From positions 1-64,000 of the forward strand of contig NZ_FYEK01000035.1 in NCBI RefSeq assembly GCF_900187885.1: a DNA stretch of 64,000 nucleotides, read 5' to 3'. The first letter of the stretch is position 1, and each line of letters opens with the position of its first letter. Shown one piece after another: positions 1 to 64,000 of the stretch. This stretch comes from Thermoflexus hugenholtzii JAD2. GTDB lineage: Bacteria > Chloroflexota > Anaerolineae > Thermoflexales > Thermoflexaceae. The notes under the pieces were generated by a model that had not been told where the DNA came from, did not search any database, and saw nothing but the letters and a program-made list of their open reading frames with translations. The translations under genes and the position numbers were made by a program.

Positions 1-2
1 CG

Positions 3-287
3 CCCGTCGCGGTGGCCGCCGCCGTCCCTGCGGCCGCGCCGGGCGCCCCCGCAGCGGCCCCGGCCGTGGAGGAGAAGACCGAGTTCGACGTGATCCTCAA
101 GGAGGTCGGGCCGAAGAAGATTGAGGTGATCAAGGTGGTGCGCCAGCTGACCAACCTGGGCCTCAAGGAGGCCAAGGATCTGGTCGAGGCGGCCCCCCGG
201 CCGGTCCTGGAGGGCGTCAGCAAAGAGGTGGCCCAGGACGCCAAGGCCAAGCTGGAGGCGGTGGGCGCGGTAGTGGAGATCAAGTAA
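3..287 (+). CDS. rplL: 50S ribosomal protein L7/L12, C-terminal part (5' end outside window)
   Basis: The reading frame is already open at the window edge, so the dimerisation domain lies upstream. What is visible is the Ala/Pro-rich hinge (first ~25 residues) followed by the whole C-terminal domain. That domain carries the conserved [14 protein letters not shown] and [10 protein letters not shown] elements that recruit elongation factors to the ribosomal stalk. The product ends VEIK and stops at 287. A GTG at 12 could be read as a start but sits inside the hinge, so it is not the true start. A GC-rich hairpin follows. Identification is secure; only the N-terminus is missing. Confidence 0.96.
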
Positions 288-303
288 GTCTGCTGCCGAG
301 ACA

Positions 304-349
304 GGCGTCCGGCGGGGGCGATCCCTCCCGCTGGCCCCCGCCGGACGCC
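304..349. terminator. Hairpin between convergent rplL and glycosidase genes
   Basis: A perfect 16-bp stem (304-319 with 334-349, 14-nt loop) sits between the rplL stop and the stop of the minus-strand glycosidase. No clear T-run follows on either strand, so it is a terminator-like or RNA 3'-end-stabilising hairpin rather than a textbook intrinsic terminator. Its position between two convergent genes supports a bidirectional role. Confidence 0.6.
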
Positions 350-361
350 GTCCCAGAGGGC

Positions 362-1591
362 CTACGATCCAGAACGGCCCCGGGCCTGCAGGAACAGGGC
401 GTAAAGCGACCGCAACGCCTGCCCCGGCCGGTCCTCGTAGTCCGCGGGGACGGGCAAGGGGGAGGGAGGGGCGGCCAGCGGGCGTCGGCGCGCGGCGAAA
501 CGGGCGATGACGTCCGCTGCTGGCTTGCGGGATCCGTCGGGCCGCAGCAGCCCGAAATGGCGCTCGTGGATCAGGCGATCGCACGGCGGCCGTGTCCACA
601 GATCCGGATGATAGTCCGTGTAACACCAGATGAAGGCCCCCAGGGCGCCTTCCTGAACCAGCGCCTCCAGCGCCCGTTCATAGAAATCCGCCGCCTCGTG
701 CTCGGAGATCAGCGTCACCTCGAACGAGCGATCCTCCAGCTGGATTGGGATCCATTGGGTGGGCTGCCCGGGCGGCGCGGTGGGCAATCCGAACTCCTCC
801 AGCAGCACCGGCTTCCCTCCCAGGTCGGCGGTGAGCCGAGCCAGGAAAGGGAGAACCTGCTCATCCAGCGGATGGCGAGCCCATGCCGCATAGACCGGGT
901 AGCCATGCATGCAGAGGAAATCCAGCATAGGGGCGAGGGCCCGCACCCGGAACCCCAGGTCCTCTTCCAGCACGGGGCTGTGGAAGCCGATGGTGATGGG
1001 ATGGGCGGGGTCGATGGCGCGCAGAGCCCGGGTGAGGGTGTCCAGCCACCGGGCGGCGGCCTCAGGGGTTCGGGGCTGCAGGACCAGGTCCGGTTCGTTC
1101 CCCAGATCCCATGCGAGCAGCGCCGGATGATCCCCCACCGCCTCAGCGGCAGCCTCCAGCATCCGGACCTGCGCCGCGAGGGCGAAAGGATCCTCGTAGA
1201 GGTCCCGGATGCGGCTTTTCACGACGCGCCCGCCGGCGATCAAGCGGAAACGGGGATCGCTTTCTCGTTCGCCGTCCAGCAGCCACGGCGGCAGCCAGTT
1301 CACGCCGCTCATGTGCCCGGTGAAGAGAGTGACGATCACCCGCAGCCCGTTCGCCGCGGCCAGGTCTAGCACCTGGCGGAGGCGTTCCAGCATGCGGGGA
1401 TCGACCCTCTCGGGGGTGGGCATGAAGTCTTCCCAGAGCAGGAAGATGCGAACCCCTTCCAGGTTGAGGGCGGCGATCTCGGCCATGTCTGACCGGACCT
1501 CCTCCAGGTCGAATTCCTTCCACCAGAACATCGCCTTGGTGCGCGGCCAGTAGTTGACGCCAACCAGGAAGTGATCTCCCCATCCGCTCAC
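362..1591 (-). CDS. Clan GH-A glycoside hydrolase (cellulase/mannanase-like, GH5-type)
   Basis: 409 residues forming a single TIM-barrel-like domain. The acid/base signature is LGNEP with Glu166, and the nucleophile signature is LLEEFG with Glu266, spaced as in clan GH-A retaining glycosidases. N-terminal GVNYWPR and the tryptophan-rich MFWWKEF segment resemble beta-mannanase/cellulase-family proteins found next to housekeeping genes. There is no signal peptide, so it is probably cytoplasmic and acts on short oligosaccharides. The GTG start at 1591 is chosen because AAGGAGGG lies about 6 nt upstream. The gene is monocistronic and convergent with rplL. The exact substrate and GH family cannot be fixed from sequence alone. 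Confidence 0.78.
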   Translation of the reverse strand: MSGWGDHFLVGVNYWPRTKAMFWWKEFDLEEVRSDMAEIAALNLEGVRIFLLWEDFMPTPERVDPRMLERLRQVLDLAAANGLRVIVTLFTGHMSGVNWLPPWLLDGERESDPRFRLIAGGRVVKSRIRDLYEDPFALAAQVRMLEAAAEAVGDHPALLAWDLGNEPDLVLQPRTPEAAARWLDTLTRALRAIDPAHPITIGFHSPVLEEDLGFRVRALAPMLDFLCMHGYPVYAAWARHPLDEQVLPFLARLTADLGGKPVLLEEFGLPTAPPGQPTQWIPIQLEDRSFEVTLISEHEAADFYERALEALVQEGALGAFIWCYTDYHPDLWTRPPCDRLIHERHFGLLRPDGSRKPAADVIARFAARRRPLAAPPSPLPVPADYEDRPGQALRSLYALFLQARGRSGS

Positions 1592-1639
1592 CGCCGTCCC
1601 TCCTTAGGTGAGTAGAATGCCGGGTCGACGCTGGGAAGT

Positions 1640-2854
1640 TCAGCCCGCGCTCCGTGTCAACTCCCCACTTGCTTCCTCAAGGATCTTCCGGAGATCTGCC
1701 ATAGAAATCGTGGGCGGCAACGGGGCCTGGGCGTAATCCGAACGACCCCCGCCTCCGGAGAAGCCGAGACGGCTCCGGATCCGCTCCAGGATCTGCTGGG
1801 CCGAGACGGGGATCCCCGGGCCGCACGCCACGGCGAGGAGACCGGCGCTCCCTCCGGCCGCCAGGATCACCAGGCGGGGCCCCGAGGCGCTGAGCCGCCG
1901 CGCCAGGCGGGGCAACAGCCCGGGAGGCAGCTGCGCCCATACGTGGATCACGAGCTCCCCAAACGGCACCGGACATGCCTTTCGTTCCAGTGTCGGAAGC
2001 ACTTCCTCTATGTAGAGCTCCTGCAGGAGGGACAAGCTGCGCCGGGCTTCCTTCAGTTCGCGCTGCAATGCCTGCACGGCCTCCATCAGATCCGCCTCCC
2101 CTGCGCTCAGCAGGCGGGCGACCTGGAGGAGCCGCCGGTATTTCCCCTGATAATCCCGCAGGGCCCGCCAGCCACAGAGGAAGCTCACCCGCACTCCCCC
2201 GCCGCGACGCTCCCACTTCAGGATCTTGATCGGCCCCACTTCCCCCGTGCGCCGGACGTGGGTGCCTCCGCACGGACTGCGATCGAAATCCGCCACCTCC
2301 ACGATGCGGATCGGCCCCTCCACAGAAGGGCTCCGGCGCAACCCCAAGGCCTCCACTTCCCCTCCATTCACCCACCAGGTCCGCACCTCCCGGTTCTCCA
2401 GGACCACCCGGTTGGCCAGCTCCTCCGCCGCCTCGGCGACCGCCTCCGGGAGATCCGTCGTCTCCAGGTCGATGGTGACCACCTCATGGCCGATGTGAAA
2501 GGAAACGGTCTGCGCACCCGCGACCCGAAGGAAGGCCTGCGAGAGGATGTGTTGCCCGGTGTGCTGCTGCATGTGATCGAAGCGGCGCTCCCCATCGACG
2601 ATCCCTTCCACCTCCTGCATCCCCAGCGGGCGCTCGAGGAGATGCAGGATCACCCCATCCTCCTCTCGTTCCATCACCTCCCGCACCGGGATCCCGTTCA
2701 GGGTCCCGCGATCGGACGGCTGCCCGCCTCCGGCCGGGTAGAACGCGGTGCGATCCAGGATCACGGCCGGCTGGCCCTGATAGGTGGTTTCCTCCACCAC
2801 CCGGGCGGTGAATCGCCAGAGATAAGGATCCTCCCAGTAGAGCCGAAGCGTCAT
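1640..2854 (-). CDS. Alanyl-tRNA editing protein (AlaX-L type, with DHHA1-like C-terminus)
   Basis: 404 residues resembling the editing half of alanyl-tRNA synthetase. It hydrolyses Ser- or Gly-tRNA(Ala) mischarged by AlaRS. The FYPAGGGQ element is at about residue 39. The zinc ligands are visible as HTGQH (His98, His102) and CGGTH (Cys195, His199). The region after about residue 235 is a coiled coil leading to a DHHA1-like domain ending in a glycine-rich GGGGR segment, as in long AlaX proteins. There is no class II catalytic core, so it is not AlaRS itself. The ATG start has GGGGAGG five nt upstream. It is divergent from the oxidoreductase gene at 2929. Confidence 0.9.
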   Translation of the reverse strand: MTLRLYWEDPYLWRFTARVVEETTYQGQPAVILDRTAFYPAGGGQPSDRGTLNGIPVREVMEREEDGVILHLLERPLGMQEVEGIVDGERRFDHMQQHTGQHILSQAFLRVAGAQTVSFHIGHEVVTIDLETTDLPEAVAEAAEELANRVVLENREVRTWWVNGGEVEALGLRRSPSVEGPIRIVEVADFDRSPCGGTHVRRTGEVGPIKILKWERRGGGVRVSFLCGWRALRDYQGKYRRLLQVARLLSAGEADLMEAVQALQRELKEARRSLSLLQELYIEEVLPTLERKACPVPFGELVIHVWAQLPPGLLPRLARRLSASGPRLVILAAGGSAGLLAVACGPGIPVSAQQILERIRSRLGFSGGGGRSDYAQAPLPPTISMADLRKILEEASGELTRSAG

Positions 2855-2903
2855 CCAGTCCTCCCCGATTCGTTCGCGGCTGCGCGGGATCGTTGCTCTG
2901 GAT

Positions 2904-2909
2904 TATACT
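2904..2909 (+). promoter_or_regulatory. Candidate -10 box upstream of the 2929 gene
   Basis: TATACT at 2904-2909 stands out in a GC-rich context and lies 19 nt before the chosen GTG. No convincing -35 is seen 16-18 nt upstream. The transcript would carry only a very short leader. Confidence 0.35.
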
Positions 2910-2928
2910 TAGATCCCGGTGGATCCCT

Positions 2929-3327
2929 GTGAGGCTGAACCGGATGGTCCGACATCCGCTGGAGGCGGCGGAGGCGCTGGAGCCCATCACCCGGGGCCGG
3001 CGGAGCGGCCGGCCGCATCGGGTGGAGCTGTGCTTCGTTTATCGGGAGGACGCGATCTACCTGATGGCGCACACCAGGGCCCACGGCCGGGGCACCGACT
3101 GGTATCAAAACCTGTTGGTGAACCCGCAGGGGATCGTGGAGGGCGCCGGGCGGCAGTGGACAGGGATCGCAGAGCCGTTGCCGCTGGAGGAGCTGCCTCG
3201 GATCACCGAGTGGTTTCGATCCAAATACGGGGATCAGGCGGTTCGCATCTGGTATGAAGGAACGCCGCGCCGGCCGGTCCGTATCCGGCTCCTCGAGGAG
3301 GGCCGGCCCGGCGAGGGCGCATCCTGA
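2929..3327 (+). CDS. Deazaflavin/F420-type nitroreductase-family protein (split beta-barrel)
   Basis: About 132 residues from the GTG at 2929, which has GGTGG 6 nt upstream. Further in-frame starts exist at 2893 (TTG) and 2944 (ATG). The pattern T-x-GRRSGRPH-x-VEL, followed by IYLMAHTRAHGRGTDWYQNLLVNP, split here as IYLMAH and DWYQNL, is typical of the small split-barrel family that includes F420-dependent nitroreductases and FMN-binding oxidoreductases. The cofactor (F420 or FMN) cannot be told from sequence. It ends 22 nt before recG and may be co-transcribed with it. No catalytic assignment is made beyond a probable cytoplasmic flavin/deazaflavin redox enzyme. Confidence 0.65.
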   Translation: MRLNRMVRHPLEAAEALEPITRGRRSGRPHRVELCFVYREDAIYLMAHTRAHGRGTDWYQNLLVNPQGIVEGAGRQWTGIAEPLPLEELPRITEWFRSKYGDQAVRIWYEGTPRRPVRIRLLEEGRPGEGAS

Positions 3328-3349
3328 AGCCTTCGAGGAAAGAACCTCC

Positions 3350-5887
3350 ATGGCTTCGCCGTTCCAGCAGCTCCAGAAGATCCTCAAGCACGAAGCCCAG
3401 GACGGCTATCGAAACCGCATTGTGATCGGCGGGATGGGCCGCTTCGCCGATCACTGGTATCGACAGGCCCGGGCCGCGCTCCAGGGGGGGGATCCGGAGC
3501 TCCTCCTCGCCCTGGAGGCGATCTATGCGGACCTGCGGCGCTATGAGGCCGCCGACCCGGAGGAGCGCCGACGCTTGGTCGAAGGACTGGAAGCCCGCAT
3601 CCAGGAGGCCCTTCAGCGGGAGCGCCATCTCCGGAGCAGCCGCAGCGCCGCTCCGGCCCCACCCGAGCCGGTGGGTCGCCCGCAACCATCGCCGCCGTCG
3701 CCTCACCCTGCAGCTCCGCCGGAACCTCCTGCCCTCCGCAAGCCGGAAGCGGAGCCTCCCGAAAAGCCCCGGGCCCGACCGGCCCCACCGGTTTCCCCAC
3801 GCCGGGCCGCCCAGGTCGAGTCCCTGGGCCTGGAGGCTCCGGTCCATGTCATCCACGGCCTGGGGCGGGAGCGAGCCCAGCGCCTGGGGCGCTTGGGGGT
3901 CCAGACGATCCGGGACCTCCTTTACCTGCTCCCCCGCCGGTATGTGGATTTCCGGGCCCTCAAGCCTATCCACCGCCTGCGGGTCGGGGAGGAGGTGACG
4001 GTCATTGGGGAAGTGATGGACATCGGGAGCAGGCAGACCGGGAACGGCCTCACGGTGATCAAGGCGCTGATCACGGACGGCTCTGGGGTCGTCGAGTGCA
4101 CGTGGTTCAACCAGCCCTATTTGCTGGATCGCATCAAGCCGGGCGCGTTCATCGTGGTGAGCGGGCGCGTCGATGAGTTCCTGGGACGACCGGTGTTCCG
4201 CTCCCCGGAATGGGAGCCGGCGGATCGCGAGCTGCTGCACACCGCTCGCATCGTCCCCATCTACCCGCTGACGGAGGGCCTCACCCAGCGCTTCATGCGT
4301 TCGCTGATGAAGCGGGTGGTGGATTACTGGGCGGAGCGGGTGGAGGATCCCCTCCCGGCGTGGATCCGGGAAGCCTATGGGTTCCCGGATCTCCCCGCTG
4401 CCCTGAGGCAGGTTCACTTCCCCGACGATTGGGAGCCCCTGGAGAAGGCCCGGCGGCGGCTGGCCTTCGATGAGGTCTTCTACCTGCAGATCGGCCTGCT
4501 GGAGGCCCGACGACGGTGGCGCAGCGCGCCGGGCCGGGCGCTGGCCTTCGACGAAGCCCTTCTGGAGCGGGCCATCGAGGCCCTTCCCTTCACCCTCACG
4601 AACGCCCAGCGACGGGCCCTCTCCCAGATCCTGGAGGACCTGCGATCCGGGGTGCCGATGAACCGCCTGCTCCAGGGGGAGGTGGGCTCCGGCAAGACGG
4701 TGGTGGCGGCCCTGGCGGCCTACGCGGTCTTCTTGGCGGGGGTCCAGAGCGCGATCATGGCGCCGACGGAGATCCTGGCGGAGCAGCATCACCGCAACCT
4801 GCTCGCCCTGGCCGAGCGCTGGGCAGCTGCCGGCCTGCCCACCCCCACTATCCGGTTGCTGACCGCCGGGGTCACCGGGGTGGAGCGGGCGCAGATCTAC
4901 GCCGAGCTGGCCGAGGGGAGCTGCCAGCTGGTGGTGGGCACCCACGCCTTGATCCAGGAGGAGGTCGCGTTCCGGGATCTGGCCTTCGTGGTCATCGACG
5001 AGCAGCAGCGTTTCGGGGTGCTGCAGCGGGCAGCCCTGCGGGGCAAGGGCTATAACCCCCACGTCCTGGTCATGACCGCCACACCCATCCCCCGCACCCT
5101 GGCCCTCACTCTGTATGGGGATCTGGACCTCTCGGTGCTGGACGAGATGCCCCCTGGCCGGCGGCCGGTGCTCACCCGCTGGCTGATGCCCGAGGAGCGG
5201 GAGCGGGCCTACGCCTTCATCCGCCGGCAGGTGGCGCAGGGCCATCAGGCTTATATCATTTGTCCGCTGGTGGAAGGCTCCGATAAAATCGAGGCCAGGG
5301 CAGCCGTCGAGGAGTATGAACGGCTGCAGCGCGAGGTCTTCCCCGACCTGCGGCTGGGGCTGATCCACGGACGCATGAAATCCGAAGAGAAAGAAGCGGT
5401 GATGAACGCCTTCGCCCGCGGGGAGATCCAGGTCCTGGTGGCCACCCCGGTGGTCGAGGTCGGCGTGGACGTGCCTAACGCCACGGTGATCCTGATCGAA
5501 GGGGCGGACCGCTTCGGGTTGGCCCAGCTGCATCAGTTCCGCGGGCGGGTCGGCCGCAGCACCTATCCTTCTTACTGTCTCCTGCTGGCGGAGTCCCCCT
5601 CGGAAGCGGCCATCGAACGCCTTCGGGCCATCGAGACCATCTACGACGGCTTCCAGCTGGCCCAGAAGGATCTGGAGATGCGTGGGCCAGGGGATTTCCT
5701 GGGCACCCGCCAGAGCGGGTTCCCCGAGTTGCGTTTGGCGGACCTCACCGACCTGCGCCTGCTGGAGCTCGCCCGGGAGGCCGCAGAGCGCCTGGCGGAG
5801 CGGGATCCAGAGCTGCAGGCCCCGGAGCACCGCCGTCTGGCGGAGGCGGTGACCCGTTTCTGGCAGGGCCCGGTGGAGCCGAGCTGA
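3350..5887 (+). CDS. recG: ATP-dependent DNA helicase RecG
   Basis: 845 residues from ATG 3350 (GAGGAAAG upstream); the frame is open further 5' but without a signal. RecG reverses stalled replication forks and processes recombination junctions. Residues 1-100 are a helical extension and about 100-155 a Pro/Ala/Glu-rich linker. The OB-fold wedge domain follows (VGEEVTVIGEVMDI). The SF2 motor has Walker A GEVGSGKT near residue 443, motif II DEQQ near 549, motif III TATPIPRT and motif VI QFRGRVGRS. Motif II reads DEQQ where RecG proteins I know usually read DEQH. An N-terminal extension before the wedge is also known from thermophile RecG. It is followed 23 nt later by coaD. Confidence 0.96.
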   Translation: MASPFQQLQKILKHEAQDGYRNRIVIGGMGRFADHWYRQARAALQGGDPELLLALEAIYADLRRYEAADPEERRRLVEGLEARIQEALQRERHLRSSRSAAPAPPEPVGRPQPSPPSPHPAAPPEPPALRKPEAEPPEKPRARPAPPVSPRRAAQVESLGLEAPVHVIHGLGRERAQRLGRLGVQTIRDLLYLLPRRYVDFRALKPIHRLRVGEEVTVIGEVMDIGSRQTGNGLTVIKALITDGSGVVECTWFNQPYLLDRIKPGAFIVVSGRVDEFLGRPVFRSPEWEPADRELLHTARIVPIYPLTEGLTQRFMRSLMKRVVDYWAERVEDPLPAWIREAYGFPDLPAALRQVHFPDDWEPLEKARRRLAFDEVFYLQIGLLEARRRWRSAPGRALAFDEALLERAIEALPFTLTNAQRRALSQILEDLRSGVPMNRLLQGEVGSGKTVVAALAAYAVFLAGVQSAIMAPTEILAEQHHRNLLALAERWAAAGLPTPTIRLLTAGVTGVERAQIYAELAEGSCQLVVGTHALIQEEVAFRDLAFVVIDEQQRFGVLQRAALRGKGYNPHVLVMTATPIPRTLALTLYGDLDLSVLDEMPPGRRPVLTRWLMPEERERAYAFIRRQVAQGHQAYIICPLVEGSDKIEARAAVEEYERLQREVFPDLRLGLIHGRMKSEEKEAVMNAFARGEIQVLVATPVVEVGVDVPNATVILIEGADRFGLAQLHQFRGRVGRSTYPSYCLLLAESPSEAAIERLRAIETIYDGFQLAQKDLEMRGPGDFLGTRQSGFPELRLADLTDLRLLELAREAAERLAERDPELQAPEHRRLAEAVTRFWQGPVEPS

Positions 5888-5910
5888 GATCTGATCGCGA
5901 GGAGCGCCGA

Positions 5911-6429
5911 ATGACCCGAGCCCTGTATCCGGCGTCCTTTGATCCGATCCACTACGGACATATCGATATCGCCACCCGGGCGGCGGCGATCTTCGACGAG
6001 CTGGTGGTGGGGGTTTACGATCGGCCCAGCAAGAGCCTCCTCTTCTCGCTGGAGGAGCGGCTGGCGCTGGCCCGGGAGGCTCTTCAGCATCTCCCTAACG
6101 TCACGGTGATGGCTTACAGCGGGCTGACGGTGGATTTCGCCCGACGCATCGGCGCCCGGGTGATCGTGCGGGGGCTGCGCGTGATTTCGGATTTCGAGCT
6201 GGAGCTGCAGATGGCCCTGACCAACAAGCAGCTGGCCCCGGAGATTGAAGTGGTCTGCCTGATGACCAGCCGCGACTATGCCTTCATCAGCTCCAGCATC
6301 GTCCGCGAGGTCGCCCTTCTCGGCGGCGACGTCTCCGCCATGGTCCCGCCGCACGTGGCCCGGGCCCTGGCTGCCAAAGCCGCCGAGCGGGCTGGCGAGG
6401 CGGTGCCCATCGTCTCGATCCGCGAATAG
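5911..6429 (+). CDS. coaD: Phosphopantetheine adenylyltransferase (PPAT)
   Basis: 172 residues. It transfers AMP from ATP to 4'-phosphopantetheine, the penultimate step of coenzyme A synthesis. The nucleotidyltransferase signature is YPASFDPIHYGH with the HxGH-type motif at about residues 14-17 (here HYGH). The second motif ISSSIVRE lies near residue 130, and the GLRVISDFELE segment is typical of CoaD. Length is slightly above the usual ~160. The ATG start is preceded by GAGGAG. It sits 23 nt after recG and 36 nt before the coiled-coil gene, all in one direction. Confidence 0.96.
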   Translation: MTRALYPASFDPIHYGHIDIATRAAAIFDELVVGVYDRPSKSLLFSLEERLALAREALQHLPNVTVMAYSGLTVDFARRIGARVIVRGLRVISDFELELQMALTNKQLAPEIEVVCLMTSRDYAFISSSIVREVALLGGDVSAMVPPHVARALAAKAAERAGEAVPIVSIRE

Positions 6430-6465
6430 GCGCCGTCGAGGCGCCCGAAACGAAGGAGGGCTGGG

Positions 6466-6969
6466 ATGGACATCCTCCATCTGATCGATCAGCTGGAGCA
6501 GCTGGTCCTGCGCAGCCGCCTCCTTCCCTTCCTCAGGTGGGTGGTGGTGGAGGAACGTCAGCTGCTGGATCTGATCGATCAGATGCGGGTGGCCGTCCCA
6601 CAGGAGCTGAAGCAGGCCCGCCGGATCGCCCAGGAGCGGGAGCGGATCATCGCCCAGGCTAAGGAGGAGGCAGAGCGCATCGTCGCCCTGGCCCAGGAGC
6701 AGGCCAGCGAGCTCATCGCCCAGCATCAGGTGGTCCAGGCTGCGGAGCAGCGGGCCGCCCTGATCATCGAGCGGGCCCAGCGGGAGGCCGAGCGCCTGAA
6801 AGCGGACGCGGACGATTACGCCCTTACCCGTCTCCTGGAGCTGGAGGAAACCCTCTCTCGCCTCCTGCAGGTGGTCCGCAACGGGATCGAGAAGCTGCAG
6901 AACGAGCGCGCGGATGAGCCCTCTCGTTCCCCCGATGCCACAGCGCGTCCTCCTGATCGCCACGCATAA
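6466..6969 (+). CDS. Coiled-coil protein of unknown function (ATP-synthase-b/DivIVA-like composition)
   Basis: 167 residues. The first ~50 residues form two helical stretches with repeated LIDQ motifs (LIDQLEQL, LLDLIDQM). Residues 55-150 are one long Glu/Ala/Gln/Arg-rich coiled coil containing AQERE, AKEEAER and AQREAERLKA, like the stalk of F-type ATP synthase b subunits or DivIVA-family proteins. There is no transmembrane helix, so it is not AtpF. Related proteins are found beside coaD in other Chloroflexota as far as I recall, but no function is known. AGGAGGG precedes the ATG. Its 3' end overlaps rdgB by 56 nt, implying translational coupling. Confidence 0.75.
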   Translation: MDILHLIDQLEQLVLRSRLLPFLRWVVVEERQLLDLIDQMRVAVPQELKQARRIAQERERIIAQAKEEAERIVALAQEQASELIAQHQVVQAAEQRAALIIERAQREAERLKADADDYALTRLLELEETLSRLLQVVRNGIEKLQNERADEPSRSPDATARPPDRHA

Positions 6970-7561
6970 CCCCGGGAAGCGCCGGGAGCTGATGGCGCTC
7001 CTCGGCGATCTCCCCCTCCGGCTGACGGATCCTGTGGAGCTGGGGATCGAGGAGGTCGCCGAGGAACCCCACGACAGCCTGGAGGAGAACGCCCGCTGGA
7101 AGGCGGCCCACTATGCGGCCCGCAGCGGGCTGTGGACCTTGGCCGACGATTCGGGGCTGGAGATCGACGCCCTGGGGGGCGCGCCGGGCGCCCGCTCCGC
7201 TCGATTCGCCGGGCCCGCGGCCACGGATGCGGACCGCATCCGCGAGGTCCTGACGAGGTTGGCGGATGTCCCGTGGCCCCGGCGGACCGCGCGGTTCCGT
7301 TGTGTGATCGCCCTGGCCCGGCCGGGGGAGGCGCCGGTGCTGGTGGAGGGCCGTGTCGAGGGCTACATCGCCTTCGAGCCCCGGGGGTCCTCCGGCTTCG
7401 GCTACGACCCGATTTTTTACATCCCGGAGCTCGGGAAGACCATGGCTGAGCTCCCCATGGAGGTCAAAAACCGGATCAGCCATCGGGCCCGCGCTGCCCG
7501 GAAGGCGCGGGAGATCCTTGAGCGATGGCTACGGGAGGAGGCATGCGAAGGCTCCTGCTGA
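6914..7561 (+). CDS. rdgB: RdgB/HAM1-family non-canonical purine NTP pyrophosphatase
   Basis: 215 residues. It removes dITP, XTP and ITP from the nucleotide pool by releasing pyrophosphate. The signature THNPGKRREL (residues ~17-26) binds the nucleotide. TLADDSGLEID (~75-85) provides the metal/catalytic Asp, and GFGYDPIF and KNRISHRARA complete the family pattern. The start is uncertain: ATG 6914 lies inside the upstream coiled-coil gene, and ATG 6935 would begin MPQRVLLIATHN with equal plausibility. Neither has a strong ribosome-binding site, consistent with coupling to the upstream gene. Its end overlaps the start of the carotenoid gene. Confidence 0.92.
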   Translation: MSPLVPPMPQRVLLIATHNPGKRRELMALLGDLPLRLTDPVELGIEEVAEEPHDSLEENARWKAAHYAARSGLWTLADDSGLEIDALGGAPGARSARFAGPAATDADRIREVLTRLADVPWPRRTARFRCVIALARPGEAPVLVEGRVEGYIAFEPRGSSGFGYDPIFYIPELGKTMAELPMEVKNRISHRARAARKAREILERWLREEACEGSC

Positions 7562-8340
7562 TCGCTTTCGGCGCGGTGACCTTTTACCATCTGATCGCCC
7601 TGGCATGGGGATGGCCGAATCCCTTCTGGCTGATGCCGCTGAACACCTTGCTGCAGTGGGGGTTCGCCCTCGCCCATGCGCTCCCCACCCTGGGCCGGCA
7701 CCGGGCGCTGCTCCTCCTGGGCCTGACCTTCGGGATCAGCCTGACGCTGGAGGCCGTGGGGGTGGCGACCGGCTGGATCTACGGCCCTTACGCCTACACC
7801 GAGCGCCTGGGCCCGCGCCTCCTGAGCGTCCCCGTGTTGATCCCCCTCGCCTGGTTCATGATGGCCTACCCGGCGTTCCTGCTGGCCTGCATCGCCCTGG
7901 ATGAGCCTCCGGCATCCCCCCGGGGATGGGGTGTTGCGGTGCTGGCGGCCATGTGGATGACGGGATGGGACCTGGCGATGGATCCGGCGATGGCCCGGCG
8001 GGGCTTCTGGGTATGGCAGGAGGCCGGCCCTTACTTTGGGGTCCCCGTCCGGAATTTCATCGGCTGGATGGTCACGATGCTGCTGATCTACGGTCTCTAC
8101 CTCGGGATCTCCCGTCGGTGGCCGTCCCCCGCCTCCGTTCCGGCCCCTATGGGAGAGGCGGTCGTGGCGTATGCCATCGCCGGTGCCGCCTTTGTCTTCT
8201 ATCCCCTCCTGAACCCCCGGGCGGATCCGCTGATGCAGGCCCTGGGGATCGTGGCGTTCTTCACCATGGGCCCCCCGGTCTGGATCGCCTTCCTCCGTCT
8301 CCGAGCGCTTCGAGCCGGGAGGCGTGTCCTGGGTGCGTGA
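7543..8340 (+). CDS. CruF-like carotenoid biosynthesis membrane protein (carotenoid 1,2-hydratase family)
   Basis: 265 residues from ATG 7543, which has a perfect GGGAGGAGG just upstream. Seven or so hydrophobic segments make it an integral membrane protein. Diagnostic elements are GWIYGPYAYTERLGP, the WDLAMDP motif and the GVPVRNFIGW motif, all typical of the CruF / bisanhydrobacterioruberin hydratase family, which adds water to the psi end of acyclic carotenoids. This implies that the organism makes carotenoids, but no other carotenoid gene is in the window. The start overlaps rdgB by 19 nt. The regulator at 8353 follows after 12 nt. Confidence 0.82.
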   Translation: MRRLLLIAFGAVTFYHLIALAWGWPNPFWLMPLNTLLQWGFALAHALPTLGRHRALLLLGLTFGISLTLEAVGVATGWIYGPYAYTERLGPRLLSVPVLIPLAWFMMAYPAFLLACIALDEPPASPRGWGVAVLAAMWMTGWDLAMDPAMARRGFWVWQEAGPYFGVPVRNFIGWMVTMLLIYGLYLGISRRWPSPASVPAPMGEAVVAYAIAGAAFVFYPLLNPRADPLMQALGIVAFFTMGPPVWIAFLRLRALRAGRRVLGA

Positions 8341-8352
8341 GCGAGGTGGGAG

Positions 8353-11300
8353 ATGTTGCGTGTGCGGATGTTCGGCCGTTTCGAAGTGTGGCGGGGGGAA
8401 ACGCCGATCCCAGAGGCCGACTGGTTCACCCGGCGGGCAAAGCAGCTGTTCCAGATCCTGCTCCTGGCCCGAGGGAGGCCGGTGCCGGCTGATCAGCTCC
8501 TGGACTGGCTCTGGCCACGGGCGGATCCCCAACGGGCGGCCATCACCCTGCGCAGCACGGTCCACGCCCTGCGCCGGGCCCTGGAGCCGGATCGGCCGCC
8601 TCGGGCCTCGCGGTATATCCGCGCCCAGCCGCCGGGCTATGCCGTGGTCCCGGAGGCTCCGCTGTGGGTGGACGTCTGGGCCTTTGACGACTTGCTGGAG
8701 GCAGCCGGGCGGTCCGTCTCCCCGGAGGAGCGCCGGGAGCGGCTGATGGAGGCGCTGGCATTGTATCGGGACGACCTCCTGATCGAGGAGCCTTACGCGG
8801 AGTGGACCCTTGCCGAACGGGAACGGCTGCGGGAGCGCTATCTGGAGGCCGCGCTGGAGCTGGCGGAGCTGCTGGCGGAGGCCGGCGTGCCGGAGAAAGC
8901 CATCTCCCTCTGCCGGCGGGTGATCACCCTGGACGAGTTCCGGGAGCCAGCTTACCGGGCGCTGATGCGCTACCAGATCGCCATCGGAGACCACGCGGGG
9001 GCCCTCAGCACCTACGAGCGGTGTCGGCAGGCTCTGCGAGAGGCCTTTGGGGTGGAACCCTCGCCGGCCACCCAGGCCCTTTACGAGGCGTTGCGGCGGG
9101 GAGAGCTGGCCCTGCCGCGCCCCATCGCCTCCGTCCAGCCTCTCCGGGACCTTCCGGAGGGGGAGGGAGGGCCCGAGGAGATATTCGTCGGGCGGGAGGC
9201 CGAGCTGGAACGGATGCGGGGGATTTTCGCCGGGTGGTCGTATGGATCCGGCGGCGTCGGGATCCTGAGCGGGGAGCCGGGGGCCGGGAAGACCCGGCTG
9301 GCGGCCGAGGCGATCCGCCGTTTCGCCCCTGAGGCGGATGTTCTCTACGTTCGGGGGATCTTCATCGAACGCACCCTCCCGTTCGCCGCCCTGGCGGAGA
9401 GCCTGCGGCGCTTCCTGAGCCAGTTGCCCCCCGATCGGCGCGCCTATCTGCCTGCCCCAGCCCTGGCCCAGGTGGCCCGCCTGGTCCCCTCTCTCCATCT
9501 CCTGTTCCCCAACCTCCCGGCTGTTCCAGAGACCACCCCAGAGGAGAACCGCCATCGCTTGATCGACGGTTTCGCCAATCTCCTCATCGCCCTGGCGGAT
9601 CAGCGCCCCCTGGTGGTGTTCGTGGACGATCTGCACTGGGCGGATGAGGCCACTCTGACAGTGATCGGACGGCTGGCCCGCCGCGCGGCTCGCCATCCCC
9701 TGGTGCTGCTGCTGGCCTATACCCCGGGGGAAGCCCCTGAAGGGCAGGAGGCTGCTTATCTGCTGGAAGGGCTGCGCCGGGAGGGGATCGGTTCCTGGAT
9801 CCGGGTCGGGCGCCTTCCCCTGGAGGCCATCGTCCACTGGCTGGCTTCTCTGTCCGGGGAACCTCTGGAGGACCTCCGCGAGCTGGCGCGCCGGCTCTAC
9901 AGTCTGACGGAGGGGAATGCCCTGTTCACCGCGGAGCTGCTGCGAGCCGTCCGCGCGGCGGAGGGAGGCTTCCGCCGGGAGCTCCTGGAGCGCTACCTGG
10001 AGGGGCCGGCGGCGGTCTCCTCCCTGCGTTCCCTGGTTTTGGAGCGGGTGGCTCGCCTGCCGGAGGGCGCCCGGGAGATCCTGGAGATCGCGGCGGTGAT
10101 CGGCCGCGCCTTTCCCCTCCAGTGGCTGGAGCTGGTCGGCCCGCCGGACCCCACGCCCCATCTGCGGATCCTCCTGGAGCGCCATTTCCTGCGGGAGGAG
10201 GCGGAGGAGCGTCTCTCCTTCGTGCACGAGGTGGTGCGCCGGGTGATCTACGAGGCCATCCCGCCGGTGGTGCGGCGGCGGCAGCATCGCCGGCTGGCCG
10301 AGGCCCTGGCCGCCCTCTACGGCCCGCATCCGGGCCCCTACAGCGCGGAGATCGCCTATCACTTCCAACGGGCTGGCCGCTCCGCCCTGCCGGCGATGGT
10401 CCGATATGCGGTGGAGGCCGGCGATCACGCCCGCCGGACCTATGGGTTCCGCCAGGCGGTCCGCCATTACGATGAGGCGCTCCACGCTGCCCGGGGCGCG
10501 GGGGGCGAGGGGATGGCGGAGTGGATCCGGCGGGCCTATCTGGGGCGCGGGATGGCCCTGGAGGCCCTGGGAGACTGGGAAGGGATTGTGGAGACGTACA
10601 CGCGGTTCCGGGAGTGGGCGGAGGCCCAGGGGGATCGCCTGCACGCGCTGAACGCCGCCCGCCGGCTGATGACCACGCTGACGATGCTGGGCCGTCTGGA
10701 GGAAGCCGGCGGGCTTGCTGGGGAGATCCGCGGGCAGTTCGCGGATGTGCTGAGCCCGGCGGAAGCCGACCTGCTGGACCGGGTGGAGCTGGTCTTCGGG
10801 GAGGAGCCGGCGGGGTCTCCGCTTCGGGAGCCGCTCTTCCAGCCGGCTCCGCCGCTCTGGGGACGGCCGTGGAAGGAGCTGGCGGAGGCCCTGGCCCCGG
10901 AACAGGCGCCGCTGTTGCTGAACCTCTATGGCTGGATCCTCACCCTGCAGGGGATGCCGGAGGCGGCGGAGGCGTGTCTGGGCCAGGCGCTGACCATCGC
11001 GGAGGCCACCGCCCAGTGGCCCCATGTCGTAATGGGCTGCAACCTGATGGCTTATCTGCAGGACCTGCGGGGGGACTTCCCCGGGATTCAAGCCTGGCTG
11101 AGCAGGGGCCTGCAGCTGGCCCGCCGGGTGCCGGAGATGGACTGGAGCACCATCTGGGCGCGGATCTTTCAGGGCTATCTGGCCCTGCGAGCCCGCCGGC
11201 TGGAGGAGGCCCAGGCGCAGTTCCAGAGCGTGCTCACGTTGCTCAAGGGCCGCTCCGCGTTGCGGGCCCATCGGCTGAGCGCCCAAATCGGGCTGGGGAT

Positions 11301-11805
11301 GGCTGTCCTCGCCCAGGGAGATCTGGAGCGAGCGACGGCCTTGCTCGATGAGGCCCTGGCCCAGGGGCGGGCCGTGGATGCCGTGGCCCGCAGTGTGGGG
11401 CTGGTGGGGGAAGCCCGGCTGGCGCGCCTGCGGGGCCGCCCCGATGAGGCCCGGACCATGCTGGGTCAGGCGCTGCGCTACACCGGGCGTCGCGGGCTGG
11501 TGGCGGAGTTCGTGCACGCGGCGGTAGAGATGGGGCGCTGGGCCCGGGCGGTGGGCCGACCCGAGGAAGCCCGGCCGGTGCTGGAGGAGGCCATCCGCTG
11601 GGCGGACGCGGCCGGGTTCCGTCCCGCCGCCCTCACGGCCCGCATCGCCCTGGGGAAAGTGCTGCGGGCGATGGGGGAGGCCCCGTCCCTGGAGGAGATC
11701 CGGGAGGAAGCGCAACGCCTCTGGCTGGCCCTGGCCGCGCAGCTTCCCGCGGGCGAGCCCGCGGAGCGCTATTTGATCCCGCGCCGGGCTGTGGAAAGCA
11801 TGTGA
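8353..11805 (+). CDS. SARP/BTAD-type transcriptional activator with AAA ATPase and TPR repeats
   Basis: 1150 residues. Residues 1-100 are an OmpR-like winged helix (FGRFEVWRGETPIP; VPADQLLDWLWP). About 100-250 is the BTAD helical domain, with the typical LALYRGDLL-like and YER-CRQALREAFGVEPS elements. An AAA ATPase follows, with Walker A GEPGAGKT near residue 306 and Walker B VVFVDDLHWAD near 420. The rest, from about 650, is degenerate TPR repeats that would sense a ligand or partner. Such STAND-class regulators are activated by ligand and ATP; the signal here is unknown. GAGGTGGGAG precedes the ATG. Carotenoid synthesis is a possible target because of position only. Confidence 0.88.
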   Translation: MLRVRMFGRFEVWRGETPIPEADWFTRRAKQLFQILLLARGRPVPADQLLDWLWPRADPQRAAITLRSTVHALRRALEPDRPPRASRYIRAQPPGYAVVPEAPLWVDVWAFDDLLEAAGRSVSPEERRERLMEALALYRDDLLIEEPYAEWTLAERERLRERYLEAALELAELLAEAGVPEKAISLCRRVITLDEFREPAYRALMRYQIAIGDHAGALSTYERCRQALREAFGVEPSPATQALYEALRRGELALPRPIASVQPLRDLPEGEGGPEEIFVGREAELERMRGIFAGWSYGSGGVGILSGEPGAGKTRLAAEAIRRFAPEADVLYVRGIFIERTLPFAALAESLRRFLSQLPPDRRAYLPAPALAQVARLVPSLHLLFPNLPAVPETTPEENRHRLIDGFANLLIALADQRPLVVFVDDLHWADEATLTVIGRLARRAARHPLVLLLAYTPGEAPEGQEAAYLLEGLRREGIGSWIRVGRLPLEAIVHWLASLSGEPLEDLRELARRLYSLTEGNALFTAELLRAVRAAEGGFRRELLERYLEGPAAVSSLRSLVLERVARLPEGAREILEIAAVIGRAFPLQWLELVGPPDPTPHLRILLERHFLREEAEERLSFVHEVVRRVIYEAIPPVVRRRQHRRLAEALAALYGPHPGPYSAEIAYHFQRAGRSALPAMVRYAVEAGDHARRTYGFRQAVRHYDEALHAARGAGGEGMAEWIRRAYLGRGMALEALGDWEGIVETYTRFREWAEAQGDRLHALNAARRLMTTLTMLGRLEEAGGLAGEIRGQFADVLSPAEADLLDRVELVFGEEPAGSPLREPLFQPAPPLWGRPWKELAEALAPEQAPLLLNLYGWILTLQGMPEAAEACLGQALTIAEATAQWPHVVMGCNLMAYLQDLRGDFPGIQAWLSRGLQLARRVPEMDWSTIWARIFQGYLALRARRLEEAQAQFQSVLTLLKGRSALRAHRLSAQIGLGMAVLAQGDLERATALLDEALAQGRAVDAVARSVGLVGEARLARLRGRPDEARTMLGQALRYTGRRGLVAEFVHAAVEMGRWARAVGRPEEARPVLEEAIRWADAAGFRPAALTARIALGKVLRAMGEAPSLEEIREEAQRLWLALAAQLPAGEPAERYLIPRRAVESM

Positions 11806-11807
11806 GC

Positions 11808-11828
11808 ATCCGCGCGCCGGGCGCGGAT
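11808..11828. terminator. Short hairpin between convergent SARP gene and Uma2 pseudogene
   Basis: 8-bp GC-rich stem (11808-11815 with 11821-11828) with a 5-nt loop, placed 3 nt after the SARP stop codon. No T-run follows. It is probably a weak bidirectional 3' end. Confidence 0.45.
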
Positions 11829-12539
11829 CAGAGCCATCCCCGCTCCCGGAGACGTTCGATCAGGCGGCGCGCATAGGCTTCACCGCCGATCTCCAACAGG
11901 ATCATATCCACGGACGGCAACGGGTCCTGCCAGAGCCAGTCCACCCGCAACCAGAATCCGGGGATGACTCGGGAGCGATAGATCCCCTGGGGGTCCGGGG
12001 GCGCGTGCTGAAAGCGGCCCCGCTCGTCCCGTTGATAGAACTCGGCCCACTGGCTTTGGGGGTCGAGGAGCCAGTATTCGGGGATGCCGGCTTCCTGGTA
12101 TTCGTAGAATTTTTCGCCGCGGTCGCGGGGATCGCTTCCGGGGAAGACGATTTCGACCACCAGGTCAGCGGGGCCTTCTAAGTGGGTGGGGTGGAGACGG
12201 TAGAGGTGCTCCGGGGCGACGAAGAGGAGGTCGGGTTCGCGGCCGGAGCGGGGGAGCTTCATCTGGAAGAGGGCGGGCAGCACCACCCCCAGGCGGTGGC
12301 GCTCCACGTAGGTGCGCAGAAGTGCAGAGGAAACCGGCGATATCCTGGTGGCTTCGGGAGGCGGGGCTGTAGGGGCGGATTTCGCCCTGGACCCACTCGG
12401 CCAGGGCCAGGAACTCCTCATAAGGAATGGGACGGGAAGAGGTTTCCAGCAATAGCTCCAGCAGGCGACGGCGGAGCTCCTCCGTCAGCACCCCGGGCGC
12501 TCGAAGCAGCGCCAACACCTGCTCCTCATGGGACTCCAT
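11828..12539 (-). pseudogene. Uma2-family (DUF820) endonuclease-like gene, frameshifted
   Basis: Two minus-strand reading frames together form one Uma2 protein. The first, starting at the ATG at 12539, gives the N-terminal hallmark PIPYEEFLALAEW, VQGEIRPYSPASRSHQDIAGF. The second, read down to 11828, gives ALLRTYVERHRLG, the GREPDLLFVAPEH core and DLVVEIVFPGSDPRDRGEKF, then YQEAGIPEYWLLDP. The switch is needed near 12325, just after the HQDIAGF codons, and corresponds to one extra base or two missing bases. Several residues usually found between LALAE and WVQGE also seem absent. Uma2 proteins have a PD-(D/E)XK fold and are abundant in Chloroflexota and Cyanobacteria, with unknown function. 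It could be a real pseudogene or a sequencing error. Confidence 0.8.
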
Positions 12540-12649
12540 CCCCCAGACCCTCCATCCAGCCTTCTCTAGCGCGGCTTCTCTCTTCCCCCAAGCCACGGAT
12601 TAGGGGAGGACGGAGGGCCGGTTCATAAGGAGGCCCCTATGGATCCTTC

Positions 12650-12685
12650 AAAAAACAGGCGGCGCACCCCAAAGGGTGCGCCGCC
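12650..12685 (-). terminator. Intrinsic terminator of the subtilase gene
   Basis: A perfect 12-bp stem (12658-12669 with 12674-12685, 4-nt loop) is followed, reading the minus strand, by a run of six T (12655-12650). It lies 26 nt past the stop of the S8 peptidase gene. This is a canonical Rho-independent terminator. Confidence 0.92.
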
Positions 12686-12711
12686 CGGTGATCGAGGAGG
12701 AGAGCGACGGG

Positions 12712-15700
12712 TTACGGCCCGGCGTTCTTCATCACCAGCGGTAAGTAGAGGGTGGCCGCCGTGGGCACGAAGTGGATGGTGACCGGGACCTGAAGGGCCG
12801 TGGGGGCCGGAGCCGGGCCGATGAACAGCAGGCCGTAGTAGGTAGCCGGCGGAGTGACCGCCTTGGAGAACGAAACCTGGAAGCTCACCGGGGTCCCTGC
12901 CACCACCGGGCCCGACGGCACCCCGCCGACCATCAGGTCCGTCCCCTGGATGGCGTGGATCGTAATGTCAAACGGCTGGCTTCCGCCGGGCACGTTCCAG
13001 CCGTGGACCGTGATCCAGTAGCGGCCATCCGGCGGCAGGGTGATGCGGACCCGCTCAAAGGCCGTGGGTGTGGTGGACGATGCAAGCAGGGCATCCTGGG
13101 TCCCGCATTCGAAGACGCCGTCGCCGTCGTCCTGGTAGACGTAGAGGTCGATGTCGAGCCCAGGCGCCGCGCTGGCCGTGGTCGCCTCCAGCAGCCCGCC
13201 GCTGCTGATGGTCTGGGAAATCACCCAGCTGGCGGTGCATGGATCATTGGGATCATCTTGGTAGGCGATCTGGTTCAGGAGGACCGTCGGCTGGCTCAGG
13301 CCGAAGGCCAGGACCTGGATGCCCTCCGGGATCGTGCGGGTGGTGGAGAAGACCTGTGTCCAACTCCCGAAGGTGACCGGCGTGGTGATCACCACCGGGA
13401 ACGGAAGGGCCTGGACCGCATAGGCGGCCCCCACGAGGGGCTCGCCGAACTGCGTCCCGGCGTAGAGGACATTGTGCAGCGCCAGGAAGCCCAGGCCATC
13501 CCGGATCTCGCCGGCCACGATCTCCCGCGGTCCACCGGTGGCGGTGTTGAAGACGAACCGGCCGCTGCCGATGTAGGTATCGTTGCTTCCGCCCACTAGC
13601 TCCACGCTCTGGGGGCCGAAGAAAGTGGGATCCAGGGTGGAGTAGAAGTCAGCGGCGCGGCCGAAGATCCAGGTGTCCACATCGGTGGGCACCGTGACCC
13701 AGCGGGTGTCCACAACCATCGCCTTGCCCGGGGCGGCGGTGCCGTCCGGAATGTCGAAGTAGTAGAGCTTCCAGTCCCCGGACTCGTAGCGCCAGCCCCA
13801 GTCAAAGCCGCCGAAGAGATGGCCGTTGTCGTAGGGCTGGTTGCCGATGGGCTCGGTCAGGGAGGCAGCTCCGAAGTCGAAAGTGGGCCCGCTGGCCGCC
13901 ACATGCGCCACCACCGGGATCACGTGCTTATGGGGGCCGTGGTGCACCTCGATGGCGCCTTCGTAGACGCCCGGCCGCGCCGTGGCGGGCACTGCAAGAG
14001 TGGCGTTAAAGGTGGCGCTCCCACTCGCCGGCAGGCTCACGCTGGAAGCCGAGAGGCTCAGCCAGCCCCAGTCGGCTTTCTTGTAGAAAGTAATGCGCAC
14101 TTGCATCGTAACCGCATCAGAGCCGGTGCGCCGCTGGACGCCGAAGAAAACGCCGTCGTGGCGGCGGGACAGGCTGTCGCGGCCCAGGCTGGCCTCTAGG
14201 TAAGTGCCGCTGGGATAACCGTATGTGAAGCGGTTATATTCGTATATTCCGCTGACGACATCAATCTCCCCCGCATCCACCTGGCCGTTGCCGTTGGTGT
14301 CCGTCCACAGGTTCCCGTCCCCGTTTAGATCGGTCCAGTCGTAGAAGAGGACCCGCCAGCGGTCATCGAATGCGTAGTTGCCATCGGTATCGAACACGCT
14401 ATAAGGGAAGATCACCTGGGCCCGCACCAGATCTGGATCGTAGGCTTCAATAAGAGGGGTGATGTCCGTGATCCAGGTGGGGCGGGTGAAGGGCGGCGGG
14501 CTGAAGGACGGGAAGGAGAGGGTGAAGGTGATCTCGGCGACCTTCTGGAGCGTTACGTCCTGCAGGCTGACCGAGAACGGCACGCCCGTGGGGTTGTGAA
14601 CGGTAAAGGTCTTGGTGACGGTCTGGCCCGGGAGCACGATCGCCGGGAAGGCGGCGTATTCGACGCCCCGGTAGCTGCCAGCGACCCACTGGGCCGGCTC
14701 TACCCAGTAGCCGTAGTTCATCCCCGCCGCAATATCCGTGGCCCGGTTGGCGTCCACATTGCCCGAGCCCTGGGTCAGCACATCATAGCTTAGATCGTGG
14801 GCGCCGTTGAGGAAGATCGCCTTCGCCTCCTGCCACGTCGGCCAGCGGCCGTGTTTGGCGCGGAAAGCGTGATAGACCAGGGCCAGGTTCCCCGCGGCGA
14901 TGGGCGTGGCCATGGAGGTCCCGCCGAAGATATCGTAGGCGGCCTGGCCAGTCCAAGGAAGGCCATATACATAGAACATCGGGTTAAGATTCAATGGATT
15001 CGCACCGGTGCCCCAGGCGCCCACCGCCACCACATCCGGCGAGACATCCCCCAGGGTGGTGGGGCCGCGGTTGGACCAGGGCTGCACGTCGCCGTAGGTG
15101 AACTGGTCAGGGGTGACGAGCTCGAAATAAACCAGCGAGCCGTAGGAGGTGCTGGCGCCTACGTCAATGATGGAGCTGCCGTCGGGCTCCGTCACCGTGC
15201 CGTAGCCGTGGCCGCCGTTCCCGGTAGCCACCAAGAAGGCCGCGTTGGGGGCGAAGTAATTGTTCAGCCAGTGGGCGAAGCGAGAGGTGGCGTCCCAGCC
15301 GTCGTTGAGGGTGCCGCTGGCGCCCCAGGAGTTGCTGATGATCTGAGCTTCGTCCCCGCTGTTGGGGACGCCGTCAAAGCCCAGGGCGGCCAGGACCCAG
15401 GAGTCAAAGGGGAGGTTGAAGCCGTTCTGGAAGGCGGCCACCTTGGCCTGCGGGGCCATCCCGGCCAGCACCGGCCCGCCGGCGCCGCCGATGTTCGCCG
15501 CGCCGGCGAAAAGCGGATTGATGGGCCCAACCCATTCGGGGTCGGTGATCACTCCCTGGGCGGCGATGTCGCCGGCGCAGTTCGTCCCGTGTCCGTCCTC
15601 ATCCCCGATGAAGGAGATGAGGCGCCCGGCCGCGGGGACAGCCACGCCGGGGTAGAGGGCCGAGACGCCTGGCGGTGGGTTCACTCCGTCCGCGATCCAG

Positions 15701-17026
15701 CTCAGCATCCCCGCGGAGAGATCCCAGATGCCATCCGCCCCAGGGTTGCCGGCCGCGTCATAGAGGTCCGCCCCCGCCAGCTCGCTGCCCTTGCGCATCG
15801 GCTTCTCATCGGCGAGATTCTGGTCGAAATCCACATCTACATACACAGTGTCGTAAACGCCGGGTGCGGCCTCGTCGGCCACGATGACGACCGCAGGGGC
15901 CACAACCGTTGCCGCGTAACCCAGGCTGAGATACAAGCCTGCGATCAGATGATTGATGTCTGGATGCACCGTGTAGTAATACTGGCCGCTGCGGGAGCAG
16001 TCGGGCCAGACGAAGGAAAGTGTGGAGGCGGAAGCATTAGTGAAGTCCAACGTCAGGGCTGCGGTGCATGTGACGCCGTTGCATGCGGCTCCCGTGACCG
16101 GCAGGGTGTGGGCGAACCAGGTCAGGGTGACCAGGTCCCAGTAATTATCCGGCCCGATGGTCATGGTGGGGTCCAGGGCATAAAAGGCCCCGGATAGCGT
16201 GTTGTAGGCGAAGGGCCAGCCGGCATAGGGGCCGCTGGGGATGCGAGCCTGCGTCCCCTGAAGATCCGGATGTCCGAAGTCCACCCCCGTGTCCACAACG
16301 GCGACCGTCACCCCGGCGCCGGTGTAGCCCTTGGCCCATGCCGCGGAGGCGCCGTGGATGTCCTTCACTTGCACGGTAGCAGGCTGGATCCCGGATTCAG
16401 GGGCGGCGGACGGAAGGGCTCCCTGGGATCGAATACGATCGGGCCTCTCTGGCTGCGGCCGTGGAGTGCTTCGGGAGCGGAGCTCCTGGAGCTTGCGGAG
16501 GAGAGCTTCCTTTCCGCCCTGTTGTAGCAACGACCGGATCTCCTTCGAGGTCAGCCGCTCCCGCTGCGGCTTCGCCCCGTCATCCCAAGGGGCCTCCACC
16601 GGCTGATAGGAGTCCGGGGAGATCACCGAGATCACGCCGGGGATGCCCGCGAGCTTGCGGAGATTCGTATCCAGGACCTCGCCGATGGCCCAGCGGATGC
16701 CGTTGAGAGGTTTGCTGTAAATCACTCGCCGCATCAGGCCATTGAGGTCTGTATCCCGGGCCATTAGGACGCTGACCAGCACCGAGCGCTGAGTCGGTCG
16801 CAGCGCCGAAGCCCGAAGCTCCGGAGCCAGCTTGCGTAACGCGGGGTCTGAGGCGGTCTCAACGCGGGGACCAGGGGAAGGAGGCTGAGGAGTGGAGGCA
16901 CGTGCAGAGATCGGTTCGGATGCTGAATACAGAAGCTTGGACACCGACCGGAAGGCTCGTCGGGCCTGCAATTAAACCCACCACAGACAGGAGGAGCACC
17001 GCACGCCAGAGAGTTCTCAGGATCAT
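12712..17026 (-). CDS. Secreted S8 subtilisin-family serine peptidase, multidomain (apparent frameshift after the signal peptide)
   Basis: The body is one open frame (12712-16971, ~1419 codons). The triad is Asp in VAVVDTGVDFGHPDL (~229), His in DEDGHGTNCAGD (~460) and Ser in GGTSMATPIAAG (~684). Before it is an I9-like propeptide (LRKLAGIPGVISVIS). After it come beta domains, an EF-hand/dockerin-like calcium loop (DLNGDG, DTNGNGQVDAGE), a PPC-like domain and a C-terminal LYLPLVMKN tail. The signal peptide (MILRTLWRAVLLLSVVGLIA, ATG 17026, GGAGG seven nt upstream) is in a different frame. A +1 shift is needed between about 16945 and 16859. A TTG at 16971 opens the body frame but has no ribosome-binding site or signal peptide. 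Promoter and terminator are intact, so it may still be expressed or may be an assembly error. Confidence 0.88.
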
Positions 17027-17075
17027 AGGCGCCTCCGGATGCGGTTTCATGGGGCCAGACCTCACTGCATTTCAA

Positions 17076-17104
17076 AGTATATACAAAAGGCAGGCCTATG
17101 TCAA
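17076..17104 (-). promoter_or_regulatory. Sigma-70-type promoter of the S8 peptidase gene
   Basis: On the minus strand TTGACA (17104-17099) and TATACT (17081-17076) are separated by exactly 17 nt. The predicted transcription start is near 17069, about 43 nt before the signal-peptide ATG at 17026 and its GGAGG. This supports 17026, not 16971, as the true start. Confidence 0.85.
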
Positions 17105-17119
17105 GTCTGCCAAGCCAGA

Positions 17120-17476
17120 GGATGTGTCCCAAAATCGCAAGACAACTCCCCTAAATAATCGGAAAGGGACAAGAGGCAACCCTCGTCGTCTCGATCCTGC
17201 AAGGTCGCGGCGGAAGCTGCTCCTACAACAAGCATGTGGATGCCGAAATGAATTTCGGCTTACAACCGGAAGGGCTCCGGCCCCGAGCCTCCCGTCTTCG
17301 AGGCGGCCGGAGATCGTGGGGGAAGCCGCGCCTCCCGCATCGGTCTTTCTCCCCTCCCGTTGCGCCATCGGTTCACACAGGGCCACCGCAGGCCGTTGAC
17401 CGGCATCCAAATCTCCGATCGGGGGAAGAAGCCCGTCCTACCCAGCAGCCATGCCCGACAAATCTGGGACACACCC
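17120..17476. repeat. Possible MITE-like element bounded by imperfect inverted repeats
   Basis: The left end GGATGTGTCCCAAAAT (17120-17135) matches the inverse of the right end (17461-17476) at about 13 of 16 positions. The ~357-bp interior has no transposase. No clear target-site duplication flanks it. It could be a decayed non-autonomous element or a coincidence. Confidence 0.35.
17242..17265 (+). repeat. Palindromic intergenic motif, copy A
   Basis: GCCGAAAT and ATTTCGGC pair perfectly around a 2-nt loop (17242-17259), followed by TTACAA. The 16-nt tail GAATTTCGGCTTACAA (17250-17265) recurs with few changes at 23126-23141 and 45957-45972, always intergenic and in the same orientation. Confidence 0.5.
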
Positions 17477-17550
17477 ACCCTATCGTTCAGATGTGAGAGA
17501 GATGGATGGGAATTGGCTTTCTCGCTCCCGCCTGAGCCTCGCTCCCGTGG

Positions 17551-18249
17551 TCAATCTTCAGAGAAGGGCATTTCATCGGCTTCGCGCTTGGGAGAAGGAG
17601 AGGCTTCGCTATGCTCCAGAAGCCCGAGGACCAGCAGATGGGCCAAGGCGCTGAGCCAGAGGTTGCCGGTGAGGCTGAAGAGGACGGTAGCGGCCAGGAC
17701 ACCGCCCCAGACGCAAGGCCCGGGCGGATCCCCTCCCCGCACCCTTAGGCCTCGAGCCGCCCCCCACCAGATCCCAAAGGCCATCCAGGCAACCGGAAGG
17801 GGATCCGAGACCCCTGCCGCCCATAGAACCCCCCGCCACAGTCCCAGCATGGCCTCCCGCCCCAGCCCCATGGGGAGAGCCTCGAAAGCTCGAAGCGCCG
17901 ACCTCCGGGAGGAAGCCGGCCGGTGCAACCCGGCCAGGCGAAGGACGAGGACCGTGATCCCACTATACAGCGCGGTCAGGCCCAGGCCGCGCGCCCAGTC
18001 AGCGACGGACCAGCCCAGGAAGGCACCGGGGGCCAGGGGCACGGGGCCGATCAGCCCGACCTCCCGCAGGCTGAGCCAGCCCTGCTGCAGGACAATGAGC
18101 AAGGGCAACAGCCCATAGAGAAAGGGCGCGATCCCCTCCAGAAGCAGCCGCCCCCAACCCGGTGCCCGGCGGACGACGAGGGGGGAGACACGCTCCAGAA
18201 CCAAGGCCAGAACCGCCGCCAGCCCCGACAGGATCCCGGCCGACATCAT
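17551..18249 (-). CDS. Membrane protein of unknown function, partner of the histidine kinase
   Basis: 232 residues with about six hydrophobic segments (for example ILSGLAAVLALVLE, GIAPFLYGLLPLLIVL, GVLAATVLFSLTGNLWLSALAHLLVLGLL). No family is recognised. The arrangement of helices, with a terminal LTGNLWLSALAH element, faintly recalls CPBP-type intramembrane proteases, but the diagnostic EExxxR motif is not seen. The start codon overlaps the end of the upstream histidine-kinase gene by 4 nt (ATGA, 18246-18249), so the two are translationally coupled. It may be an accessory of the kinase. The soluble tail after the last helix is acidic and serine-rich. Confidence 0.7.
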   Translation of the reverse strand: MMSAGILSGLAAVLALVLERVSPLVVRRAPGWGRLLLEGIAPFLYGLLPLLIVLQQGWLSLREVGLIGPVPLAPGAFLGWSVADWARGLGLTALYSGITVLVLRLAGLHRPASSRRSALRAFEALPMGLGREAMLGLWRGVLWAAGVSDPLPVAWMAFGIWWGAARGLRVRGGDPPGPCVWGGVLAATVLFSLTGNLWLSALAHLLVLGLLEHSEASPSPKREADEMPFSED

Positions 18250-20051
18250 GGCGTATCCGGGGGCGAGGGCTCCGAGCTGAGGGCTGCCCGGGCGAGGGGC
18301 ACCTCCAGCCGCACCCGGGTGCCTTGGCCCGGGGCGGACTCCACCTCCAGCACGCCGTTCAGCAGCTCCGCCCGCTCGAGCATGTTGAGCATCCCCATGC
18401 TGCCCCGACGGGCGTAGTCCGCCCGCAGCGCCTGAGGGTCGAAACCCTGGCCGTCATCCTCTACTCCCACCTGTAGCCGGTCCCCTTCCACCCGCACCCG
18501 TACCCAGACGTTCCGCGGCTCGGCGTGCTTGCGGGCGTTGTTGATGGCTTCCTCGATGATCGAAAAGACCAACCCCTTTGCGTTGGGATCCAGGAGCCGA
18601 TCCACCTCCGGATCCACCTCCAGGTGGATGGCGAAGGGCTCCGTCTCCTGGAGCTTCTCCGCGAGATGGGTGAGGGCGGCCATCAGCCCCTGGGATTCCA
18701 GGATCAGCGGGCGCAGGCGGAAGAGGAAGTGGCGCAGCTCCTGCACTGCCTGGCGGGCCATCTGCTCGGCTTTCTCCAGCTCCGCCGGCAGCTGAGCCGG
18801 ATCATGCTGGAGAAACCGCTGCAGGAAGTTCAACCGCATGGCCAGGGCCGCCACGCTCTGGGTCGGGCCGTCGTGGAGCTCCCGAGCGAGCCGCCGCCGG
18901 GCCTCCTCCTCCACCTCCACCAGGCGCTCCTTCTCCCGCTGAAGGGTGTGATACAGCAGGGCGTTCTGCAACGCGATCGAGGCATGGGTGGCGATGATCC
19001 GCAATAGATCCTGTCGTTCCCCTGTGAACGCCTGGGGATCCGGGCTCCCGATCACGAGCGCCCCATAGCGCTCCGGCCCGATCCCCAGGGGAAGGATCAG
19101 CGCGGCCCGGGCGATGCGCATGACCACCAGACGACCGAGCTCAGGGTCCTGGGCGGGTTGAGAGAGAAGAACCGGCTCCCCCCGCTCCAGGGCCTCCCGA
19201 AGCCCCCCCTCTAGGCCGAGAAGCTGCATGCGCTCATCCCGAGGGGGCAAGCGACGGGCGGCGGCGATACGCATCCCCTCCGGCTCCAGCAGGGCGATGA
19301 ACATCGGCGGGACCGGATGCCCGGTGCCCCGGAACAGGCTCTCGCTGGCCTCGAGGGCGGCGTGGAGGATTTCCTCGGCCCGCCGCATCTGCCCCAGGGC
19401 CGCGGCCAGCTCGAAGATGCCCTGGAGCTGCTGGCGGATCTGAGCCAGCTGCCGGCGCTGGCTCACCTCCCGCGCCCGGAGCTCCCGCAGGATCTCCCGC
19501 TTCAGGCGGTCGCCGACGATCCCGGTGAGCAATGCCCCTAACCCCAGCACGCTGCCTGCGATCAGGAGGGTGGACAGGCTCAGCCCTTCCCCGCCCCGAA
19601 GGCCCTCCCAGAGGGCCAGGCCCCCGAACAGGCCGAGGGTCACCAGCTCTCCCGCCCACCAGCCCATCCGCAACGCGGCGGTCACAATGGGCAGGAACGC
19701 GAAGAACAACAACGGGCTCCGCAGTCCGCCTGTGAGGGCGATGAAGGAGAGCGTCACCAGCGTATCCCCCGCCAGGGTGATGGAAGGCAAGGGCAGCGGG
19801 GAGCGCACGAAAAGCAGGGCCAGCAGCACCAAGAAATTATAGATCCCGGTGAGGGCGAGCAGCGCCACGAAGGCCATCTCCGAGGCCCGCCACGAGCTCT
19901 GGTTCAGGACGGCGCCCAGGGCCATGGCAACGATGAGGAGCCAGCGCAGGTTCCCCAGGATCCAATCCAGATCCTTCGAGGAAGGCCTCCGGTCCTCCAT
20001 CCCGGTCGCCGCGATCTCCACGGACTCCGCCGGCGTCACGCGCATGCGCAT
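18246..20051 (-). CDS. NarL/DesK-type sensor histidine kinase with membrane and GAF sensor domains
   Basis: 601 residues. About 30-165 contain five or six transmembrane helices (LLIVAMALGAVLN, LALTGIYNFLVLLALLFV). A coiled linker leads to a GAF-like domain (~215-370). HisKA_3 has its phospho-acceptor His in RRLARELHDGPTQS near residue 390, and a HATPase domain ends the protein (NARKHAEPRNVWVRV, VEDDGQGFD, GSMGMLNMLERAELL). This class phosphorylates LuxR/NarL-type response regulators, but none is encoded in this window, so it is an orphan here. GGTGGA lies about 5 nt before the first ATG. The ligand is unknown; a GAF plus membrane sensor could read redox state or membrane condition. Confidence 0.9.
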   Translation of the reverse strand: MRMRVTPAESVEIAATGMEDRRPSSKDLDWILGNLRWLLIVAMALGAVLNQSSWRASEMAFVALLALTGIYNFLVLLALLFVRSPLPLPSITLAGDTLVTLSFIALTGGLRSPLLFFAFLPIVTAALRMGWWAGELVTLGLFGGLALWEGLRGGEGLSLSTLLIAGSVLGLGALLTGIVGDRLKREILRELRAREVSQRRQLAQIRQQLQGIFELAAALGQMRRAEEILHAALEASESLFRGTGHPVPPMFIALLEPEGMRIAAARRLPPRDERMQLLGLEGGLREALERGEPVLLSQPAQDPELGRLVVMRIARAALILPLGIGPERYGALVIGSPDPQAFTGERQDLLRIIATHASIALQNALLYHTLQREKERLVEVEEEARRRLARELHDGPTQSVAALAMRLNFLQRFLQHDPAQLPAELEKAEQMARQAVQELRHFLFRLRPLILESQGLMAALTHLAEKLQETEPFAIHLEVDPEVDRLLDPNAKGLVFSIIEEAINNARKHAEPRNVWVRVRVEGDRLQVGVEDDGQGFDPQALRADYARRGSMGMLNMLERAELLNGVLEVESAPGQGTRVRLEVPLARAALSSEPSPPDTP

Positions 20052-20369
20052 CCGGATCCACCCGCAGGCTCTCCGAGATCCCTGGTCGCTTCAGGGAAAC
20101 CGCTGCGGACCACTTCCCCAAAGCCTGGCGTGTAACTCCATCCTAATCGAAAGCCCGGAAATCGGCTATAGGGCCGATCCCGGACCGCGGCGTTCCGGCC
20201 CGGCCCCAGGACGAAGCGAGCGATCCTCCATCGGAGCGGCAACCCGCACGCCTTCCCCGAAACCGAAGCGCTCTGGTCCTGAGCGAGAGCGCCCTCCCCT
20301 GGTATGATTGGGGGAAAGCGGGGGTTGATCCCCGAACGGCATCCAGAGGTCGGGAGGACGGAACAGACC
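20052..20369. other. Divergent intergenic region, histidine kinase / ppc
   Basis: 318 bases. The right end holds the ppc promoter and ribosome-binding site. The rest is GC-rich with small palindromic stretches (for example around 20150-20175). No gene, RNA or clear kinase promoter could be recognised. Confidence 0.5.
20300..20308 (+). promoter_or_regulatory. Extended -10 promoter candidate of ppc
   Basis: TGGTATGAT at 20300-20308 matches the extended -10 pattern (TG-N-TATGAT). No good -35 is present 17 nt upstream, as is common with extended -10 promoters. Transcription would start near 20315, about 55 nt before the ppc ATG. Confidence 0.5.
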
Positions 20370-23099
20370 ATGCTCGGCGATCAGCCTTTGCGACGCGACA
20401 TCCACCTGCTGGGGGATCTGCTGGGGGAGGTGATCCGAGAGCAGGCCGGGGTGGAGGGCTTCGAGCTGGAGGAGGAGGTCCGCCGGCTCTCCCGCACCCG
20501 GCGCGCAGGGGATGCGACCGCGGAAGGGAAGCTCCGCACCTTGCTGGAAGGCCTGGGGCCGTCGGAGCTGCGGGTGATCGCCCGGGCTTTCACCATCTTC
20601 TTCGACCTGGCCAACCTGGCGGAGGACCGTCACCGGGTGCGGGTGTTGCGGGCGCGGGAACAGGCGGCCCATCCGGGGCCGCGCCCCGAATCCCTGGTCG
20701 AGGCCTTCCAGCGGATCCGTGCGGCAGGCGTCTCCCCCGAGGCGGTGCGACGGCTTCTCCAAGCGTTCGCCATCGAGCCGGTGTTCACCGCCCATCCGAC
20801 GGAGGCGAAACGGCGGACGGTGCGGGGGATCCTGGGGCGGATCCGGGCGATCCTGGCCGAGCTGGACGCCCCGGATCGGCTGCCCCGGGAGCGGGAGGAG
20901 CTGCTCCGGCGGCTGCGGGCGGAGCTCACCACGCTCTGGCAGACCGACCTCACCCGGGTGCGTCGTCCCTCGGTGATGGACGAGGTGGAGAACGGCCTCT
21001 CGTTCTTCGTCCGCACCCTGTGGTCGCTGACCCCGCGGCTGTATCGGGAGTTCCAGGCAGCCCTGCAGGCCAGCTACCCGGAGATCCCGGATCCGCCTCC
21101 CCTGTTTCTGCGGTTCGGCTCGTGGATCGGTGGGGATCGGGACGGCAACCCCCGGGTCACGGCGGAGGTGACCGCCCAAACCCTGCGACGCCACCGCCAG
21201 GTCGCCCTCTCCCTGCACCTCCAGCAGGCCCGGGAGCTGTTCGTCGCCCTCGGGGTCTCCACCCGCCAGGCTCCCGTTTCCCCGGCCCTGGCCCAGGCCC
21301 TGGCGGACGCCGAGGCCCGCTGGCCGGCGATCCGGGAGCGCCTCTCGGCCCTCTCCCCTTATGAGGTTTACCGGCGGTGGATCTCGGTGATCGCCTGGCG
21401 CCTGGAGCAAACCCTGGCCTGGGACCCGATGAGCGAACCGCCCCCGGAGGGCGCCTATCGATCGGCCCGGGAGCTGGTCGAGGACCTGGACCGAATGTGG
21501 GAGAGCCTGATGGCCCACCGTGGGGCCCGGATCGCCGAGGGGCTCCTCTGGGACTGGCGGATCCAGGCGCAGGTGTTCGGGTTCCACATCGCCCGGCTGG
21601 ATGTCCGGCAGGAGGCCCGCCGCCACGCGGAGGCGATCGCCGAGCTGCTGGCCGCCGCAGGGATCGGCGTGGATTTCACCCGCCTCCCCGAGGAGGAGCA
21701 GCTCGCGCTGCTGACGGAGACCTTGCCCCGGGCGGGATCCATTGCGGCCCAGGCGAACGCCTCCCCGGAGACCGCCGAGGTCCTCGCGGTGTTCCGTCTG
21801 CTGCGCCGGGCCGCAGCGGCCTACGGTCCGGAGTCCCTGGGACCCTATATCATCAGCATGGCCCGGGGGGCGGCGGATGTGCTGGCGGTGCTGTGGCTGA
21901 TGAGCGCCGCGAACGACCTCTCCGAGCCACCGGCCTTCCTCCGGGTGGCGCCGTTGTTCGAGAGCATCGGCACCCTGCGGGAGGCCCCGCGCATCCTGGC
22001 GCGCATCCTCGCCTGGCCGCTCTACCGAGCGCACCTGAAGCGCCAGGGGGATCATCAGATCGTGATGGTCGGCTATTCCGACAGCACCAAGGACGGTGGG
22101 TATCTGGCGGCGGCCTGGGCCCTCTACCGGGCCCAGGCGGAGATCGTCCGGGTGGCCCGGGCCTATGGGGTCACCCTCACCTTCTTCCACGGCCGGGGAG
22201 GGGCGCTGGGGCGGGGTGGCGGCCCGGCCGCCCGGAGCATCCTCGGCCTCCCGCCGGACGCGGTGGCGGGACGGCTTCGCATGACGGAACAGGGGGAGGT
22301 CCTGGCGGAGCGCTACGACGACCCCCACATCGCCCATCGGCACTTAGAGCAGGTGATCGGGGCCACCCTGCTGGTCTCCGCGCTCCCCTCCCCAGAGCCT
22401 CAGGAAGCCTGGATGGAGGCGATGGAACAGATGAGCGAGGCCGCCTATCGCGCCTACCGGGAGCTGCTGGAAGCTCCGGGGTTCCTCACCTACTTCGAAC
22501 ACGCCACTCCCATCGACGGCATCGAGCAACTGCCCATCGCCTCCCGTCCGCCTCGCCGGCGACCGGAGCGGCGACTCGAGGAGTTGCGGGCCATCCCCTG
22601 GGTGTTCTCCTGGACCCAGAACCGTCACCTGCTCCCCGGATGGTTCGGGCTGGGGTCCGGAGTGGAAGCCTTCGTCCGGCAGGCAGGCCCCGCCGGATGG
22701 CAACGCCTGGAGGAGATGCACCAGCGCTGGCCGTTCTTCCGGGCGGTCCTGGCGGACGCCGCCCTGGCGCTGGCGAAGACCGATCTCGGGATCGCCCGGG
22801 CCTACGCCGAGCTGGTCCCGGACCCGGCCGCGCGGGAGGCCATCTGGTCCCGGATTGAGGGAGAATATTACCGGACCCGCCGAGCGATCCTGCGCATCAC
22901 CGGCCTGCCGGACCTGCTGGAGGACATCCCCTGGCTGAAGCGCTCCATCCAGGTTCGGAACCCTTACGTGGATCCGTTGAATTTCATCCAGATCCTCCTG
23001 CTTCGGCGCTGGCGGGAGCAACCGGAGGCGGAGGAGCTCCGGGAGGCCCTGTGGCTCACCATCCAAGGCGTCGCCGCGGGCCTGCGCACCACCGGGTAG
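20370..23099 (+). CDS. ppc: Phosphoenolpyruvate carboxylase
   Basis: 909 residues from ATG 20370, which has GGGAGGACGG upstream; an earlier in-frame ATG at 20304 lacks such a signal. It carboxylates PEP to oxaloacetate, refilling the TCA cycle. The catalytic His is in VFTAHPTEAKRRT. The second signature VMVGYSDSTKDGGYL and the mobile-loop signature FFHGRGGALGRGGGP are intact. The C-terminus reads GVAAGLRTTG, matching the conserved end needed for activity. Length is the normal bacterial size. It is a single gene between a divergent kinase and convergent adenine deaminase. Confidence 0.97.
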   Translation: MLGDQPLRRDIHLLGDLLGEVIREQAGVEGFELEEEVRRLSRTRRAGDATAEGKLRTLLEGLGPSELRVIARAFTIFFDLANLAEDRHRVRVLRAREQAAHPGPRPESLVEAFQRIRAAGVSPEAVRRLLQAFAIEPVFTAHPTEAKRRTVRGILGRIRAILAELDAPDRLPREREELLRRLRAELTTLWQTDLTRVRRPSVMDEVENGLSFFVRTLWSLTPRLYREFQAALQASYPEIPDPPPLFLRFGSWIGGDRDGNPRVTAEVTAQTLRRHRQVALSLHLQQARELFVALGVSTRQAPVSPALAQALADAEARWPAIRERLSALSPYEVYRRWISVIAWRLEQTLAWDPMSEPPPEGAYRSARELVEDLDRMWESLMAHRGARIAEGLLWDWRIQAQVFGFHIARLDVRQEARRHAEAIAELLAAAGIGVDFTRLPEEEQLALLTETLPRAGSIAAQANASPETAEVLAVFRLLRRAAAAYGPESLGPYIISMARGAADVLAVLWLMSAANDLSEPPAFLRVAPLFESIGTLREAPRILARILAWPLYRAHLKRQGDHQIVMVGYSDSTKDGGYLAAAWALYRAQAEIVRVARAYGVTLTFFHGRGGALGRGGGPAARSILGLPPDAVAGRLRMTEQGEVLAERYDDPHIAHRHLEQVIGATLLVSALPSPEPQEAWMEAMEQMSEAAYRAYRELLEAPGFLTYFEHATPIDGIEQLPIASRPPRRRPERRLEELRAIPWVFSWTQNRHLLPGWFGLGSGVEAFVRQAGPAGWQRLEEMHQRWPFFRAVLADAALALAKTDLGIARAYAELVPDPAAREAIWSRIEGEYYRTRRAILRITGLPDLLEDIPWLKRSIQVRNPYVDPLNFIQILLLRRWREQPEAEELREALWLTIQGVAAGLRTTG

Positions 23100-23125
23100 A
23101 GCGTGTCCCCATCCCGCTCAGCAAT

Positions 23126-23141
23126 GAATGTCGGCCTACAA
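23126..23141 (+). repeat. Palindromic intergenic motif, copy B
   Basis: GAATGTCGGCCTACAA at 23126-23141, between the convergent ppc and adenine deaminase genes, differs from copy A at 17250-17265 in only two positions. Confidence 0.45.
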
Positions 23142-23146
23142 AGCGA

Positions 23147-23179
23147 GAGGGGCCAGGACCTCACGCTCCCTGGCCCCTC
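23147..23179. terminator. Hairpin between convergent ppc and adenine deaminase genes
   Basis: Perfect 11-bp stem (23147-23157 with 23169-23179). It lies 48 nt after the ppc stop and directly against the adenine deaminase stop. There is no long T-run on either side. Placement suggests a shared bidirectional terminator. Confidence 0.6.
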
Positions 23180-23186
23180 CGTGCCT

Positions 23187-24902
23187 TCACGACTCTTCCA
23201 GGAAGAGGGGGATCCGCTCGAAGCGGTTGACGTCCACCAGCCCGATGTCCGTGATCTTGAGCTCGGGGATCACCTCCAGGGCCAGGAAGCTCAGGGTCAT
23301 CAGGGGGTTGGGCAGCTCGCTCCCCAGGGCCCGGGCCGCCTGCAACACCTCATCCATCTGCCGCCGCACCGTCTCGATGGACTGGTCAGACATCAGCCCG
23401 GCGATGGGCAAAGGCACGAGGGCCAGCACCCGTTCGCCCTCGGCTGCGGCCATGCCTCCGCCGGCCCCGGCCACAGCGCGGGCCGCCGTCAACATGGAGA
23501 CGTCGTCCGCCCCTACCACCACCAGGTTGTGGTGATCGTGGGCCACGGAGGAGGCCAGGGCGCCCCGGCGCAGCCCCATCCCCTTCACGAACCCCAGGCC
23601 CATCTGCCCGGTCGCCCGGTGGCGCTCGATCACCGCGATCTTCAGCAGATCGCGCGCCGGGTCCGCCACCGCCTCCCCGTCCAGGATCCGTGCCTCCTCG
23701 ATCAAGTGGCGGGTGATCAACTGGTCTGGGATGACCCCAATCACGTGGATCCGCCGCCCCTGGGCCGGAATGCGGAAGCTCACGCGGTCCCAGGCGACGT
23801 TCATGGTGCCCCGGAGGGCCACCTTCCGGTTGACGGGTTCCCAGAGGGGGCGGCCGTTCTCGGCCACTTGCACCCCGTGGCGGAAGACCATCTCCGGCCG
23901 GAGATCGTAGAGGTCCGAGAACACCACCAGGTCCGCCACGCGCCCCGGGGCGATGGCCCCCCGGTCGTGGAGCCGGAAATGCTCGGCCGGGTTGAGGGTG
24001 GCCATCTGGATAGCGATCACCGGATCCAGCCCCAGGCGGACCGCTTTGCGGATCAGGAAGTCGATGTGGCCTTCGTCCAGCAGATCCGCCGGGTGACGGT
24101 CGTCCGTGCAGAAGCAGAAGCGACGGCTGTTGGCCGGGGTGATGGCCGGGAGGAGATCCGCCAGATTGCGGGCCACTGAGGACTCCCGGACGAAGACATA
24201 CATCCCCAGGCGGGCCTTCTCCCGGGCCTCCTCCGCCGTGGTGCATTCATGGTCGGAAGTGATCCCTGCGGCCGCATAGGCCACCAGATCCCGTCCGGTG
24301 AGCTGCGGCGCGTGGCCGTCACGGACCACGTGGGCGAAGGCCCGGAGCTTATCCAGCACGACGGGATCGCCCTGGATCACGCCGGGGTAGTTCATCATCT
24401 CCGCCAGCCCCAGCACCCAGGGGCTGGAGAGCATCGGCTGCAGATCATACCAGTAGAGGGCGGCACCGGAGGTCTCCAGAGGGGAGGCGGGGACGCAGGA
24501 GGGGAGCATCACGAAGACGCTCAGCGGATTGTATTTGGCGGCGTTCAGCATGTAGCGGATGCCATCCAGGCCCAGGACGTTGGCGATCTCGTGGGGGTCA
24601 ATGATCACCGTGGTGGTGCCGTGGGGGACGACGGCGCGGGCGAACTCCGGCGGGGGGACCATGCTGCTCTCGATGTGGACGTGGGCGTCGATGAAGCCGG
24701 GGGCCACGAAGCGGCCTTTGAGATCGATCACCTCCCGGGCGGTGTAACCCTCCCCGATGCCCACGATGTATCCCCCATGGATCGCGATGTCCGCCTCATA
24801 GACCTCACCCGTGAACACGTTGACCAGACGCCCTCCCTTGAGGAGCAGGTCAGCCGGCTCCTGACCGCGCGCCAGGCGGATCCGATGGGCCAGCTCCATC
24901 AT
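23187..24902 (-). CDS. ade: Adenine deaminase (AdeC/Ade family)
   Basis: 571 residues. It deaminates adenine to hypoxanthine for purine salvage. This is the amidohydrolase-superfamily type: the metal-binding HVHIESSM motif follows the first strand (VAPGFIDAHVHIE), then PHGTTTVIIDPHEIANVLG, HAPQLTGRDLVAYAAAGI (with SDHE), and FCTDDRHPADL supplying the last metal ligand. The C-terminal domain has SSVAHDHHNLVVVG and AAAEGERVLALVPLPIAGLMSD, split across motifs, as in Ade. Length is as usual (~570-590). Two overlapping ATG codons (24902, 24899) follow GGAGGAG; the second has the better spacing. Monocistronic. Confidence 0.96.
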   Translation of the reverse strand: MMELAHRIRLARGQEPADLLLKGGRLVNVFTGEVYEADIAIHGGYIVGIGEGYTAREVIDLKGRFVAPGFIDAHVHIESSMVPPPEFARAVVPHGTTTVIIDPHEIANVLGLDGIRYMLNAAKYNPLSVFVMLPSCVPASPLETSGAALYWYDLQPMLSSPWVLGLAEMMNYPGVIQGDPVVLDKLRAFAHVVRDGHAPQLTGRDLVAYAAAGITSDHECTTAEEAREKARLGMYVFVRESSVARNLADLLPAITPANSRRFCFCTDDRHPADLLDEGHIDFLIRKAVRLGLDPVIAIQMATLNPAEHFRLHDRGAIAPGRVADLVVFSDLYDLRPEMVFRHGVQVAENGRPLWEPVNRKVALRGTMNVAWDRVSFRIPAQGRRIHVIGVIPDQLITRHLIEEARILDGEAVADPARDLLKIAVIERHRATGQMGLGFVKGMGLRRGALASSVAHDHHNLVVVGADDVSMLTAARAVAGAGGGMAAAEGERVLALVPLPIAGLMSDQSIETVRRQMDEVLQAARALGSELPNPLMTLSFLALEVIPELKITDIGLVDVNRFERIPLFLEES

Positions 24903-24930
24903 ACGCTCCTCCTTCCCCCAATTTTTTCCG

Positions 24931-24960
24931 ATTATATGCGCTCCACCGGCCTTCTGCGAA
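24931..24960 (-). promoter_or_regulatory. Promoter of adenine deaminase
   Basis: On the minus strand a perfect TATAAT (24936-24931) lies 18 nt after TTCGCA (24960-24955). The transcript would start near 24924, giving a ~22-nt leader with GGAGGAG before the ATG pair. Confidence 0.65.
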
Positions 24961-25133
24961 CCCGATCCTCCCTATCGTCAGGACCTTCCGGTCCCCCGAG
25001 ACCACAGGCGACAAGGTCCAGGCGACCCGGCGGATCGCCGAAACCGGCTATCCCCCGCGGGTCCCCACCCCGCGATGGATCCCGGCCCGACTCCTCCCAC
25101 CGGCTTCGATTGCCGAGCCTACGGTCCACAAAA

Positions 25134-25155
25134 AATTAAGCAAATTTGCTTAATT
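25134..25155. promoter_or_regulatory. 22-bp perfect palindrome, candidate repressor operator of the heme operon
   Basis: A perfect AT-rich inverted repeat with half-site AATTAAGCAAA occupies 25134-25155. It overlaps the -35 box (25146-25151) of the promoter before hemA. This size, symmetry and position are those of a dimeric repressor site. The cognate regulator is not in the window and cannot be named. Confidence 0.75.
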
Positions 25156-25174
25156 AGCGACATAAATATAGAAT
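25146..25174 (+). promoter_or_regulatory. Promoter of the heme operon
   Basis: TTGCTT (25146-25151) and TAGAAT (25169-25174) are spaced by 17 nt. The predicted start near 25181 gives a ~28-nt leader ending in a G-rich ribosome-binding site before the hemA ATG at 25209. The -35 is embedded in the palindrome. Confidence 0.75.
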
Positions 25175-25208
25175 TTCGCCTGATCCCGACAGAGGGGGTG
25201 GATGGGGG

Positions 25209-26486
25209 ATGTCGGGGCCTGGCGGGGAGATCTTCGGCGTGGGGACCCACCGGCGGGCGAGCGTTTCAGCCGGGGGATTCGGGTTTCCCCCGGAGCAGGT
25301 GCGGGCGTGGCTTTCGGCGTTGCGCGCGGGCGGATTGCCCGAAGCCGTGGTCCTGAGCACCTGCGAACGGTTGGAGATCTACGGGGTCGGCACGGCGGAC
25401 GTCGCGGCCGCGTTCCTGCAGCAGGCCCTGGGCATGGGATCCCCCCTCCCCTTGACCCGATGGGCCGGATCGACGGCCGTCCGTCATCTGTTCCGGGTGG
25501 CCGCCGGCCTGGATTCCACCGCGGTGGGCGAGCCGGAGATCCTCGGACAGGTGCGGGAAGCCCTGACCCTCGCTCGGGAGGCCGGGACGGTCGGTGCGAT
25601 CCTGGGCCCGCTGTTCGACCGGGCCATCGCCCTGGGCCGGGCGGTGCGTTCCCGCACGGACCTGGGGCGCTTCCCTTCCTCCCTGGCCGCCCTGGCCGTC
25701 CAGGAGATCCGGGAACGTGTGGGGCTGGCCGGCAAACGGATCCTGGTGGTGGGGGCTGGGGCGATGGGGAGCGCTGTGGTGCGGGCGGTGGGGCGGGACC
25801 GGCCGCTTCGTCTTCGGGTGCTCAGCCGCACCCTGGAACGGGCGCGCCAGCTGGCCGAACCCGCGGGCGGGGAGGCCGGGACCCTGACGGATCTGATCTC
25901 CAGTCTGATCGAAGCGGATGTGGCCTTCATGGCCCTGGCCATCCCTCAGCCGATCCTCTCCGGCCCGGAGCTCCACGCGGTGGCGCACGGACGGGGCGCG
26001 GCGTCGACGGATCCCCTGTGGCTGGTGGATCTGGGAGCCCCGCCGAACGTGGACCCGCAGGCCGAGCTCCCGCCTTCCATCTGTCGGATCGGCCTGGAGG
26101 ATCTGCAGGCCCGTGGGAACGCGCGCCGGCAGCGGCTGGAGGCCGCGATCGCGCAGGCCGAGGCGATGGTGGAGGCAGCGGTGCGGGAGTGGGAGGCCGC
26201 GCAACGGAGCCGGGCCGTCGGCCCGCTCATCGCCCGCCTGGAACGCCGGGCGGAGGCGATCCGCCAGCAGGAGCTGGCGTGGCTGTGGCCGAAGCTGGGA
26301 GAGCTCACCCCCGCCCAGCGCGCCCGCATCGAGCAGTTCGCCCACCGGCTGGTCCGCAAGCTGCTGCACGCTCCCCTCATCGGCCTGAAGCAGGCGGCCG
26401 GGGATCCGCAAGCCCTGGCGCTGTTCCAGGCCTTGTGGCAGCTGGAGGACGATTCCTTCTCTTCGGACGGAGGGGCCTCGCCGTGA
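25209..26486 (+). CDS. hemA: Glutamyl-tRNA reductase
   Basis: 425 residues. It reduces Glu-tRNA(Glu) with NADPH to glutamate-1-semialdehyde, the first committed step of C5-pathway tetrapyrrole synthesis. The catalytic Cys52 is in LSTCERLEIY. AGLDSTAVGEPEILGQV is the substrate-site signature, and ILVVGAGAMGS near residue 178 is the NADPH-binding loop. The C-terminal ~100 residues form the spinal-helix dimerisation domain. It is the first gene of the heme operon. Its tRNA substrate would be supplied by gltX at 47086 in the same window. The stop overlaps the hemC start by 4 nt. Confidence 0.97.
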   Translation: MSGPGGEIFGVGTHRRASVSAGGFGFPPEQVRAWLSALRAGGLPEAVVLSTCERLEIYGVGTADVAAAFLQQALGMGSPLPLTRWAGSTAVRHLFRVAAGLDSTAVGEPEILGQVREALTLAREAGTVGAILGPLFDRAIALGRAVRSRTDLGRFPSSLAALAVQEIRERVGLAGKRILVVGAGAMGSAVVRAVGRDRPLRLRVLSRTLERARQLAEPAGGEAGTLTDLISSLIEADVAFMALAIPQPILSGPELHAVAHGRGAASTDPLWLVDLGAPPNVDPQAELPPSICRIGLEDLQARGNARRQRLEAAIAQAEAMVEAAVREWEAAQRSRAVGPLIARLERRAEAIRQQELAWLWPKLGELTPAQRARIEQFAHRLVRKLLHAPLIGLKQAAGDPQALALFQALWQLEDDSFSSDGGASP

Positions 26487-27388
26487 GCGACCGCCCGTTG
26501 CGAGTGGGCACCCGGGGCAGCGCTTTGGCCCGGGCACAAACCGAGCAGGTGATCCGCCGGCTCCGCGCCATGCATCCGGAGATCCCGGTGGAGACCGTGA
26601 TCGTCCACACCAGTGGCGACCGCGGGCAGCGGGAGGTGCGGGGTGCCTTCGTCAAGGAGCTCCAGCACGCCCTTCTGGAGGGACGGATCGACCTGGCGGT
26701 GCACAGCTTGAAGGATCTGCCCACGGATTCGGTGCCCGGGCTGCGGCTGGCGGCCGTGCTGGAACGGGAAGATCCCCGGGAGGCCTTGATCGCCTGCGAC
26801 GGATGGACCTGGGCGACGCTGCCCGCTGGCGCCCGGGTGGGGACCGGCAGCCCCCGCCGGGCCGCCCAGCTGCGGGCGCTCCGGCCGGATCTGGCCTATC
26901 TCCCGCTCATCGGGAACGTGGACACGCGCTTGCGGCGCCTGGAGGAGGGGCGCTACGAGGCCATCGTGCTGGCCGTGGCCGGGCTGATCCGCCTGGGGCG
27001 CAGCGAGGCCATCACGGAGATCTTCCCCCTGGATCAGGTGCTCCCGGCCCCGGGGCAAGGAGCCATCGCCGTGGAAATCCGGGCGGACGATGCGCGGGCC
27101 CAGGTCCTCGCGGAGCGCCTCAACCATCCGCCCACGTGGTGGGCGGTGACCGCTGAGCGCGCCTTCCTGCGCGCCCTGGGCGGAGGCTGTCGGGTCCCCA
27201 TCGCCGCCTATGGCGAGGTGCGCGGCGATCGCCTATGGCTGGACGGCTTGGTGATCTCCCCGGATGGGAGGCAGGCGATCCGGGATCAGATCGAAGGACC
27301 CGCGGAGGCCGCGGAGGAGCTGGGCCGCGCCCTGGCCGAACGGCTCCGGAGCCAAGGGGCGATTCGGATCCTGGAGGAGGCGGGATGA
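26483..27388 (+). CDS. hemC: Hydroxymethylbilane synthase (porphobilinogen deaminase)
   Basis: 301 residues from GTG 26483; the GTGA overlap with the hemA stop and the family N-terminus LRVGTRGSALARAQ fix the start, although the frame is open far upstream. It polymerises four porphobilinogens into hydroxymethylbilane. HSLKDLPT, GTGSPRRAAQL and GNVDTRLRRL are the substrate-binding segments. The Cys that carries the dipyrromethane cofactor is in LGGGCRVP (~residue 236). It is coupled to hemD downstream by a second 4-nt overlap. Confidence 0.97.
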   Translation: MSDRPLRVGTRGSALARAQTEQVIRRLRAMHPEIPVETVIVHTSGDRGQREVRGAFVKELQHALLEGRIDLAVHSLKDLPTDSVPGLRLAAVLEREDPREALIACDGWTWATLPAGARVGTGSPRRAAQLRALRPDLAYLPLIGNVDTRLRRLEEGRYEAIVLAVAGLIRLGRSEAITEIFPLDQVLPAPGQGAIAVEIRADDARAQVLAERLNHPPTWWAVTAERAFLRALGGGCRVPIAAYGEVRGDRLWLDGLVISPDGRQAIRDQIEGPAEAAEELGRALAERLRSQGAIRILEEAG

Positions 27389-28179
27389 GCCGGACGCCGC
27401 CGTTGCAGGGATGCCGGGTGCTGATCACCCGACCCCGTCCGGCGGCGGAGGAGCTGGCGGCGCGGCTGACGGCCCTGGGCGCCATCCCGGTGTTGCTTCC
27501 CGCCATCGAGATCCGGCCGCCGGAGGATCCCCGCCCCCTGGAGGAGGCAGTGCGGCAGGCCCTCACCTTCGACTGGATCCTCTTCACCAGCGCCAACGGG
27601 GTCCACGCTTTCCTCGAGCGCTGGATCGCCGCCGGCCGATCGCCGGCGGAGCTGGCCCGGGTCCGCCTGGGGGCCATCGGCCCGGCGACGGCCCGCGCCC
27701 TTCAACGCTACGGACTGCAGGCGGCTTACCAGCCGACGGTCTATCTCTCGGAGGCCATGGCGGAGGGGCTGGGGGAAGTCGCCGGCCGCCGCGTGTTGCT
27801 GCCCCGCGCCGACATCGCCCGCCGGGAGCTGGCGGAGCGCCTGCGGGCCCGCGGGGCGGAGGTGGTGGAGGTGGCCGCCTACCGGGTGGCCGCCGCCGGG
27901 GATGCGGAGGCGCTGCGCACGGCGCTCGATCCGCGGCCTCACCGGGTGACCTTCACCAGCCCCTCGACCGTGCGGGCCCTGGCCGGGCTGCTGGAGCAAC
28001 GGGAGGAGATCCGCCCGGCCGACCTGCCCGCCGTGTGCATCGGGCCGGTGACCGCCGCCGAGGCCGTGGCCCTGGGCTTCCCGATTGCGGCGGTGGCCCG
28101 GGAGCACACCCAGGAGGGCCTGATCCGGGCCCTGATCGAGAGCTGGAGTCGGAACCCATCTTCGAGCCCGGAGGGCTGA
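27385..28179 (+). CDS. hemD: Uroporphyrinogen-III synthase
   Basis: 264 residues from ATG 27385 (ATGA overlap with hemC). It cyclises and inverts ring D of hydroxymethylbilane. HemD is poorly conserved, but the two-lobed pattern is clear: VLITRPRPAAEELAARL at the start, FTSANGVHAFL, GAIGPATARAL, the second-lobe TFTSPSTVRAL-type element and CIGPVTAAEA near the end. Context between hemC and hemB makes the call firm. 48 nt separate it from hemB. Confidence 0.94.
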   Translation: MSRTPPLQGCRVLITRPRPAAEELAARLTALGAIPVLLPAIEIRPPEDPRPLEEAVRQALTFDWILFTSANGVHAFLERWIAAGRSPAELARVRLGAIGPATARALQRYGLQAAYQPTVYLSEAMAEGLGEVAGRRVLLPRADIARRELAERLRARGAEVVEVAAYRVAAAGDAEALRTALDPRPHRVTFTSPSTVRALAGLLEQREEIRPADLPAVCIGPVTAAEAVALGFPIAAVAREHTQEGLIRALIESWSRNPSSSPEG

Positions 28180-28227
28180 AGAGGGCCGGCCCTCCGGCGA
28201 TCGCTTGAACCCCATAGGAGGTGAGAG

Positions 28228-29226
28228 ATGGCGCAGGTGCTTTCTTCCATCCGGGTGGAGCCCATTGATCGCTTGCGACGGCTGCGCCGGACGGAGGGGC
28301 TGCGGGCGCTGGCCCGGGAGATCTCGCTGACGCCGGAGGACTTCATCTATCCCCTCTTCGTCCGACCCGGGCGAAACGTCCGGGAGCCCATCTCCTCGAT
28401 GCCGGGCCAGTTCCGCCTCACCGTCGACCGCCTGGAGGCGGAGGTCGAGGAGATCGTCCGCCTGGGCATCCGCGCTGTGCTGCTCTTCGGGCTGGCGGAG
28501 CGAAAGGATCCGGAGGCCCGGGAGGCCTGGGAGGAGAACGGCCTGGTGCCCCAGGCGGTCCGGCGCATCAAGGCCATCGCCCCGGAGCTGGTGGTGATCA
28601 CCGACGTCTGCGTGTGCGCTTACACCGACCACGGGCACTGCGGCATCGTGCGGGACGGCCAGGTGGATAACGACGCCACGCTGGCCCTGCTGGCCCGGAT
28701 GGCCCTGGCCCATGCGGCGGCGGGGGCGGACCTGGTGGCCCCCAGCGCCATGATGGACGGCCAGGTCCGGGCGATCCGGGAGGCCCTCGACGAAGCCAGC
28801 TTCGTCGACGTGGGGATCATGGCCTACTCCGCGAAGTTCGCCTCCGCCTTCTACGGGCCGTTCCGCGAAGCAGCGGACTCGGCGCCGCGTTTCGGCGACC
28901 GGCGGAGCTACCAGATGGACCCGCCGAACGCCCGGGAGGCCCTGCGGGAGATCGAGCGGGATATCGCCCAGGGGGCAGACATCATCATGGTCAAGCCGGC
29001 CCTGGCGTATCTGGATGTGATCCGTCGGGCCCGGGAGCGCTTTGATCACCCCCTCGCGGCTTACAACGTGAGCGGGGAATACAGCATGGTGAAGGCGGCG
29101 GCGCAGATGGGCTGGCTGGACGAGGAGCGGGCGGTGATGGAGATCCTCATCGCCATCAAACGGGCGGGGGCCGACCGGATCATCACCTATTTCGCCAAGG
29201 AGGCCGCCCGCTGGCTGCGCCGTTGA
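28228..29226 (+). CDS. hemB: Porphobilinogen synthase (delta-aminolevulinate dehydratase), zinc type
   Basis: 332 residues. It condenses two aminolevulinates to porphobilinogen. The active-site zinc cysteines are present: [14 protein letters not shown] with Cys128, Cys130 and Cys138. The Schiff-base lysines are Lys203 ([14 protein letters not shown]) and Lys256 ([10 protein letters not shown]). [14 protein letters not shown] is the substrate loop. A strong AGGAGGTGA precedes the ATG, stronger than those of the coupled genes, consistent with independent initiation inside the operon. Confidence 0.97.
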
Positions 29227-29260
29227 GGGAACCCCATACCCCCTCGGAGGAGAGCCTGCG

Positions 29261-29941
29261 ATGGAGAAAACCGTGCTCGGGCACTTCGCCTTCTTCCGTC
29301 TGACCGAGGCCTTCTGGGCGCTGCCCCCTGCCCAGCGGCGGGCGCAGGCCGCCGCCTGGTGGGAGGGGATCTCCCGGGCCGCGGTCCGGGCCTACCTGTA
29401 TCAGGTCTTCCCCACTCGCGTCGAGGCCGATCTCCTGGTCTGGAGCGCGGAGCCCGTGGAGGCGTCGGAGACCCCGGCTCGGTTCTTCGAGCGGTTCGCC
29501 CGGGCCGTTCACGGCTGCCGCACGCTCGTCCAGCCTGTCCTCACCCTGTGGGGCTTCACCCGCCCCTCCATCTACGCCGCCGGGCGCTCCCCCCAGGAGA
29601 TCGACCCCTTCGAGGAGGACCGCCGTCCTTACCTGATCGTGTATCCCTTCGTCAAGACGACGGACTGGTATCTCATGAGCAAGGACGCCCGCCAGGGGAT
29701 GATGAACGAGCACATCCGGGTGGGGAAACAATACCCGGCGATCCGTCAGTGGTTGCTTTACGCCTTTGGCCTCCAGGACCAAGAGTTCGTGGTGGTCTAT
29801 GAGGCCGAGGACCTGGTCCTGTTCTCCGACCTGGTTCAGGCCCTGCGGGGCACGGAGGCTCGCCGCTACACCCTGCGGGACACCCCCATCTTCACCGCGC
29901 TCTACCGGCCGCTGGAGGCAGCCCTGGATTTGCTCGGATGA
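29261..29941 (+). CDS. hemQ: HemQ / coproheme decarboxylase (chlorite-dismutase family)
   Basis: 226 residues. In Gram-positive-type heme synthesis HemQ (ChdC) oxidatively decarboxylates two propionates of coproheme to give heme b, using peroxide. The core reads YPFVKTTDWYLM and MMNEHIRVGKQYP, carrying the catalytic-site Tyr and Lys and the proximal His of HemQ proteins. It ends with ARRYTLRDTPIFTALYRP, a family hallmark. There is no Arg-type chlorite dismutase signature. GGAGGAG precedes the ATG. The radical SAM gene follows after 10 nt, and the HemY and HemH needed for the same route lie downstream. Confidence 0.92.
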   Translation: MEKTVLGHFAFFRLTEAFWALPPAQRRAQAAAWWEGISRAAVRAYLYQVFPTRVEADLLVWSAEPVEASETPARFFERFARAVHGCRTLVQPVLTLWGFTRPSIYAAGRSPQEIDPFEEDRRPYLIVYPFVKTTDWYLMSKDARQGMMNEHIRVGKQYPAIRQWLLYAFGLQDQEFVVVYEAEDLVLFSDLVQALRGTEARRYTLRDTPIFTALYRPLEAALDLLG

Positions 29942-29951
29942 GGAGGGCCCC

Positions 29952-30980
29952 ATGCGCTACGCGGAGCGCCCGTTGCTCATCTACTGGGAGCTGACCCGCG
30001 CGTGCGATCTGGCCTGCCGGCATTGCCGGGCGGAGGCCATCCCCCAGCGGGATCCGCGGGAGCTCTCCACGGAGGAAGGCTTCGCCCTGCTGGAGCGCCT
30101 GACGGCCTTCGGAGATCCCCGGCCCCACCTCGTGTTAACAGGAGGGGATCCTCTGAAGCGCCCGGATCTCTTCGATCTGATCGCGGAGGCCCGACGCCTG
30201 GGCTTTCTGGTGGCGCTGACCCCCAGCGGCACCTACGCCCTCACGGAGGCGGCGATCGACCGGCTGAAGGCCGCAGGGATCTGGATGCTGGCCCTGAGCC
30301 TGGATGGGTCCACGGCGGCGCGGCACGACGCCCTGCGGGGGGTGCCGGGGAGCTTCGCCCAGACCGTGCGGGCAGCCCGCTGGGCAGCGGCGGCCGGGTT
30401 GCCCTTCCAGATCAACACCCTGGTATGCGCCGAGACCCTGGAGGATCTCCCGGCCATAGTGGAGCGGGTGAGGGAGCTGGGGGCCCGCCGCTGGAGCCTC
30501 TTCTTCCTGATCCCCACCGGCCGCGGCCGGCTCCTCCGCGAGATCTCGCCAGAGGAGAGCGAACGCCTGATGCACTGGCTCATCGACCTGGCCCCCCAGG
30601 TGCCCTTCGAGATCAAGACCACCGAGGCCCATCACTACCGTCGGGTCCTGGTGCAGCGGGCGAACGGTCATCTGCCTCCCGCCGCGCGCCGCGGGTTTGG
30701 GGTTCGGGATGGCAACGGCATCATGTTCATCTCCCACATCGGGGAGATCTATCCCTCGGGCTTCCTGCCCATCCCGCTGGGGAACGTGCGCCGGGAGGAC
30801 CCGGTGGCCATCTATCGGGAGCATCCCCTCTTCGTCGCCCTGCGGGATCCGGACGCGCTGAAGGGGAAATGCGGGCGCTGTCCTTTCCGGGCCATCTGCG
30901 GCGGATCCCGGGCCCGGGCTTATGCCGTCACCGGGGATCCCCTGGAGAGCGATCCCCTGTGCCCGTATCTCCCGGCATAA
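29952..30980 (+). CDS. Radical SAM/SPASM protein in the heme operon (AhbD/NirJ/PqqE-like group)
   Basis: 342 residues from ATG 29952; GAGGAGGG precedes it. The radical SAM cluster motif CDLACRHC (Cys18, Cys22, Cys25) is followed by [14 protein letters not shown] and a [12 protein letters not shown] strand. A C-terminal SPASM-like set [12 protein letters not shown] plus a later Cys would bind an auxiliary 4Fe-4S cluster. This architecture is shared by AhbD (anaerobic coproheme decarboxylase), NirJ and PqqE. It is not HemN or HemZ, which have a different cysteine context. Sitting between hemQ and hemL with 10-nt gaps on both sides, it may act in heme formation, for example as an oxygen-independent stand-in for HemQ. 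The substrate is unproven. Confidence 0.8.
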
Positions 30981-30990
30981 GGAGGCGGCG

Positions 30991-32286
30991 ATGCAGGCCG
31001 AGCGTTCGGAGCAGCTTTTCGCGCTGGCCCAAACCGTGATGCCCGGAGGGGTCTCGAGCCCGGTGCGGGCTTTCCGGGCGGTGGGGGGCACGCCCCGCTT
31101 CATCGCCCGCGGGAAGGGGGCTTACCTCTACGATGTGGACGGCAACCGCTACATCGACTACGTGGGCTCGTGGGGTGCGCTGATCCTGGGCCATGCGCAT
31201 CCGGCGGTGGTCCGCGCCCTGCGGGAGGCGATCCGACGCGGAACCAGCTTCGGCGCCCCCACCGAGGCCGAGCTGGCGCTGGCCCTCCGCATCCGGGAGG
31301 CCTTCCCTTCCATCGAAAAAATTCGATTTGTGAACTCGGGGACCGAGGCGACGATGAGCGCGCTGCGGGTGGCCCGAGCGGCGACCGGCCGCTCGAAGAT
31401 CCTCCAGTTCGAGGGGGCCTACCACGGGCATGCGGATTTCCTGTTGGCCCGGGCGGGCTCGGGGCTGGCCACCTTCGGGCTCCCCGCCAGCGCCGGCGTC
31501 CCCTCCGCCTGGGTCCAGGACACCCTGGTGGCGCCCTACAACGATCTGGAGGCTGTGGCCGCCCTCTTTGAGCGGTTCCCCGACCAGATCGCCGCGGTGA
31601 TCGTGGAGCCGGTGGCGGGGAACATGGGGGTGGTCCCGCCGAAGCCCGGCTTCCTGGAGGGACTGCGGGACCTCACCCGCCGCCACGGGGCGCTGCTCGT
31701 TTTCGATGAGGTGATCACCGGCTTCCGGGTCGGCCCGGGCGGTGCCCAGGGGCTTTACGAGATAAAGCCGGACCTCACCTGCCTGGGGAAGATCATCGGC
31801 GGGGGGCTGCCCATCGGGGCCTACGGGGGACGGGCGGACCTGATGGACCTGGTGGCGCCGGTGGGCCCGGTGTATCAGGCCGGCACCCTCTCGGGCAATC
31901 CCCTCTCGATGGCCGCCGGGCGGGCCACCCTGGAGCAGCTCACCCCGGTCCTTTACCAGCAGCTGGAGGAGCGCGCCGCGCAGCTGGCGGAGGGCCTGCG
32001 GGCCGCCGCCGAGGAGGCGGGCGTGCCGGTCCGCATCCACCGGGTGGGCTCCATGCTCAGCGTCTTCTTCACGGAGGCCGAGGTGGTGGATTTCGCAACG
32101 GCCTCCGCCACCGACCGCGCCCGCTACGCCCGCTTCTTCCACGCGATGCTGACTCGCGGGGTCTACCTGCCTCCCTCCCCCCTGGAGGCGTGGTTCGTCT
32201 CCGCCGCCCACACCGATGACCACATCGCGCGCACCCTGCGGGCGGCGCGGGAGGCGTTCCGGGAGGTGGCCCGTGGCGGCGTTTAA
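30991..32286 (+). CDS. hemL: Glutamate-1-semialdehyde 2,1-aminomutase
   Basis: 431 residues from ATG 30991 (AAGGAGG upstream). This PLP enzyme converts glutamate-1-semialdehyde from HemA into aminolevulinate. The family start [11 protein letters not shown], the [15 protein letters not shown] phosphate-binding segment, YHGHADFLL, and [16 protein letters not shown] are present. The PLP lysine is Lys267 in [17 protein letters not shown]. The product is ordinary in length. It overlaps hemE by 14 nt. It sits seven genes after hemA although the two act consecutively. Confidence 0.97.
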
Positions 32287-33319
32287 CGACCGCTTCCTGC
32301 GGGCCTGCCGCCGGGAGCCGGTAGACGTTACCCCGGTCTGGTTCATGCGGCAGGCCGGCCGCTATCTCCCGGAATACCGCGCCCTGCGGGCGCGATATGC
32401 CTTCCTGGACCTCTGTCGCCAGCCGGAGCTGGCCGTGGAGATCACTTGCATGCCCCTGCGGCGCTTTGCCGTCGACGCGGCTATCCTGTTCTCCGACCTG
32501 ACCATCCCCCTCCTGGGCATGGGTATCCCCCTCGCCCTGGAGGAGGGCTCCGGCCCGGTGATCGAATCCCCCCTCCGTCGGGATGCGGATGTGGTCCGCC
32601 TGCGGACCCTGGAGCCCGAGGCCGACGTCCCCTTTGTCCTGGAGGCCATCCGCATGCTGCGGGCGGAGCTCCCCGTGCCGCTCATCGGATTCCTGGGAGG
32701 GCCCTTCACCCTGGCCTGCTACCTGGTGGAGGGTCGGGCGGCGCGGGATTTCGCCCGGGCGCGGGCCCTGATGTTCGCCGCGCCGGCCACCTGGCATGCT
32801 CTAATGGAGCGCCTGACGGAAAGCCTGATCCGCTACGCCCGCTCCCAGATCGCCGCCGGCGTCCACGCCCTCCAGATCTTCGAGAGCTGGATCGGCCTCC
32901 TCCACCCTCTGGACTACCGGGCCTTCGTCCGGCCTTACCTGTGCCGCCTGATGGAAGCCCTGCAGCCGTCCGGGATCCCCCTGATCCTCTTCGGGACTGG
33001 GACGGCGGCCCTGTTGGAGGATCTGGCGGAGGCCGGGGCGTCCGTGATCGGGCTCGACTGGCGGGTGCCGCTGGACGCGGCCTGGGCGCGCCTGGGGGAT
33101 CGGGTGGCTCTCCAAGGAAACCTGGATCCGGCGGTGCTGCTGGCGCCCTTCGAGGTGGTGGCCGCCCATGCGGAGCGGATCCTGCGGCAGGCCGGTGGCC
33201 GGCCCGGCCATATCTTCAACACCGGCCACGGGCTGCTGCCGGAGACCCCGCCGGACACCGTGGCCCGCCTGGTGGATTGGGTGCATGCCTATCGAGGGGA
33301 TCTCCAAGGAGGGCCATGA
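32273..33319 (+). CDS. hemE: Uroporphyrinogen decarboxylase
   Basis: 348 residues from GTG 32273, inside the end of hemL; the reading [18 protein letters not shown] matches the family N-terminus better than any upstream in-frame start. It decarboxylates uroporphyrinogen III to coproporphyrinogen [19 protein letters not shown] is the signature. [12 protein letters not shown] and [15 protein letters not shown] are further active-site elements, and [16 protein letters not shown] is the C-terminal signature. It is coupled to the downstream oxidase by a 4-nt overlap. Confidence 0.97.
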
Positions 33320-34725
33320 TGCGCGTGGTGATCGTCGGCGGGGGGATCGCCGGGCTGAGCGCGGCGTATTTCCTGGAGCGCGCGATGGCCCCGGGAGGCG
33401 GGCCGGTCGAGATCTTCCTGGTCGAACGGGCTTCGCGCCTGGGCGGGAAGATCCTCACGCTGCGGGAGGAAGGATTCATCGTCGAGGGAGGGCCGGATTC
33501 GTTCCTCCGGGCGAAGCCCGAGGGGATGGCGTTGCTGCGCGCGCTGGGGCTGGAAAGCGAGGCGGTGGCCCCCCGGGCACGCGCCGTGTATGTGCTGCGC
33601 CGGGGCCGGCTCCACCCGATCCCCGAGGCGTTGCTGGCCCTGCGCCCGGATCCCCAGGCGGTGCTGCGAGCGGGGGGCCTTTCGTGGCGAGGGCGGCTTC
33701 GGGCGCTGCTGGAGCCGTGGGTGCCGCCGCGCCGGGAGGACGGCGACGAGCCCCTGGCGGCCTTCCTGCGCCGCCGTTTCGGCCGCGCCTTCGCCGAGGC
33801 CATCGCGGAGCCGCTGACAGCAGGGGTCCATGCGGGGGATCCCGAGCGCCTGAGCGCGCAGGCGCTTTATCCCCATCTCCTCGCCCTGGAGCGGCGCTTC
33901 GGCAGCCTGGCCCGGGGGCTGCGGGCCGCTCGCCCCGCTGCACCCTCCGGCCCGGCGTTTGTCTCCCTGCGCGCGGGCATGGAGGCGCTGGTGGACCGGC
34001 TGTCCGCTTCTCTTCGGCGAACCCGCATCCTCGCCGGGCGCGCGGTCATCGGCCTGGCCCCGCGCCGCGAAGGCCGCGCTTTCCGCTATCTGGTGGCGAT
34101 GGCGGACGGAGAGACGCTGGAGGCCGACGGGGTGATGCTGGCCGTCCCGGCCTTCGAGGCGGCGCGGTGGCTGGCCCCCTTCGCCCCCGAGGCCGCCGCG
34201 CGGCTGCGGGAGATCCCCTTCGTCTCCACCGCGGTGATCACCCTGGCCTTCCGGCGGGAGCAGGTGGCCCATCCCCTGAATGGAAGCGGCTTCCTGGTGC
34301 CCCGGGCGGAGGCCTTCCCGCTGACCGGATGCACGTGGACTTCTTCCAAGTGGCCGGGGCGGGCGTCGGAAGGCCGCGTCCTGCTGCGCGCCTTCGTCGG
34401 TCGGGCGGGGGATGCCGATGCCCTCGCGCGGGAGGACCCTGAGCTGATCCGGATGGCGGTGGAGGCCCTGCGCCCGCTCCTGGGCCTGCAGGGGAGTCCG
34501 CTCCGCGCTTGGGTGCACCGCTGGCCGGAGGGGATGCCCCAGTATACCGTGGGGCACCTGGAGCGCCTGGCCGCCATCGAGGTGGCGTTGCGTCCCTTCC
34601 CCCGCCTGTGCCTCATCGGCGCTTCGTATCGTGGGGTGGGCATCCCCGATCTCATCCGGCAGGCCCGAGAGGCAGCCCGGCTTCTCCTGGGGGAGGAAAC
34701 GGACCCTTCGGGACCCCCGCGCTGA
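33316..34725 (+). CDS. hemY: HemY/CgoX-type porphyrinogen oxidase (FAD, oxygen-dependent)
   Basis: 469 residues from ATG 33316 (a second ATG follows at 33319). The N-terminal FAD loop is VVIVGGGIAGLSAAYFLE, followed by ERASRLGGKILT and EGGPDSFL. The C-terminal CLIGASYRGVGIPDLIRQAR closes the flavin site as in HemY. In organisms with HemQ this enzyme normally acts as coproporphyrinogen III oxidase (CgoX) rather than protoporphyrinogen oxidase. The presence of hemQ upstream and the absence of hemF/hemN in the operon support that reading here. Oxygen is its usual electron acceptor. Confidence 0.93.
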   Translation: MMRVVIVGGGIAGLSAAYFLERAMAPGGGPVEIFLVERASRLGGKILTLREEGFIVEGGPDSFLRAKPEGMALLRALGLESEAVAPRARAVYVLRRGRLHPIPEALLALRPDPQAVLRAGGLSWRGRLRALLEPWVPPRREDGDEPLAAFLRRRFGRAFAEAIAEPLTAGVHAGDPERLSAQALYPHLLALERRFGSLARGLRAARPAAPSGPAFVSLRAGMEALVDRLSASLRRTRILAGRAVIGLAPRREGRAFRYLVAMADGETLEADGVMLAVPAFEAARWLAPFAPEAAARLREIPFVSTAVITLAFRREQVAHPLNGSGFLVPRAEAFPLTGCTWTSSKWPGRASEGRVLLRAFVGRAGDADALAREDPELIRMAVEALRPLLGLQGSPLRAWVHRWPEGMPQYTVGHLERLAAIEVALRPFPRLCLIGASYRGVGIPDLIRQAREAARLLLGEETDPSGPPR

Positions 34726-34746
34726 ACCTCACGTTCGGAGGCGGAG

Positions 34747-35670
34747 ATGGCCCGCATCGGCGTGTTGTTGATGGCCTATGGGACGCCCTCCTCGCTGGAG
34801 GAGGTGGAGGCTTACTACACCCACATCCGGGGAGGACGTCCGCCGTCGCCGGAGCAGGTGGAGGACCTGCAAGCGCGCTACCGGCGCATCGGCGGGCGTT
34901 CCCCGCTCCTGGAGATCACGCTCCGGCAGGCCGAGGCCCTGGCGGCCCGGCTGGCCCGGATCGCCCTCGGCCACTCCTTCCACGTTCGGGTCGGCATGCG
35001 CCATGCGCCTCCTTTTATCGAAGAAGCCGTCTCCGAGTTGGTGAGGGAAGGCATCGATCGCCTGATCGCCCTGGCGCTGGCGCCGCATTTCTCCCGCATG
35101 AGCGTGGGCGCCTACCACGCCGCGATGCGCCGGGCCCTCGCGGCCCATGCCGCTGCCCTCCCCGTAGTGGAGATCGGGGGCTGGGGCGACCATCCGCTGT
35201 TCCTCATGGCCATGGCGGAGGGCCTGCGGGAGGCCCTGGCGGATCTGCCCCCTGACGCGACCGAGGTGATCTTCACCGCCCACAGCCTCCCGGCCCGGCT
35301 ACGCGCGGAAGGGGACCCCTATGAGGTCGAGCTGCTGGACTCGGCGCGGCGGGTGGCCCGGATGGTGGGGTGGACACGATGGCGCTTCGCCTACCAGAGC
35401 GCCAGCGCCACCGGCGAGCCGTGGCTGGGGCCGGATCTCCTGGAGGTCCTGGAGGACATCGCCCGCAAAAGGGAGGCCCAGCACGTGGTGGTCTGCCCCA
35501 TCGGCTTCGTGGCGGACCACTTGGAGATCCTCTATGACCTGGACGTGGAAGCCCGGGAGGCGGCGGCGCGGTGGGGGCTGGATTTCCGGCGCACCCGCTC
35601 CCTCAACGACGATCCGCTCCTGATCGAGGCCCTGGCCGCGCTGGTCTGCGAGGCCGTCGCCCGGGGATAG
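34747..35670 (+). CDS. hemH: Ferrochelatase (probably coproporphyrin ferrochelatase, CpfC)
   Basis: 307 residues. It inserts Fe2+ into the porphyrin ring. GVLLMAYGTPSSLEEVEAYY, with Tyr near residue 12, and YRRIGGRSPL are typical of the Gram-positive-type short enzyme without a C-terminal anchor. The metal-site His179 (FTAHSLPARL) and Glu260 (ADHLEILYDLD) are present. There are no cysteines of the 2Fe-2S type. It is the last gene of the heme operon, 21 nt after hemY and preceded by GGAGGCGGAG. In a HemQ operon the substrate is most likely coproporphyrin III. Confidence 0.95.
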   Translation: MARIGVLLMAYGTPSSLEEVEAYYTHIRGGRPPSPEQVEDLQARYRRIGGRSPLLEITLRQAEALAARLARIALGHSFHVRVGMRHAPPFIEEAVSELVREGIDRLIALALAPHFSRMSVGAYHAAMRRALAAHAAALPVVEIGGWGDHPLFLMAMAEGLREALADLPPDATEVIFTAHSLPARLRAEGDPYEVELLDSARRVARMVGWTRWRFAYQSASATGEPWLGPDLLEVLEDIARKREAQHVVVCPIGFVADHLEILYDLDVEAREAAARWGLDFRRTRSLNDDPLLIEALAALVCEAVARG

Positions 35671-35680
35671 GGCGCTCTCC

Positions 35681-36439
35681 TCAGCGGGCGGGGGAGGCCC
35701 CCTGGAGCATCTGAAGCAAGGCCTCCGTCTCCTCGCGGAACGGGGAGGGCGCGGGGCGCTCCAGGAAGGCGCGCAGGTGCCGCTGGGCCTCCTCCACCTG
35801 CCCGATCTGGGCCAGCAGCCGCCCGAGCCAGTAGTGGGCCTCCGGCATATCCGGGGCGATGGCCAGAGCTTGCCGCAGATCCGCCTCCGCGCCCGCGAGA
35901 TCCCCGTGGAGGAAACGGACGGCCCCTCGCCCCACGTAAGCCTCCGCGAAATTCTCCCGCAACCGGAGAGCCGCCTCGAAGGCCCGCTCTGCCTCCTCCA
36001 GGCGACCCTGCTGGAGCCGCACCGCGCCCAGCAGATAATGTCCGCGGGCCTCCCGGGGATCCTGAGCCAGGAGCGTCTGGAGCTCGGCCGCGGCCTCGCT
36101 CAGCCGGCCGCTCCGGTAAAGCGCCATGCTCAACCCCAGGCGGGCGGATCGATCCGCGGGTGCCCGCCGCAATGCCTCCCGGTAGGCGGCCTCCGCTTCA
36201 CCCAGGCGGCCGGCCTGGGCGTAGGCCTCCCCCAGCAGAACGCGGGCCTCCACCGCCTCCGGGTGCTCCCGGAGGAAATCTTCCAGAAAGGAAAGGGCCT
36301 TCAGGGGATCCCCCTGCCGGAGGGCCTCCCGCGCGGAGGCGAGGCGGGGATCCCGCGTGGGAGTCGGGGAGGGAGGCGGAGCCGCGCGGCAGGCCAGGCC
36401 CACGCTCAGCAGGGCCAGGAGGGCCAGCGCCCGTTTCAT
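35681..36439 (-). CDS. TPR-repeat lipoprotein
   Basis: 252 residues from ATG 36439. The signal peptide ends in a lipobox (LLSVGLAC, Cys ~18), followed by a Pro/Thr linker (PPPSPTPTRDP). Five to six TPR units fill the rest, for example ALSFLEDFLREHPEAVEARVL and AEAAYREALRRAPADRSARLG, each ~34 residues. It is probably a surface-anchored scaffold. The start overlaps the upstream metallo-hydrolase stop by 4 nt (36436-36439), so the two are coupled. The frame is open further upstream but without a signal. Partner and process are unknown. Confidence 0.85.
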   Translation of the reverse strand: MKRALALLALLSVGLACRAAPPPSPTPTRDPRLASAREALRQGDPLKALSFLEDFLREHPEAVEARVLLGEAYAQAGRLGEAEAAYREALRRAPADRSARLGLSMALYRSGRLSEAAAELQTLLAQDPREARGHYLLGAVRLQQGRLEEAERAFEAALRLRENFAEAYVGRGAVRFLHGDLAGAEADLRQALAIAPDMPEAHYWLGRLLAQIGQVEEAQRHLRAFLERPAPSPFREETEALLQMLQGASPAR

Positions 36440-37092
36440 CCCTCCTCCTGGGCCTGGAGGTTGAGCACGATGACCTGGGTCTCCTCCGGCAGCTCGCTCC
36501 GGGAGATCTTCAGAGAGTCCAGCGTCGGGGCCTTCTCGCTGCCCATCTCCTTGAGGAACTTCTGGACGGGGTCCAGCTTGAGGGTCAGCCCGGGCACCCG
36601 ATAGTGCATGGGGATCACCACCCGGGGCTCCAGGAGGCTGACGACCTCGGCCGCCTGGGCGGCGTTCAGGGCCCCGCCCCCGCCGACGGGGACCAGCAAC
36701 ACATCCACCTCCCCCAGGGCCTCCTCGACCTCGGCCTGAGAGGGGACATGCTGAAGGTCGCCCAAGTGACACACCCGCAGATCCTCCAGCTCGAAGAGGA
36801 AGACCGTGTTGCGTCGCTCCCGATCCCGCTTGCGCCGGTTCTCGAGGCGGATATCCAGGCCGGTGATAAACACCCCGCTGATCTCATACTCCCCGGGTCC
36901 GCTCAGGACATGGGGCTCGCCCTTGATGGCGCGGATCGCATTGTGGCCCGGCGCATCGTGGCTGATGGTGACGATGTCCGCCTTCAGGCGGGGCAGATTC
37001 AGCCCCACGCTCTTATCATACGGATCCGTCACGATCGTCGCTGTCCGACTGCGAATCCGAAAGCAGCTCAACCCAAACCAGGTGATCTCCAT
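36436..37092 (-). CDS. MBL-fold metallo-hydrolase (UlaG/UPF0173-like)
   Basis: 218 residues. N-terminal WFGLSCFRI, IVTDPYD and the motif SHDAPGHN occupy the place of the HxHxDH motif. YEISGVFITGL, CHLGDLQHV and VLLVPVGGGGALNAAQA complete the pattern seen in the UlaG-like branch of metallo-beta-lactamase-fold proteins. The metal-binding motif is reduced (His-Asp-...-His), as is frequent in this branch, so catalysis is uncertain. PMHYRVPGL near residue 167 gives the last His. The role is unknown; it is coupled to the TPR lipoprotein. Confidence 0.82.
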   Translation of the reverse strand: MEITWFGLSCFRIRSRTATIVTDPYDKSVGLNLPRLKADIVTISHDAPGHNAIRAIKGEPHVLSGPGEYEISGVFITGLDIRLENRRKRDRERRNTVFLFELEDLRVCHLGDLQHVPSQAEVEEALGEVDVLLVPVGGGGALNAAQAAEVVSLLEPRVVIPMHYRVPGLTLKLDPVQKFLKEMGSEKAPTLDSLKISRSELPEETQVIVLNLQAQEEG

Positions 37093-37146
37093 CGCCGGAA
37101 CGCCTCGTTGTCCAGGATCAGGGATCTCGATCCCTGCCGCCGGGGA

Positions 37147-37155
37147 ATTCTACCA
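37147..37155 (-). promoter_or_regulatory. Extended -10 candidate for the metallo-hydrolase/TPR pair
   Basis: On the minus strand TGGTAGAAT (37155-37147) matches TG-N-TAGAAT. It lies ~55 nt before the ATG at 37092. No convincing -35 is seen. Confidence 0.4.
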
Positions 37156-37172
37156 CGCGATAGGGGGTTGTC

Positions 37173-38129
37173 CTACACCCGGTGGGCCCGGCCGCGGATC
37201 TCCGCCAGGCACCGGACGCCGTGGGCGCGCATCCACGCCTCCATCTCCTGACGGATCGCCCGGAAGGCCCCCAGGCCCCGGTAGGCCACTGCCGAGCCGA
37301 CCCCCACCGCGGTCGCCCCGGCCATGAGCATCTCGATGGCGTCCTCCCCGGTGAGGACCCCACCGGTGCCGATGATCGGGATGCGCACGACCCGGGCGAT
37401 CTCGTAAACGCACCGGATGGCGATGGGCTTGAGGGCGGGCCCGGAGAGGCCGCCTTCGCGGTTGGTGAGGATCGGCCGCCCCGCCTCGATGTCGATCACC
37501 ATCCCCGGCATCGTGTTGACGGCGGTGATGGCGTCCGCACCGGCCTCCTCCGCCGCCCGGGCGATGCGGGCGATGTCCGGCACGTTGGGGGACAGCTTGG
37601 CGATAACCGGGCAGGGCACCGCTGCCTTCACCGCCGCCACGGCCTCGGCCGTGGCCTGGGGGCTGGCGGCGAACATCTCCCCGTATTCCGCCGCCACGTT
37701 GGGGCACGAGAGGTTGAGCTCGATCAGGTCCGGCCCCGCCGCCGCCAGGATGCGGGCCACCTCCACGAACTCTTCCACGCGGGCGGCGAAGACGCTGGCG
37801 ATGAGGGGGACGCCCATGGGGGCCAGCTCTTTGCGGGCCTCGTGGAGGATAGCGGCCATCCCCTCGGCACCCGGGTTGGTCAGGCCCACGGCGTTGATCA
37901 GCCCGTGGCCCCAATCGAAGAGGATGGGGCTGGGATGCCCCGCCCGGGGGAGCCGGGTGGCCGACTTGGCGGTGATGGCCCCGGCCCCCAGACGGGCCAT
38001 CCGGACCATCAACGCCGCGCTGGTCCCCAGGATCCCTGAGGCGAGCACCAGCGGGTTCGACAGACGCACCCCTGCGATCTCACAGGAGAGGTCCGGCGCC
38101 GACGGGGTTTCGTCGGAATGCCTCCTCAT
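37173..38129 (-). CDS. pyrD: Dihydroorotate dehydrogenase, class 1 (1B-like)
   Basis: 318 residues from ATG 38129, which has GACGGAGG upstream; the frame is open farther 5' without a signal. It oxidises dihydroorotate to orotate using FMN. NPLVLASGILG, TAKSATRLPRAGHP, GLTNPGAEG, and the loop NLSCPNV, with the catalytic Cys diagnostic of class 1, are present. IIGTGGVLTGEDAIEMLMAGA is the FMN-phosphate site. Class 1B enzymes work with an iron-sulfur subunit, PyrK, which is not encoded in this operon or window. It is the last gene of the pyr operon, 34 nt after pyrFE. Confidence 0.93.
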   Translation of the reverse strand: MRRHSDETPSAPDLSCEIAGVRLSNPLVLASGILGTSAALMVRMARLGAGAITAKSATRLPRAGHPSPILFDWGHGLINAVGLTNPGAEGMAAILHEARKELAPMGVPLIASVFAARVEEFVEVARILAAAGPDLIELNLSCPNVAAEYGEMFAASPQATAEAVAAVKAAVPCPVIAKLSPNVPDIARIARAAEEAGADAITAVNTMPGMVIDIEAGRPILTNREGGLSGPALKPIAIRCVYEIARVVRIPIIGTGGVLTGEDAIEMLMAGATAVGVGSAVAYRGLGAFRAIRQEMEAWMRAHGVRCLAEIRGRAHRV

Positions 38130-38163
38130 GCAGAGCCTCCGTCTCGGCCTTTGATCTCCGAGT

Positions 38164-39564
38164 TCATCCAGAGGATGCGGCAGCCGGGCTGCGCCGCAGC
38201 GCCTCCCGGATCCGATCCCGCTCGCTCGGGAGGAGCTTCCCCTCCGCGACCAGGGCGTCCAGCAGGGCGGTGAGGGTGGTGACGGCATGGACCCGATAGC
38301 CAGCGGCCTCCAGCTCCTGCCGACCGCCCTGCTCCCGATCCACCAGGACCACGATGTCGGTCACCCGCAACCCGGCCTCCTCTAACACCTGAATCGCCTC
38401 CCATTTGCTGGCACCGGTCGTCAATACATCATCCAGCACCGCTACGGCCTCTCCGGGGTGAAACTCTCCCTCAATCCGCTGGCCAGTGCCGTAGGCCTTG
38501 GCCTCCCGCCGCGGATACAGCAGCGGACGCCGCATCCGCAGGGCCACCGCTGTCCCGATGGGCAGCGCGGCGTAGGGGATGGCGGCCAGGCGATCGAAGG
38601 TCAGCCGCTCCAGCACCGCAGCATATAACCCTGCTACTATCTCCAGCAATGCCGGGAAGGCCACCAGCCGCCGCAGATCCAGGTAGATGGGGGAGCGCTG
38701 GCCGGATTTGAGGACGAAGTCCCCGAAGCGGATGCATCCGGCCTCATATAGCCCGCGGGCCAGGGCGCGGATGGCCCCCGCACCCAGGACGGCGTCACGG
38801 CCCCGCAGCGCCTCCCCCAGCGCCCGGGCAGCCGCCCCCGGATCCGACGCCTCCAGGATCTCCCGGGAGGCGGCGATCAGGGCGGGGGGACCGGCCAGGG
38901 TCTTCACGGTCTCAATGTCGCCCCCCTGGGGGCCGATCCCGGGGATCAGGAGCCAGCGATCGGGAGCCAGGCGGCGCAGGGCGGCCAGCGCCGCGGGGAC
39001 CGTCGCCCCCACCACGAAGCCGATCCGCTCGCGCCCGGCCCATCCCTCCGCCTGACGGGCCAGGACCTGATAGAGAGGCTCGCCCCGGACCGGTAGCTCC
39101 TGCACGGCCTCGGCGCCCGGATTCGAGGTTCGAATCAGGAGGAAAACCCCACGGTCCACCCGATCCAGGAAGGGCTGTAAGGAGTCGGGGCCCAGGAACG
39201 GGCTCAGCGTCACGGCGTCCGCCCGCAGGACCTCGAAGGCGAACCGCGCGTAGGCCTCCGCAGTCCACCCGATGTCGCCGAACTTCCCATCCAGGATCAC
39301 CGGGATCTCTGGTGGGATCACCGCCCGGATCGCCCGCAGGGTCTCCAACCCGGAGGTCCCCAGGGCGAGGTAGAAGGCCAGGTTGGGCTTGTAGGCGGCG
39401 GCGAACTCCGCGGTGGCCTCCACCACCCAGCGCACGAAGGCCACGATCGGATCCGGATGCCGGCGCGCCCATGCGGGGAGGCGCTCCGGCACCGGATCCA
39501 GCCCGATGCACAGGCCCAGCCCCGAGGGGCCGGTTCGCTCCCGCAACCGGTCGAAGAATGCCAT
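38164..39564 (-). CDS. Fused orotidine-5'-phosphate decarboxylase - orotate phosphoribosyltransferase (PyrF-PyrE)
   Basis: 466 residues, two enzymes in one chain. Residues 1-~270 are a type-2 OMP decarboxylase: CIGLDPVPERLP, FAAAYKPNLAFY and the catalytic Lys/Asp segment DGKFGDIG, then PGIGPQGGD. Residues ~275-466 are orotate phosphoribosyltransferase: FGDFVLKSGQRSPIYLDLR, then the PRPP loop VAVLDDVLTTGASK. Together they perform the last two steps of UMP synthesis. The order F-then-E is opposite to animal UMP synthase (E-then-F). The stop of pyrB lies 14 nt upstream. GAGGGGG precedes the ATG. Confidence 0.94.
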   Translation of the reverse strand: MAFFDRLRERTGPSGLGLCIGLDPVPERLPAWARRHPDPIVAFVRWVVEATAEFAAAYKPNLAFYLALGTSGLETLRAIRAVIPPEIPVILDGKFGDIGWTAEAYARFAFEVLRADAVTLSPFLGPDSLQPFLDRVDRGVFLLIRTSNPGAEAVQELPVRGEPLYQVLARQAEGWAGRERIGFVVGATVPAALAALRRLAPDRWLLIPGIGPQGGDIETVKTLAGPPALIAASREILEASDPGAAARALGEALRGRDAVLGAGAIRALARGLYEAGCIRFGDFVLKSGQRSPIYLDLRRLVAFPALLEIVAGLYAAVLERLTFDRLAAIPYAALPIGTAVALRMRRPLLYPRREAKAYGTGQRIEGEFHPGEAVAVLDDVLTTGASKWEAIQVLEEAGLRVTDIVVLVDREQGGRQELEAAGYRVHAVTTLTALLDALVAEGKLLPSERDRIREALRRSPAAASSG

Positions 39565-39578
39565 AGCGACGCCCCCTC

Positions 39579-40577
39579 TTAAGCCTTGCCCAGCACAGCG
39601 GCCAGCAGGGCCATCCGGATGTAGAGGCCGTTGGCCACCTGGCGGAAATAGGCCGCCCGCGGATCCCGGTCCACCGCCGGGTCGATCTCCCCCACCCGGG
39701 GCAGCGGATGCATGACGATCATCCGCTCCTTAGCCCGCTTCATCAGCTCCGGAGTGATCACGTAATAGTTCTTCACCTGCTCGTAGGCGTTGAGATCCGT
39801 GAAGCGCTCCTTCTGCACCCGGGTCACATAGAGCACATCCACATCCTCGATCACGTCGGCCACGTCGTAGGTCTCATAGACCGGGATTCCCTTCGCCCGC
39901 ACCTCGTTCATCAGGTCCAGAGGCAGGCGCAGGATCTCCGGCGAGACGAAGGACAGGCGCACGTCATACATCGTGAGCAGCTTGGTCAGGGAATGGACCG
40001 TGCGCCCGAAGCGGAGGTCCCCCACCATGGCGATGTGGAGGCCGTCGATGCGGCCCAGCTCCTCCTGGATGGTGAAGAGATCCAGCAAGGCCTGGGTGGG
40101 ATGTTCCCCGATGCCATCGCCGGCGTTGATCACTGGGACCTCCGCCACATCGGCGGCGATCTTCGCCGCGCCCACCTCGGGGTGGCGCAGGACGATGACG
40201 TCGGAATATTGCTCCAGGGTCTTGATGGTGTCAGGCAGGGACTCGCCCTTGGCCACTGAGGAGAACTGGACGCCCTGGGTGATGGGGATGACGGCCCCGC
40301 CCAGGCGCTCCATGGCAGCGATGAAGGAGGAGCTGGTGCGGGTGCTGGGCTCGTAGAAGACGCAGGCCATCACGTAGCCCTTGAGGAGATCGCAGGCGCC
40401 CACGCGGCGGACCAGCTCCCGCATCTCCTCCGCTACATCGAAGAGATAGGCCAGGTTCTCCCGATTGAATTGGGAGACCGAGAGGATGTCCTGCATGTAG
40501 AAGCCGTTGTTCGGGTTCACCGGCTCGCGCGAAACCGCGCCGTCGAACTGGAACAGGCGAGGTCGGGTCACCATCAT
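39579..40577 (-). CDS. pyrB: Aspartate carbamoyltransferase, catalytic chain
   Basis: 332 residues. It carbamoylates aspartate. The carbamoyl-phosphate loop [12 protein letters not shown] is near residue 75. [34 protein letters not shown] and [13 protein letters not shown] are the family signatures. A conserved N-terminal extension of ~20 residues precedes the core. There is no pyrI regulatory-chain gene in the operon. Two adjacent ATG codons (40577, 40574) follow AAAGGAGGTGG. It lies 111 nt after pyrC. Confidence 0.96.
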
Positions 40578-40688
40578 CCACCTCCTTTCAAATGGATTTC
40601 CCGGGAATGCGTTTGGATACCTGCGGATGCGACATCGTTCCGCGCGGCAGCGAACAGAGCCGTTTCATGCCGGTGCGCTCGCTTCCGT

Positions 40689-41753
40689 TCACAGATCCGC
40701 GAAGAGCACCCGCCCGGAGCCCGGGGGCGCGCGGACCTCTCCGTCTTCAAAGGCCACCCGTCCCTCCAGGACGGTGCGCCGCACCCGGGCCCGCACCGTC
40801 ATCCCCTCGAAAGGGGTCCACCCGCATTTCGTGAAAAGGCCCTCCCGGGAGATCACCCAGGGCCCACCCCATTCGATCTCCACCCACGTCTCCGGGGGCT
40901 CCAGCAAGCCGTAGATCCGCCGGGGCCCGGTGGCGGTCAGGCGGACCACATCGGCCAGCTCCAGCCGTCCTTCGGCGACGGCGGTGAGCAGCAACGGCAG
41001 CATGGTCTCCAGGCCCGGCACGCCTGGGGGTGGGTTCTCCCCCTGCTTCTCCGCGATCGTGTGCGGCGCGTGGTCGGTGGCCACGGCGTCGACGATGGCG
41101 AGGTTCGCCCACAACGCCTCCTGATCCGCCCGCGAGGCCAGGGGCGGGCGCATCTGCCCGAAAGGGCCCAGGCGGGGGAGGTCCTCTTCGGTCAGGAAGA
41201 GATGATGCGGCGTGACCTCGCAGGTGATCGGGAGGCCCCGCTCCTTCGCCCGGCGGATGAGGAGGATCTCCTCCCGCCGGCTGATATGGCAGAAATGCAC
41301 CGGCTGGCGGAACAAAGCGACGAGCCCGATGACCATCGCCACCGTCCGTCCCTCGGCGTGGACGGCGATGGGGCGGTGGCTCGGCCAGGCCTCGAAGTGG
41401 CGCAGGAGGGCCGCCAAGCCCTCCAGGCGGAGAGGGCCGTAGGTCGCATCCAGGTAGAGCTTGAGGCCGGGGGCTTGGCGGGCCAGGGCGGCGGCCTCCG
41501 CCGCGTTGTCCGCGGTGCCGCCGAGGAAGAGGCCCACCTCGCAGCGGGCCAGGGCCCGGGCCCGACGGACCGCCTCCCGGAACGCGGCCGCGTCGATGAG
41601 GGGCGGGCGGGTGTTGGGCATGGCCAGCACGGTGACCACCCCGCCGGCCAGGGCTGCCGCCGTCCCGCTGGCGAAGTCCTCCTTATGGGTTTCGCCCAGA
41701 TCCCGCAGGTGCACGTGGATATCCGCCGCTCCCGGCAGGCGCAGGGTCGCCAT
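40689..41753 (-). CDS. pyrC: Dihydroorotase, CAD-like type
   Basis: 354 residues. It cyclises carbamoyl-aspartate to dihydroorotate. The metal site has His13 and His15 (ADIHVHLRD), the likely carboxylated Lys in GLKLYLDATYG, His in AVHAEG and VHFCHIS, and Asp in VATDHAPH. The sequence is unusually close in pattern to the dihydroorotase domain of animal CAD: THKEDFASGTAAALAGG, HFEAWPSHRPI, EEILLIRRAKERGLP, TPHHLFL, PGLETMLPLLLTAV and GWTPFEGM occur in the same order. It starts the pyr operon. GGAGGAGG precedes the ATG, directly behind the attenuator-like terminator. Confidence 0.95.
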   Translation of the reverse strand: MATLRLPGAADIHVHLRDLGETHKEDFASGTAAALAGGVVTVLAMPNTRPPLIDAAAFREAVRRARALARCEVGLFLGGTADNAAEAAALARQAPGLKLYLDATYGPLRLEGLAALLRHFEAWPSHRPIAVHAEGRTVAMVIGLVALFRQPVHFCHISRREEILLIRRAKERGLPITCEVTPHHLFLTEEDLPRLGPFGQMRPPLASRADQEALWANLAIVDAVATDHAPHTIAEKQGENPPPGVPGLETMLPLLLTAVAEGRLELADVVRLTATGPRRIYGLLEPPETWVEIEWGGPWVISREGLFTKCGWTPFEGMTVRARVRRTVLEGRVAFEDGEVRAPPGSGRVLFADL

Positions 41754-41907
41754 CTTCCTCCTCCGACGCGGAAAAAATCAGGCACCGGGGGCGGAAGCGC
41801 CAGCCCGGTGCCTGAAAAACATCCAGAAGGCCCCTGCGGGGTGCGCTTCCCCGCCGGGGCGCTCGCGTTCGGATATGAGGAGGGGATCCCAATCGTTCCC
41901 GGCCCAT
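41683..41907 (-). other. Possible leader ORF spanning the pyr attenuator
   Basis: A 74-codon open frame starts at ATG 41907, runs through the T-rich tract and the terminator hairpin, and overlaps the first ~70 nt of pyrC in another frame. Its composition is low-complexity and resembles no protein. No ribosome-binding site is visible, although a TAGAAT box 7 nt upstream would make it leaderless. It is noted because E. coli pyrBI attenuation uses a leader peptide in this position. Confidence 0.3.
41772..41815 (-). terminator. Intrinsic terminator 19 nt upstream of pyrC (candidate attenuator)
   Basis: A perfect 12-bp stem (41778-41789 with 41804-41815), with a further 4-bp GAAG-capped inner stem in the loop, is followed on the minus strand by six T (41777-41772). 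It lies between the candidate promoter and pyrC, with no upstream gene in that direction to terminate. A T5 tract (41819-41815 side) immediately precedes the hairpin. This arrangement fits transcription attenuation of the pyrimidine operon. Confidence 0.82.
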
Positions 41908-41913
41908 GCCGGG

Positions 41914-41947
41914 ATTCTATGTTGCCACAGCCGCGGCCACCTGTCAA
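41914..41947 (-). promoter_or_regulatory. Candidate promoter elements of the pyr operon
   Basis: On the minus strand TTGACA (41947-41942) and TAGAAT (41919-41914) are both good boxes, but the spacing is 22 nt, too long for a standard promoter. One of the two may be used with a weaker partner. Start would be near 41907. Confidence 0.4.
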
Positions 41948-42084
41948 ACGGAACAGCCTGGACCCTGGCGTAAAGAATCCATCGCCCCCCTCGGATGGTG
42001 GAGGCCGGACCGTTGTCAGGCCCTCCCGGCAGGAGGAGAATTCAAAAGACAGAAGCCTCAGGGATCCCCGGGAGGATGGATCCT

Positions 42085-43185
42085 ATGGAACGTGCGGTGC
42101 GATGGGATCGTCTTCGGGAGGAGATGGCCCGGGAAGGGGTGGAGCTCCTGGCCCTGGTCCCCGGCGCGAACCTGTTCTATCTGACCGGCCTCCACTTCCA
42201 CCGCATGGAGCGACCGATCGTCGCCCTGCTGCCTCGGGAAGGGGAACCCGCCCTCATCCTCCCCGCCTTTGAGGTCGAGAAGGCCCAGCGGGCGCCCATC
42301 CCCTGGCGCCTGTTTCCCTATACCGATGCCGAGGGGCCCGCCTCCGCCTTCCACGCCGCTGCCGCAGCACTGGGCGGGCGCGGGCACACCATTGCCGTGG
42401 AGACCTTAGGGATGCGCGTGCTGGAGTGGTCCCTGCTCGCGGAGGCCTTCGAAAGCCCCACCCCCCTCCCGGCGGAGCCCCTGCTGGCCCGGCTGCGGAT
42501 GGTGAAGGGGCCGGAGGAGATCGCCGCCATCCGCCGGGCCATCGCCGCCGCCGAAGCCGCGCTACAACAGTGGCTCCCCGAGGTCCGGCCGGGGATGACG
42601 GAGCGGGAGGCCACCCGGCGGCTGATCCAGGCCTGTTTTGCGGCCGGAGCGGATGCGCTGGCCTTCGAACCCATCGTGGTGGCCGGACCCAACGCCGCCC
42701 TCCCCCACGCCACCCCTTCGGAGCGCCCCATGGGGCCGGGGGAGATGATGATCGTCGACTTCGGGGTGATCATGGACGGATACGTCTCGGATCTCACCCG
42801 CACCTTCGTCCTTGGGGAGCCGGATCCCGAGACAGCCCGGATCTATGAGGTGGTCCGGGAGGCGAACGCGGCGGGGCGCGCCGCCGTGCGCCCGGGGATC
42901 CCCGCGGAGGCGGTCGATCGGGCGGCCCGCGCGGTCATCGAGGCCGCCGGCTACGGCCCCTATTTCCCCCACCGGACCGGCCATGGCCTGGGCTTGGAGA
43001 TCCACGAGCCGCCCTATCTGGTGCAGGGAGACCGCACCCTCCTCACGCCTGGCATGGTCTTCACGGTGGAGCCCGGGATCTACCTGCCCGGTCGGGGCGG
43101 CGTCCGCATCGAGGATGTGGTGGTCGTCACTGAAACCGGCGGGGAGTCCCTCACGACCTTCCCCCGGGAGCTCCGCTCCCTCTGA
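42085..43185 (+). CDS. M24-family metallopeptidase (Xaa-Pro aminopeptidase-like)
   Basis: 366 residues from ATG 42085, nine nt after GGAGG; ATG 42076 is too close to that site. The N-terminal creatinase-like domain (~1-125) includes NLFYLTGLHFHRMERP. The pita-bread domain follows with metal ligands Asp (IVDFGVIMDGYVSD, two Asp), His (FPHRTGHGLGLEIHE), Glu (FTVEPGIYLPG) and Glu (VRIEDVVVVTE). It probably removes N-terminal residues ahead of proline from peptides in the cytoplasm. It is convergent with the parvulin gene, only 10 nt away, and divergent from the pyr operon. Confidence 0.93.
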   Translation: MERAVRWDRLREEMAREGVELLALVPGANLFYLTGLHFHRMERPIVALLPREGEPALILPAFEVEKAQRAPIPWRLFPYTDAEGPASAFHAAAAALGGRGHTIAVETLGMRVLEWSLLAEAFESPTPLPAEPLLARLRMVKGPEEIAAIRRAIAAAEAALQQWLPEVRPGMTEREATRRLIQACFAAGADALAFEPIVVAGPNAALPHATPSERPMGPGEMMIVDFGVIMDGYVSDLTRTFVLGEPDPETARIYEVVREANAAGRAAVRPGIPAEAVDRAARAVIEAAGYGPYFPHRTGHGLGLEIHEPPYLVQGDRTLLTPGMVFTVEPGIYLPGRGGVRIEDVVVVTETGGESLTTFPRELRSL

Positions 43186-43195
43186 AGAGGCGCCC

Positions 43196-44095
43196 CTATG
43201 GCCCCAGGGGGATCAGGATCTCCACCTGGGCCTCCGCCCGCCAGGCCTGCAACTGGGCCTGGATCCGCCGCTGCCGGAGCAGCTCCCGCTGGTCCTCGGA
43301 AAGGGGACGGGCAGGATCCTTCTCCACCACCCACAGCAGGTGATAGCCCCGCGAGGTCATCACCAGCACCACCTGACCTGGCGGGGTGGCGAAGGCTGCT
43401 TCCTCCAGCTCCGGCACGGCCAGGGTGCCTCGGGCGAACCATCCCAGGTCGCCCCCCAGCTCCCGGGTGGCGGCGTCCTCCGAATACTGGCGGGCCAGCT
43501 CGATGAAATCCTCCCCCCGCTGCAAGCGGGCCAGCAGCTGCTGTGCCAAATCCTCCCCGGACACCTGGATATGCCGCGCGTGGACCTGCTCGGCAACCTC
43601 CGGCAGGTCCGCTGTCAGCTGCTGGAACACCTTCTGGGCCAGCATGGCCGCGCGCTGGTTGCGCCGGAACTCCTCCTCCGTCATCCCCAGGGTGGCGAGG
43701 CGCTGGCGGAAGGCCTCTATCCCGCCGCTCTCCTGGATCAGCTGGGTCAGGGCGACCTCCACCTCCTCCGGAGACACCGTGATCCCCATCCTCGCGGCCT
43801 GCTGCTCGATCAGGACCTCCTCGATCATCCCCTCCAGGATCTGACGAGGGAGCGCAGCCAGGCGCTGACGCCCCTCCGCGGACTGGGGGTCCAGGCCGTT
43901 GCGGCGCCACTCCTGCTCATAAGCGGCCAGCCGTCTCTCGAACTCCGCGAGGGGGATCGGCTCCCCGTTCACCCGAGCCGCGAGGGCCATGGGCGTCGGG
44001 GAGGGCGGGGCGGTGGGCGCGGCCGGCGTCGGCGCGGGGGACGATTGGCATGCGGCCACGCCGAGCATCAGGACGATCAGCCCTCGCTTCCACAT
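43196..44095 (-). CDS. Parvulin-type peptidyl-prolyl isomerase lipoprotein (PrsA/SurA-like)
   Basis: 299 residues. A lipoprotein signal ends LMLGVAAC (Cys16), followed by a Ser/Pro/Thr linker. A SurA_N-like helical segment (VNGEPIPLAEFERRL; EEVLIEQQAARMGITVSPEEV) leads to a parvulin domain (~170-270) with ARHIQV, FIELARQYSED, ELGGDLGWF and the AFATPPGQV/GYHLLWV pair. It would fold exported proteins at the outer face of the membrane. GAGGAGG precedes the ATG. It follows the phosphodiesterase-like gene by 10 nt, so the two are probably co-transcribed. Confidence 0.9.
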   Translation of the reverse strand: MWKRGLIVLMLGVAACQSSPAPTPAAPTAPPSPTPMALAARVNGEPIPLAEFERRLAAYEQEWRRNGLDPQSAEGRQRLAALPRQILEGMIEEVLIEQQAARMGITVSPEEVEVALTQLIQESGGIEAFRQRLATLGMTEEEFRRNQRAAMLAQKVFQQLTADLPEVAEQVHARHIQVSGEDLAQQLLARLQRGEDFIELARQYSEDAATRELGGDLGWFARGTLAVPELEEAAFATPPGQVVLVMTSRGYHLLWVVEKDPARPLSEDQRELLRQRRIQAQLQAWRAEAQVEILIPLGP

Positions 44096-44105
44096 CGGTG
44101 CCTCC

Positions 44106-45842
44106 TCAAAGGGGGTGAGCTTCCGGCACGCGCGCGTAAGCCCGGCTCAGGAAGGCGTGGAAATCCCGGGCGTCCTGCCAGGCCTGGGGGCGCAATGAGC
44201 GCTCCGCCGGGAAGATCAGGAAGGCGATCTCCTGAGGCCCGCCCAGCCCCCCGTGGGTCCCCCGTTGATCCTCAAAACTCACTACCGTTCGACCGTCCCA
44301 GGCGCCCAGCAGGATGAGATCGCCACTCCCGGGCAGCCGGGCCAGGCGGGCTAGCTCCTGAGCCGTCCGCTCGGGATCCAGCCACCGCCCCTCCGGCGCC
44401 ATGCGCTCCGGATCGGCCAAGGGGTCCTGGCCGTAGATCGAGGAACGGCCGTCGGCGCGGACGACGCGCGCGCCTCCCTGTCCCATCAGGAAGACGACCT
44501 CCCCTTCCCGGCCGATCACCAGCCCGATCCCCGGGTGCTCGATCAGGGCGTCCAGGAGCTGGGGCCAGCGGATGACGATCTCGCTAAGGGGGAGGGGCTC
44601 CGGCACGGCGGCGATGTAAAGATGGGCCAGCGGACCGGAGGCCCGGATGATCACATCGGCGGACGGCACGGCGGGGGCGGAGGGTTCCCCTCGCAGGAGG
44701 GATGCGCGCCGCTGCACATAGGCTCGGGCCGCCCGCACCACCCGGGCTCCACGCGGGGAGAGGGTCCGTTCCAGCTCGCGCATCTCCGCCATCAGGTATT
44801 GCCACGAACGCCAGCGGCGGTCATCCGGCTCCACCGCCTCGTCCAGGGTCACCGACCGGGCCATGCAGCGCCGGACGAAATCCCCCAGGCTTTCACGGAA
44901 ACGCCGGGCGAAAGGGACCGCCGGGGTCATCCCGTGATCCGAAAAGATGTAGAGATCATACGGCCGCCGGGCGAAGCGGGCCATCCGATCGATCTCCCGC
45001 AGGTAAGCGTCCAGCCGGCGGAGGGCCCGCAGGGCGACCGGATGCTCCGGCCCGTAGCGATGGGCCGCCTCATCATACAGCACGTAGATCCCATACAGAG
45101 GGGAGATCCCCCGATGGAGATCCATGCTGAGGCTGAAGGTCACCAGCTCGTGGAGCAGCGCGTTGCCCAGCGCCAGAAGGGCGGTGCGGAGCAACCCCGC
45201 CGGATCCCGCAGGAAGCGCCACCCGGCCCCCCAGGAGCGGATCCCATACCACAGCTCGTCCAGGATGTCGCGCACCACCATGCGGAGGATCCGCCAGATG
45301 CGCCCCGGGTTGAGGAGGACGATCAGAAGGAGCCCCACGCCCCGGACCCCATCGAGGAGCCCGGGCGGGCCCATGGCGCTGAGGGTGAAGACGGCCCGCT
45401 CGGCCCCCCCGTCGAACAGGCTGGCGTAACAGGCGCCGCCGCGCAACAGCCCTCCGGCGCCCTCCGCCTGCAGCCGCGCGACGACCTCCCGCACATGGCG
45501 CGGTCGCTTCATCCCGATGGGCTCGCGGCGGGCCTTCTCATACCACCGGAACCCCGGGATGGCATCCCGCCGCCCGTAGAGCAGCGCGGCGGTCACCACC
45601 GGGGTGGTGGTGGGGAAGCCGGCGAACCAGGGCGCCAGCCGGAACCGCCCTTTCTGGATCTGGCGGGCCAGATAGGGCATGCGGCCCGCCTCCAGGGCTC
45701 GCTGCAGATGCGGGAAGGAGAGGCCATCGATCTGGATCAGCACCAGCCCCCGCTCCGGCGTCGGCGGAGCCTCTGGCCGCCTCATCCGTCGGCCCAGGAT
45801 TCGGAACTTCGCCCGATAAAACTCCCGGAGGACCGAGACCAT
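44106..45842 (-). CDS. Alkaline phosphatase/phosphodiesterase-superfamily membrane-associated protein
   Basis: About 578 residues from ATG 45842 (GAGGTGGAGG adjacent); a slightly longer version from 45875 is possible. N-terminal VLIQIDGLSFPHLQRAL gives the first metal Asp. FAGFPTTTPVVTAALL contains the likely Thr nucleophile, YIFSDHGMTP the metal Asp-His pair, and GTHGG a further ligand (near the end). A middle segment (GVRGVGLLLIVLLNPGRIW; ALGNALLHELVTFSL) is hydrophobic and may touch the membrane. Members of this superfamily cleave phosphate esters or diesters; the substrate is unknown here. Confidence 0.82.
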   Translation of the reverse strand: MVSVLREFYRAKFRILGRRMRRPEAPPTPERGLVLIQIDGLSFPHLQRALEAGRMPYLARQIQKGRFRLAPWFAGFPTTTPVVTAALLYGRRDAIPGFRWYEKARREPIGMKRPRHVREVVARLQAEGAGGLLRGGACYASLFDGGAERAVFTLSAMGPPGLLDGVRGVGLLLIVLLNPGRIWRILRMVVRDILDELWYGIRSWGAGWRFLRDPAGLLRTALLALGNALLHELVTFSLSMDLHRGISPLYGIYVLYDEAAHRYGPEHPVALRALRRLDAYLREIDRMARFARRPYDLYIFSDHGMTPAVPFARRFRESLGDFVRRCMARSVTLDEAVEPDDRRWRSWQYLMAEMRELERTLSPRGARVVRAARAYVQRRASLLRGEPSAPAVPSADVIIRASGPLAHLYIAAVPEPLPLSEIVIRWPQLLDALIEHPGIGLVIGREGEVVFLMGQGGARVVRADGRSSIYGQDPLADPERMAPEGRWLDPERTAQELARLARLPGSGDLILLGAWDGRTVVSFEDQRGTHGGLGGPQEIAFLIFPAERSLRPQAWQDARDFHAFLSRAYARVPEAHPL

Positions 45843-45956
45843 CCTCCACCTCACAGGAGAGCGGGGGCGCTGCACGGAGATATCCTTCGCCCCTTCGAAA
45901 GCCGGAACAGCCGTCCGCCTGCAACCGCCTGTCCGGACTTCCGCGTAAGCCCAACG

Positions 45957-45972
45957 GAATTCCGCCTTACAT
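45957..45972 (+). repeat. Palindromic intergenic motif, copy C
   Basis: GAATTCCGCCTTACAT (45957-45972) resembles copies A and B at 13 of 16 positions against A and includes the palindrome CGGAATTCCG. It lies in the 174-bp gap between two minus-strand genes. Confidence 0.4.
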
Positions 45973-46016
45973 CGTGGCGGCCTGTTCCAGCGCCCTTCCC
46001 CGACCGCTCCATCCGT

Positions 46017-47057
46017 TCACGGCCATCCGGCGGGGAGCTCTCGCGCCAGAGCTTCCACCCGCTCCCGGGGGATCCAGCCGGCCGGCCGGCCAGCCCGCAG
46101 GACCAGGACCCCGGGGCTTTCGCCCTGGGCCAGGCATAACCATGCGGCGCCCAGGGAAGCCGTCGCATCTAGGCTGGGGAGATCCAGGCGCCGCAGGCCG
46201 TCCCTCATGCGCACCAGGCCTCCCGGCCACCGCCCGGCCTCCTCCACCGGCAGGATCGGTTGTCCGCTGTGCTGAAGCAAGCGCCGGGCAGCGGGCTCCG
46301 GGATCCGATCGTTCACCGCCAGGGGAAGGGGCTGGAGATGCGGGACGAGGGGGATCTGCTGCAACCGCTCCCGGCGGCGCAGCTGCTGGGTTTCCTGGAG
46401 GGTCTGGCCGAGCAGCCACATGGCGATCAGCATTGTAACCAGCCCGCCGGCGTCCTGATGCCGGAACTGCCAGATCGCCAGCCCGCCGATCCCCAGGGCC
46501 CCTGCCTGCCCCACCCGCAACGCCAGCCAGGTCCCCCAGCCCTCCCCGAGGGCCATGGCCAGAGCGCTGCGCAGGATCCGCCCACCATCCATCGGGAACA
46601 CGGGGAGCAGGTTGAAGAGGCCCAGCAGGAGGTTCAACCATCCGAACACCACCTCCGGGCGCCATCGCGCTCCCGGGCCTTCCCAGCCGCCCAGCCCGGC
46701 GATGAGGAGGGCGAGGAGGAGGTTGACGCTGGGCCCAGCCAGGGCGATCCCCAGCTCCGCTCGGAAGCGGCCGGGGGACAGCCGGACCGCGGTGAAGCCG
46801 CCCAAGGGCCAGAGAACCACCGCGGTCACCGGGACACGCAGCAGGCGCGCGGCGGCAAGATGCCCCAGCTCGTGCAACAGAACCGCCCCGAACAACAGAA
46901 GCCACCAGAGGCCCTGCCGCAGGGCTTCCCGCCATCCGGCCAGCAGGCCGGCTCCCAGCACGGCCGCCATCAGCAACGCCACCAGGCTCCCGTGCACCTG
47001 CACCGGAACCCCGGCGAGGGTGAACAGCCGGATGGCGGGGAGGCGGAAGCGGGACAT
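46017..47057 (-). CDS. Site-2-type intramembrane metalloprotease (M50 family)
   Basis: 346 residues from ATG 47057 (GGAGAGG upstream). Six or so transmembrane helices fill residues ~10-215. The zinc site is HELGH (VLLHELGHLAA), and the third ligand Asp is in LLPVFPMDGGRILR, both within membrane helices. LAGPSVNLLLALLIAG is also typical. The C-terminal ~130 residues are soluble and look like a degenerate CBS-domain pair, as in the SpoIVFB-like/Rip3 subgroup. It would cleave membrane-bound regulators. The target is unknown. It is 28 nt after gltX on the same strand. Confidence 0.9.
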   Translation of the reverse strand: MSRFRLPAIRLFTLAGVPVQVHGSLVALLMAAVLGAGLLAGWREALRQGLWWLLLFGAVLLHELGHLAAARLLRVPVTAVVLWPLGGFTAVRLSPGRFRAELGIALAGPSVNLLLALLIAGLGGWEGPGARWRPEVVFGWLNLLLGLFNLLPVFPMDGGRILRSALAMALGEGWGTWLALRVGQAGALGIGGLAIWQFRHQDAGGLVTMLIAMWLLGQTLQETQQLRRRERLQQIPLVPHLQPLPLAVNDRIPEPAARRLLQHSGQPILPVEEAGRWPGGLVRMRDGLRRLDLPSLDATASLGAAWLCLAQGESPGVLVLRAGRPAGWIPRERVEALARELPAGWP

Positions 47058-47085
47058 CGTGCACCTCTCCACCTCGCAGGAGCTC

Positions 47086-48573
47086 TCAACGGGCGGGGAC
47101 GCCCTCCAGAAGCCGGACGGCCGCCTCCAGGCGTCGCAACGTCCGCTCCCGGCCCAGGAGGGCGAGGGACTCAAACAGAGGGGGGGTGACCCGCCGGCCG
47201 GTGACCGCCACGCGGACGGCCATGAACAACGTCCCCGCCTTCACACCCAGGCGATCCGCGAGGCCCCGCAGCGCCGCCTCAATGGCTTCGTGGGTGAACG
47301 CGGGGAGCGCCTCCAGAGCGCGCTGGGCTTCCGTCAGCCAGGTCCGCACCGCCTCGGGGGAGGCGCCCGAGGGCACCAGATCCTCCAATGCCGGCGACAC
47401 CTCCTCCCTCCACAGGAATTCCAGCATCTCCGCCCCTTCCCGCAGCGTCTTGATCCGCTCCTGGATCAGGGGGATCGCCCGGCGCAGGGTCTCTGGATCC
47501 GGCCGCAGGCCGAGGGCCTCCACATAAGGCCGCAGCCGCTCCGCCAGGGCCTCCGGGCTCAGGCGCCGGATGTAGACGCCGTTCATCCACTCCAGCTTGT
47601 CGTAGTTGAAGGCCGCCGGCTTGGGGTTGATGCCGGAGATGTCAAACTTCTCGATCAGCTCCTCCACCGTGAAGAGCTCGGTCTTATCGTCATAAGCCCA
47701 TCCGGTCAGCGCCAGGAAGTTGATCAGGGCCTCCGGCAGGTATCCTTCCTCCCGGAAATCCCGCACGAAGACAGCCGTCTCCCATCGCCCTTGCTCCTGC
47801 AGCACCCGCTTGCTCATCTTCCCCTTGCCCGTCGGGCTCAAGATGATGGGCAGATGGGCGAACTGAGGCGGCTCCCACCCAAAGGCCTGGTAGAGCAGGA
47901 TGTGCCGGGGCGTGCTGGGGATCCATTCATCCGCCCGCATCACGTGGGTGATGCGCATCAAATGATCGTCCACCACGTTGGCCAGGTGATACGTAGGGTA
48001 GCCGTCGGATTTCAACAGCACGAAATCATCCTGGGTCCGGTTCTGCACGGAGATCTCCCCGTGCACCAAGTCGTGAAAGGACGTGGCTCCCTCCAGGGGA
48101 ACCTTGAGGCGGATCACGTAGGGCTCCCCGGCGGCGATGCGACGCCGGGCCTCCTCAAGCGAGACGTTGTAGCGGCAGTAGCGGTCGTAACCGGTGGGCT
48201 GCTTGCGGGCCTCCTGCTCCCGACGCAGGCGCTCCAGCCGCTCCTCCGAGCAGAAGCAATAATAGGCATGACCCAGGTCGACCAGGCGGTGGGCGTGCTC
48301 CCGGTAGATCTCCAGCCGCTGGGACTGGATGTAAGGCCCGTAGGGTCCTCCGACGTCCGGGCCTTCGTCCCAATCCAGGCCCAGCCATCGGAGGGAGTCC
48401 AGGATATCCTCCAGGGCGCCAGGGATCAGGCGCTTGCGGTCGGTGTCCTCAATGCGCAGGACGAACTGGCCCCCGTGATGGCGGGCGAAGAGCCAGTTGA
48501 AGAGGGCCGTGCGGGCCCCCCCGACATGCAGGAACCCGGTCGGGCTGGGCGCAAACCGAACGCGAACACTCAT
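47086..48573 (-). CDS. gltX: Glutamyl-tRNA synthetase
   Basis: 495 residues. Class I synthetase charging tRNA(Glu). The HIGH-type motif is PTGFLHVGGARTALFN, EDTDRKR is near residue 45, and the KMSKS loop is GKGKMSKRV (~250). It supplies Glu-tRNA for translation and for HemA at 25209. Whether it is discriminating or also charges tRNA(Gln) cannot be told. GGGAGGGG precedes the ATG, and a TACAAT box at 48608-48613 lies ~35 nt upstream. Confidence 0.97.
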   Translation of the reverse strand: MSVRVRFAPSPTGFLHVGGARTALFNWLFARHHGGQFVLRIEDTDRKRLIPGALEDILDSLRWLGLDWDEGPDVGGPYGPYIQSQRLEIYREHAHRLVDLGHAYYCFCSEERLERLRREQEARKQPTGYDRYCRYNVSLEEARRRIAAGEPYVIRLKVPLEGATSFHDLVHGEISVQNRTQDDFVLLKSDGYPTYHLANVVDDHLMRITHVMRADEWIPSTPRHILLYQAFGWEPPQFAHLPIILSPTGKGKMSKRVLQEQGRWETAVFVRDFREEGYLPEALINFLALTGWAYDDKTELFTVEELIEKFDISGINPKPAAFNYDKLEWMNGVYIRRLSPEALAERLRPYVEALGLRPDPETLRRAIPLIQERIKTLREGAEMLEFLWREEVSPALEDLVPSGASPEAVRTWLTEAQRALEALPAFTHEAIEAALRGLADRLGVKAGTLFMAVRVAVTGRRVTPPLFESLALLGRERTLRRLEAAVRLLEGVPAR

Positions 48574-48607
48574 CCGGGATCCCCTCCCAATCCCGTGATC
48601 ACCGGGT

Positions 48608-48613
48608 ATTGTA
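48608..48613 (-). promoter_or_regulatory. Candidate -10 of gltX
   Basis: TACAAT on the minus strand (48613-48608), in the 51-nt gap between the ybbR-type gene and gltX. No good -35 is seen, since that position lies in the end of the preceding gene. Low certainty. Confidence 0.35.
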
Positions 48614-48624
48614 ACTCAAGCGGC

Positions 48625-49857
48625 TCAGCGCGTCCGGGTCGGCGTGGGGGCCGGCATCAGCGTCACCTGGAGGCTGGGGGGGATCAGCGTCCAGGAGAGG
48701 TTGGTCACCGTGGCGCTGAGGATCACCGTGGGCGTCAAGGTATAGGTCCCCCGCTCCAGATCCCTCACCTCCACCCACACCCGCAGCTGATCCGGCTGGA
48801 GGCTCTCCACGTAAAGAAGGGGGCCCCGCACGATCACGTCCACCGTCTCCGGCGAGAGGCGGGCGATCATCCCCGGGCGCAATCCCTCCACCACCACCGG
48901 GACCTGCTGGAAGACCTGGGTGCTGAGGATGGGCTCCACCCGGAGGCGGACCTCCACCTGGTTGGGGGCACCGACCAGGGCGACCCCGGGCGGCAACACC
49001 AGAGGGACCTCCGCGATCAGCTCGCCCCGGGCCTCGGAGAGATCGATGGGCTCGGTGGAGAGATAGCTGCCGACCTCCTCCAGCCGCCGGGGATCCCCGG
49101 TCAGGGTGACCGTAGGGGGATCCACGGCGATCTCCGTCAGCTGATAGCCCCGCGCCGGGCGCCCGCGCAGGTTGACCCGCACCGGCAGCTCGCGGAAGCC
49201 GAGGCGCTGTTCGATGGGGACCGTGACCGTGATCCGGGCCGGCTCCACCTGCACCTCTGTCAGCACCCTCCCCTCGGAGTCCACCGCTTCCAGGGCGACC
49301 TCTGTCTCCACGCTTTGACGCGCCCCCTCGACGCGGATCCGCCCCACGGCCATGGCCGCAACGGCGATCCGGGAGCGGGGGCCGGTCACCCGGACCTGGG
49401 GGAGGGCGGGAAGCGGTGTCCCGGCCTGGTAGCCGATGGCCGGTTGACCCAGAATCTGAATGGAGACCGGGACTTCCCGGCTCTCCACGCGCTCCAGACG
49501 GAAGCGCACCGCCGGGGGATCCACTTCGAGGATCTGGATGCTCCGCCGGTGGACGCGGATCTGCACCGGCCGCTCATAGGCCCCCTCGCCCAGGCCGGAC
49601 ACGTTCACAAAGGCCTCCACATCCTGAGGGACGATGGTGCCCTCCATCGCCCGGGGCACCCGCAGGCGGAGGCGGACCCGCTCGGCGGAGCGTTCGAAGA
49701 CCACGTGATCGGACGCCAGGCCTTGAAAGGCCAGCGGGACATCGGTCAAGGACCGCTCCACGGGCGGGTTCTCCTCCCAGACGGCGGCGGCCCAGAGGGC
49801 GAAGGCCAGCCCGAAGGCCAGCAGCGCCAGCCCCATGTTCTCTCGGGCCCACCTCAT
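48625..49857 (-). CDS. YbbR-domain protein (CdaR-like regulator of the diadenylate cyclase)
   Basis: 410 residues. One N-terminal transmembrane helix (LALLAFGLAFALWAAAVW, followed by the typical WEENPP), then four YbbR repeats of ~80-90 residues. Repeats are marked by segments such as ERSLTDVPLAFQGL, SREVPVSIQILGQP, FRELPVRVNLRGRPARGY and FQQVPVVVEGLRPGM. The tail ends in a Pro/Thr stretch. CdaR proteins bind and tune CdaA in the membrane. The 4-nt overlap with the diadenylate cyclase gene upstream supports that role here. Confidence 0.9.
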   Translation of the reverse strand: MRWARENMGLALLAFGLAFALWAAAVWEENPPVERSLTDVPLAFQGLASDHVVFERSAERVRLRLRVPRAMEGTIVPQDVEAFVNVSGLGEGAYERPVQIRVHRRSIQILEVDPPAVRFRLERVESREVPVSIQILGQPAIGYQAGTPLPALPQVRVTGPRSRIAVAAMAVGRIRVEGARQSVETEVALEAVDSEGRVLTEVQVEPARITVTVPIEQRLGFRELPVRVNLRGRPARGYQLTEIAVDPPTVTLTGDPRRLEEVGSYLSTEPIDLSEARGELIAEVPLVLPPGVALVGAPNQVEVRLRVEPILSTQVFQQVPVVVEGLRPGMIARLSPETVDVIVRGPLLYVESLQPDQLRVWVEVRDLERGTYTLTPTVILSATVTNLSWTLIPPSLQVTLMPAPTPTRTR

Positions 49858-50732
49858 TGCTTACCCCCAGCTCCCCGGATGGTGAAGAGGATCACCCATG
49901 CCCGCCGGCCCAGCTCCCGCAGCTCTTGCAGCCAGCGGTAGGTTTGCGCGACCTCCGGCGGCGGGCTGTAGAAGTTCCGCAGCACCAGCTCCAGGCGCCG
50001 CGCGTCCAGCCGGCGCACCATCCGGCCGTTCAGGGCCACGGAGATCGTCCCGCGTTCCTCAGAGATCACGATGGCCAGGGCGTCGCTCACCTCCGTGATC
50101 CCGATGGCCGCCCGATGGCGCAGGCCCAGCTGGGGATCCCCCAGCCATCCGGTGGTGAGGGGAAGGATGCAGCCCGCCGCCACCACCCGCCCGTCCCGAA
50201 TGATCACCGCCCCGTCGTGCAGGACCGTGTTGGGCGCGAAGATGGTCATCAGCAGCTCGGGGGTCACCCGGGCGTCCAGGCGGATCCCGGTGTCGATGTA
50301 GGTCTGGAGGCCGGTGGTGCGCTCCAGCACGATGAGGGCGCCGTGGCGACGCTCCGCCAGCCGGGGGCATGCCTGGACCAGCGCCTCGATCACCTCATCG
50401 ACAGGCGCCCCCCTTGGATCCCGCTGAAGCCAGAGCCCCACCCGCCCCAGCCGCTCCAGAGCCCGCCGGAGCTCCGGCTGGAAGATGATCGGGATGGCGA
50501 TGAGCAACGCCGGGAGCGCCCGCTCCAGAAGCCAGCGCATCGCCCGCAGGGAGCGGAGGGGGCCGCTCAGGATGAGCACGAGCAGGATGAGGATGAACAG
50601 GCCCCGAACGAGGGTGACCGCCGGCGTCCCTTTCAGGGAATACAGGATCCCGAAAAAGAGAAGGGCCACCAGCCCGATATCGATCAAACTGATCCAGCTC
50701 AGCTGGTCCAGCAGGTAGAGCAGATCCCGCAC
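49854..50732 (-). CDS. cdaA: Membrane diadenylate cyclase (c-di-AMP synthase)
   Basis: 292 residues from GTG 50732 (AGGTGATG upstream). Three N-terminal transmembrane helices (~15-95) precede the DAC domain. The catalytic DGA motif is in NTVLHDGAVIIRDG (~residue 172), and the RHR motif is in GLRHRAAIGITE (~204). Two ATP are condensed to cyclic di-AMP, which controls osmolyte/potassium balance and wall homeostasis. Gene order cdaA-cdaR is as in Firmicutes. No glmM or c-di-AMP phosphodiesterase is nearby. Confidence 0.95.
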   Translation of the reverse strand: MRDLLYLLDQLSWISLIDIGLVALLFFGILYSLKGTPAVTLVRGLFILILLVLILSGPLRSLRAMRWLLERALPALLIAIPIIFQPELRRALERLGRVGLWLQRDPRGAPVDEVIEALVQACPRLAERRHGALIVLERTTGLQTYIDTGIRLDARVTPELLMTIFAPNTVLHDGAVIIRDGRVVAAGCILPLTTGWLGDPQLGLRHRAAIGITEVSDALAIVISEERGTISVALNGRMVRRLDARRLELVLRNFYSPPPEVAQTYRWLQELRELGRRAWVILFTIRGAGGKQ

Positions 50733-50813
50733 GCGCCATCACCTGTTCAATCGAACGTGGATCCGCCATCTCTTCTTTTCGGATCGCGCCGGGCTGCGGC
50801 GTTCCTCCCGCCC

Positions 50814-53108
50814 TCATCCGCCGGAGCTCAGTAGGGCCCGGTAGCGCTCGGCCTGGGCAGGGTTCAGGCGCATCAAGGAGCGATACACCGCCTGGGCCTC
50901 GGAGAGACGACCGGCCTGCAGGTATTGCTCCCCCATCCGTTCCAGATGGGCCACCGCTGCCTCGGGCTGTTCCAGCTCCAGATACAGCTGAGCCGCTTGC
51001 TGGCGCAGGGCGAGCTCCTCGGGGAAGAGCAGGATGAGCTCCTCCAGGTTCCGGGCCGCCTCCGCCAGCCGCCCAGCGGCCCGCGCCCGCTCCACCAGCT
51101 GTTGCAGCTCCTGCACCGCCGCATCCTTGCGGTTCGCCCGCAGATAGGCCTCCACCAGGCCCCAGCGGGCCTCCAGGTCCTCCGGGGCGAGGGCGCGCAA
51201 CCGCTCCAGGTGTTCGATCGCCCCGCTCCAGTCCAGGCGCTGGACGGCGATCTCCACCAGCCGGCGGAGGAGGGGCGACAGCGCCGAGCCGGGGAGCCCA
51301 TGGCGGGAAGCCCACGCCAGCCCCTCCCGGCCGATCCGCTCCGCCTGTTCCAGATCCGCCATCTGCATATGCGCGTCCACCAAGCCGCAGAAGGCCTGCA
51401 GCGCCCGCGGCGCATCGCCCAGGGTCTGGGCGAGCTGCAGCAGCCGCTCCAGAGCCGGCAGATCCATGGGAGCCAGCCGGGTGACCTGCTCGAAGGCAGC
51501 GAGGGCCATAGAGGGATCCTCCAGATACAGAAAATAGGTCCCCAAGGCCCGGAATTTGTTCGCCGCCGCCGGGATGTGACGGCCCCAGGCCAGCAGCTGC
51601 CCGAGGATGAGATGGGGCAGCGGGGCGAAGGGGGCGCCGGCCAGGATCCGCAACGCCTCCTCCAGCGCGCTGTAGAACAGGCCTAGCTGGGCCCACGTAT
51701 AGGTTTGCCCCAGATCCAGGAGCACCCGCTCCCCCTGGGGAGAGAGCAGGACGTCGGCCAGGGTGAGCCGGAACGGCGTGCCGGCGGTCCATTGATCCAG
51801 CGCCTGGCGGATCCAGAGGATCCGATCCTCCCAGGTCGGACTCTCCAGGATCTGACGGGCCCCCTCCAGGAGAGCCGCCTGACGCTCCGGATGCCGGGGG
51901 AGCCAGGAGCGTAGGAAGCGATAACGCTCCCGGAGGACCTCCCGGCTTTCCTCCCGGGCCAGCTCCTGATCCAGGGATTCCAGGGCCTCCAGGTAGCGCA
52001 GGGCGGCGGACGCCGCCGCGCCCTGCCGTTCCTCACAGCGGGCCAGCAGGAGAAGACCGGCGAAGGCGTAGGTGGGGACATCTGTGGCGCGCCGGAGATA
52101 CGAGGCGGCTTCCTCGCAACGCCGGAGCTCAGCCAGCGCGGCGCCGATGGCGAAGGGCAGGGCCGGGTGCTCCAGCCCGGCGGCGCGCACCTGCTCGTAG
52201 AAGGCCAGCGCCTCCCGCAGCTGGCCCTGAGCGTGGGCGTCCACCGCCCGGCCCAGGAGGGCATGGATCCGGAACCACTCTGATTCAGAGAACGAACCCG
52301 GCTCCTCCGAGAACACGAGATCCGCCAGCTCCCGGAGCGCCTGGGAGAGGGCGCGGCGGATCGGATCCGCAGGGGCTTCGGCCTCCTCCGGGGCCAGCAT
52401 CCAGAGGGCCTCAGCCCGGGCCTGCTCCGCCTCGGCGCCTTCGGCCCTGGACGTCGGCCGGGGCAACGGACCGGTGCCGGTCCGCCGGGCCAGCTGGACG
52501 CGCAGCCAGTCCCGGGCCTGCAAGGCCTGCGGATGATCCGGATCCAGGGCGAGGGCGGCGTCGATGGCCTCGAGGGCCCGCTGCAGGTCCCCTTGCTGGA
52601 TCCAGGCGCGGGCGAGGGCCAGATCCACCCGAATCGCCGCCTCCCGCTGATCCAGCTGGCGATACGCCTGGGCCAGGGCCTCCAGCGTCTCGATCCGGCC
52701 GGGATCCAGGCGGATGGCCTGGGCCCATGCCTGGATGGCGCGTCGAAGATCGCCGCGATCGGCGAACATCCGGCCGGCCCGGTGGTAATGGGCTGCCGCC
52801 TCCGCCGCCCGGCCGGCGCGCTGATGCACTTCGGCGAGGCGCCACACCGGCGCGGGATCCTCAGGGCGGAGGCGCTCCAGCTGCCGGAAGGCCTCCAGAG
52901 CCTCTTCATAGCGCCCGGCCTCCATACAGGCCAGGCCCAGCCCGGTCAGGGCCTCCGGCTCCTCCGGGGCCACCGTCAGGGCCTCCCGATAAGCCGCGAT
53001 GGCGGCCGCCCACTGTTTCTGCCAGAGCGCGGCATGGCCGCGCTGCAACGCCTGTTCATACCGCAGGCGCTCTTCCCCCACCGCGGGTCCCCCGCCTGTT
53101 GGATCCAT
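50814..53108 (-). CDS. Long TPR-repeat protein of unknown function
   Basis: About 764 residues from ATG 53108; a TTG one codon earlier is possible. TPR units fill most of the chain. Residues ~15-215 hold six tandem repeats (AIAAYREALTVAPEEPEALTGLG; ALEAFRQLERLRPEDPAPVWRLA). A more divergent central part follows (~270-480), and another set ends the protein (AVAHLERMGEQYLQAGRLSEAQAVYRSL, split over helices). There is no signal peptide or transmembrane helix, so it is a cytoplasmic scaffold. No enzymatic domain is seen. A TATACT box lies immediately upstream, implying an almost leaderless transcript. Confidence 0.82.
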   Translation of the reverse strand: MDPTGGGPAVGEERLRYEQALQRGHAALWQKQWAAAIAAYREALTVAPEEPEALTGLGLACMEAGRYEEALEAFRQLERLRPEDPAPVWRLAEVHQRAGRAAEAAAHYHRAGRMFADRGDLRRAIQAWAQAIRLDPGRIETLEALAQAYRQLDQREAAIRVDLALARAWIQQGDLQRALEAIDAALALDPDHPQALQARDWLRVQLARRTGTGPLPRPTSRAEGAEAEQARAEALWMLAPEEAEAPADPIRRALSQALRELADLVFSEEPGSFSESEWFRIHALLGRAVDAHAQGQLREALAFYEQVRAAGLEHPALPFAIGAALAELRRCEEAASYLRRATDVPTYAFAGLLLLARCEERQGAAASAALRYLEALESLDQELAREESREVLRERYRFLRSWLPRHPERQAALLEGARQILESPTWEDRILWIRQALDQWTAGTPFRLTLADVLLSPQGERVLLDLGQTYTWAQLGLFYSALEEALRILAGAPFAPLPHLILGQLLAWGRHIPAAANKFRALGTYFLYLEDPSMALAAFEQVTRLAPMDLPALERLLQLAQTLGDAPRALQAFCGLVDAHMQMADLEQAERIGREGLAWASRHGLPGSALSPLLRRLVEIAVQRLDWSGAIEHLERLRALAPEDLEARWGLVEAYLRANRKDAAVQELQQLVERARAAGRLAEAARNLEELILLFPEELALRQQAAQLYLELEQPEAAVAHLERMGEQYLQAGRLSEAQAVYRSLMRLNPAQAERYRALLSSGG

Positions 53109-53118
53109 CAAAGTCCAA

Positions 53119-53124
53119 GTATAC
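53119..53124 (-). promoter_or_regulatory. Candidate -10 of the TPR-protein gene
   Basis: TATACT on the minus strand (53124-53119). The start of transcription would be near 53112, only a few nt before the ATG at 53108. The -35 is poor. Confidence 0.4.
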
Positions 53125-53140
53125 CAGCGGAGAAGGTGGC

Positions 53141-53169
53141 TTGAAAGGGCCCTTCGGGGCCGCTACAAT
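53141..53169 (+). promoter_or_regulatory. Promoter of proS
   Basis: TTGAAA (53141-53146) and TACAAT (53164-53169) are separated by 17 nt. Start near 53176 gives a ~50-nt leader with AAGGAGG just before the proS ATG at 53226. It may also drive the two downstream genes. Confidence 0.8.
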
Positions 53170-53213
53170 AGGCCTTAGATCCTGGGGAAGGCAGGAGATC
53201 TTTCGCGGCGTAA

Positions 53214-54656
<1,443 letters not shown>

Positions 54657-54684
54657 TCGAACCTGCGAACGGAGGAGGGAGCCG

Positions 54685-55788
54685 ATGGATTTCGTGATCG
54701 TCGGAGCGGCGGAGACGCCGGGGCTGCGATGGTTCCGCCAGGGATTATGGCAGGCCCTGCGGGCCCACGGGCACACGTTCCTGGAGGAACCCACGCCCAC
54801 TGTCCGCCTGGTGCTGAACTTCACCCGCTCGGAGCGCCCGCGCCCCTTCCGACGCAAATCCCAGGGCACCTTCGTGACCTCCATCGTCGAGCTGCCCGAG
54901 GCCCCTGCGGACTTCCTGAAGACCTGCTATCCCATCCTGGTCCGCGCCCTCTCCAACCTCCTCATCGCCCTGGTCCCAGGCGGCCGGTCCTCCTCTGTCA
55001 ACGGGACGCGCTGGGAAGCGCACTTCATCACCCTGGAGCTGGGCCATTACGTGGAGGCCTGCGGGGAGGATGAGGCGGACTTCTTCGAGCGGATCTACCG
55101 GCGCCTTGCCCCCCTGGCCCAGGCCCGGCTGGTCATCAACAACGAGTTCCACCCGGATCTCCCTCCCGAGCTCTGGAACGGCAACGAGCGGACGGAGAAG
55201 TTGAAGGAAGCAGGGCGGTTCCTGGCCTCCCTGAACCTGCTGCCTGCCCCCTTCCCCCTGGAGGAGATCCTTCCGCCCCGGGATTTCCAGCACGTCAAGC
55301 GGCTTTACGGGCTGGGCGGTCTGAGCTACGGCAACCTGAGCGTGCGGGAGGACGCCCAGCGCTTCTGGATGAGCGCCAGCGGCGTGGACAAAGGCAACCT
55401 GCAGGTGATCGGGCGGGACATCCTGCTGGTGAAGGGCTACGATGCAGCGCGCAACGTGATCCTCCTCAGCGTCCCGCCCCATATCGAACCCCGACGCGTC
55501 TCCGTGGATGCCATCGAGCACTGGATGATCTACCGAGAGCATCCTGAGGTGGGGGCGATCATCCACGTCCACGCCTGGATGGAGGGGATCCCGGTGACCA
55601 CGGTGAACTATCCATGCGGGACGTGGGAGCTGGCGGCGGAGGTGGCCGAGCTGGTGCGCCAGGCCCCCGATCCCGCCCGAGCGGTGATCGGGCTGCGCAA
55701 CCATGGGATCACCGTCACCGGCCGCAGCCTGGAGGATATCATGGAGCGCCTGCGCGGACGCGTCATCCCCCAGGTGCCCATGGAGTAG
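54685..55788 (+). CDS. Class II aldolase/adducin-domain protein with an N-terminal extra domain
   Basis: 367 residues. The first ~195 form an unrecognised domain (DFVIVGAAETPGLRWFRQG; VTSIVELPEAPADFLKTCYP). The last ~170 are a class II aldolase fold: GLGGLSYGNLSVRE, FWMSASGVDKG, metal ligands HVH in HPEVGAIIHVHAW, and the third His in GLRNHGITVTGRS. At the position of the catalytic Glu of fuculose-phosphate aldolase an Asp seems present (SVDAIEHWMIY), so the reaction may differ or be lost. GGAGGAGGGAG precedes the ATG, 28 nt after proS. Substrate unknown; sugar-phosphate aldolase or epimerase are possibilities. Confidence 0.78.
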   Translation: MDFVIVGAAETPGLRWFRQGLWQALRAHGHTFLEEPTPTVRLVLNFTRSERPRPFRRKSQGTFVTSIVELPEAPADFLKTCYPILVRALSNLLIALVPGGRSSSVNGTRWEAHFITLELGHYVEACGEDEADFFERIYRRLAPLAQARLVINNEFHPDLPPELWNGNERTEKLKEAGRFLASLNLLPAPFPLEEILPPRDFQHVKRLYGLGGLSYGNLSVREDAQRFWMSASGVDKGNLQVIGRDILLVKGYDAARNVILLSVPPHIEPRRVSVDAIEHWMIYREHPEVGAIIHVHAWMEGIPVTTVNYPCGTWELAAEVAELVRQAPDPARAVIGLRNHGITVTGRSLEDIMERLRGRVIPQVPME

Positions 55789-55856
55789 AGGCCCAGCGCT
55801 GCTACGCCCATCGCAGCGGCGCTGCGCCCCTCCCACTAGGCGGATAGGCGGATGCG

Positions 55857-56777
55857 ATGGGGGAGCCTTTCCGATTCCGGCTGTCTATCCCGGCCGCCGG
55901 GCTGTTGCTGGCGCTGGGGCTTCTGCTGAGCCCGCGGGCCCAGGGGCCCGGGGAGCGGTTCTTCCCGGAGACCGGCCACACCGTTCGGGAGCCCTTCCTG
56001 CGCTTCTTCGAGACGCACGGTGGGGTGGACTTCCTGGGCTATCCGATCACCCCGGCGGTCCCGGAGCCCCCGGATCAGATCCAGTGCTTCCAGTATGCCT
56101 GCCTGCGCTGGGAACCCCTGGCGCCGCCGGAGGAGGCCGTCCAGCTCCTCCCCATCGCTGAGGCCATGGGGCTGGGTGCGCCGCCGCTGCCGCCCGAACG
56201 CATCCCCCTGGGTCGCCCGTTCCGCCGATATATCCCGGAGACCGGGCACACGGTAAGCGCGATGTTTCTGGCCTTCTGGCTCCGCCACGGCGGCGCGAAG
56301 GTCCTGGGGAATCCCATCACAGAGCCTTTCCTGGAGAACGGCCGTATCGTCCAGGTGTTCCAGCGGATGAAGGTGGGATGGGATCCGGTGGATCAGCAGG
56401 TGCGGCCGCTGCCCCTGGGGGAGCTTTACGCCCAGGCCCGCGGGATGAGTCCCCGGGTCCCCGCCCGCATCGCCGGGCCCATGCTCGCCCTCCGGGTTCA
56501 GCTCCTCCTGCACCGCCCCATCGTGGCCGCCGGGGAAATCCAGCGGGTCACCGTGCTGGTCACCGACGAGACCGGCCGGCCGGTGCCTCAGGCCCGGGTG
56601 CGCCTGGAAGTGCCCGGGATGGATCCACAGGAGCGGATCACGGATGAGCAGGGGAAGGCGGAGGGGGCCTTCGGAGTCGGAGCCTTCCCCAGCGGGACAC
56701 TGGTGGAGGTCCGGGCGGTCGCCTCGGATGGCGTCCGTCAGGCGGAGACCTTCGCGGCCTTTCGAGTCTGGCCGTGA
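55857..56777 (+). CDS. Exported ETGHT-repeat protein with a C-terminal Ig-like domain
   Basis: 306 residues. A signal sequence (LSIPAAGLLLALGLLLS) is followed by two ~75-residue repeats: FFPETGHTVREPFLRFFETHGG-type and YIPETGHTVSAMFLAFWLRHGG-type, each leading to GYPIT or GNPIT and a VQxFQ segment (IQCFQYA, VQVFQRMK). These LGFP-like repeats are common in Chloroflexota surface proteins. Residues ~220-306 form a bacterial Ig-like strand pattern (RVTVLVTDETGRPVPQARVRLE). It probably acts at the cell surface; no enzyme motif is present. No strong ribosome-binding site is seen, so the start is somewhat uncertain. Confidence 0.75.
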   Translation: MGEPFRFRLSIPAAGLLLALGLLLSPRAQGPGERFFPETGHTVREPFLRFFETHGGVDFLGYPITPAVPEPPDQIQCFQYACLRWEPLAPPEEAVQLLPIAEAMGLGAPPLPPERIPLGRPFRRYIPETGHTVSAMFLAFWLRHGGAKVLGNPITEPFLENGRIVQVFQRMKVGWDPVDQQVRPLPLGELYAQARGMSPRVPARIAGPMLALRVQLLLHRPIVAAGEIQRVTVLVTDETGRPVPQARVRLEVPGMDPQERITDEQGKAEGAFGVGAFPSGTLVEVRAVASDGVRQAETFAAFRVWP

Positions 56778-56805
56778 GGACGGCCCCTCTCACTCAGCAG
56801 GCTTC

Positions 56806-58515
56806 TTAGGCGGAGGCCTCCTGGACCAGACGGCGGACCGCAGGGGCGTCCTCCTGTGCCAGGGCGGCCTCGGCCAGGGCCTGAGCCTCCTGCAAGGACC
56901 AGCGGCGGACAGCGGCTTTGACCTCCGGCACGCGCACAGGGTTCACGCTGAGCTCCCGGACCCCCAGGCCGATCAGCACGGGCACCGCCTGGAGGTCCCC
57001 CGCCAGCTCCCCGCACACCCCTACCCACTTCCCGGTCCCCTCCACGGCGGCCGTCACCTGACGGATCAAGCGCAGCACCGCCGGATGCAGGCCGTCCGCC
57101 ATCCCGGCCACCGCCGGGTTGGTCCGATCCGCCGCCAGCACATACTGGGTGAGATCGTTGGTCCCGATGCTGAAGAAATCCACCCAGGGTCGGAAGTGCT
57201 CCGCCAGCAACGCCGCCGCGGGCACCTCCACCATCATCCCCACCTGCAGGTCCTCCGGCAAAGGGACTCCCTCCCGCGCCAGAGCGGCACGCACCTCGTC
57301 CAGAAGCGCCCGGAGCCAGCGGATCTCCTCCACGGTGCTAACCATCGGGAACATGATGCGAAGGGGAAAGCCCGCGCCGGCCCGCAGCAGCGCCCGGAGC
57401 TGCTGGCGAAGCAAATCCGGATGCTGGCGCGAAAGCCGCACGCCTCGCACTCCCAGGAAGGGATTGGGCTCGGAGGGCATCGGGAGGTAAGGCAGCGGCT
57501 TGTCCCCCCCGACGTCCAGGGTGCGCACCACCACCGGCTTCCCCCCCATGGCTTCCAGGAGCGCCCGGTAGGCGGCGACCTCTTCCTCCTCGGTAGGAGC
57601 GGCCGTCCGCTCGAGATAGAGGAACTCCGTGCGCAGCAGGCCGATGGCATCCGCTCCCCTTCGGAAAGCCTCCTGGGCGTCCTCCAGGCTCCCGACGTTG
57701 GCCGCCACCTCAATCCGGACTCCGTCGCGGGTGAGCGCCGGCTCGTGGGCGACGGCCTCCGCCTGCGCCCGCTCCGCCTGCCAGCGGGCCTGTCGCGCCC
57801 GGGCCTGGCGGATCACTTCCGGGGCGGGCTCGATCTCCACCCAGCCCGCCTCGCCATCCACCAGGAGCGTCGCGCCGTCGGGGACAGCTCGGAGCGCCGA
57901 TCCCACCGCCACCACGGCGGGCACTCCGAGCCGGCGGGCGAGGATGGCGGCGTGGGCCGTCGGCCCGCCCCCCTCAGTCACGAACGCCAGCACCCGCTGG
58001 GGATCCAGACGAACCGTTTCGGAAGGCAGCAGGTCGTCGGCGACAACGATCACCGGATGGGCCGGCATGGCCGGCTCCTCCGGAGCGCCCATCAAATGAC
58101 GGAGCACCCGGTTCCCCACATCCCGCACATCCGCTGCCCGGGCCTGGAAATAGGGGTCCGGCAACGCCGCCAGCTGGGCGACAAAAGCTTCCACCGCCTG
58201 GCTCCATGCGGCCTCAGCGGAAGCCCCTTCGGCCAGCGCCGCCTCCACCTGAGCCAAGAGCTCCGGATCCTGGAGCATCAGGGTCTGGGCCTCGAAGATG
58301 GCCAGCTCCTCCGGGGGCAGGTGATCGCGGTTCGCTTCCTGCAGCGCCGCCAGCTCGGCGGCGGCTTGCTGCCGGGCAGCCTCCAGCCGCGCCCGCTCCA
58401 CCGCGGGATCCTCCCCTCGTGCCCGCAGCGGGCCCCGCTCGGCCCGCCGGAACCACCAGGCCGGGCCGAGGGCGATCCCCGGGGAAGCCGGGAGACCCTG
58501 CAGGCGGCGGCTCAT
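56806..58515 (-). CDS. ptsI: PTS enzyme I (phosphoenolpyruvate-protein phosphotransferase)
   Basis: 569 residues, full length. It autophosphorylates from PEP and passes the phosphate to HPr. GLPASPGIALGPA begins the protein. The phospho-His is in GGGPTAHAAILARRLG (His188). FLRTEFLYL-type and EVPAAALLAEHF, DFFSIGTNDLTQY, and the Cys in WVGVCGELAGD mark the PEP-binding C-domain. The HPr gene stop overlaps its start by 4 nt. With DhaM and HPr upstream and no sugar EII in view, its likely job is to power a dihydroxyacetone kinase. Confidence 0.96.
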   Translation of the reverse strand: MSRRLQGLPASPGIALGPAWWFRRAERGPLRARGEDPAVERARLEAARQQAAAELAALQEANRDHLPPEELAIFEAQTLMLQDPELLAQVEAALAEGASAEAAWSQAVEAFVAQLAALPDPYFQARAADVRDVGNRVLRHLMGAPEEPAMPAHPVIVVADDLLPSETVRLDPQRVLAFVTEGGGPTAHAAILARRLGVPAVVAVGSALRAVPDGATLLVDGEAGWVEIEPAPEVIRQARARQARWQAERAQAEAVAHEPALTRDGVRIEVAANVGSLEDAQEAFRRGADAIGLLRTEFLYLERTAAPTEEEEVAAYRALLEAMGGKPVVVRTLDVGGDKPLPYLPMPSEPNPFLGVRGVRLSRQHPDLLRQQLRALLRAGAGFPLRIMFPMVSTVEEIRWLRALLDEVRAALAREGVPLPEDLQVGMMVEVPAAALLAEHFRPWVDFFSIGTNDLTQYVLAADRTNPAVAGMADGLHPAVLRLIRQVTAAVEGTGKWVGVCGELAGDLQAVPVLIGLGVRELSVNPVRVPEVKAAVRRWSLQEAQALAEAALAQEDAPAVRRLVQEASA

Positions 58516-58793
58516 CCCCCATCCTCCCCGAACCGCGACTCCACCAGGGCCTGGAGGGTGGCGATGGCCTCCTCCTCATCCGGCCCTTCGGCGACGATCT
58601 CGATCTCGTGGCCGTGCTCCGCCCCCAGGGTGAGCACCGCCAGGATCGCCTTGGCGTTCACCGGTGGGGTTCCCCGGGTGAGGTTCCGCACCGTGATGTT
58701 CGAACGAAAGCGCGCGGCCGTCTGGACGAACACCGCTGCCGGCCGCGCGTGTAACCCGACCGCGTTGGTGAGCGTGAGCCTCACCTGCCGCAT
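58512..58793 (-). CDS. ptsH: HPr-family phosphocarrier protein (DhaM-associated)
   Basis: 93 residues. His15 in NAVGLHARPAA is the phosphate-accepting site. VNAKAILAVLTLGAEHG aligns with the regulatory-loop segment of HPr, but the position of the regulatory Ser46 is Ala (residue 49 here). It therefore cannot be phosphorylated by HPr kinase. It lies between dhaM (27-nt gap) and ptsI (4-nt overlap), so it serves as the relay from EI to DhaM. Confidence 0.94.
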   Translation of the reverse strand: MRQVRLTLTNAVGLHARPAAVFVQTAARFRSNITVRNLTRGTPPVNAKAILAVLTLGAEHGHEIEIVAEGPDEEEAIATLQALVESRFGEDGG

Positions 58794-58820
58794 CCGCCTC
58801 CGGACCTCCGTGGGATCTCC

Positions 58821-59222
58821 TCAACGGATCACCTTAGGCATCCGACAAGCCTCCACCGCCGAGGCTTCCACCTCCGTCGCCCCCTTCCCAATGGCGGCCT
58901 CCACGGCGGCGACGATGGCCCCCTCGACCAGGGGCGCCTGGCTGAGGAGGATACGCGGGCGGACCTCGGGGGGAAGCATCTCCATGGCCATCTGCGTTCC
59001 TATCACCGCGCTCCCCAGATCCATCAGGACCAGCACCTCATCCGCCTGGGAGAGGGCAGCCTCCAGGGCCTCGCGGATCCGCTCGACGTTGGTGCCCAGG
59101 GTCTGAGCGTCCAGGCCGCCCGCGGCGAAAATGGGGACACGGCCCTGGGCCATCTGGTCCGCCAATTCCTTCACCCCCTCCGCCAGCTTGGCGCTGTGGG
59201 CCACGATCACCAGGGCAACCAT
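58821..59222 (-). CDS. dhaM: DhaM, phosphotransferase subunit of PTS-dependent dihydroxyacetone kinase
   Basis: 133 residues, one EIIA-Man-like domain. The phospho-His is His9 in LVIVAHSAKLAEGVKELADQM (motif AHSxxLAEG). The GLDAQTLGTNVERI and VLVLMDLGSAVIGTQMAME segments are diagnostic of DhaM. It carries phosphate from HPr to the ADP bound in DhaL, which then phosphorylates dihydroxyacetone held by DhaK. The DhaK and DhaL genes are not in this window. E. coli fuses DhaM, HPr and EI domains in one chain; here they are three adjacent genes. Confidence 0.95.
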   Translation of the reverse strand: MVALVIVAHSAKLAEGVKELADQMAQGRVPIFAAGGLDAQTLGTNVERIREALEAALSQADEVLVLMDLGSAVIGTQMAMEMLPPEVRPRILLSQAPLVEGAIVAAVEAAIGKGATEVEASAVEACRMPKVIR

Positions 59223-59232
59223 GGAGGCTCCC

Positions 59233-59778
59233 TTATCGAGGCTGAGAGACAGGCTCGCCCACCAGGGCGGCCACCAGCTCCCGGCAGAAGGCCGGGATAT
59301 CCGGAACCACCCGACCCCAGACCAGATTGCCGTCCCGGAAGGCCGGCTCGTCGACCCAGATCGCCCCGGCGTTGATCAGGTCATCTTTGATCCCCAAACT
59401 GCCGGTGGCCCGATGACCCCGCACGATCCCGGCGGAGATCCCCACCTGGCCGCCGTGGCAGATCATGGCCACGATCTTGCCCTGGCGGTAGGCGTCGCGG
59501 ACCAGGCGGAGGACCGCCTCGTAACGGCGGAGCTTGTCGGGGGCCCAGCCGCCGGGAACCACCACGGCGTCGAAGTCCGTTGCGGAGACCTGATCGGCGG
59601 CCACATCCGCCTTCGCCGTCAACCCACCGCTCTTGCTGCGGACCACTTTCCCGGCCTCCAGGCCGACCACGGTCACCGAGGCCCCTTCTTCCTGCAGGCG
59701 CATCAGCGGGACCCAGAACTCCAGGTCCTCGAAACCTTCCTCCACCAGGATGGCCACCTTCTTGCCGCTTAAGCGCAT
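59233..59778 (-). CDS. DJ-1/PfpI-family protein (possible deglycase/glyoxalase)
   Basis: 181 residues. N-terminal VAILVEEGFEDLEFWVPLM carries the conserved Glu of the active site. The nucleophile elbow is VAMICHGGQVGISAG with Cys107 followed by His108. VVVPGGWAPDKLRR is a further hallmark. Family members act as intracellular proteases, glyoxalases or protein deglycases. In a glycerol/DHA operon, detoxification of methylglyoxal formed from dihydroxyacetone phosphate is a sensible guess but unproven. GGAGGTGA precedes the ATG. It is 10 nt before dhaM. Confidence 0.9.
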   Translation of the reverse strand: MRLSGKKVAILVEEGFEDLEFWVPLMRLQEEGASVTVVGLEAGKVVRSKSGGLTAKADVAADQVSATDFDAVVVPGGWAPDKLRRYEAVLRLVRDAYRQGKIVAMICHGGQVGISAGIVRGHRATGSLGIKDDLINAGAIWVDEPAFRDGNLVWGRVVPDIPAFCRELVAALVGEPVSQPR

Positions 59779-59827
59779 CGCCTTTCACCTCCACCCCATG
59801 ATCTTCCCGCCGTCATGGGTGCCCCGA

Positions 59828-60460
59828 TCAGGCCCCTTCAACAGTGAGCGGCTGACAGGCCGGGCACGTTTCCACCTCCCATACCCGCTCCAGGGCCGCC
59901 GCGTCGATGGCCTCGGGGGGTCCCTCCCGGAAGCCGACGGCGCCGCACCGGCAAGCATACCAACCCGGGGGGATCTCCTCAAAAGATCGGGCGGGTCCCA
60001 GATCGATCTCCTCCACGCCTATGCGCCAGCGGGCATTGGTGAACAGCCGACGGCAACCCACAGCCCGGAGCTTGCGGATGTAGAGCGGGAACGAGGCGCA
60101 GTGTCGCATCAACAGCACCGCGGTGTCCACCGGGGGAAAGGGCCAGGTCCGCGCGTCGGCCCAGACCACGAGCAGGCGCCCCTCCCGGAGCGGGATCGGC
60201 CGCTCCCAGCGCAAGATGCCCGGGGAGAGGCCCAGGGCCTGCAGCCCTCGGGCCAGCACCGCCCACTGGCGCTCCACCGCGATCACCCGGGCCCCCGCCT
60301 CGACCATCCGCAGGGCCAGCCGCAGATCCCCGGCGCCGATTTCTAAGATGCACTCCCCGGGCCGGAGGCGCTCCAGGATCCTGCGGTAGGCCTCCTCCTC
60401 ATAGGGCGCCCACAGAGTTTCCCAGTCCAGCGCTATAAGCCTCGGGAGCGGATCAGCCAT
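59828..60460 (-). CDS. SAM-dependent methyltransferase-like protein with C-terminal Cys motifs
   Basis: 210 residues from ATG 60460. A class I methyltransferase motif ILEIGAGDLRLALRMVEAGA (~38-57) is followed by VIAVERQ. Later parts are unlike common families. The tail holds CRCGAVGF and ETCPACQPL, which could form a zinc ribbon. The start lies 28 nt inside the sdhD-like gene, so translation is coupled to the respiratory subunits. The substrate is unknown; RNA, protein or a quinone precursor are all possible. A much longer upstream extension of the frame is only the antisense-like continuation through the overlap. Confidence 0.7.
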   Translation of the reverse strand: MADPLPRLIALDWETLWAPYEEEAYRRILERLRPGECILEIGAGDLRLALRMVEAGARVIAVERQWAVLARGLQALGLSPGILRWERPIPLREGRLLVVWADARTWPFPPVDTAVLLMRHCASFPLYIRKLRAVGCRRLFTNARWRIGVEEIDLGPARSFEEIPPGWYACRCGAVGFREGPPEAIDAAALERVWEVETCPACQPLTVEGA

Positions 60461-60762
60461 GAGAGCCACATCCCATAGCCAATGATCCCCAGCGCCAGCA
60501 ACGTCAGGCCCCGCTTCAGCCAGCGGTCCGTCGCCGGGCGGATGCCCAGATCCAGGAGGATGGCCCGCACCCCCATCAGCGCGTGGGCGGTGACCACAAT
60601 CAGCAGCGCGATCTCCCAGGCGAAAACCAGGGGATGAGAGAGGTAGGCCACCACATCGCGGTAAGTGCGCAGACCGCCCTCCACCACGAAGTGATTGAAG
60701 ATCATATGCAGGGCCAGCAGGACCAGAAGAAGCAATCCGGTGAACGCCTGCCAGATCCACAT
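60433..60762 (-). CDS. SdhD-like membrane anchor subunit
   Basis: 109 residues with three transmembrane helices (FTGLLLLVLLALHMIFNHF; PLVFAWEIALLIVVTAHALMG; GLTLLALGIIGYGMWLSWLI, helix cores). His60 in TAHALMGVRAILLDL is the likely axial heme-b ligand and Asp71 is the conserved acidic residue of the SdhD pattern; His19 and His24 lie in the first helix. It is 26 nt after the sdhC-like gene and would pair with it. No SdhA gene accompanies it here. Confidence 0.85.
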   Translation of the reverse strand: MWIWQAFTGLLLLVLLALHMIFNHFVVEGGLRTYRDVVAYLSHPLVFAWEIALLIVVTAHALMGVRAILLDLGIRPATDRWLKRGLTLLALGIIGYGMWLSWLIRSRGL

Positions 60763-60788
60763 GGCGCGCCTCTTTCCGCAATCTTAAA

Positions 60789-61178
60789 TCATCCTGTCAG
60801 CGCGAAGATGGCGTAGACCGCCACCCCGGTGAGCAGCAGGGTCAACGCCATCACCCCCCAGAACAAACGGGCCTGGAGGGGCACCCCGATCCCCAGCCCC
60901 AGCAACGTCACCCGGACGCCGTTGAGGGCGTGATAGAGCAGGCCCAGGATCAGGATCCCGTCCAGCGTCAGGAACAGGGGGGATTTGGCGGTGGCGATGA
61001 AGGCGTCCCAGGCCTCCGGCCCCTGGGCCAGCAGGCGAAGGACGTACAGGTGGAGGAACAGGTAGATCACCAGGCCGATGCCGGTCAGCCGCATCAGCAA
61101 GAAGGCGAGCCCTCCTTCCCGCCTCCCCCGGAGATCCGCCCATCCCCGGGCTCGCTTCCAGCGCGGTTCCGTCGTCAT
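60789..61178 (-). CDS. SdhC-like cytochrome b556-type membrane anchor subunit
   Basis: 129 residues from ATG 61178 (4-nt overlap with the iron-sulfur gene). Three transmembrane helices. LLMRLTGIGLVIYLFLHLY carries Arg30 and His43, and LYHALNGVRVTLL carries His83, matching the quinone-site Arg and heme-ligand His of SdhC proteins. A basic N-terminus faces the cytoplasm. It should form the membrane domain with the SdhD-like subunit. Confidence 0.88.
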   Translation of the reverse strand: MTTEPRWKRARGWADLRGRREGGLAFLLMRLTGIGLVIYLFLHLYVLRLLAQGPEAWDAFIATAKSPLFLTLDGILILGLLYHALNGVRVTLLGLGIGVPLQARLFWGVMALTLLLTGVAVYAIFALTG

Positions 61179-61894
61179 CGTCCACCTCCCAGCCAGCGCC
61201 GCAACTTCTCCGCCAACAGGTAGCGACGCAGCCGTCCGATGGCCGCAGCCGGATCTACGTTCGAGGGGCAGACGGCCGTGCACTCCATCGCGGAGTGGCA
61301 GCGCCAAACCCCGTGGGGATCATCCGCCAGAGCGAGGAGCCGTCCACGGTCCGCCCCTCGGGGCTCGGCCAGCATGCGCTCGATGGCGGCTAGGGTCGCC
61401 GGCCCCAGATAGGCCTCGTCGGCGGCCATCACCGGGCACGCCGAAAGACACAGGCCGCACTCGATGCAATCCTCAAACCGCGTGGCCTTTTCCACCCCTT
61501 CCGGCAGCGGGCGGTCGGCCGTGAGCTCGTCCCGCCGGATGACAGCGAAGCCCACGGCCGACATCCGGCGCATCATCGGTGACACGTCCACCAGCAGGTC
61601 GCCGAGCCAGGGGAAATGCCGCAACGGCTCCACGACAATCGGGCGATCGGGAGCGAACTCCCGGAGCGGTGTGATGCACATCAGCCGCTCCCGTCCGTTC
61701 ACCCGGACCCCGCACGCCCCGCACGAGGCGTGGTGACAGGCATGGCGGAAGAGCAGGTCGCGGTCCTGCTCCGCCCAGATCTTCTCCACCGCGTCGATGA
61801 GGTAGGCCTCGGCCGGGAGCTCCACCTGATACGTTTGCAGGCGGGGCGGGTTTCCCGGGCGGCCCCGCAGCAGGCGCAGCTGCCATGTGGGCAT
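61175..61894 (-). CDS. SdhB/FrdB-type iron-sulfur subunit
   Basis: 239 residues. The ferredoxin-like domain binds 2Fe-2S through Cys53, Cys58, Cys61 and Cys73 (CHHASCGAC). The C-domain has CIECGLCLSACP (Cys143, 146, 149, 153) for 4Fe-4S and CHSAMECTAVCP (Cys199, 205, 209) for 3Fe-4S. All three clusters of the succinate dehydrogenase/fumarate reductase wire are therefore present. It lies 20 nt after a GlpA-type dehydrogenase gene and overlaps the sdhC-like gene, so its electron donor in this operon is most likely that flavoprotein, not SdhA. Confidence 0.9.
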   Translation of the reverse strand: MPTWQLRLLRGRPGNPPRLQTYQVELPAEAYLIDAVEKIWAEQDRDLLFRHACHHASCGACGVRVNGRERLMCITPLREFAPDRPIVVEPLRHFPWLGDLLVDVSPMMRRMSAVGFAVIRRDELTADRPLPEGVEKATRFEDCIECGLCLSACPVMAADEAYLGPATLAAIERMLAEPRGADRGRLLALADDPHGVWRCHSAMECTAVCPSNVDPAAAIGRLRRYLLAEKLRRWLGGGR

Positions 61895-61914
61895 GCCGGT
61901 ATCCTCCGGTGCGA

Positions 61915-63081
61915 TCAGGTCAACTCATAGAAGGCCCGATAGGGGAGCAGCGGCACCTCATGGGTCCGGCATGGGATGGAGAGACCCAGCTTGGCGCACA
62001 CGACGTCGACGACCTTCTCAGCCATCGCCCGGGCGGTGGTCATCTTCCCCCCGGTGATGGTCACAAAGCCCTCCACGCCGTCGGCCGCGTGGTCGAAGCA
62101 CTCGAAGGTTCGGGAGAGCTCGCGGCCGTCGGCGGCCACCCCCCGCCGCCCCACCAAGGGCCGGGCCACCGCGAAGACCCCCCGGATCCCTCCTTGGGTG
62201 TAGCCGGGGATGAACCGTTCGGCGCTTGCCAGGAGCAGGCGGACGTGGTCCTCCGGGATCGGGATGAAATCAGGGTCTTCCACCTTCCAGGAGGTGGTTC
62301 CGATGATGGCCGTGCGCCGCTGGGGGACGATGATGTCCCCGTCCCCCGGGAGGTTCAAGCGGTTGATCACCATACGGTTCCAGCGCCGGCCGACGGAGAT
62401 CATCACCCCCGCGGTGGGGACCACGGGCACGTCCACCCCGGCCATCGCCGCGATCCTCCCGGCCCACGGCCCAGCGGCGTTGATCACCACGTCCGCGCCG
62501 ATGGTTCGCTGCTGGCCGGTCCGGCGATCCCGCACCTTCACGCCGGCCACCGTCCGACCCTGGAAGACCATGTCCACCACCTCGGTATAGGTGAGGACGG
62601 TCGCCCCGTTGCGCCGAGCGGTGGCCAGGAAGGAGAGGCAGAAGCGCAACGGCTCGAACACCCCATCGGGGACCTGGATGGCGGCGCGGATGCCGGGGTT
62701 GAGATGGGGCTCCAGGGCCAGGGCCTGCCGCACCGGGATCTCCCGGGCCGGGATGCCGCACTCCTCACAGGCGGCGAGGAACCGCTCCTTGAAGGAGAGG
62801 TCCCCTTCGTCCAGGGCGACAAAGAGTCCATCGTTGAGCTCCAGGGCGTCCGGCATGATCCGGCGCAGGATCATGTTCTCCGCGATGCACTCCCGGGCGG
62901 ACTCGGGGTCTTTCATGGCGTAACGCCCCCCGGAGTGGAGCAGACAGTGATTCCGCCCCGAGGTCCCGGAGGCCACTTCCCCGCGCTCCACCACCGTCAC
63001 CCGGAAGCCCCGGAGGGCCAGGTCGTGGGCGGTGGCCGCCCCGGTGGATCCGGCGCCGATCACCACCACGTGATAAGCCAT
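61915..63081 (-). CDS. FAD-dependent glycerol-3-phosphate dehydrogenase, GlpA type (short form)
   Basis: 388 residues. The dinucleotide motif VVVIGAGSTGAATAHDL starts the chain. GTSGRNHCLLHSGGRYA, DPESARECIAENMILRRI and LEPHLNPGIRAAIQVPDGVFEP are GlpA-like signatures. It oxidises glycerol-3-phosphate to dihydroxyacetone phosphate. E. coli GlpA continues for ~150 residues with a Cys-rich BFD-like domain; this protein stops before it. There is no GlpB or GlpC gene next door; instead SdhB-, SdhC- and SdhD-type genes follow directly. GGGAGGA precedes the ATG. It lies behind a terminator that separates it from glpK. Confidence 0.9.
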   Translation of the reverse strand: MAYHVVVIGAGSTGAATAHDLALRGFRVTVVERGEVASGTSGRNHCLLHSGGRYAMKDPESARECIAENMILRRIMPDALELNDGLFVALDEGDLSFKERFLAACEECGIPAREIPVRQALALEPHLNPGIRAAIQVPDGVFEPLRFCLSFLATARRNGATVLTYTEVVDMVFQGRTVAGVKVRDRRTGQQRTIGADVVINAAGPWAGRIAAMAGVDVPVVPTAGVMISVGRRWNRMVINRLNLPGDGDIIVPQRRTAIIGTTSWKVEDPDFIPIPEDHVRLLLASAERFIPGYTQGGIRGVFAVARPLVGRRGVAADGRELSRTFECFDHAADGVEGFVTITGGKMTTARAMAEKVVDVVCAKLGLSIPCRTHEVPLLPYRAFYELT

Positions 63082-63101
63082 CCGGTGTTCCTCCCTTGGC
63101 G

Positions 63102-63141
63102 AAAAGGGGCCGGGCAGGCATCCCCGGCCTCGCCCGGCCCC
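63102..63141 (-). terminator. Intrinsic terminator between glpK and the GlpA-type gene
   Basis: A perfect 10-bp GC stem (63106-63115 with 63132-63141) is followed on the minus strand by TTTT (63105-63102). It lies 25 nt after the glpK stop. It would end or reduce glpK transcripts, so the downstream operon may have its own expression level through partial read-through. Confidence 0.75.
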
Positions 63142-63166
63142 CTGGGTTCACCGGAGTCCGGGCTCC

Positions 63167-64000
63167 TTAGAACTCCACCCATCCGAAGGAGCGCTCCACC
63201 GCCTTCTTCCATCCAGCGTAGAGCTTCTCCCGGGTCTCCGGATCCATCTTCGGCAACCAGCGCTTATCCTCCTTCCAGTATTGACGGATCTGCTCCGGGC
63301 CGCTCCAGAAGCCCACGGCCATCCCGGCGGCGTAGGCCGCGCCCAGGGAGGTGGTTTCCTGGATCACCGGCCGCACCACCGGCACCCCCAGGATGTCAGC
63401 CTGGAACTGCATCAGCAGCTCGTTGCGCACCATCCCCCCGTCCACGCGCAGCTCGGCCAGATGGATCCCGGAGTCCGCATACATGGCGTCGAACACGTCC
63501 CGGGTCTGGTAAGCCGTGGCCTCCAGGACGGCGCGGGCCAGGTGGCCCTTGTTGATGTAGCGGGTGAGCCCCACGATCACGCCCCGGGCGTCCAACCGCC
63601 AGTAGGGGGCGAAGGCGCCGGAGAAGAAGGGCACGAAGTAGATGCCCCCGTTGTCCTCCACCGTGCGGGCCAGGTCCTCCACCTCCGCGGAGGTCTTGAT
63701 CAGGCCCAGGTTGTCCCGCAGCCACTGGACCAGAGCGCCGGTGATGGCGATGGAGCCTTCCAGGGCGTAGATGCAGGGGCCGTCCCCGAATTGATAGGCC
63801 ACGGTGGTCAGCAGGCCGCTCTTGGAAGGGACGATGTTCGTGCCGGTGTTGAGAAGGAGGAAACAGCCGGTGCCGTAAGTGTTCTTGGCCATCCCGACAT
63901 CCAGGCCGGCCTGGCCGACCAGAGCCGCCTGCTGATCCCCCAGGTCCCCGCACACCGGCACCTCCGCCCCGAACAGCCCGCTCTTCGGCGTCTTCCCGTA
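63167..64000 (-). CDS. glpK: Glycerol kinase, C-terminal part (5' end beyond window edge)
   Basis: 278 codons are visible and the frame is open to the window edge. [52 protein letters not shown] and [17 protein letters not shown] are GlpK signatures of the FGGY kinase fold. It phosphorylates glycerol to glycerol-3-phosphate, the substrate of the dehydrogenase encoded downstream. The loop before GAEVPVCGD reads KSGLF, without the His that HPr phosphorylates in Firmicutes glycerol kinases. The N-terminal half lies outside this window. Confidence 0.96.

Follow-up and report, generated by a model that had tools for sequence, protein, structure and literature searches.

A predicted glycerol-3-phosphate:menaquinone oxidoreductase combining GlpA with SdhB-, SdhC-, and SdhD-type subunits in Thermoflexus hugenholtzii and related bacteria

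A 64,000-nucleotide stretch of the Thermoflexus hugenholtzii JAD2 genome (the window) was analyzed and found to carry the gene block glpA-sdhB-sdhC-sdhD at positions 60433-63081, with all four genes on the minus strand (Table 1). Inspection of the window sequence confirmed the coordinates and order and upheld the spacing given in the initial annotation, with glpA and sdhB separated by 20 nt, sdhB and sdhC overlapping by 4 nt (ATGA), and sdhC and sdhD spaced by 26 nt. The block sits within a glycerol/dihydroxyacetone operon of the order glpF-dhaK-dhaL-glpK-glpA-sdhB-sdhC-sdhD-...-dhaM-ptsH-ptsI, in which the full-length glpK (503 aa) extends beyond the window end and scores above cut-off as a whole gene (L061:5171-6682). 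The gene encoding a methyltransferase-like protein also adjoins the block in many relatives, and the DJ-1/PfpI-family protein may possibly provide methylglyoxal or glycation defense alongside triose-phosphate metabolism.

Table 1. Features of the glpA-sdhBCD region and the evidence for each assignment
Feature	Position	Strand	Evidence
glpK, glycerol kinase, 3′ part	63167..64000	-	NF000756/TIGR01311 matches
glpA-type FAD protein, 388 aa, without BFD; predicted glycerol-3-phosphate dehydrogenase subunit	61915..63081	-	TIGR03377, PF01266
sdhB-type iron-sulfur subunit, 239 aa	61175..61894	-	TIGR00384, PF13085, PF13183
sdhC-type membrane anchor, 129 aa	60789..61178	-	PF01127; TIGR02970 just under cut-off
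sdhD-type membrane anchor, 109 aa	60433..60762	-	PF01127
Methyltransferase-like protein	59828..60460	-	Weak matches to methyltransferase models
DJ-1/PfpI-family protein	59233..59778	-	TIGR01382, 159 bits
dhaM, PTS-linked dihydroxyacetone kinase phosphoryl donor	58821..59222	-	TIGR02364, 129.5 bits, cut-off 98.25
HPr-like ptsH	58512..58793	-	Operon position and conservation in relatives
ptsI, PTS enzyme I	56806..58515	-	Sequence and conservation in relatives

The GlpA match to TIGR03377 was confined to positions 1-378 of 530 (456 bits; cut-off 552.8), and thus the 388-aa flavoprotein lacks the C-terminal domain, as originally described; the DAO fold (PF01266) is present and the C-terminal BFD [2Fe-2S] domain is absent. 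The GlpA proteins adjoining sdhB in 69 relatives likewise all end ≤9 aa past the DAO domain, and phylogenetic analysis placed the hybrid GlpAs in one clade as opposed to the GlpA of canonical GlpABC (support 100/100). An AlphaFold2 model of GlpA based on 8 sequences was discarded as too poor (mean pLDDT 59.6). The glycerol-3-phosphate (G3P) site residues R53, Y54, R307, and K346, which align with the R, Y, R, and K of GlpD/GlpO (3da1/2rgh), were found to be kept in 66 to 67 of 67 GlpA sequences. This conservation bears on the reading that the same complex uses another substrate, e.g., by oxidizing glycerol to dihydroxyacetone for subsequent phosphorylation by DhaKLM, or by acting on another polyol phosphate. 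While DhaKLM, a user of dihydroxyacetone rather than DHAP, is encoded in the same operon, we consider such a substrate very unlikely, as (i) the retained residues are those that hold the phosphate in GlpD/GlpO; (ii) glpK is the direct neighbor of the block in most relatives; and (iii) GlpA was by a wide margin the best family model for the flavoprotein in profile searches.

The SdhB-type protein scored 181 bits against TIGR00384 dhsB (cut-off 88) and, in agreement with the initial annotation, was found to contain all 11 Cys ligands of the three SdhB/FrdB clusters, including those of (i) [2Fe-2S] (C53, C58, C61, and C73); (ii) [4Fe-4S] (C143, C146, C149, and C209); and (iii) [3Fe-4S] (C153, C199, and C205). 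These residues are invariant in the alignment of relatives, and position 202 is occupied by a non-Cys residue, as in [3Fe-4S]. Together with a lone offshoot, the hybrid SdhBs formed one clade versus ordinary SdhB (support 100/100, branch 1.07), separate from the SdhBs of ordinary succinate dehydrogenases (SDHs) in the same phylum. Hybrid-specific SdhB residues were not concentrated in the domain that faces the flavoprotein (3 of 108 positions compared with 3 of 131 elsewhere), and no interface argument was therefore drawn from them.

Both membrane proteins matched Sdh_cyt (PF01127; cut-off 25.8 bits), with SdhC at 45.7 bits and SdhD at about 37.8-37.9 bits, and SdhC scored 52.0 against TIGR02970 (cut-off 52.3). 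The heme ligands H84 of E. coli SdhC and H71 of E. coli SdhD align with SdhC H83 and SdhD H60, respectively, which is consistent with the earlier assignment of two heme b anchors. This assignment was refined by the finding of a second (nearly) invariant His in each anchor, SdhC H43 and SdhD H19; the residues conserved to this degree were H43, H83, and R30 of SdhC across 67 sequences and H19, H24, H60, and D71 of SdhD across 66 sequences. Because of the second His in each protein, an anchor with two hemes is more likely than a one-heme anchor, with SdhC H43 and H83 and SdhD H19 and H60 as the predicted ligands.

Gene neighborhoods were surveyed for the best 80 genome-wide relatives of the window SdhB. 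In 69 of the 80, glpA was directly upstream of sdhB, while 3 loci were cut by contig ends and 8 had sdhB alone. The glpA-sdhB-sdhC-sdhD block was found not only within Thermoflexus but also in several further families of the class, and its order recurs across many assemblies made independently, some with a single contig or megabase-long contigs (G004, L126, and L132). Nothing was found in favor of an assembly artifact or of an sdhBCD fragment lying next to glpA by chance; this reading is refuted by the repetition and merits virtually no weight, and chance is ruled out because some 70 genomes retain the block in full. Natural GlpA-SdhB fusions were not found among the loci examined, and no hybrid loci were seen in the plasmid and phage collections. 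The SdhB-like plasmid genes that were inspected had fumarate reductase or other neighborhoods and were set aside as not being hybrid loci.

The gene set had been described as devoid of SdhA, GlpB, and GlpC, and this was borne out by the survey, in which sdhA adjoined sdhB in 0 of the 80 best relatives, and by profile searches of the genome, in which no GlpC was detected above cut-off and the best match to GlpB was 22 bits compared with a cut-off of 174. A separate and complete sdhCDAB was identified elsewhere in the genome. Thus, the concern raised with the initial annotation that the anchors might serve a lone SdhA was not substantiated, nor was the concern that relatives might retain the sdh genes without the glpA neighbor. 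A related explanation is that GlpA acts alone, similar to GlpD or to free-standing truncated GlpAs, and that the adjacent sdhB, sdhC, and sdhD serve a second SDH or fumarate reductase with its SdhA encoded elsewhere. Solitary truncated GlpA genes without adjacent GlpB/C or SdhBCD do occur (e.g., Rubrobacter and Halorussus plasmids), and the lone-sdhB clade reveals that glpA and sdhB are able to separate. However, the SdhA of the genome is already served by its own sdhB, sdhC, and sdhD, the window-type sdhB is accompanied by glpA rather than sdhA among the relatives, and the window SdhB is in a clade apart from those of ordinary SDHs of the phylum; we therefore find a solitary GlpA quite unlikely. 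A GlpD-like protein is also encoded in the genome (L011:1453-3006), so the hybrid is not its sole candidate G3P dehydrogenase. No mention of glycerol use by the cultured species was found in PMC8129789.

Overall, the comparative data suggest that the four genes very probably encode a membrane-bound sn-glycerol-3-phosphate:menaquinone oxidoreductase in which GlpA is mounted on SdhBCD. Glycerol would enter via GlpF and be converted by GlpK to G3P, which the truncated GlpA would oxidize to DHAP at its FAD. As GlpA is without the BFD domain and the genome is without GlpB/GlpC, the FAD may pass electrons straight to the SdhB-type [2Fe-2S] cluster, as SdhA does in complex II. The [4Fe-4S] and [3Fe-4S] clusters would then relay the electrons to a quinone site where SdhB, SdhC, and SdhD meet, and also to heme b in the four-His, probably two-heme SdhC/SdhD anchor. 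SdhA belongs to the FAD_binding_2 family of flavoproteins and GlpA to the DAO family, so the surface by which GlpA would dock has to be unlike that of SdhA, and GlpA docking is putative. The placement of GlpA where SdhA would otherwise reside, as first proposed from the window alone, is well supported by comparative genomics; we infer from sequence the assembly and activity of the complex, including the physical docking of GlpA to SdhB, the substrate, the quinone type, the direction, and the heme number.

The initial statement that no enzyme with this subunit set had been described is out of date, as glpA followed directly by sdhB, sdhC, and sdhD homologs is reported for Thermofilum pendens and related archaea, with a GlpA-SdhBCD complex drawn as a prediction and SDH-type anchoring and wiring proposed (PMC11962113; Commun Biol 2025). 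That set is archaeal and only predicted, and its resemblance to the bacterial set is one of gene content. The same paper states that bacterial glpA goes consistently with glpB and glpC, and concludes for the truncated GlpA of Sulfolobus acidocaldarius that CoxG anchors the enzyme and is unneeded for electron transfer; Thermoflexus GlpA similarly has a predicted non-GlpBC membrane partner, which differs in not being CoxG. The anaerobic G3P dehydrogenase GlpABC (E. coli, haloarchaea, and about one sixth of the Chloroflexota sampled) shares a homologous catalytic GlpA and the same predicted reaction and feeds menaquinone, whereas in Thermoflexus the BFD [2Fe-2S] domain of GlpA and the GlpB subunit are both missing and SdhB/C/D stand in for the CCG-type GlpC. 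With the complex II family (SQR/fumarate reductase) the set shares a homologous iron-sulfur subunit and two heme b anchors; however, its flavoprotein is a DAO-family GlpA and not SdhA/FrdA, and its SdhB is in its own clade. Further literature on bacterial GlpA-SdhBCD was not found in the open literature (subscription papers and preprints were outside the scope). What is new is the occurrence of the design in bacteria and its breadth there, the finding that the hybrid GlpAs and SdhBs each form a single clade, the signature of a diheme anchor, and a side branch in which glpA and sdhB are not linked and dedicated anchors are missing. In Thermoflexus and numerous relatives, glycerol appears to be respired by means of a predicted enzyme that sets GlpA on SDH parts, a design that appears common in bacteria. 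The iron-sulfur and membrane parts of complex II would thus be a reusable respiratory module that accepts an unrelated flavoprotein, and GlpA-on-SdhBCD would have arisen or spread in bacteria, not only in one archaeal group, a correction to the published claim that glpA in bacteria is invariably accompanied by glpB/glpC. Such genes are easily mistaken for those of a second SDH, and Thermoflexus provides a thermophilic bacterial example for a direct test of GlpA docking on SdhB.

The eight loci of the side branch, in which sdhB is alone, demonstrate that carriers can lose dedicated anchors, and a matching truncated GlpA was encoded elsewhere in all five of the lone-sdhB genomes searched. SdhBCD may be an interchangeable quinone-reducing socket, of which GlpA has its own copy in most carriers, with GlpA-SdhB of the side branch plugging into the SdhCD of the ordinary SDH such that one anchor serves two flavoproteins, a proposal that we regard as speculative and rather doubtful. 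At position 200 of SdhB, which corresponds to H207 of E. coli, His was found in 34 of 34 anchor-linked and Arg in 8 of 8 unlinked proteins; this change would fit a shared anchor but represents a single evolutionary event. Arg at this position was also detected in the ordinary SdhB of the two unlinked-type genomes checked.

The glpA, sdhB, sdhC and sdhD genes were found at the positions that the initial annotation had assigned to them, and together they form a real and conserved block. As that annotation had proposed, with GlpA in the place of SdhA, the product is most likely a G3P:quinone oxidoreductase on succinate dehydrogenase (SDH) parts, a function predicted from sequence. The encoded GlpA lacks the C-terminal region of the GlpA model, the region in which the BFD [2Fe-2S] domain of canonical GlpABC-type GlpA is described to sit (PMC11962113).

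Genes of the hybrid glpA-sdhBCD block in the window
Gene	Coordinates	Strand	Model match and spacing
glpA	61915-63081	-	GlpA model matched over positions 1-378 of 530, none beyond
sdhB	61175-61894	-	above dhsB cut-off
sdhC	60789-61178	-	above Sdh_cyt cut-off; ATGA overlap
sdhD	60433-60762	-	above Sdh_cyt cut-off; 26-nt gap

The closest relatives of the window were Thermoflexus genomes. When the window SdhB was used as query, genomes of the class split into a hybrid type (43-100% identity) versus the ordinary SDH (about 30-40%), with both SdhB sets found together in several genomes. The order glpK-glpA-sdhB-sdhC-sdhD with hybrid-type genes was detected in genomes G001-G006, G008, G012, G023, G027, G028 and G039, while in G035 the block was divided over contig ends. 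A wider SdhB search (one genome per species, 84,980 species) identified 217 relatives, of which the best 80 were fetched. The initial annotation had left open whether relatives keep the glpA neighbour, and among these best 80 of 217 they generally do: (i) glpA was directly upstream of sdhB in 69, with the GlpA C-terminus at most 9 residues past the DAO domain in every case; (ii) three were contig-end cases (L111, L128 and L141), two with a visible glpA fragment; and (iii) eight were lone sdhB genes. An adjoining sdhA was detected in none of the 80. Carriers in this set were mostly Chloroflexota. A few carrier MAGs labelled Bacillota, Dormibacterota, Actinomycetota or Streptosporangiaceae were placed inside Chloroflexota in the SdhB tree; the nesting of such loci (L106, L134, L136, L138 and L073, labelled Dormibacterota, Actinomycetota or Bacillota) among Chloroflexota sequences points to horizontal transfer or mis-binned contigs. 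Of 151 evenly sampled Chloroflexota genomes, 7 had a hybrid-type SdhB (E <= 1e-50) and 26 had GlpB above cut-off; among genomes listed in both searches, only G178 had the two together.

Hybrid and lone SdhBs formed one clade (support 100/100, stem 1.07 changes per site), separate from E. coli SdhB and the phylum's ordinary SdhBs, and the lone sequences were a single branch nested within it. Hybrid GlpAs likewise formed one clade (100/100) when compared with canonical GlpA of Chloroflexota GlpABC loci, E. coli and haloarchaea. This is most simply read as a single assembly of the chimera within the sampled bacteria, followed by its inheritance as a block.

Upstream, the operon extends past the end of the window into full-length glpK, dhaL and dhaK and a glpF-like MIP channel gene; downstream of the block are methyltransferase-like, DJ-1 family, dhaM, HPr and enzyme I genes. 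Based on the flanking glycerol, Dha and phosphotransfer genes, the entire operon is one of glycerol and dihydroxyacetone metabolism. The methyltransferase-like protein (59828-60460), whose family matches are weak, often adjoins the block across Chloroflexota. Elsewhere in the genome, on contig C78, a complete sdhC-sdhD-sdhA-sdhB set was found, a possibility that the initial annotation had raised; its SdhA scored 883 bits against a cut-off of 727. No GlpC match in the genome reached the profile cut-off, and the best GlpB match was only 22 bits over 31 N-terminal residues. C78 also encodes a GlpD-like protein, and the hybrid locus is thus not the sole candidate G3P dehydrogenase. This gene is preceded by one for a GlcD/FAD_binding_4-type protein (L011:1-3006, about 83438-86443 of C78); as a guess, the two may be an ether-lipid pair resembling alkyl-DHAP synthase.

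The predicted active site was well conserved among 67 GlpA sequences (R53 and Y54 in 67/67, R307 and K346 in 66/67). In alignments they fall on the R-Y, R-P-L and G-G-K motifs of GlpD and GlpO structures; in GlpD these residues bind the G3P phosphate, their predicted role here. SdhB kept 11/11 cluster cysteines; residue 202, where a fourth Cys would give [4Fe-4S] as third cluster, is Ala, Ser, Val or Ile. SdhC H83 and SdhD H60 align with SdhC H84 and SdhD H71, the haem ligands of the E. coli enzyme. SdhC H43 and SdhD H19 are likewise invariant and lack counterparts in E. coli SDH, which has a single haem, but the anchors of the genome's own ordinary SDH carry comparable histidines. Two-haem anchors of the complex II family have four His, two per subunit, in successive helices. 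Most economically, electrons would pass from FAD through 2Fe-2S, 4Fe-4S and 3Fe-4S to quinone/haem b. The G3P/DHAP potential (about -190 mV) lies well below that of menaquinone (-75 mV), such that flow to menaquinone would be downhill.

The lone sdhB genes (L083, L085, L087, L091, L104, L109, L110 and L140) had no glpA, sdhC or sdhD neighbour. At L109:1477-8178, sdhB lies between glpK and dhaL in a dhaK-glpK-sdhB-dhaL-dhaM operon, one SdhB-type gene at the place of the complete glpA-sdhBCD block of relatives. Hybrid-type truncated GlpA was encoded elsewhere in 5/5 such genomes searched (split across contigs in one), and such co-occurrence without linkage favours a functional GlpA-SdhB pair. 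No anchor genes were found beside the unlinked glpA in the 4/4 genomes whose neighbourhoods were read; one or two per genome were present in the four searched, in two within the ordinary sdh operon, adjoining its sdhA and sdhB. SdhB residue 200 was His in 34/34 linked versus Arg in 8/8 unlinked sequences, with Arg also in the ordinary SdhB of two lone-sdhB genomes. The unlinked pair may share SDH anchors to reach the membrane.

The view that no enzyme with such subunits had been described did not hold, as GlpA-SdhBCD had previously been put forward for one group of archaea: in the Thermofilum-related lineages, counterparts of the SDH b, c and d genes come directly after glpA, and the complex is drawn for T. 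pendens as a prediction (PMC11962113, Commun Biol 2025). The window set shares this glpA then sdhB/C/D arrangement but is bacterial and widespread, and is therefore an addition to a kind already described as a prediction. Its value lies in its breadth across bacteria, its monophyly, an anchor signature for two haems and the side branch with unlinked genes. In Bacteria, canonical glpA is said to co-occur consistently with glpB and glpC (PMC11962113), and a paper on Thermoflexus metabolism gives succinate dehydrogenase and G3P no more than a brief mention (PMC8129789). A stand-alone truncated GlpA homologue, without GlpB/C or SdhBCD, was observed on the Rubrobacter indicoceani plasmid NZ_CP031116.1 (L156); its neighbourhood contains two genes for sn-glycerol-1-phosphate dehydrogenase, one for dihydroxyacetone kinase and others for FGGY kinases.
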